From a virus, in the IMG/VR virus record IMGVR_UViG_3300025889_001239, positions 1 through 20,025 of that record: a stretch of DNA of 20,025 bases; one strand, written 5' to 3'. This document shows, piece after piece, positions 1 through 20,025 of the stretch. Below the pieces are notes generated by a model, which saw nothing but the letters and a program-made list of their open reading frames with translations, had not been told where the DNA came from and did not search any database. Position 1 is the first letter of the stretch. Every line of letters begins with the position of its first letter. The position numbers and the translations under genes are program-made.

Positions 1-803
1 TCAAACTTGTGGGGAGAGCCGTGCCATGCCTCCAGCAGGGTCTTGCCGCCCTTGGTGACAAAGCCAGCATCGGCATCGTCAGACTGCCCAGCGGCTAGTA
101 GGCCAGCGACTGCGGGCAGCGCAGCCCCGCCAAGAATGTTGGGGCCGGTGTAGTCAGGATCGAATGCGGCTCCATACTTCGCCCTAACCCTAGTGGTATC
201 GGGTACAGCCATATTAAGCGGCGGATTGCTCTCTAGCTCTCGCAGGAACTCATCAATCTCGCGCTGACTTGCCCTGCCGCCAGATGCGCTAGGGACGCCT
301 AAATTCATTAACTTCTGGTATGGGCCGGGATCAATAATGTCTTGGAACAAGATGCCCGGAACGCCCGACTCGTATGAAAAGTCGATCAACTCCTCGGTGT
401 TAGTATCCATACCATCCATTGAAATACGCTCTGAGCCGCGCAGTACGGTCGGATCTCGTAGCGTATTCCACGTTGCGCCGCCGCCTAATACCCTATCAAA
501 GCCCTCCGTATTGACGGCTAGAGGATATATTGTGGGCGCTTCGTCCGGTCTTCTATTCAGCCTTCTCCCTGCATAGCTTGCAGCTAACGCGGGGCTTTTT
601 GACGCCCACAGGTACTGTGGGGCCATGTTAGTTGGTAGGTTCTCAAGAATGTCTGGGCTTGTAGATCCAGAGTAGAAGGTATCGGGGAAGAGCGCCTCTC
701 GACGCTCTGCGACAGCCTCCGGCCTCATATCCAGCTTGCCAGATGCTATGCGCTCCGCGACCTCTTCTGGTCGCAGCAGCCGGAGTAAGTCAACAAGGCC
801 CAT
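1..803 (-). CDS. Partial phage protein with ADP-ribosyltransferase-like (polyvalent protein) segments
   Basis: An ATG at 803 opens a frame that stays open for 267 codons to the left edge, so the C-terminus is missing. Residues about 43-80 (FYSGSTSPDI, then LWASKSPALAASYA) have the look of the YHGT...A..YA pattern of ADP-ribosyltransferase-fold domains. The last visible residues, AWHGSPHKFD, match the start of the ART domain common in large phage polyvalent proteins, where HGSPHKFD is normally followed by a GxGEGxQ...GLYFA stretch. A small hydrophobic Ala/Gly/Leu segment (about residues 224-238, LGGAALPAVAGLLAAG) lies between them. The gene is last in the visible order, 43 nt after the PAPS-reductase-like gene. 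Such proteins are often injected with the DNA to modify host targets; that role is inferred from the family. The frame being coding is fairly sure; the domain call is moderate. Confidence 0.6.
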   Translation of the reverse strand, partial: MGLVDLLRLLRPEEVAERIASGKLDMRPEAVAERREALFPDTFYSGSTSPDILENLPTNMAPQYLWASKSPALAASYAGRRLNRRPDEAPTIYPLAVNTEGFDRVLGGGATWNTLRDPTVLRGSERISMDGMDTNTEELIDFSYESGVPGILFQDIIDPGPYQKLMNLGVPSASGGRASQREIDEFLRELESNPPLNMAVPDTTRVRAKYGAAFDPDYTGPNILGGAALPAVAGLLAAGQSDDADAGFVTKGGKTLLEAWHGSPHKF

Positions 804-846
804 GATATCTACCGATAATAAGAGCTTCCATTATACCATCGCTAGG

Positions 847-1677
847 CTAATCACCACAGAAGCATGGCACTGTTTCATCCCCAGCCAAATCAAGCTGGCC
901 CTGCTCTCTTGCAATCACTTGCATCTGCCCGTAAGTGGGGCGGTCTTGTCGCCATACGCCGCCAGACTGTCCCGAAGCGGCCACCTCTCGTTCCATCCTT
1001 GCCCACCAGTCAGCGCGGCTTGGGTTCTCCTCAACCAATGATTTGATGAGGCCGCTAGACTTTAAAAAGCACAGGTCACAGTTACCGTGAGGGGTTACTC
1101 CGCCGTGGTTTGGTAGCTTCAAATCAAACGGTTGCTCTGCCCAGAATTGGCTTACCGTCTCTTTTGTGACGCCAGCGCCAACCAATGGCCTACGGTGTGG
1201 CTCTATCTTGGCGGCTCGACGTTGCTCATCAGCCCTGATGCCAACGATGCTGAACGTCTCACCATGACTGATCTTTTCGACCAAGCCAATACTAAATAGG
1301 TAGCGACCAATCGTCTTAACCTTCATCTCTAAGCTACAGAATCGCGCAACAGGATTGGGTAGAATCCCGGCAATCCTGATGACCTCCTCAAACGGCTCGC
1401 CGTCCCTTGCCGCCGTATCAAAATCGACAACCTTGAAGCGATCCTTAGTTTTCTCTGCCCATTGGTACTCCAGCCAGACAATCGGAACGTCCCAATACTT
1501 GCCGCAATCCCTGACAAACTCCAGCGTTTCCTCTGCCTCCTTGCCAGTGTTGGCAAAGGTCACAATGCAGTCATCAGGCAAGCCGTCATTGGCGTCGATG
1601 AAGCGCCACAGCATATAGGCGCTGGTTCGGCCTCCGCTAAAGCTAATGCACGATGGTTCGTTTAGTTTGAATGTCAT
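847..1677 (-). CDS. PAPS reductase-like protein (PP-loop ATP pyrophosphatase family)
   Basis: The protein has 276 aa. Near the N-terminus SFSGGRTSAYML (residues 12-23) is the SGGxxS PP-loop that binds ATP in adenylyl-transferring sulfotransfer enzymes. Further on come FCSLEMK, a CDLCF pair and a terminal CFCGD, cysteines that could bind an Fe-S cluster or act in catalysis. The ATG at 1677 is chosen because GGAGGG lies about 7 nt upstream; ATG 1683 would be too close to it. Phage members of this family are common, and their substrate is usually unknown: sulfate assimilation, tRNA thiolation or DNA thio-modification are all conceivable. It follows the large terminase gene by 32 nt, probably in the same transcript. 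The family is clear; the reaction is not. Confidence 0.85.
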   Translation of the reverse strand: MTFKLNEPSCISFSGGRTSAYMLWRFIDANDGLPDDCIVTFANTGKEAEETLEFVRDCGKYWDVPIVWLEYQWAEKTKDRFKVVDFDTAARDGEPFEEVIRIAGILPNPVARFCSLEMKVKTIGRYLFSIGLVEKISHGETFSIVGIRADEQRRAAKIEPHRRPLVGAGVTKETVSQFWAEQPFDLKLPNHGGVTPHGNCDLCFLKSSGLIKSLVEENPSRADWWARMEREVAASGQSGGVWRQDRPTYGQMQVIAREQGQLDLAGDETVPCFCGD

Positions 1678-1709
1678 ACGCATCCCTCCAGATCGCAAAC
1701 ACTAGTGTA

Positions 1710-2990
1710 TTACGCTATGCCGCGTAGGTTACGGCGTATAGGATCACCCCAGTTTGATGTCTTCCTGTACCCCACCGCTAGATACCTAAATGCGTCTGCT
1801 GAGTGACTCGACCAGTCATGCGCTGGCCTTCCCTTCCAAACACGGTTGTTATCGTCATACTCACGGTGATATGCCCGCAGCGCGTCAATGCCGTGAGCGC
1901 ACTTCTCAGCGTCGAACCAGCACGTTGCCAGCAGAGACCGTGACGCCTGTATCCCGTCATCTACGTTCAATTGCGGCGCTATCTGAATGTTGTTCAGCCC
2001 GAGGGACTGTAGAGTCTCTAGCCGTGACTTGCCTGACCCTAGCTCCCGCACCCTGACATCATGCGGCAGGATATGTTGGTCGTAGATGTAGCCCTTCTGC
2101 TGCAACACCCTAACGTAATGGTCTAGGCCCACACCTGACGCCTCGTAGTGGTCGATCAGGCGCGTCTCAGGGCCAATCATCTGGGCGAACCAGATTGCCG
2201 TTGTATCGCCTATCCCTAAGTCCCATGCGGTGATGACTGGGGAGCCAGTCTCATACGGAACTGCGGTGATCCTGCCCTGAGCGTTGGCGTCACGCATCTC
2301 TAGCGAGTAATACGCGCCCTCATGGTGGGTTAGGAATGCGCCTTCCCAGATGTGATCGTAGTTGTCTGGGCGCTTCTCAAAGTCATTCTTCCGCACCAGT
2401 TCCAGCACTTTGGGGAAATATGGGTTGTCGCGCCAGTTGATCTCCACGATCTTGCTGCTTTCTGGCGGGTCTTTACGGAATCTCTGATGCGTGGCTGACA
2501 GGTTGCTCTCTGGGTTCCACGATACCCATAGTTCTGAGCCTTCCTCGCGGATTGTGGGGTCGAGTTTGTCCCACGCAGTAGCAGATACCGTCTCCGCCTC
2601 ATCGACCCAGCAGAGCAGTATACGGGCCTTAGATTTGATGCTGTCTAGGTTCCTACGCAGACCGGCAAAGGTGAACTCAATGTTGCCGTCTTTAGAGCGT
2701 ATATATCGCTCACCAACCTCGTAATACTCAGCCAGCCAGTCATACGTCTTGATAGCCCCTGAGATCTCCTCAAACGAGCTATCAGACAGACTATTCATGA
2801 ACTCACGGGCACACAGTATTTGTCCCGAGCGGCCCTGCTGACCCCAGATATAACCTCTGACGCAGGCCATGATTGCAAAAGAGCGACTCTTCCCAGAACC
2901 ACGACCACCATAAGCGCAACGATATCTCGCCTCACCACTGAATAACTCGATCAGCTTTGGCGGTAGTTCAATCGTCGCTATATTCGTCAT
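1710..2990 (-). CDS. terL: Terminase large subunit
   Basis: This is the motor of DNA packaging, 426 aa, a usual length. The ATPase half shows Walker A GGRGSGKS (28-35), Walker B ILLCWVDEAE (124-133) and the coupling motif WVSWNP (about 155-160). The RNase H-like nuclease half shows TAWDLG with Asp257, PHDV with Asp311, and HDWSSHSADA with Asp399, the expected acidic metal-binding set. The layout is that of the PBSX/Terminase_3 type. Its start overlaps the end of the upstream small-terminase candidate by 23 nt, and its ribosome-binding site is weak, so translational coupling is likely. The PAPS-reductase-like gene follows. Nothing looks truncated. Confidence 0.96.
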   Translation of the reverse strand: MTNIATIELPPKLIELFSGEARYRCAYGGRGSGKSRSFAIMACVRGYIWGQQGRSGQILCAREFMNSLSDSSFEEISGAIKTYDWLAEYYEVGERYIRSKDGNIEFTFAGLRRNLDSIKSKARILLCWVDEAETVSATAWDKLDPTIREEGSELWVSWNPESNLSATHQRFRKDPPESSKIVEINWRDNPYFPKVLELVRKNDFEKRPDNYDHIWEGAFLTHHEGAYYSLEMRDANAQGRITAVPYETGSPVITAWDLGIGDTTAIWFAQMIGPETRLIDHYEASGVGLDHYVRVLQQKGYIYDQHILPHDVRVRELGSGKSRLETLQSLGLNNIQIAPQLNVDDGIQASRSLLATCWFDAEKCAHGIDALRAYHREYDDNNRVWKGRPAHDWSSHSADAFRYLAVGYRKTSNWGDPIRRNLRGIA

Positions 2991-3279
2991 CGGGGAGTCG
3001 CGGTATCAGTTCAATTACCGTAGGCGACATACTGCCGTCACTGGTCGTTAGATCAACCTCGGTAGCCTTCAGCTTAGGCTCAGTGTACGCAGCGATCTTA
3101 TCCCACGCATCTATGCTGGCCTTGATATCAGCAGTGTCGCCAGTCTCTGCCCGCTCATGCAATCTCACGGCCTGCTCTGCCATACGCATGATTGGGTGAA
3201 AGTCATCCCCATACATATCCTGCAACCTGTTTAACAGGAACCGCTTATTGCGATTTGGTATGCCCTTCCTACTGTTCAC
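2968..3279 (-). CDS. terS: Putative terminase small subunit
   Basis: The protein has 103 aa. It opens with a basic NSRKGIPNRNKRFLLNRL segment, like the GxPN(K/R) DNA-contact arm of many phage small terminase and DUF5681-type proteins, followed by a helical part with DFHPIMRMAEQAV and an acidic C-terminus. The position directly upstream of the large terminase gene, overlapping it by 23 nt, supports recognition of the packaging site. The start is a GTG at 3279, overlapping the stop of the gene before (GTGA), which points to coupled translation. The call rests on position and the N-terminal pattern rather than on a diagnostic motif. Confidence 0.7.
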   Translation of the reverse strand: MNSRKGIPNRNKRFLLNRLQDMYGDDFHPIMRMAEQAVRLHERAETGDTADIKASIDAWDKIAAYTEPKLKATEVDLTTSDGSMSPTVIELIPRLPDDEYSDD

Positions 3280-3524
3280 TCTTCAATCAACTCACTGATA
3301 TCTAGCATAAAATCTGACCGCTCAGGATGCGGCGGACTGGCTGCCCACCACTCACCTACGGCAGTACCGCAGTGTATCTCGCCATCCTGTATGTCCTTAG
3401 CGTCCATAGGATAGCTTTCTACTGATCCATCTGAGAACGCAACGAGATAAGTGCCCTCGGCATCTGGCATCTCACCGAAAGCCACCGGATACCACTGTAT
3501 CGACAGCAACTGCTGCATTCCCAT
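3276..3524 (-). CDS. Small hypothetical protein, DUF551-like pattern
   Basis: The protein has 82 aa, is acidic and Trp-rich. The succession WYPVAFGEMPDAEG, TYLVAFSDG and WWAASPPHPE resembles the W-x-x-x...LP..g..V....dg....W...P.P layout of DUF551 proteins, small phage proteins of unknown function. A GGGGA motif precedes two close ATGs (3524 and 3518); either may be used. It begins the terminase transcript, after a 139-nt gap that may hold a promoter, and overlaps the next start by 4 nt. The gene is likely real; its role is unknown. Confidence 0.6.
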   Translation of the reverse strand: MGMQQLLSIQWYPVAFGEMPDAEGTYLVAFSDGSVESYPMDAKDIQDGEIHCGTAVGEWWAASPPHPERSDFMLDISELIEE

Positions 3525-3663
3525 TCCCCAAATGGTGACGTAGACGGACAGATACTACTCTCTATGAGTTAGATGGCCCCTTTCGTATCTGGCCTATACA
3601 CGACGCTACGCCTCGCCGCCGGAGGGAGGGGCCGGAGTAAAACCGACAAATCCCACCTATCTA
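3525..3663 (-). promoter_or_regulatory. Intergenic gap with an element shared with the 6.25-kb gap
   Basis: This 139-nt gap is one of only three sizeable ones. At 3547-3558 it holds, on the plus strand, GACAGATACTAC, which differs by one base from GACAGATAGTAC at 6241-6252 in another gap. On the minus strand this reads GTAGTATCTGTC and contains TAGTAT, a possible -10 box at 3552-3557. No convincing -35 box lies 17 nt upstream (it reads GGGGCC). A GC-rich segment sits around 3605-3640. I see no terminator hairpin with a T tract and no gene here. Confidence 0.35.
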
Positions 3664-3858
3664 TTATCGCTTATTGGCGACCTTCTTTAAAGCTGCTGGA
3701 CACCTCACAATTTCAAGCGGAGTACCCTCAACCTCCCGCAACGGCTTGACCGACAGATCACCCATGATCGCCATGTCTTCACCCCATCGCTCTGCCATCT
3801 GCGTTGCCGCCTGTAGCGCGATGCGAACGTCATCATCATCCCACGGTGTGATCCACAT
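3664..3858 (-). CDS. Small hypothetical protein
   Basis: The protein has 64 aa. It starts with MWITPWDDDDVRIALQAATQMAERWGEDMA, an acidic stretch followed by an amphipathic helix, and ends KKVANKR. I do not recognise a family. The ATG overlaps the stop of the gene before it in a TAATG arrangement, typical of coupled phage genes, which supports its being translated. It is the last gene of the small-gene cluster downstream of the methyltransferase. Confidence 0.55.
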   Translation of the reverse strand: MWITPWDDDDVRIALQAATQMAERWGEDMAIMGDLSVKPLREVEGTPLEIVRCPAALKKVANKR

Positions 3859-4058
3859 TAGCCATCATCCGCGTCTTCATCATTGGGGCCGTACTCTGCC
3901 GCGTGGACTTGATTGTAAATGGTTTGTAGTTCTCCAATCCAATCCCCAATAACATCCAGTAAGAATATGCCGTCTTGCTCCAAGATGTCGTCATACAGCG
4001 TTACAGAGCCTTCAGCGCAAAAAAAGTCAGCGGTTAGAATCCCAACAAACTTAGCCAT
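3858..4058 (-). CDS. Small acidic hypothetical protein
   Basis: The protein has 66 aa, is strongly acidic, and ends in GPNDEDADDG. The pattern MAKFVGILTADFFCAEGSVTLYDDILEQDG is not one I can assign. The start at 4058 is preferred over the ATG at 4064 because the GGGGGA ribosome-binding site is 7 nt from the former and 1 nt from the latter; this gives a TAATG junction with the upstream gene. Small acidic phage proteins are often DNA mimics or inhibitors, but nothing here shows that. Confidence 0.55.
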   Translation of the reverse strand: MAKFVGILTADFFCAEGSVTLYDDILEQDGIFLLDVIGDWIGELQTIYNQVHAAEYGPNDEDADDG

Positions 4059-4264
4059 TAGCATTCCCCCCTGTACGCAGGCCAGCCGTTCTCGCCGTCA
4101 GTCTGCTTGTACACTTCAACCATGTGGCAATAATTCTCGTCTGCCGCCACAACCTCGTCAAAGTCTGCCTTGCCCACATACAAGTAGCCAGCCGCAACAG
4201 CGACGATTAACAGCCACACAATGTGCTCAGGCATATCCCTCATTAGATCCATTATCGCTTTCAT
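4058..4264 (-). CDS. Small single-pass membrane protein
   Basis: The protein has 68 aa. After a short N-terminal part (MKAIMDLMRDMPEH) comes a transmembrane helix IVWLLIVAVAAGYLYVG (residues about 15-31), then a roughly 37-residue hydrophilic tail with two Cys, the second at the very end (RGEC). A GGAGGG site precedes the ATG at good distance. The start lies 38 nt inside the upstream gene, a longer overlap than usual here. Function is not recognisable; a small inner-membrane protein of the infection phase is the most that can be said. Confidence 0.6.
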   Translation of the reverse strand: MKAIMDLMRDMPEHIVWLLIVAVAAGYLYVGKADFDEVVAADENYCHMVEVYKQTDGENGWPAYRGEC

Positions 4265-4499
4265 GATGCCCTCCGTAGGACGTTTTACATATCAGATCCC
4301 GATACTCCCGGGCCGCTTTTTTATGCTCCAGCGACTCACTGATGAACTCAAACTGCTTGCCCATCAGGTAGCGCAGTCGCATTACTTCAACCGCCAGAGA
4401 CATTTGCTCTGACGGCAAAAGAGATTGCCAGCCATACTTCTTCTTGATGAACGTCTCAAGGCGCTCATCACTTACTGGCTCAGTCGAATGGGATGCCAT
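4227..4499 (-). CDS. Hypothetical helical protein
   Basis: The protein has 90 aa, counted from the ATG at 4499, which has a strong AAGGAG site 3 nt upstream; a longer frame upstream to 4571 lacks one. The middle is helical and charged (ETFIKKKYGWQSLLPSEQ, then EVMRLRYLMGKQFEF), and the C-terminus is hydrophilic (HHESDNGSNEGYA). It overlaps the gene before by 20 nt and the membrane-protein gene after by 38 nt. I do not recognise a family. Confidence 0.55.
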   Translation of the reverse strand: MASHSTEPVSDERLETFIKKKYGWQSLLPSEQMSLAVEVMRLRYLMGKQFEFISESLEHKKAAREYRDLICKTSYGGHHESDNGSNEGYA

Positions 4500-4668
4500 G
4501 CTTCTCCTTCCACCTACTGTCTCCGTACTCTGGCGACTCTTGTAGTGTACGAAATTCTTGCACCAAGTCACGCATTAAATGCTCATCATCCTCAAGCCGA
4601 GTGATCAGAGAAAAGCATAGGGCGCGGTACGCAACATACTTTGCCCTGTAGTGTTCTGCTTCAGTCAT
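4480..4668 (-). CDS. Small hypothetical protein downstream of the methyltransferase
   Basis: The protein has 62 aa, is helical and rich in Tyr and acidic residues (MTEAEHYRAKYVAYRALCF...). Its ATG overlaps the methyltransferase stop as ATGA, so its translation probably depends on ribosomes reaching the end of the methyltransferase frame. That makes it a possible read-out of whether the frameshift upstream is bypassed. No family is recognised. Confidence 0.55.
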   Translation of the reverse strand: MTEAEHYRAKYVAYRALCFSLITRLEDDEHLMRDLVQEFRTLQESPEYGDSRWKEKHGIPFD

Positions 4669-5157
4669 AAGCTATCAACCTGCTGTATCCGCTCACCGAT
4701 CCAGCGCATCACTGGCACAGCCATAGAGTTACCCAGAGCCTTGTACCTCGGCCCGTCTGGACACTTATCTGCTGGCTTGTTGCGGTACGGGATCTGCGTG
4801 AAGCCGTCAGGGAATCCCTGCAGCCTCTCGCACTCAGTTGGTGTCAGGCGTCTGACTGCCATGCCCTTCGCCACCGCAGGCGAGGCAGACGTGAGCATTG
4901 ACGGGCTAACGTCATAACCCAGAGCGCCCATTGCGTCAGCGTTGGCGTTAGAGGGGAAGGCCACACAGCTCGCCGCATCCATGTCCGACCTCGCGGCTAC
5001 CGTCTGCGAAACATCTTCCGCCTCTGCCATCTGGTTGTAGGCAGAAAACGCCACAACATCACCCTGACCGCTAGCAACATTTGGACTACTGTTGCTAGAT
5101 GGGCTGGCGCTGAGGCAGTTAGCCGTTACTGGCGCAAAGGCCACCGTGTTGAAGCCA

Positions 5158-5733
5158 TCAGCCCGACTGTATTCGTGGCAGGTGGTCTCCAAGGTTGCCG
5201 CCACATCGCTTTGTTTGTTGCCAGCGAATGTCATCGGCACAATGGCCTCGCACTCTACTCGCTCGTTTCCTGTGCGACTGAAAGGAGGGCCTGTAGTAAC
5301 AGCGGGGGCAACTTTTTTCCCCTCCTCTCTGCTCGGCGCAGCCCCTCCTCTCTGCTCGGCGCAGGATTCCCTGACAGGCTTTCGCACTCAAAAAGAACCG
5401 CTGCGGCACGTCTCCAGTCTCCAAGGTATCCGACAACGAAGACACGACGGCGTCGCTGGGCCACTCCCCAGTATTGAGCGTCACAAATTCTGTAGGCGAA
5501 CCCATACCCGATTTCAGCCAGCGCCCCGAGGAAGGAGCCAAAGTCCCGTCCTCCGTTAGATGACAAGACGCCGGGGACGTTTTCCCAGACCACCCACTGT
5601 GGCCTCTTGCGTTGAGCAAGCCTAATGAATTCGAGTGCCAAGTTACCGCGCTCATCATCCATTCCGCCTCTAAGTCCGGCGATGCTGAATGATTGGCAGG
5701 GGGTTCCTCCGACAAGAAGTCCAACTGATCCAT
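5158..5733 (-). CDS. ORF embedded in the methyltransferase gene in another frame, also broken by the duplication
   Basis: Inside the methyltransferase coding region a third frame starts at ATG 5733 (MDQLDFLSEEPP...), with a GGAGAGG ribosome-binding site 6 nt upstream at 5740-5746. It includes SLSDTLETGDVPQRFFLSAKACQGILRRAERRG. I recall this type of sequence as a separately annotated phage protein overlapping C5 methyltransferase genes, usually ending RRAEKRGKxLPPxLxxAL. Here the 23-bp duplication diverts the frame into an unrelated tail ending at 5158. Without one repeat copy the ORF would continue into LPPLLLQALLSVAQETSE and stop at 5255, giving 151 aa. No function is known to me. Sequence conservation could partly be forced by the overlapping methyltransferase. 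Confidence 0.5.
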   Translation of the reverse strand: MDQLDFLSEEPPANHSASPDLEAEWMMSAVTWHSNSLGLLNARGHSGWSGKTSPASCHLTEDGTLAPSSGRWLKSGMGSPTEFVTLNTGEWPSDAVVSSLSDTLETGDVPQRFFLSAKACQGILRRAERRGCAEQRGGEKSCPRCYYRPSFQSHRKRASRVRGHCADDIRWQQTKRCGGNLGDHLPRIQSG

Positions 5734-5908
5734 AATCATCCTCTCCGATAGTGGTGAAATCACCGTGGCATGGAACCTCGGGGTAATGGTGCGCCAACAC
5801 CTCGCGCGGGAATTGTTCTATTTCAGAAAAAAATGCGGGTTCCCATCCTAAACCATGCCACGCCATGGTCGCGGCCTCTATGCCAGAGCATACTGAGCCG
5901 TACCTCAT
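5255..5908 (-). CDS. C5 cytosine methyltransferase, catalytic N-terminal part, frameshifted
   Basis: This 217-aa frame holds the catalytic half of a DNA (cytosine-5) methyltransferase: motif I GSVCSGIEAA (4-13) for S-adenosylmethionine, motif IV GGTPCQSFS with catalytic Cys71, motif VI WENV (108-111), and motif VIII QRRRRVF (151-157). It then runs into a 23-bp tandem duplication, after which this frame no longer encodes the target-recognition region but ends in LPPLLLQALLSVAQETSE, the natural C-terminus of a different, embedded ORF. The start ATG overlaps the stop of the upstream gene (ATGA). The enzyme probably protects phage DNA against host restriction. Whether active enzyme is made depends on frameshifting or on population copies lacking the duplication. 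Confidence 0.9.
   Translation of the reverse strand: MRYGSVCSGIEAATMAWHGLGWEPAFFSEIEQFPREVLAHHYPEVPCHGDFTTIGEDDYGSVGLLVGGTPCQSFSIAGLRGGMDDERGNLALEFIRLAQRKRPQWVVWENVPGVLSSNGGRDFGSFLGALAEIGYGFAYRICDAQYWGVAQRRRRVFVVGYLGDWRRAAAVLFECESLSGNPAPSREEGLRRAERRGKKLPPLLLQALLSVAQETSE
5312..5318 (-). other. In-frame A_AAA_AAG slippery heptamer, candidate -1 frameshift site
   Basis: Just after the duplication the N-terminal methyltransferase frame reads GGA AAA AAG, i.e. the heptamer A_AAA_AAG in the phase needed for -1 slippage, the same heptamer as in E. coli dnaX. A Shine-Dalgarno-like AGGAGG lies only 2 nt upstream. A slip gives GTT GCC and enters the C-terminal methyltransferase frame, for a 414-aa protein. 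A weak hairpin (CTGT-TACT-ACAG) follows about 9 nt downstream; no strong stimulator is evident. Confidence 0.5.
5319..5364. repeat. Perfect 23-bp tandem duplication
   Basis: Positions 5319-5341 and 5342-5364 are identical: each begins CCCCTCCTCTCT and ends GGCGCAG on the plus strand. As 23 is not a multiple of three, the second copy shifts the frames of both overlapping ORFs. Removing one copy rejoins the methyltransferase frame exactly (1,221 nt, 406 aa) and the embedded ORF exactly (456 nt, 151 aa). It may be a real insertion, a reversible two-copy/one-copy switch, or an assembly artefact. Confidence 0.95.
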
Positions 5909-6201
5909 AGCAAAGCCGCAACCTGATCAATCCCATGCTGAACGCTCTGGCCCACATCAACCGCTGACATCGCAAGCCCCAGCCCTTCTGGGTACTCAAG
6001 CTGTTTGGCAACGAAAGCCTGCAAATCCTCTAGCTCTTGCTGGAACTCCGGTGTCGTGCCAAACATGACCATGCCACCGTCACCCCTATCCTCAGCGAAT
6101 ATCTGTCCGCCACTTGGCGTAGTGATAATAGCCTCCCAAGAGATTCCACGGCGCGTTTCCATTGCGTCCAGCTTGGTGCAAACGTAGTTATTCAAGTTCA
6201 T
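5905..6201 (-). CDS. Hypothetical protein upstream of the methyltransferase
   Basis: The protein has 98 aa. Features are an N-terminal MNLNNYVCTKLDAMETRRG, a beta-like centre (SWEAIITTPSGGQIFAEDRG, then MVMFGTTPEF) and a helical C-terminus. No family is recognised. The ATG follows a GGAGGG site, and the gene opens the transcript after the 6.2-kb gap that holds a promoter-like element. Its stop overlaps the methyltransferase start (ATGA), so the two are likely translationally coupled. Confidence 0.6.
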   Translation of the reverse strand: MNLNNYVCTKLDAMETRRGISWEAIITTPSGGQIFAEDRGDGGMVMFGTTPEFQQELEDLQAFVAKQLEYPEGLGLAMSAVDVGQSVQHGIDQVAALL

Positions 6202-6240
6202 TCTGATACCCTCCGAGGTATGTGTTAATTGATACTACAA

Positions 6241-6274
6241 GACAGATAGTACACTAATATGTGTGTGCGTACAC
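6241..6274 (-). promoter_or_regulatory. Promoter-like element in the 6.2-kb gap
   Basis: In the 82-nt gap 6202-6283, the minus strand reads GTGTAC (6269-6274), a 17-nt spacer, then TACTAT (6246-6251), followed by CTGTC. The same layout (xTGTAC, 17 nt, TAxxxT, with GTGT/ACAC symmetry in the spacer) occurs at 13296-13324. The spacer includes ACAC-ATATTA-GTGT. The hexamers fit the sigma-70 consensus only partly: four of six at -10 and two of six at -35, so a repressor site or a phage-specific promoter is equally possible. Confidence 0.4.
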
Positions 6275-6283
6275 CCCTTTTTG

Positions 6284-6667
6284 CTAATTGAATGAAATTA
6301 ATTTGTAGTCAGGATCTGCCTCTAGCTTCTTCAATTCCTCCCGATAATGCTTGGCTATCTCTCGCCTCAGCTGTGCGTTGGTCTTCATATGACCCCGAGC
6401 CTTCTCCCTCAAAATTTCCATGTGACCATCACCAAACAATTGATAGCAAAGGCGAGACATTTCCAGAGGGTTCTCGGTCATCACTCGATGATGATAGTGG
6501 CACATGGCAAACGCGTTATCGGCTGACCATCTCACAACCTTATTTCTTCGGCCGTATATATGACAGGCTTCGAGTGTGTCCTCTCTGCCGCAAACTAGGC
6601 ATTTGCCATCCCTAGCTCGCACCGCCTTGCTGAACCAAATGTCTGCCGCGTCTCGCTTAATCGCCAC
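6284..6667 (-). CDS. HNH nuclease-like zinc protein, NinG-like
   Basis: The protein has 127 aa. A zinc knuckle CLVC (23-26) is followed by the HNH core: ACHIYGR with His36, Asn51 (WSADNAF) and CHYHH with Cys56 and His59. The basic, helical C-terminus (QLRREIAKHYREELKKLE) resembles that of phage NinG (Rap), a structure-specific nuclease for recombination intermediates, and a NinB gene lies nearby. The start is GTG at 6667, overlapping the zinc-finger gene before it by 11 nt. A free-standing homing-type HNH enzyme is the alternative. After the stop come A/T-rich bases but no clear hairpin. Confidence 0.75.
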   Translation of the reverse strand: MAIKRDAADIWFSKAVRARDGKCLVCGREDTLEACHIYGRRNKVVRWSADNAFAMCHYHHRVMTENPLEMSRLCYQLFGDGHMEILREKARGHMKTNAQLRREIAKHYREELKKLEADPDYKLISFN

Positions 6668-6878
6668 CGCGATTGCCCCTGTCCTTCAGCCACCTGCCTT
6701 TTCCATCTAGCCGTAGGCCCACTGTCAGAGGGTCTGTGACGCACGATCTGTTTACCCCATGCTCCCCTACTCGGTGTATGTCAAAAGCCTCCGTACCTGT
6801 GAATACACGCCCGCATTCGCGGCATCCGGTAAAGCCGCTTCTTTTTGTTTCAAACTCGCTGATATGCGCCTCTTTCAT
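6657..6878 (-). CDS. Small zinc-binding protein, FDXHR type
   Basis: The protein has 73 aa. CRECG (Cys19, Cys22), FTGTEAFDIHR (the FDxHR signature, about 32-36), His40 and Cys46 suggest a single zinc finger; this matches the phage family named for the FDxHR motif. A basic tail follows. The start at 6878 is chosen for its GGAGAGG site 3-4 nt upstream; ATG 6890 has none. It overlaps the HNH gene by 11 nt. The role is unknown; nucleic-acid binding is inferred from the finger only. Confidence 0.7.
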   Translation of the reverse strand: MKEAHISEFETKRSGFTGCRECGRVFTGTEAFDIHRVGEHGVNRSCVTDPLTVGLRLDGKGRWLKDRGNRGGD

Positions 6879-6906
6879 AACCCTCTCCATTTTGTTTAAT
6901 GATCGC

Positions 6907-7164
6907 CTAATGCAACTCCGAACTAGCATCCGAGATGATGTACTCCATCTCCCCCTCTAGCTCCTCAAGCTCACAACATAAGCAGGTCAGCCACACCCGC
7001 ACAAAGTCAGTCAGCGATATGTCCACGGTGATCCCCTCCGGGAACGTGTCAGTGTAGACATCTGTGATGTTTTTGTTGGCTGGGTTTGGCATGGCAGCGC
7101 CGACCGTCGATGTCAGCAACGCAACCTCGCCCTTTCCCATAGGAACCTTAAACACCGGAATCAT
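6907..7164 (-). CDS. Hypothetical acidic protein
   Basis: The protein has 85 aa. An N-terminal hydrophobic and Gly/Pro part (MIPVFKVPMGKGEVALL) leads to a strongly acidic C-terminal helix with two adjacent Cys (LTCLCCELEELEGEME). The start overlaps the metallophosphoesterase stop (ATGA), which is the main evidence that it is translated. No family is recognised. Confidence 0.55.
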   Translation of the reverse strand: MIPVFKVPMGKGEVALLTSTVGAAMPNPANKNITDVYTDTFPEGITVDISLTDFVRVWLTCLCCELEELEGEMEYIISDASSELH

Positions 7165-8321
7165 ACACGCGGCCTCACTGTTATTCTGGCGATCTCGCCA
7201 TCATTCTTGTCGTAGGTAATTACTTTTGCGCCCCTCAGAGACACCCAGCCACCTCTTGCCGCGTATGCGTCCCGGCCCGCTAGTGTTGGATGTTGCTCTG
7301 CGATAGCTCCACCGTCTTCCACAACCCTCTCATGGTGATAATGCCCTGTGTGCAAATAGCAGAATTCAGCCTTGCCCCACATAGACCGAAAACGCGGCTC
7401 ACTAGCAAACAGCTTGTGTAGCTGCGCCATTTTTACCTTATGCCCGTGATGAAAACCCAGCATAGTCTTGCCATGCAGGTAGGCGTAATAGGGGAAGTCA
7501 TTGTCAATCACCTCAAGCCTTGGCTCGTTAGCAAACAAATGCTTAATGTGCTTTCGTAGCCAGATGCTCCCTGATATATCGTGATTACCTTCCGCAGACA
7601 CCACCACCACTTTGTCAAACTTCTTCAGCATCATCTTGACCGCTTCAGTCATGACAGACATCGCCATCTCTACCAACTTGCCGTAGCGCGTGTCGGAATC
7701 GAGTATGTGACCGCTAGATGGGGTGACGCTAAGTATCCCGTCCCAGTGCAAGAAGTCCCCTAGCTGGCACAGGACGCCAGTGCCTGATTTTGGCGACGCC
7801 ATTATCATGTCGTTTATTGAGTTGAGAAAAACATCCCGAGCTATGTTTACATCCCAGTCGTCGCCTGTCTCAGCTTCGTATGCGTACATCCCGAGGTGGA
7901 AATCCGTAATCGTTAGTAGCGTCAGCAAATCCTCATCGGATGACTTTGGGGCAGCAACAGGCTTGAATGGTTTTAGCCCCTCCTGCGCCTTCTCTAACCG
8001 CTCAACAAGGATCTCAAACTGGCGCTGCTCGTCGGTCTGAGACTTAACCCATTGCCTGATCGGGTTGCCTAGCTCGTCGTAAAACGTGGATACGCCTTTA
8101 ATTTTGTGACCATCTGGCACTGGCCTAAACCAATTGTGCTCTGGGCTGTATCCTTGCTTTGCAGCCTTCCGCCGTACAGTTTGAATATGGTGCTTAACAG
8201 CCTGACGGGTGCTACTTAAAGCCTCCGCCGCCTTGTATTGAGACAGACCCTGCACGAAGCAAAGCTCGATCACTTCTCTTTGTTTTTGTGTTGAGCAAAA
8301 CTCCAATAACGGATGTTCCAT
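7161..8321 (-). CDS. Metallophosphoesterase with N-terminal helix-turn-helix
   Basis: The protein has 386 aa. Residues 10-55 (GLSQYKAAEALSSTRQAVKHHIQTV) look like a sigma-region-4 or LuxR-type helix-turn-helix. After a linker comes a calcineurin-like phosphoesterase with all metal motifs: TDFH (Asp140, His142), GDFLHWDG (Asp189, His192), EGNHD (Asn246, His247), HHGH (291-294) and HTGHYHH (about 324-330). The family includes SbcD/Mre11-type nucleases and phosphodiesterases; among recombination genes a DNA-acting role is likely but inferred. A GGGGGGA site precedes the ATG, and NinB ends 1 nt before it. The HTH fusion suggests DNA targeting. Confidence 0.85.
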   Translation of the reverse strand: MEHPLLEFCSTQKQREVIELCFVQGLSQYKAAEALSSTRQAVKHHIQTVRRKAAKQGYSPEHNWFRPVPDGHKIKGVSTFYDELGNPIRQWVKSQTDEQRQFEILVERLEKAQEGLKPFKPVAAPKSSDEDLLTLLTITDFHLGMYAYEAETGDDWDVNIARDVFLNSINDMIMASPKSGTGVLCQLGDFLHWDGILSVTPSSGHILDSDTRYGKLVEMAMSVMTEAVKMMLKKFDKVVVVSAEGNHDISGSIWLRKHIKHLFANEPRLEVIDNDFPYYAYLHGKTMLGFHHGHKVKMAQLHKLFASEPRFRSMWGKAEFCYLHTGHYHHERVVEDGGAIAEQHPTLAGRDAYAARGGWVSLRGAKVITYDKNDGEIARITVRPRV

Positions 8322-8322
8322 G

Positions 8323-8757
8323 CTATCCCCCCTTGAGTTTCATGTACTCCGAGTCCTGCGGGCAGGTCAGCATTACACCGTGATCCATTGCCCACTCCAT
8401 TACACCGTCCATAAACTCCATCATCTCGCCACGGTCTAACCCGCTGGTTTCTCGCACCTGAGCCGGGATGACCGTGTTGTTGATCTGCCGATCTTCCGTA
8501 CCTAACAGCTTGTATTTTATCAGCTCTTTCATTTTTTCTTCAGTGATATCCGCACCCTTTGATCTAAAGTGATCAGCCATTTCCCGACACCACAAATGGA
8601 AAAGCGCATTCTGAGATAGCGACCGCTTTGCCACATATCGCTTTACCTTCCACTCAACTGGGTATTCCCAATTCCACTCATGCTCTAGGAAGTCCTCAAA
8701 AAACTTAATGCGCTGACGCAACTGCGCCTTGTCTTTAACCAGCCAGAACTCAGACAT
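8323..8757 (-). CDS. ninB: NinB-like recombination protein
   Basis: The protein has 144 aa, counted from ATG 8757 (MSEFWLVKDK...), which overlaps the stop of the gene before by 8 nt; a frame upstream to 8820 is out of keeping with the family start. RSLSQNALFHLWCREMADHF (45-64) is the (R/K)SLxQN...W hallmark of NinB, and the length and C-terminal layout (GEMMEFMDGVMEWAMDHGV, then the end) fit. NinB binds single-stranded DNA and acts with NinG and annealing proteins in lambda-like recombination. The ERF-like protein and the HNH/NinG-like protein of this window could be its partners. Confidence 0.85.
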   Translation of the reverse strand: MSEFWLVKDKAQLRQRIKFFEDFLEHEWNWEYPVEWKVKRYVAKRSLSQNALFHLWCREMADHFRSKGADITEEKMKELIKYKLLGTEDRQINNTVIPAQVRETSGLDRGEMMEFMDGVMEWAMDHGVMLTCPQDSEYMKLKGG

Positions 8758-9214
8758 TGAGCCTGTCCAGATCTGCCGTATCGAAAATGTAAGAGTCTTT
8801 GGCGTTTCCCTTGGTGTCATTTACCCTGTTTTGGTAGATGTGCGTTTTTGCCTTACCCTCCATTACTAACCTCCTTGCCCTGTCGATCGTCAATAAGTAA
8901 ACACTGTTCTGCCATGTCACATTGCAAAGTATCAGTATGTTCGGGTACAGCTTTGCGTACCTACGGAAATCTTTGCAGTTTATTGAGATGGCCCTCTCGG
9001 GGGGGATGCCAAACAACAACTCGGATTTTCTCCACTGCGTTTCAATTGTCTTGATATCTATCTGGCACATCCCAAAATAATCGTGCGTGTATGGATCATC
9101 ACTTTTGAGCGGGTTGAAACACAAACCCCATCCCTTCACACCGCCAGAAACTAAAAAATCCCCCTCCGCTGCAAGACCGGCCTTACACCAAAACTCCTTA
9201 TCTTCGTTGTCCAC
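8750..9214 (-). CDS. Conserved phage protein, possible PD-(D/E)XK nuclease
   Basis: The protein has 154 aa from a GTG start at 9214, behind GAGGGAG; the open frame to 9340 overlaps the DUF3310 gene deeply and looks like shadow. The order DPYTHD, then IDIKTIETQW, FGIPPERAISIN and FRRYAKLYPNILILCNV fits a conserved phage protein type I recall. Asp (in THD) followed nine residues later by D-x-K is compatible with a PD-(D/E)XK nuclease core, and the Tyr/Pro-rich segment after it is usual for the family. The C-terminus has HIYQNRVNDTKGNAKDSY. The position between DUF3310 and NinB agrees with DNA processing. The nuclease call is inference. Confidence 0.7.
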   Translation of the reverse strand: MDNEDKEFWCKAGLAAEGDFLVSGGVKGWGLCFNPLKSDDPYTHDYFGMCQIDIKTIETQWRKSELLFGIPPERAISINCKDFRRYAKLYPNILILCNVTWQNSVYLLTIDRARRLVMEGKAKTHIYQNRVNDTKGNAKDSYIFDTADLDRLNV

Positions 9215-9419
9215 GGGCAATCTCCCTCTCAATAAGAATGTCGATGTAATGCCGCGCCTTCTCAAGATCCTGTATGCCGCCCTTTGTCTTCCAGCGAGAC
9301 ACGTACTTGACCACCGCGTGTTCACACACGCCAAGCCCATTTTCTAGCGCATATTCTAGCGGCTGAATCTTCATCGTCTTGTAGTGACTGCCGCCCACTT
9401 GCTCAGACTCCCATTTCAT
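9198..9419 (-). CDS. DUF3310 protein (domain also seen in T7 gp1.7-type nucleotide kinases)
   Basis: The protein has 73 aa and is almost entirely a DUF3310 domain: VGGSHYK near the N-terminus, IQPLEYALENGLG, VVKYVSRWKTKGG, and DLEKARHYIDIL. The domain occurs alone in many phages and at the end of T7 gp1.7-like kinases; its own activity is not firmly known. The start overlaps the helicase stop (ATGA type), and the next gene begins 17 nt before its end. It is a short, complete member. Confidence 0.9.
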   Translation of the reverse strand: MKWESEQVGGSHYKTMKIQPLEYALENGLGVCEHAVVKYVSRWKTKGGIQDLEKARHYIDILIEREIARGQRR

Positions 9420-10381
9420 CCCTGCCTCCTTGGTATATCGACCCTTATGCTCGGGGCGCTGTGCGACCGCTTAAATGTCTGCCCTTTGCCCTCATACAAA
9501 GCAATCGTGCCTTCCCAATGATGGTGTCGCTGCTTGGCAACAATCATCTTGAAGTCACAGCCATCCTCCAACTCCGCAGCCTCTCTGTCAGTCAGCGGGA
9601 TGTTGTCCTCGATCTTCCGCTTTGCTCTGATACGCATCTTGTTATGCCACGCAATCATCAGTAGGTGTGCTTGGTCGGTGATCGTGCTACCGCCCCTAAC
9701 GTCAAATCGCGTCGGGACGTATTCATCGCCACCCTGCGGCGGCTTTCTCACATGGTGAACAATTGCGATATGGATATTTAGCGCCTCAGCCAGCCCTATA
9801 AGTTGATTGAAAAATAACCGCTCTCGCTCAGGGTCATCCGTCACCCCCATGAACTGAAGATTATCCAAGGCGACCAGCTTCACGCCGCGCTTCGCCATAG
9901 CCGAGATGCAGCCGAGTGCCTGTAGCGGTGTTACCGAGCCGAGCGCCCGATACCACCATATCCTGTCGCGGCTCCACTCAACAAAATCCTCAGCAAACTC
10001 CCTCGCAACAATGTCTACTGCCGCCGCCTGCTTGCACATCATCTTGGCGGTGTCTTGTAGCCGCATCTCAAAAGACGCCAAACCAACCGGCTGTTTTGTC
10101 GCGGCATGGACTAGGATCTGACTCAACAACGTGGACTTCTTGTGCCCGTTAATACCGGCCCAGACGCTGATTTCGCCATCCCGTAGCCGCACCTTGTCAT
10201 CAGTATTTGGGAACGGGAGCGCAATACCTTCTGGGTCACCCTGAGCCACCTCAATGCTCTTGAGAAACTCATCCTTGAATGAGTCGATGCCAACAACATC
10301 AAGCTCCTCAACCTGCGCGTAGATTTCCTGCAAGTCCTTATCAGTGAAATCCTCAACTTCCCTCCGAGGAATCCGATTCAT
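9416..10381 (-). CDS. DnaB-like replicative helicase (RecA-fold ATPase)
   Basis: The protein has 321 aa with a short N-terminal linker and then a DnaB/T7 gp4-type motor. H1 is GINGHKKST (76-84), H1a is LASFEM (101-106), H2 is LVALDNLQF, H3 is IHIAIVHHVRKP, and H4 lies at DVRGGSTITDQA, followed by KQRHHHWEG as a probable arginine-finger region. The Walker A lacks the usual Gly before the catalytic Lys: it reads HKKS instead of HGKS. It has no primase or zinc domain of its own; a separate zinc domain is encoded two genes upstream. It overlaps the DUF4373-type gene by 4 nt. It is probably the phage replication-fork helicase. Confidence 0.9.
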   Translation of the reverse strand: MNRIPRREVEDFTDKDLQEIYAQVEELDVVGIDSFKDEFLKSIEVAQGDPEGIALPFPNTDDKVRLRDGEISVWAGINGHKKSTLLSQILVHAATKQPVGLASFEMRLQDTAKMMCKQAAAVDIVAREFAEDFVEWSRDRIWWYRALGSVTPLQALGCISAMAKRGVKLVALDNLQFMGVTDDPERERLFFNQLIGLAEALNIHIAIVHHVRKPPQGGDEYVPTRFDVRGGSTITDQAHLLMIAWHNKMRIRAKRKIEDNIPLTDREAAELEDGCDFKMIVAKQRHHHWEGTIALYEGKGQTFKRSHSAPSIRVDIPRRQG

Positions 10382-11049
10382 ACAACATACTCCGATGTCT
10401 GCTTTCCGCGCTGGCGCTTCCTCTCACTGGCATTCCAGTTCCCCAGAGCATGGGGCCAGCTAACCATCTTGTTTTTGCCAACGTACCAGTTTTTGGACTC
10501 GTAGAAATTAACGAACCTCTCTGGGTCTACAAACAGGTAGTTGTTCGCCCTGCACTTCTCCGCAACCTCCTCTACGGACGGCGGGACAAATCGCTTAGAT
10601 TTGGCCCCTTCCTTTTTTAATCTAATCTCTTCTAATCTATTCTTGCATGACTCAATCATGACCCCATCATGACTTTTTGTAGAGTCTTCCTCACTAAAGT
10701 CCCGCAACCTGCTGATTAGCTTACGCATATCTGGATTACTTGTCATGGAAGAGTCAAGCCTTTTTGCAATTTTAAGGCAGGTAATTACCCCTAAGTCATT
10801 TTCAAATAGTTGTAAGTCAACCATCCTCGCCATGACCTCATTTACCTTGGTTACGGACATCCCCGTATCGTGGCTGATGATCTCCGCGTCATGCTCTAGC
10901 TCGAAGGTGTACTTCTCTGCGCTGACATCCCCTGCGATCAATTCGATGCAGTACCAGTACAGCCCGTAACCCTCCATGCCATAGTCCAGCATAAGCCGCT
11001 TCAACTTCGCGTCCCTATGTGCGTCTGTATCGTGCTTTACCCACTTCAC
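10378..11049 (-). CDS. DUF4373-type replication protein
   Basis: The protein has 223 aa. The N-terminus, KHDTDAHRDAKLKRLMLDYGMEGYGLYWYCIELI, is the hallmark of DUF4373 (Lin1244/Lin1753-like) winged-helix domains found in phage replication initiators. The C-terminal third (VEEVAEKCRANNYLFVDPERFVNFYESKNW...MVSWPHALGNW) resembles the end of DnaD/DnaT-like replisome proteins. The start is a GTG at 11049, overlapping the primase-like gene by 35 nt; GGGGGC lies upstream. The position before the helicase gene suggests an origin-binding or helicase-loading role, which is inference from order and domain. Confidence 0.8.
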   Translation of the reverse strand: MKWVKHDTDAHRDAKLKRLMLDYGMEGYGLYWYCIELIAGDVSAEKYTFELEHDAEIISHDTGMSVTKVNEVMARMVDLQLFENDLGVITCLKIAKRLDSSMTSNPDMRKLISRLRDFSEEDSTKSHDGVMIESCKNRLEEIRLKKEGAKSKRFVPPSVEEVAEKCRANNYLFVDPERFVNFYESKNWYVGKNKMVSWPHALGNWNASERKRQRGKQTSEYVV

Positions 11050-11458
11050 CTGATGCCCCCTGTGCTACCGTGTCAACAAAACCATTGCAGCGTCCGCCCT
11101 TTTTTAAGGCAGAAACATACCGCGCCTTATCCTCCCGGGACAGCGATTGTCCGGTTTTTTTGGCGTGTTCCGCAAGCTCTACTACAAAGTCCTCTAGGGA
11201 CGCCGTAGACGGCCTTCTGGGGGCGTTAAAGTGCTGGGTAGTATCAGGGTATAGGGTAGACCAATCGAGTCCCACAGACGCGAGAACGTCCAATGCGCCA
11301 CACCCTGCGTAGCAGTTGATCAGCACCCTGCCGTCGTCCAGTTCGGTGACGCTCAGGGATGGACTCAGATCCCCGTGTGCGGGGCAGGTAGCCATCCAGC
11401 TATTATTCCCAGACTTTCTGTACTTCTGGACGCGATCCAGAATATCTTGCGCTGACAT
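11015..11458 (-). CDS. Stand-alone primase-type (CHC2) zinc-binding protein
   Basis: The protein has 147 aa. CPAHGDLSPSLSV (Cys25, His28) and NCYAGCG (Cys49, Cys53) form the CHC2 zinc ribbon that begins DnaG- and T7 gp4-type primases, followed by LASVGLDWSTLYP. The TOPRIM catalytic domain that should follow is absent; instead there is a short helical tail. A strong AGGAGGGG site precedes the ATG. The protein may supply template recognition to a primase encoded elsewhere, to the host primase, or to the adjacent DUF4373 protein and helicase. No frameshift explains the missing domain, as the next gene is unrelated. Confidence 0.85.
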   Translation of the reverse strand: MSAQDILDRVQKYRKSGNNSWMATCPAHGDLSPSLSVTELDDGRVLINCYAGCGALDVLASVGLDWSTLYPDTTQHFNAPRRPSTASLEDFVVELAEHAKKTGQSLSREDKARYVSALKKGGRCNGFVDTVAQGASGEVGKARYRRT

Positions 11459-11466
11459 AGCCCCTC

Positions 11467-11679
11467 CTATAGTGGCTCATGATCTGTAAAAAACTCCGGA
11501 AGCCCTACCTCCAGAGCGGCACAAAAATCCTCCACAACACTAACCTTGACGGTCTTTGCGTTTCTCCATCGCACTACCTGATTCGGGTGTGCGTCCATCA
11601 TCCGAGCAAGTGCGCGGGAGCTAACCCCGCGCTGATCTTGCAACTGCCGGATGCGCTTACCTACATCCATTCGCTCCAT
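11467..11679 (-). CDS. Cro/CI-type helix-turn-helix regulator
   Basis: The protein has 70 aa and is essentially one HTH_3 domain: VGKRIRQLQDQRGVSSRALARMM, then HPNQVVRWRNAKT as turn and recognition helix, and LEVGLPEFF at the end. GAGGTT precedes the ATG. It lies inside the replication transcript, between the SSB-like and primase-like genes. The dyad near 13.3 kb and the similar element near 6.25 kb are candidate operators, but nothing ties them directly to this protein. A lytic-cycle timing regulator is more likely than a lysogeny repressor, because no integrase is seen here. Confidence 0.8.
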   Translation of the reverse strand: MERMDVGKRIRQLQDQRGVSSRALARMMDAHPNQVVRWRNAKTVKVSVVEDFCAALEVGLPEFFTDHEPL

Positions 11680-11688
11680 AGCAACCTC

Positions 11689-11943
11689 TTAAAATGGGAT
11701 ATCTTCAGATGACCCAGAATCCTGCTTTTGCTCAGGCTCCCAAGTATCCAGCTTCGCGTAGCCTTTACCGGCCTTGCTGACCAACATATCAATGTTGATC
11801 CACTCAGACCCTTGGTTAGCCTTTAGATACTCAGCCATCCAGTCTCTGAACTGCGCCACGTTGATTGACAGCTTGCCGATAACAAAGTCTGGCTGACCGT
11901 CACGCTTCTTTGGGTACAACCCGCCGATTAACTCACTATCCAT
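11689..11943 (-). CDS. SSB-like protein with acidic DIPF tail
   Basis: The protein has 84 aa from ATG 11943, which overlaps the ERF-like stop by 8 nt and has AAGGAGA in front; a longer frame to 12018 lies wholly inside the ERF gene. A short beta-like body (GKLSINVAQFRDWMAEYLK, WINIDMLVSKAGKGYAKLDTW) leads to a Ser/Gln linker and the acidic end SSEDIPF. That end is the classical protein-interaction tip of single-stranded-DNA-binding proteins (DDIPF). The body is shorter than a standard OB-fold SSB, so it may be a diverged SSB or an annealing-protein partner. Confidence 0.65.
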   Translation of the reverse strand: MDSELIGGLYPKKRDGQPDFVIGKLSINVAQFRDWMAEYLKANQGSEWINIDMLVSKAGKGYAKLDTWEPEQKQDSGSSEDIPF

Positions 11944-12550
11944 TGATAATCTCCTTTCTTGCTGCATTAACTTCATCTGAGCGTAGGTACGCTCTCTCTT
12001 CTGTGGTGAATACACCACCCTTCGTAGGAGCGAGCCAAAGCGCCTCCTTCACCTCGTCGCTCTCCAGTTCCAGCCACGCCTCCGCAAACGCGAGTGCGTC
12101 CTGCTCGATAAAGGCGGTCTTCATGTACGCGACCGTCCCCCAGTTCTCCCTCACGGCGGCATTATGCGCCATAAGCCTTTCCACCTGAGCGGTTACCTGC
12201 TCGTCGATGTTTTGCTGTGCAATGGCGTTGGCAACCTCATCGGCTGACGCGAACTCAGTACCCGCAAAACCGCAAGCTGATAACGCGCGTCCAATTGCGC
12301 TTGTCTCTGCATTTTCCATCGCACTAAACTTGTTGATCTTAGATGCCGCCCGCTTCTCCTCCGCATAACCTGTCCCTCTCACTCGCTGGCAATCATCTAG
12401 CACCAGCGCCTTCATAACAACAGTGTCTTCATCAGCGGAGACAAGCTCGGTCACAATCGACCAATCAGGATATGCTTCCTTAAACTCCGCCACCCGTAAC
12501 GCTACGGTCTTGTACTCCCGACCGTGAATCTTTACCACTCCATCTGTCAT
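11936..12550 (-). CDS. ERF-like single-strand annealing protein
   Basis: The protein has 204 aa. The region KRAASKINKFSAMENAETSAIGRALSACGF (about 67-95) is the signature of ERF-like and related phage single-strand annealing proteins (N-x-x-A-x-E-x-A-E-T-S-A-I-G-R-A-L). An N-terminal beta-rich part precedes it, and the C-terminal half is helical, with FAEAWLELE and TTEERAYLRS. The ATG overlaps the preceding stop (ATGGTATGA arrangement) and follows GGAGGAC. It would promote annealing of complementary single strands, with the SSB-like protein downstream and NinB as possible partners. Confidence 0.8.
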   Translation of the reverse strand: MTDGVVKIHGREYKTVALRVAEFKEAYPDWSIVTELVSADEDTVVMKALVLDDCQRVRGTGYAEEKRAASKINKFSAMENAETSAIGRALSACGFAGTEFASADEVANAIAQQNIDEQVTAQVERLMAHNAAVRENWGTVAYMKTAFIEQDALAFAEAWLELESDEVKEALWLAPTKGGVFTTEERAYLRSDEVNAARKEIING

Positions 12551-12750
12551 ACCATCGTCCTCCGATCTTGCTCTTGCTCATGCCAGTAACGAGCGCCGTA
12601 GCCCGCAACGTATGCGCGGGTTTCGACGTTCGCTGGCTTCCCTTCTTTGCAGTCTTCCCAGCCAGCCACAAAGTCGCTTACATCAAACAGCGGACGATTG
12701 CGGTAGTAGGTGTCTACATACTCCTGCAACTCTTGGTCTATCTTAGACAT
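12547..12750 (-). CDS. Small hypothetical protein
   Basis: The protein has 67 aa from ATG 12750 (MSKIDQELQEYVDTY...), with GGAGG 7 nt upstream; the longer frame from 12843 is shadow of the neighbouring gene. The pattern FVAGWEDCKEGKP...AYVAGYGARYWHEQE is compact and aromatic-rich, as in small phage proteins of unknown role that repeat an F/Y-x-x-G-(W/Y) unit twice. It overlaps the genes on both sides (8 nt and 4 nt). Confidence 0.6.
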   Translation of the reverse strand: MSKIDQELQEYVDTYYRNRPLFDVSDFVAGWEDCKEGKPANVETRAYVAGYGARYWHEQEQDRRTMV

Positions 12751-13033
12751 ACATAGCCTCCAGCGTCTCAACAACCTCCTCAGCGTTAATGATCTTGTAT
12801 CCCATCCAGTTGCACTTGTGGACGGTATACTCGATCTCCTCAATCATGGCTACCTGCCCCCAAAACTCATCACGGTAGACGCCGCCATTGATGCTGTACT
12901 GGGCATCTATGTCTGCTACGTCTGCCATAACCCAGCACCCGTGCTCCTCGACATCAATGATGCGAGCGCCAGCGACCAGATCCTGCTCATCAGTCTCAGG
13001 CTCGTAGTTAATCCAAATCTCTAACGTGCTCAT
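12743..13033 (-). CDS. Hypothetical acidic protein
   Basis: The protein has 96 aa, is acidic and rich in Trp, Tyr and Ile (MSTLEIWINYEPETDEQDLVAG..., then CWVMADVADIDAQYSING). The look is that of a small beta-sheet phage protein; no family is recognised. The ATG overlaps the stop of the gene before (ATGA), so it belongs to the same coupled series. Confidence 0.55.
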   Translation of the reverse strand: MSTLEIWINYEPETDEQDLVAGARIIDVEEHGCWVMADVADIDAQYSINGGVYRDEFWGQVAMIEEIEYTVHKCNWMGYKIINAEEVVETLEAMYV

Positions 13034-13251
13034 AGATCCTCCGCTATGAAGTCGCGCAACCGATACAGGTGCTCTAGGTCGAGATTGCGGGCAGTCAGAA
13101 AGCCGTCAAAATACTGCCACTGCTGTGGGGATCGTTCGCGGTCTATGGTGCGGTGAAAGTCTCCATCCCGAGTGATGGATTCCTGCACCAGATCAATAAT
13201 GGATGCCAGCAACTTGCGGGCGTTCTTCAGCTTAACGTGATCTGTGGTCAT
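13030..13251 (-). CDS. Small hypothetical protein, first gene after the 13.3-kb promoter-like region
   Basis: The protein has 73 aa, is helical and charged (MTTDHVKLKNARKLLASIIDLVQESI...). No family is recognised. An ideal GGAGGAC site stands before the ATG. It is the first gene of the replication transcript, about 45 nt downstream of the possible -10 box, so it is probably an early protein. Confidence 0.6.
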   Translation of the reverse strand: MTTDHVKLKNARKLLASIIDLVQESITRDGDFHRTIDRERSPQQWQYFDGFLTARNLDLEHLYRLRDFIAEDL

Positions 13252-13295
13252 ATTGTCCTCCGTATGACAGGGCCAGATCCCTATCGACAGAGCCG

Positions 13296-13324
13296 AGTCT
13301 ACACACTTTTTAGTGTGTGTACAA
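13296..13324 (-). promoter_or_regulatory. Promoter-like element with operator-like dyad in the spacer
   Basis: In the 107-nt gap 13252-13358, the minus strand reads TTGTAC (13319-13324), a 17-nt spacer, then TAGACT (13296-13301). A perfect 7-bp inverted repeat with a 4-nt centre, ACACACT-AAAA-AGTGTGT, occupies 13301-13318 and thus fills the spacer. A protein bound there would block polymerase. The hexamers fit sigma-70 only loosely (3/6 and 4/6). The same dyad could fold in RNA as a hairpin, but no T tract follows, so a terminator is unlikely. Confidence 0.5.
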
Positions 13325-13358
13325 TTTTTTGTGTGCGGCCTGTAGCTTTAGGCTACAG

Positions 13359-13718
13359 TCAGTATGACCACACGGTGGGGGATAGTTTATCGTCGCACCA
13401 ATCTAGGTGAATGAATCGCCCCTTTCCGCGCTGGTTTACGCCAACCCGAGGGACGTTGTGGGCAAATGCCACCTGTAGGAGTTTGTGTGCCTTGTCTCTG
13501 TCAACGGCTATATCCACGGCCTTGCCTGTGGAATGTGCGCCGACATGATCCTTATGGTGCTCTAAAGGGTGTTTAAGGCAACGGTAACCAGAACTAACGG
13601 GCAGAGGGAAGCCACAATCAGAACGAATGCCATTAAGTATTCTAAGTATTTTTTCATCGAACAAATAAACATCACAGCCACACTGACAGCGTAGCTCATC
13701 TTCAGAAAAATAATTCAC
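13359..13718 (-). CDS. Endolysin, M15-family peptidase
   Basis: The protein has 119 aa, the usual size of a stand-alone M15 (VanY/D-Ala-D-Ala carboxypeptidase-like) phage endolysin. Zinc and catalytic motifs are seen: SSGYRCLKHP, GAHSTGKAVDI (His62, Asp69) and FIHLDW (His104, Asp106). The N-terminal F-S-E-D-E-L-R-C-x-C-G-C start is typical of the Peptidase_M15_3 group. There is no signal peptide, so release would depend on the holin encoded just upstream, whose stop overlaps this start by 4 nt. It would cut peptide cross-links in peptidoglycan at the end of infection. Confidence 0.92.
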   Translation of the reverse strand: MNYFSEDELRCQCGCDVYLFDEKILRILNGIRSDCGFPLPVSSGYRCLKHPLEHHKDHVGAHSTGKAVDIAVDRDKAHKLLQVAFAHNVPRVGVNQRGKGRFIHLDWCDDKLSPTVWSY

Positions 13719-14116
13719 TCTTGAGTCTTTCTAACCTGAGTAACAATCTTTTCGCCAGACCGGGCGACAACGTAGCCGCCAAGACCGATCTGCAACAAAG
13801 TCCACGCCTCATCTCTGAGGGGGTTTGGCAGCCATCCCATTGAATCCCCAACCGCAAGGGCTAGGAATGTCAGCATGGTGATTGGACGCCACGTTGCGGT
13901 AATCCAATGCTCTGACTGGGCCTCAGCCTGTACTATACCAGCCTTGGCCTTTAACGTCTCTGCCTCGTAATCAAAGACGCGCTGCATTGCCGCCGCCTGC
14001 ACATCAAGCAAATGGCCTTTTGCCTTCAGCCGCTCTTCATCAGATGTGTGTAGCTCGTCAATTAACTCAGCCGCAGGCTTAAATACCCCGGCAATAAGCT
14101 CTATGACTCCCATCAT
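13715..14116 (-). CDS. Holin, three-TM (GTA holin) type
   Basis: The protein has 133 aa. An N-terminal segment (MGVIELIAGVFKPAAELIDEL) with the following T-x-E-E-R-x-K helix, then EHWITATWRPITMLTFLALAV, and a final hydrophobic helix around LLQIGLGGYVVAR give the 3TM holin pattern in which the W-R-P-(I) stretch begins a membrane segment. It lies directly before the endolysin gene (4-nt overlap), as expected. Two Met codons at 14116 and 14113 could serve as alternative starts, a feature that in some holins makes an inhibitor form; that is only a possibility here. Confidence 0.85.
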   Translation of the reverse strand: MMGVIELIAGVFKPAAELIDELHTSDEERLKAKGHLLDVQAAAMQRVFDYEAETLKAKAGIVQAEAQSEHWITATWRPITMLTFLALAVGDSMGWLPNPLRDEAWTLLQIGLGGYVVARSGEKIVTQVRKTQE

Positions 14117-14412
14117 CTGGAGATCATCTCGCTGGCGCGTTGCAGGTCACGCAGATACGCCTGCTTACAATGACCCTTACCCAACGGTCGAAACAGGAAA
14201 TCTATTCCCACCATAGAAGCATTCCAGTACCACTTATCGCGGCAACGGTATGACCGGCTACTGATTGACTCATTGGGATTGTCGCCAAACAACAGGGCGA
14301 CATTTGCAAGTTGAGATGTAGCGTCACCAACGCGGAAAACGTAGCCCTTCAGCGCCTCGCCCACCTCTGCCATAGCCTGCACTGCCACCTCAAAGTCTTG
14401 GTTGCGATCCAT
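14113..14412 (-). CDS. Conserved phage protein in the lysis cassette
   Basis: The protein has 99 aa from ATG 14412, with GAGGT 4 nt upstream; the open frame to 14466 is not used. It shows GDNPNESISSRSYR and later WYWNASMVGIDFLFRPLGKGHCKQAY. The order N-P-(D/N)-x-(T/S)-I-S-(A/S)-R ... I-D-F-x-F-x-P ... G-H-C-x-x-A is one I recall from uncharacterised phage proteins near lysis genes. The function is unknown. It overlaps the holin gene by 4 nt and follows the XhlA-like gene by 2 nt. Confidence 0.7.
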   Translation of the reverse strand: MDRNQDFEVAVQAMAEVGEALKGYVFRVGDATSQLANVALLFGDNPNESISSRSYRCRDKWYWNASMVGIDFLFRPLGKGHCKQAYLRDLQRASEMISR

Positions 14413-14414
14413 AT

Positions 14415-14696
14415 TTACCTCAACATATATACAGCGATAGACACAATCGCAGATATCAGAATCCAAAAAAACCGCTCCGTTGCCTTCACGGTTTGAGCGT
14501 TCTTGTTGATCGTCTCTTTGGCCTTATCAACATCAGACTCAATCAGGTCGATGCGGTACTCAAGCCGGTCAACACGTTTGTTAGATGAATACACCTTCTC
14601 TTCCACCCGAGCAATTGCGCTCACGGCTTCCGCCAGCTTATCCAGCTTTGTTTCTAGCCGATCAAGCCGAGTGAGAAATACATCATCCTGAGCCAT
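14415..14696 (-). CDS. XhlA-like protein: coiled coil with C-terminal membrane anchor
   Basis: The protein has 93 aa from ATG 14696, 8 nt after GAGGT; a GTG at 14699 could also serve. Heptads (LTRLDRLETKLDKLAEAVSAIARVEEKV, then VDRLEYRIDLIESDV) form a long coiled coil, followed by a C-terminal transmembrane helix FFWILISAIVSIAVYML. This is the build of XhlA/haemolysin-type phage proteins that assist holins. The small lipoprotein gene overlaps its start by 14 nt and the lysis genes follow, so a role at the membrane in lysis is likely. Confidence 0.75.
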   Translation of the reverse strand: MAQDDVFLTRLDRLETKLDKLAEAVSAIARVEEKVYSSNKRVDRLEYRIDLIESDVDKAKETINKNAQTVKATERFFWILISAIVSIAVYMLR

Positions 14697-14829
14697 CACT
14701 TGATACCTCTTTATGCGACTCAGTTGCCGCGCAAATGCCTATACAAATAAACGCCCGATTATCGGACGTTATGGTTGTGCCGCAGCCACACAGAAAAACC
14801 ATTAGTGAGGCTACGGCTAATTTTATCAT
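14683..14829 (-). CDS. Small 48-aa lipoprotein
   Basis: An ATG at 14829 overlaps the stop of the large lipoprotein gene (ATGA) and opens 48 codons: MIKLAVASLMVFLCGCGTT... A short hydrophobic signal with LCGC as a lipobox-like site puts Cys16 as the likely lipidated residue; the mature part is about 33 aa, with two further Cys (ICIGIC) and a polar end. It ends 17 nt into the frame of the XhlA-like protein if the GTG start is used. It is too short for many gene callers. A small outer-membrane lipoprotein in a lysis cassette calls to mind an o-spanin (Rz1-like), but the Pro-rich body and an i-spanin are not seen. Confidence 0.6.
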   Translation of the reverse strand: MIKLAVASLMVFLCGCGTTITSDNRAFICIGICAATESHKEVSSDGSG

Positions 14830-15569
14830 GGAGCGCAGTTAACTGACGACGTTCCATCAGCATTTGTCGTGACGGTGCAGGTCACCTGCGGGACGTTCTT
14901 CATGATCTCTGAGATGGTTGCCGTGTACTCAGACCAAATCCCACCCAGCAAGGCGTTGTTGCCAGCATCCAGCGTTACCATAGAGTTCAGGCCAACAGTG
15001 CTGACATCAACAACCCCGTTGATCCCAGTGGCTCCAAGGTCGCCAAGCTCTGTCATGCCGGTAGTGCCCAAGGTAACCATGCCATCAACGAATGGCGTGT
15101 AATCAACATTACCCAGAGCAGTGAAACCAGCCGTAGCAACATCAGCCGTCAGTGCCGCGCCATTGTTGAACGCCGCGTATAACGACTGGTTATCGGCAGA
15201 CTCAGCAGAGATGCGAGCCAGATCAACCTGACTGTTGTACTCAGCCATCTTCTTAGCAGAGTCAGCCTGTATCCACATCATGCCGAGAGATGACACAGGG
15301 GACGCCAAAACAGACGCCCACTGCAATGCCTCGGATTGTTGGGGCATAGGCTGAATAGCTGGGGTTTGGGTAAGAGCCAATGCCATAACAGCAGCACTTG
15401 CCGCCTGCCCGTCACCGCTTGCCGCGATCTTTGACAAAGCATCAAACTTAGCCTGCGTTGCCGCAGAGTTGGCCTCCGCCGCCTTCTGAACTGCCTCGTA
15501 ATACTGGCTGGCAGATGAAGCACAACCACTCAAAACCGCAATTACCGCCAAAGAAAAAATGGTTTTCAT
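14826..15569 (-). CDS. Lipoprotein in the lysis region
   Basis: The protein has 247 aa. The signal peptide MKTIFSLAVIAVLSGC has a clear lipobox LSGC, so Cys16 would be lipidated and the protein anchored in the envelope. The mature part starts with an Ala/Gln-rich helix, has a middle rich in Ala and Met, then a section of repeated short G-rich units (VTLGTTGMTELGDLGATG...) and a Cys pair near the end (VTCTVTTNADGTSSVNC). It overlaps both neighbours by 4 nt. Lysis, superinfection exclusion or an envelope-binding virion role are all possible; no family is recognised. Confidence 0.75.
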   Translation of the reverse strand: MKTIFSLAVIAVLSGCASSASQYYEAVQKAAEANSAATQAKFDALSKIAASGDGQAASAAVMALALTQTPAIQPMPQQSEALQWASVLASPVSSLGMMWIQADSAKKMAEYNSQVDLARISAESADNQSLYAAFNNGAALTADVATAGFTALGNVDYTPFVDGMVTLGTTGMTELGDLGATGINGVVDVSTVGLNSMVTLDAGNNALLGGIWSEYTATISEIMKNVPQVTCTVTTNADGTSSVNCAP

Positions 15570-15862
15570 ATCCTTCCCTCAACAATCCTCAGCTTTTTAA
15601 AGTCTGGATCATTCAGCTTTTTGATAATTAGCCTCTGCATCCCGTCATGGTCTTCCCAAGACACTCGCTCCTCCTTCATCCACTGAGCGAGAACGTGCAT
15701 GGGAATATCTCCAACGTACCATGAGTCAGATAGCATATCGTTTTTGCCAACACCAGCAGATCGCAACTGCTCATTACGCTCTAGGTATGGCGTGTTGTCG
15801 TACTCTGTAAGGATGCCAAATTTTGACCCCTCCAGATCAACAAATGTTTCTTTTTTCTTCAT
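15566..15862 (-). CDS. Hypothetical protein
   Basis: The protein has 98 aa, starting MKKKETFVDLEGSKFGIL, with aromatic, charged segments (DSWYVGDIPMHVLAQWMKEERVSWEDHDGMQ) and a basic end. No family is recognised. It is the first gene after the capsid terminator, with a GAGGGC site 6 nt before the ATG, so it opens the lysis transcript or is reached by read-through. Its stop overlaps the lipoprotein start (ATGA). Confidence 0.6.
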   Translation of the reverse strand: MKKKETFVDLEGSKFGILTEYDNTPYLERNEQLRSAGVGKNDMLSDSWYVGDIPMHVLAQWMKEERVSWEDHDGMQRLIIKKLNDPDFKKLRIVEGRI

Positions 15863-15875
15863 TTTGCCCTCAACG

Positions 15876-15897
15876 AAAAAAGGGGGCCGAAGCCCCC
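15876..15897 (-). terminator. Rho-independent terminator after the major capsid gene
   Basis: On the minus strand GGGGGC-TTCG-GCCCCC (15882-15897) forms a perfect 6-bp stem with a stable UUCG loop, followed directly by six T (15876-15881). It lies 7 nt after the capsid stop codon and would end or attenuate head-gene transcription, setting high capsid levels apart from lysis genes. Confidence 0.95.
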
Positions 15898-15904
15898 GTC
15901 AGGA

Positions 15905-17103
15905 TTAGCTAGTGGAGCAATCGTAAACTGCACCAGATGACTTCTCGTTCTTGCTGACCAAAGTAAGCTCAGTCAGAACTTGACGCTTCTCGTAGTCACC
16001 GTCTTTCGCCAAGGCTTCGTTCTTGGTCGGACGCAGTACGCCAACCGCAAACATATCGTCTTGGATAACAAAGACATCAGAGCCACGCTGCTCACGCGAG
16101 GGTACAAACTTAACCGTGCCCCAAGGAGTAACATAGACGCTCATGTGCTTGATGACAGTTTCTGACTCTGCCTTGATCATGCTTTGCTGTGAGTTATTTC
16201 CAGCAAAACCTTGGGAGACATTCATCTGATATGCAGACAAGTAAACCGTGTCGGGCTTGCCACCAGACTCCCAGATTGACTGCATTACGCTGTCAAAACG
16301 GGTCTGAGAGAAAGCCGCAGCCGTACCGTCAGTGCGAGCGTCAGTGCCGTTACCAGTAGCCGCAGTTGCGTCAGCTGCCTCGTCGATGTTGGTGACGATC
16401 CATGAAGGCAGACCAGCAAGCTCACGCGCAGTTGAGCTATCGCCAGCAACGCGAGCGTTGTTAGCAAACAAAGCCTTCTCGATGTCCAGCTTCTGCTCTT
16501 TTGCAATCTTCAGAGTCTGATAAGCCATTTCCTTGGCACGACCGGCCTTATCAAGACCTTCGTCAGTGCCGGGGATGATTACCGCATTCTTGAAGATTTG
16601 CGTGTAGTTGCCCAAGCGGGTGGTCGCGGTGCGAGCCTCAGCAGCAGTCGCGTCACCTTCAATGTGCGCGTTAGCTGCCGATGAACGCAGTGCGTCAGTT
16701 TGCCACTCATGGTAAGTGTTGCGGGCCTTAGCTTTCGCGCAGGTTGAGTAAAACGGCGTATCTTCCATTCGTTATGCTAAGGCTCTTTATCCCTAGCTCT
16801 TAGGCTTTCGCCTAAGTATCGGACTATATCTTCACCCTAGAGGGGTGTCGCGCACTCGTGGAGCTTTACCGACTGTTCTAGTCTCCATGCTCTAGTCTCT
16901 GAACCTTCTGCCTGTCCCCAGACAGCTTGGCTGCTGATTGGCCTATCTTTCGACTTAGCGTCCCAGCAATTCACGCGATTATCGCTTCTAAATTACTTCA
17001 GAGCGGCCCCAAGTTAAGGCGATACGTCATGGATGACATCGGAAAGATCTTCCCTGATGCCGACAGCATCATAACTGTCAAACGTGTTGGATGGCTGTGC
17101 CAT
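15905..17103 (-). CDS. Major capsid protein, SU10/DUF5309-like, interrupted by a group I intron
   Basis: Exon 1 is 17103-17017 (29 codons, ending ...DVSP), exon 2 is 16765-15905 (286 codons plus stop, starting EDTPFYST). Joined, they give 315 aa with the N-terminal arm expected for this coat-protein family: an F-x-x-Y-D-x-x-G-x-R-E-D-L segment and the S-P-x-D-T-P-F turn, then NTYHEWQTDAL and further on VIIPGTDEG, KEQKLDIEKAL, GLPSWI and VYVTPWGTVKFVPSREQ. The ATG at 16768 that would open exon 2 alone is formed by the last intron bases and is not a true start. The true start has GAGGT 8 nt upstream. The position after the scaffold gene and before a strong terminator fits a coat protein. The intron boundary is inferred, not proven. 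Confidence 0.9.
16766..17016 (-). ncRNA. Group I intron (probably IA2) in the major capsid gene
   Basis: This 251-nt element shows the conserved core in order: P (AATTGCTGGGA), Q (AATCAGCAGCC), R (GTTCAGAGACTA) and S (AAGATATAGTCC). Pairings seen by eye: P4 TGCTG/CAGCA, P6 TGTC/GACA, P7 GACTA/TAGTC, P7.1 GAGC/GCTC, P7.2 GACT/AGTC, P3 CGTG/CACG, P8 CACCC/GGGTG and P9 CTTAGGC-GAAA-GCCTAAG at 16799-16816. The 5' exon ends in U (GCCU) opposite a guide GGGC, giving the U-G wobble, and the intron ends in G. The first intron codon is an in-frame TAA that would stop ribosomes on unspliced RNA. There is no homing-endonuclease ORF inside. Confidence 0.93.
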
Positions 17104-17113
17104 GTTAATTACC

Positions 17114-18049
17114 TCATTTAAGGATTAGTGATAGAGCGTCGTCAATGCTTCCGCTCTTCTTCAGTTTTTGTCGAGTTTGTCGCTCGGCGTCTGCGTTGGA
17201 TCGCGTCTTCTTAGCGCCAGCCCTGACAGTACGCTTTGCCTTTGGCTTGGCGTTATTCTGGGCCTGCTTCTTTCCAGACATCAATTCTTGATACTTAATG
17301 GCGTCGTGCAATACGCGGATTGCTCGGTGATCCATTACTGCACCAATTTCACCCGGGTCGTAGCCGTAAATCTCTTGACCCATCGTCACAAGACGGTCAC
17401 GGGTCTGAGCGGCTGTGTCTGGGCTAGAAAACTCTGGCACTAAAGTTTTTAGCGTTTCCATCTCACGCTCTAAATAAACGCGCTGGGCATATTGCTGGGC
17501 CTGACTCTGTTGCTGTACCGCTTGTTGCAACTGGTAGATTTGTGCGTCATATACCTGCTTTGCCTCCTCGTAGTCCTCTCTGGCACTGCTGTACCCGATG
17601 GGATCAATATCCCTGAGTGACTTATCTGGAGGTGTCGGCGCTTGCGGCAGACCGCTCTGTGCATACTGCAACAGTTGTCCGATCTGCTGGCGCTCATTTA
17701 ATAGGTGTGCATAAACCTCTTCTGCCTGCTTTCGCATTGAAGCGGCTTCCTGCATACCCTTCTGGACATACTTCTGACCACTGTATCCTCGCTTGAGATC
17801 ATCTAGGCTTACCTGTTCTTCCTTGCCGTCAACTTTGACGGTGTATAGATCGGGGGCCGCAGTCTCTGCTTCCTCAGCGTCTTCGTATTCGTCCTCGGAG
17901 TCATCATCTGACTCCACTTCATCGAACTCAGCCTCTACTTCGGCTTCGTCCTCTTCAACTACCTCGTCCTCCACCTCTTCGGCTTCTGGTTGCGGGGCAA
18001 GTAAACCTTCAACGGCGCTTTCAAAACTATCAAGTTCAGTCGTATCCAC
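17114..18049 (-). CDS. Capsid scaffolding protein
   Basis: The protein has 311 aa. The first 64 residues are very acidic (repeated E/D/V), then comes YTVKVDGKEEQVSLDDLKRGYSG, a motif shared by phage scaffold-like proteins that precede SU10-type coats, then long Gln/Ala-rich coiled-coil helices (AKQVYDAQIYQLQQAVQQQ), and a basic C-terminus (KPKAKRTVRAGAKK) that would bind the coat protein. No protease motif is seen. It lies between the portal region and the capsid gene, as expected for a head-assembly scaffold. The capsid start follows 10 nt after its stop. Confidence 0.88.
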   Translation of the reverse strand: MDTTELDSFESAVEGLLAPQPEAEEVEDEVVEEDEAEVEAEFDEVESDDDSEDEYEDAEEAETAAPDLYTVKVDGKEEQVSLDDLKRGYSGQKYVQKGMQEAASMRKQAEEVYAHLLNERQQIGQLLQYAQSGLPQAPTPPDKSLRDIDPIGYSSAREDYEEAKQVYDAQIYQLQQAVQQQSQAQQYAQRVYLEREMETLKTLVPEFSSPDTAAQTRDRLVTMGQEIYGYDPGEIGAVMDHRAIRVLHDAIKYQELMSGKKQAQNNAKPKAKRTVRAGAKKTRSNADAERQTRQKLKKSGSIDDALSLILK

Positions 18050-18061
18050 GGTACTGAGTCC

Positions 18062-18292
18062 TCATTTGTGTTTTTTGTCGTAGATCGCCTCATCCTGTAG
18101 GACTTGGGCAATGCAATCTTCGATCTTTCCAAGCGCCCGAACAATCGTGTGCGCCTCCGCCCGATCATCGTCAGATGAGTACGGGTTAAAAAAGATATCA
18201 CCCTGATCTTTTTTAATCTTCTCCACAAGGTAATTGAATGCCTCATCACCTTGTAGACGCCTTATGCCAGCGCCCAGATCCTTTATATTCAT
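18062..18292 (-). CDS. Small hypothetical protein between portal and scaffold
   Basis: The protein has 76 aa, starts MNIKDLGAGIRRLQGDEAFNYLVEKIKKDQ and is helical and charged throughout, with a basic end (YDKKHK). Its ATG overlaps the portal stop by 4 nt. Small helical proteins in this position are common in podovirus-like head operons and remain uncharacterised; a role in head assembly is plausible by position only. Confidence 0.65.
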   Translation of the reverse strand: MNIKDLGAGIRRLQGDEAFNYLVEKIKKDQGDIFFNPYSSDDDRAEAHTIVRALGKIEDCIAQVLQDEAIYDKKHK

Positions 18293-20025
18293 CTAGGCAT
18301 TGCCTGCATTTGCTTAATTCTCTGTACGTCTAGCGCAGTGCCGTACTTGCCAAGTATCTCAGCCGCGCTAATCAACAAGTCTTGATCCATTTTATCACGC
18401 GCAAGGTCATCGTCAGCCATCGCCTTCTGAGCGTCTAGCTGCATCTTGAATTGATCCTTCTGCGCCTGAGCCTGCAACTTAGCCATGTCGGTCTGAGCCT
18501 TGGCCTGCGCTTTCATTGACTCGGCTTGTAGGTACGCCTGAGCCTGCGCGTCTTGCGGCTGACCCTGCTGTTGCTGGGCCGCTTGTTGTTGTTGCATTAG
18601 CAACTGCTGCTCAACCTGCGGGTTCATGGGATTAAAGTAGCGGGTACTGTTGCGGATGCCGTTAAGGGCAAGAATGTCTGCCAGAGTGTTACGCACTTGA
18701 GTGAGCGTCACGATTCCATTCTGCGGCCCGTACTGACCAAGTATTTGCTGCTGAACTTGGAATGCCTGCATAAGTGCCGCCAGCTTCTGTTCCTCGCGCC
18801 CAGTGCCTAGACCCACGTTCACCGTTACGTCCATCGTGACGTTCCAAGAGCGCGGGTCTACGGGGACATAGCCCTCACCAACAAGGCGCATCATTTGCGC
18901 TTCTTCCACGTTCTCGTGCATTACCTTGAGCATCAAAGTAAACATCTGCCGCATACCGCCCTCAGCAAGATTGCGAGCCATAACCTCAATCTGCCCTGCC
19001 TGAGCCTGTACGGTGGCCTGAACTGCGGCGGCGGTAGTGTTTTGCAATGAGTCGGGAGATAGGCCAGTAGACGCTTTTGTCACGCCTGTCTTGTTCTCAA
19101 TCTCTTGATCCATGTACTGAAGCGCGGTCAGCGTTTGACCGGCAACAAATGGGATTGCCTGCGGCTGTATAGCGCCAGCCTGCTTAACTCGGATAATGCC
19201 GCCAATCTCATTGTTTAGCAGATCATCAATGTTTACAGCGCCGTCAACAATCTCAAGACGCGGGTTGTTGGTCAGGGCTACGTTATCCAGAACACCCCTC
19301 AGCATAGCCGTGGATGCGTCCTGATCGTTAATGATCAAATCAGCTACCGATCGACCGTAGAAAGTGTGCGGCTCTGGATCTACTTCAAACACGGCAAACG
19401 GAATGTGCGAGCAGGCCATGTAATCCAGCAACTTATAGGCGGCTCCGCCAAGGGTGACCTTTTGCAGCGTAGGGACGCCACTGCCGGTTACATCAATCTT
19501 CATGTAAACCTCAGTGACGGCAACAAGGCGCATAGCCGGATCTTGGATATCCTCGTCGGAGTAATCCTCTTCGTAGCCCCTGCGCTCAAACTCCTCAACC
19601 TCTGAGAACGTGTCTGAGTGCTGAAGGCCGGTAAGATCCTTCACATCCTCGTAGTCATAGCCCATAGATATCAGGTCGCCAATCCGCATTTCTGTACGGT
19701 GGCACACCGCGTAGGCGTCCTTGATGTTTCTGGCGTTTCGATCAACAAAGAACTCTTCCGGCGGCACTGACTCAATGCACATCTTGCCGACATCTTTGTA
19801 GCGAGCAATTTTCAAATCGTAGATGGGGGTTTCAATCTCCATCCCCATCTCATCAATTTGAATCTCAATTCGAGTTGTAGACTCAAGCACCTCAACATCG
19901 TCATCCATCGTCAGGACGCGATATTCCATCTCGTTGAGGTTTTCAAACTCGTATGTTTCTTGCTCTTGGTAGTTGTCCCAGTAGACCTTAACGATGCCGA
20001 CCTTCTTGACCATTGCATCGTGGAA
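18289..20025 (-). CDS. Portal protein, N-terminus outside the window
   Basis: The frame is open to the right edge (FHDA before the Met at 20013), so at least the first part of the protein is missing; 578 residues are visible. VKKVGIVKVYWDNY, then CHRTEMRIGDLISMGYD, FEVDPEPHTFYGRSVADLI, NNPRLEIVDGAVNIDDLL and GVTKASTGLSPDSLQNTTAAAV fit the portal type seen in P22-like and other podovirus-like phages. The final 100 residues are a Gln/Ala-rich coiled coil (barrel-like C-terminus), followed by a short helix. It forms the dodecameric DNA channel at one capsid vertex. The small-protein gene overlaps its stop by 4 nt. Confidence 0.92.
   Translation of the reverse strand, partial: FHDAMVKKVGIVKVYWDNYQEQETYEFENLNEMEYRVLTMDDDVEVLESTTRIEIQIDEMGMEIETPIYDLKIARYKDVGKMCIESVPPEEFFVDRNARNIKDAYAVCHRTEMRIGDLISMGYDYEDVKDLTGLQHSDTFSEVEEFERRGYEEDYSDEDIQDPAMRLVAVTEVYMKIDVTGSGVPTLQKVTLGGAAYKLLDYMACSHIPFAVFEVDPEPHTFYGRSVADLIINDQDASTAMLRGVLDNVALTNNPRLEIVDGAVNIDDLLNNEIGGIIRVKQAGAIQPQAIPFVAGQTLTALQYMDQEIENKTGVTKASTGLSPDSLQNTTAAAVQATVQAQAGQIEVMARNLAEGGMRQMFTLMLKVMHENVEEAQMMRLVGEGYVPVDPRSWNVTMDVTVNVGLGTGREEQKLAALMQAFQVQQQILGQYGPQNGIVTLTQVRNTLADILALNGIRNSTRYFNPMNPQVEQQLLMQQQQAAQQQQGQPQDAQAQAYLQAESMKAQAKAQTDMAKLQAQAQKDQFKMQLDAQKAMADDDLARDKMDQDLLISAAEILGKYGTALDVQRIKQMQAMPR

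What the first reader, a model, noticed from the sequence alone, without database searches (positions are those of the whole stretch)
16766..17103. Group I intron without endonuclease splits the major capsid gene
The capsid gene is cut at the conserved S-P|E-D-T-P-F turn by a 251-nt element carrying all four group I core motifs, a GNRA-capped P9 and P7.1/P7.2 hairpins of the IA2 type. Splicing between CCT and GAA joins the two reading frames with no residue lost. A TAA directly after the splice site would stop ribosomes on precursor RNA, so coat protein depends on splicing. No homing gene lies inside, so the intron is either non-mobile or relies on an enzyme in trans. Without this reading, annotation would give a coat protein that lacks its first 29 residues.
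Basis: partly seen in the sequence, partly recalled or inferred. Interest (0 to 1): 0.85.

Follow-up and report, generated by a model that had tools for sequence, protein, structure and literature searches.

The report
Mobile self-splicing intron in capsid gene
A phage's main coat-protein gene is cut in two by a small self-splicing RNA intron that carries no mobility gene, yet relatives of this intron keep jumping into the same gene of other phages at several positions, sometimes two or three per gene.

Summary
Rfam finds a group I intron (RF00028, 82.8 bits, E 4.7e-20) on the minus strand. The exact 251-nt element is 17016..16766, and removing it joins two frames into a 315-aa SU10-type major capsid protein. 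A second contig has it letter for letter; a relative whose capsid gene is 95% identical lacks it cleanly. Covariation across 17 related introns is decisive (97.3% of pairs kept; 36 of 69 pairs changed on both sides; 0/500 shuffles). Splicing itself was not observed. New here: the intron belongs to a family without endonuclease genes that sits in SU10-type capsid genes of IMG/VR phages at seven or more positions, up to three per gene. In 14 intron-bearing records, all 18 introns lie in the capsid gene. The family is mobile: intron identity far exceeds capsid identity (96% versus 75% or 38%), and presence changes about 12 times on the capsid tree. Short upstream exon tracts travel with the intron, which favours DNA-level homing by an enzyme in trans over plain reverse splicing; no such enzyme was found. 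Capsid-gene introns were known before (LittleE, Tuc2009). This is a new member of a known kind with an unusual family pattern.

The parts
17017..17103 (-). Exon 1 of the major capsid gene: start codon 17103..17101, 29 codons, ends TCGCCT; Shine-Dalgarno GAGG at 17115..17112
   Evidence: identical frame uninterrupted in L002
16766..17016 (-). Group I intron, 251 nt, ends with omega-G (16766); no endonuclease gene
   Evidence: RF00028 82.8 bits; boundaries; covariation; 100% identical in L006/L210
15905..16765 (-). Exon 2 of the major capsid gene (EDTPF... to stop)
   Evidence: joined protein = SU10_MCP PF17236 4.6e-85, phrog_1328 1.6e-89
17006..17009 (-). Internal guide sequence GGGC; pairs with exon GCCU 17020..17017 to form P1 with U.G at the 5' splice site
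   Evidence: fold; same pairing at sites A, D and E in relatives
17014..17016 (-). In-frame TAA directly after the 5' splice site
   Evidence: 24 of 24 related introns have an in-frame stop within 10 codons
17011..17013 (-). CUU, P10 partner of AAG (16764..16762) at the start of exon 2
   Evidence: own-exon pairing exceeds permuted exons, 23/5000
16983..17005 (-). P2 hairpin
16903..16968 (-). P4-P5-P6-P6a domain
16973..16978 (-). P3 5' strand (partner 16848..16853)
16893..16897 (-). P7 5' strand GACUA (partner UAGUC 16822..16826), guanosine-binding helix, pseudoknotted with P3
   Evidence: invariant
16861..16892 (-). P7.1 arm with inner hairpin, IA-type
   Evidence: helices 8 and 9, two-sided changes
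16799..16816 (-). P9 with GAAA tetraloop
16776..16797 (-). 3' peripheral hairpin (P9.2-like)

Best explanation
The element is a functional, self-splicing group I intron (IA-type core) without an endonuclease gene. It interrupts the SU10-type major capsid gene after codon 29 and must be removed from the mRNA for full-length coat protein. Inferred chemistry: P1 presents the GCCU exon end to guanosine bound in P7, the intron is cut free, and P10 (CUU with AAG) and omega-G position exon 2 for ligation. Translation of unspliced RNA stops at the TAA directly after the splice site. The intron was gained recently: a relative with a 96%-identical capsid protein has an empty site. It belongs to a mobile family that moves among SU10-type capsid genes. 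Most likely route (inferred, about 0.5): DNA-level homing with a short 5' exon conversion tract, started by an endonuclease supplied in trans. Occasional ectopic moves go to sites of the same gene that share the GCCU guide target.
For: Covariance hit. Exact in-frame boundaries. Joined protein matches SU10_MCP end to end. Intron identical in L006/L210; empty sites in L002 and 78 other close relatives. Compensatory changes in 36 of 69 pairs. P1 and P10 fit their own exons. Good Shine-Dalgarno for the 17103 start, none at normal spacing for 16768. Mobility: intron 96% vs capsid 75% aa (WIN/L083), 96% vs 38% (L209/L214), 100% vs 85% (L213/L134), against 88% intron for 97% capsid (L213/L216); about 12 presence changes on the capsid tree, at least 7 on well-supported branches. 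DNA-level transfer: L146 vs intronless L035 differ at -13, -10, -7 and -4 and at nothing within 137 nt downstream; the tract GTGTATGTA occurs in 4 of 6 site-D intron alleles and 0 of 82 intronless alleles.
Against: No RNA evidence: splicing was not observed. No endonuclease found: GIY-YIG, LAGLIDADG_3 and HNH_3 absent from 14 intron-bearing records; Endonuclease VII-like genes in 4 of 14 and in 1 of 14 intronless long records, not adjacent to the capsid gene; no gene shared by all intron bearers and missing from non-bearers. Most records are fragments. The conversion signature is clear at site D only; at site A changes at -4 and -1 could be selection for guide pairing. Density test for L146/L035 is moderate (1% of 20-nt windows are as dense).
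Confidence: 0.88

Rival explanations
1. The family spreads mainly at the RNA level: excised intron reverse-splices into capsid RNA at GCCU sites, followed by reverse transcription and recombination. This is the route proposed for fungal rDNA introns (PMC1299323).
For: Sites A, D and E share the exon end GCCU and guide GGGC although surrounding sequences differ; sites B and C1 share AGAU. The same gene carries two related introns (L134 A and D 85% identical; L220 D and E). No nuclease gene. Exon identity falls to background within about 6 nt at site A.
Against: Reverse splicing leaves the target's exons unchanged, yet synonymous upstream tracts travel with site-D introns. Monophyly of site A is not rejected (AU p 0.10; site D 0.08). 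Any ectopic insertion must match the guide sequence to survive. No reverse transcriptase was looked for.
Confidence: 0.25
2. The insert is a decayed relic and the phage makes a shortened coat protein from the ATG at 16768.
For: An in-frame ATG sits exactly at the intron end and opens a 287-aa frame.
Against: Exon 1 is intact with a good Shine-Dalgarno; 16768 has none at normal spacing. Core sequence is intact and pairing is conserved by compensatory changes. Residues 1-29 are present in the full-length matches of close intronless relatives. The NTG before exon 2 recurs as the intron end at sites where it is out of frame with exon 2 (site B).
Confidence: 0.03
3. Assembly or binning artefact.
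For: All intron-bearing genomes here are metagenome contigs; no annotated record examined has one.
Against: Identical intron in a second contig that matches the window at 99.87% over 10 kb; tens of independent contigs with the same arrangement and compensatory changes.
Confidence: 0.01
4. [quoted passage not shown]
For: 24 of 24 related introns carry an in-frame stop within 30 nt of the 5' splice site; the review PMC3984707 discusses such stops as ribosome-stalling devices.
Against: Patchy presence among near-identical phages shows it is dispensable; stops of this kind are reported for many group I introns.
Confidence: 0.1

Closest known systems
Mycobacteriophage LittleE major capsid intron (PMC3706429)
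   Same: Probable group I intron in a phage major capsid gene; removed from RNA (RT-PCR, N-terminal sequencing); empty site in relatives
   Different: 819 bp with a homing endonuclease ORF, different capsid family, single site, called 'most likely' group I by its authors
BAKA/Optimus tail-gene intron (PMC3706429)
   Same: 265 bp, no endonuclease gene, spliced, in a virion gene
   Different: Minor tail gene, one site, no wider family described
Lactococcal phage Tuc2009 capsid-gene intron (cited in PMC3706429)
   Same: Group I intron in a capsid gene
   Different: Other phage lineage; primary paper not read here
S-PM2 psbA intron with free-standing F-CphI ('collaborative homing', PMC6083498)
   Same: Group I intron moved by an endonuclease encoded outside it
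   Different: There the endonuclease gene is adjacent to the interrupted gene; here none is known
T4 nrdB intron and MobE trans homing (PMC2988022)
   Same: Intron mobilised in trans, exon co-conversion
   Different: Carries a defunct endonuclease ORF; here there is none
Fungal rDNA group I introns spread by reverse splicing (PMC1299323)
   Same: Related introns at several sites of one gene
   Different: Nuclear rDNA rather than a protein gene of a virus
Octadecabacter Antarctic DB virus 2 (MW805364)
   Same: Closest annotated relative of the capsid gene, 67% aa
   Different: Capsid gene uninterrupted

Membership tests
Group I catalytic intron (RF00028) | Covariance-model match above the curated threshold | tested here: met
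   82.8 bits vs 50, full model
Group I catalytic intron (RF00028) | P3/P7 pseudoknotted core with conserved P, Q, R, S strings and P4-P6 | tested here: met
   core columns conserved in 17 introns; P3 covaries, P7 invariant
Group I catalytic intron (RF00028) | Exon 1 ends in U paired with G of the guide sequence; intron ends in G | tested here: met
   GCCU with GGGC; last base 16766 is G; the same in 24 introns examined
Group I catalytic intron (RF00028) | Removal restores an uninterrupted gene found in relatives | tested here: met
   joined 315 aa matches uninterrupted genes in L002 and 78 more loci
Group I catalytic intron (RF00028) | Guanosine-dependent self-splicing | not testable with these tools
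   needs in vitro transcription
Subgroup IA2 | P7.1/P7.2 arrangement and IA2-specific features | tested here: inconclusive
   nested P7.1 arm present and covarying; no subtype-specific model available
HEG-bearing mobile group I intron | Endonuclease ORF inside the intron | tested here: not met
   251 nt, longest stop-to-stop stretch 58 codons
Collaborative homing pair (S-PM2 type) | Free-standing endonuclease gene beside the interrupted gene | tested here: not met
   neighbours are scaffold, portal, a 98-aa ORF and lysis genes; window HNH at 6284-6667 is NinG/Rap-like and about 9 kb away
SU10-type major capsid protein (PF17236) | Profile match over the whole joined protein | tested here: met
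   7-310 of 315, E 4.6e-85

The most novel reading that the evidence does not exclude
A family of group I introns without any endonuclease gene has specialised on one virion gene (SU10-type major capsid) of uncultured phages. It moves frequently between divergent alleles and between sites of the same gene that share the guide target, either with a yet unknown trans enzyme or partly by reverse splicing. It would be a natural system for endonuclease-gene-free group I intron spread in a protein-coding gene.
Probability: 0.4. Interest if true: 0.72.

Novelty: new member of a known kind. Interest (0 to 1): 0.5.

Why it matters
A 2025 survey calls the sporadic occurrence of phage group I introns, with apparent preference for nucleotide-synthesis and DNA-metabolism genes, mysterious (PMC12350094). 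Here related introns sit in a virion gene expected to be highly expressed, at seven or more positions, up to three per gene, carry no mobility gene and still move. Near-isogenic intron-plus and intron-minus alleles are available, so trans homing and reverse splicing can be told apart experimentally. Practically, annotation truncates such capsid genes, here by 29 residues, and capsid-based surveys may miss or split them.

Tried and rejected
Free-standing endonuclease partner: HNH_3, GIY-YIG, HNH, LAGLIDADG_3 and Endonuclease VII models over whole records and a shared-gene screen between intron-bearing and intronless records gave no consistent candidate. The Endonuclease VII-like gene 1-3.5 kb downstream in L134, L213, L216 and L217 is shared by that lineage only. 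Two or more independent site-A origins: suggested by identity and by the tree but not significant (AU p 0.10). Split capsid genes among annotated phages: Kuravirus-type records with partial matches (KBNP1711, EP335, myPSH2311) turned out to be uninterrupted or degraded in annotation, not shown to be intron-split. A covariance model of our own was not built because models of about 250 positions exceed the calibration limit. First L192 and L220_E boundaries in alignment A1 were off by some bases and were corrected in A2.

Full report
Observation. On the minus strand the window reads portal (18289-20025), scaffold (17114-18049) and then a 29-codon frame from 17103 that stops at once (MAQPSNTFDSYDAVGIREDLSDVIHDVSP*), followed by a 287-codon frame from 16768. 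cmscan gives one hit in the whole window, RF00028 Intron_gpI at 17025..16799, 82.8 bits, E 4.7e-20, full model. A splice CCT|GAA removes 17016..16766, 251 nt ending in G. It yields a 315-aa protein that matches SU10_MCP (PF17236, 4.6e-85) and phrog_1328 (1.6e-89) over its length. The 17103 start has GAGG eight bases upstream; the ATG at 16768 has no such signal at normal spacing.

Presence and absence. L006/L210 (IMG/VR 3300006916_000648) is the same phage at 99.87% over 10 kb and has the identical intron. L002 has an uninterrupted capsid gene, 94.8% nt and 96% aa identical, with an empty site; all other close capsid loci of the first scan are uninterrupted as well. The closest annotated phage, Octadecabacter Antarctic DB virus 2 (67% aa), is also uninterrupted, and in 289 of 300 annotated phage records with a capsid match one place covers at least 80% of the protein.

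Structure. The minimum-energy fold of the strand shows P1 to P6, P7.1, P8, P9 and a 3' hairpin, z = -3.3 against shuffles. On 17 related capsid-gene introns, a structure of 69 pairs including the P3/P7 pseudoknot is kept in 97.3% of cells. 36 pairs have changes on both sides, and no shuffle of 500 reached any of the five measures; sliding partners by one to three columns drops pairing to 32-41%. P10 complementarity between the intron's 5' leader and its own exon 2 exceeds permuted exons (23 of 5000). All 24 introns examined have an in-frame stop within 10 codons of the 5' splice site.

The family. Site-specific scans gave 16 contigs for site A (the site of this finding), 6 for site D and 3 for site B. 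Resolved sites, in window capsid numbering: A after 29 (TCGCCT|GAAGA), B at about 86 (CAGAT|CTTTAA), C1 and C2 near 112-117, F near 124, E near 213 (GCCT|TAGG), D after 243 (ACGCCT|TGGGG). L150 has three introns in one capsid gene; L134, L098, L220, L221 and L223 have two; L205, a contig of a Methylocystaceae MAG, also has two. The 24 introns extracted measure 250-274 nt and none holds an endonuclease ORF. In 14 intron-bearing records of 10-35 kb, all 18 Rfam hits fall in the capsid gene; 14 intronless records have none (the records were chosen through capsid introns or the capsid gene, so the result says only that they carry no others).

Mobility. Same-site introns are far more alike than the genes around them: WIN and L083 96% vs capsid 75% aa; L209 and L214 96% vs 38%; L213 and L134 100% vs 85%; L216 and L217 100% vs 85%. 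L213 and L216, whose capsids are 97% identical, have introns only 88% identical. L220 and L221 have identical capsid proteins and nearly identical D introns, but one has an additional E intron and the other a C2 intron. On a tree of 50 capsid proteins intron presence needs 12 changes, at least 7 on starred branches.

Route. Three observations bear on it. First, intron-bearing alleles have CGCCT at sites A and D without exception among the resolved members, while only 3 of 82 intronless alleles have GCCT at either site. The window differs from L002 at -4 and -1 (TCCCCC to TCGCCT), both synonymous and both in the guide-pairing stretch. Second, at site D the change extends beyond the guide: L146 differs from intronless L035 at -13, -10, -7 and -4 and then not until -79 upstream and +138 downstream. 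The tract GTGTATGTA occurs upstream of 4 of 6 site-D introns, from two capsid lineages 68% identical, and in 0 of 82 intronless alleles. That looks like co-conversion, the mark of endonuclease-driven DNA homing (PMC2988022). Its density is moderate in statistical terms (1% of 20-nt windows in that pair). Third, sites A, D and E share the target GCCU, and L134's D intron is closest to its own A intron (85%) rather than to other D introns (79-80%), which suggests ectopic moves inside the gene. The tree does not reject one origin per site (AU p 0.10 and 0.08). I therefore prefer trans homing with occasional ectopic moves (about 0.5) over reverse splicing (about 0.25), and leave the rest open.

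Enzyme. None was found. GIY-YIG, LAGLIDADG_3 and HNH_3 are absent from the intron-bearing records; weak HNH matches occur in both groups; Endonuclease VII-like genes occur in 4 of 14 intron-bearing records, 1-3.5 kb downstream of the capsid gene. F-CphI, the known collaborative homing enzyme, uses the Endonuclease VII motif (PMC6083498), so those four deserve a test, but the window phage shows no Endonuclease VII match in the near-identical record L006. A shared-gene screen found no gene common to all intron bearers and absent from others. The available records are fragments, so a missing gene is not proof of absence.

Comparison. Introns in capsid genes have been described (LittleE, with RT-PCR and N-terminal sequence; Tuc2009, cited there; PMC3706429). 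Endonuclease-less phage introns are also known (BAKA). The element itself is therefore a new member of a known kind. I found no paper describing repeated invasion of one capsid family by endonuclease-less introns; the library searched is open-access only.

Noticed in passing
L220 and L221, capsid genes: Identical capsid proteins and 99% identical D introns, but L220 carries an extra intron at about residue 213 and L221 an extra one at about residue 112: very recent turnover.
   Followed up: partly
L150:111-1794, L144:2500-3909, L153, L205: Capsid genes with two or three group I introns (three in L150); L205 lies in a contig of a Methylocystaceae MAG.
   Followed up: partly
window 4665-5908 (-): A C5-cytosine methyltransferase appears spread over three overlapping frames (N-terminal 5255-5908, C-terminal 4665-5387); frameshift, assembly error or decay. 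The near-isogenic L002 differs in this stretch.
   Followed up: partly
window 6284-6667 (-): Small HNH protein of the NinG/Rap type (phrog_5034, 4.7e-17); similar genes occur in intronless relatives, so not an obvious intron partner.
   Followed up: partly
L134, L213, L216, L217, 1-3.5 kb downstream of the capsid gene: Free-standing Endonuclease VII-like gene in the lysis region, the same motif family as the homing enzyme F-CphI.
   Followed up: partly
L197:9528-9766: Group I intron one codon away from site A (SPT|AETPF) with a different guide sequence: apparently an independent insertion.
   Followed up: no
window 7161-8321 (-): 386-aa protein with a sigma-70 region 4-like N-terminus at about the Pfam cut-off.
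   Followed up: no
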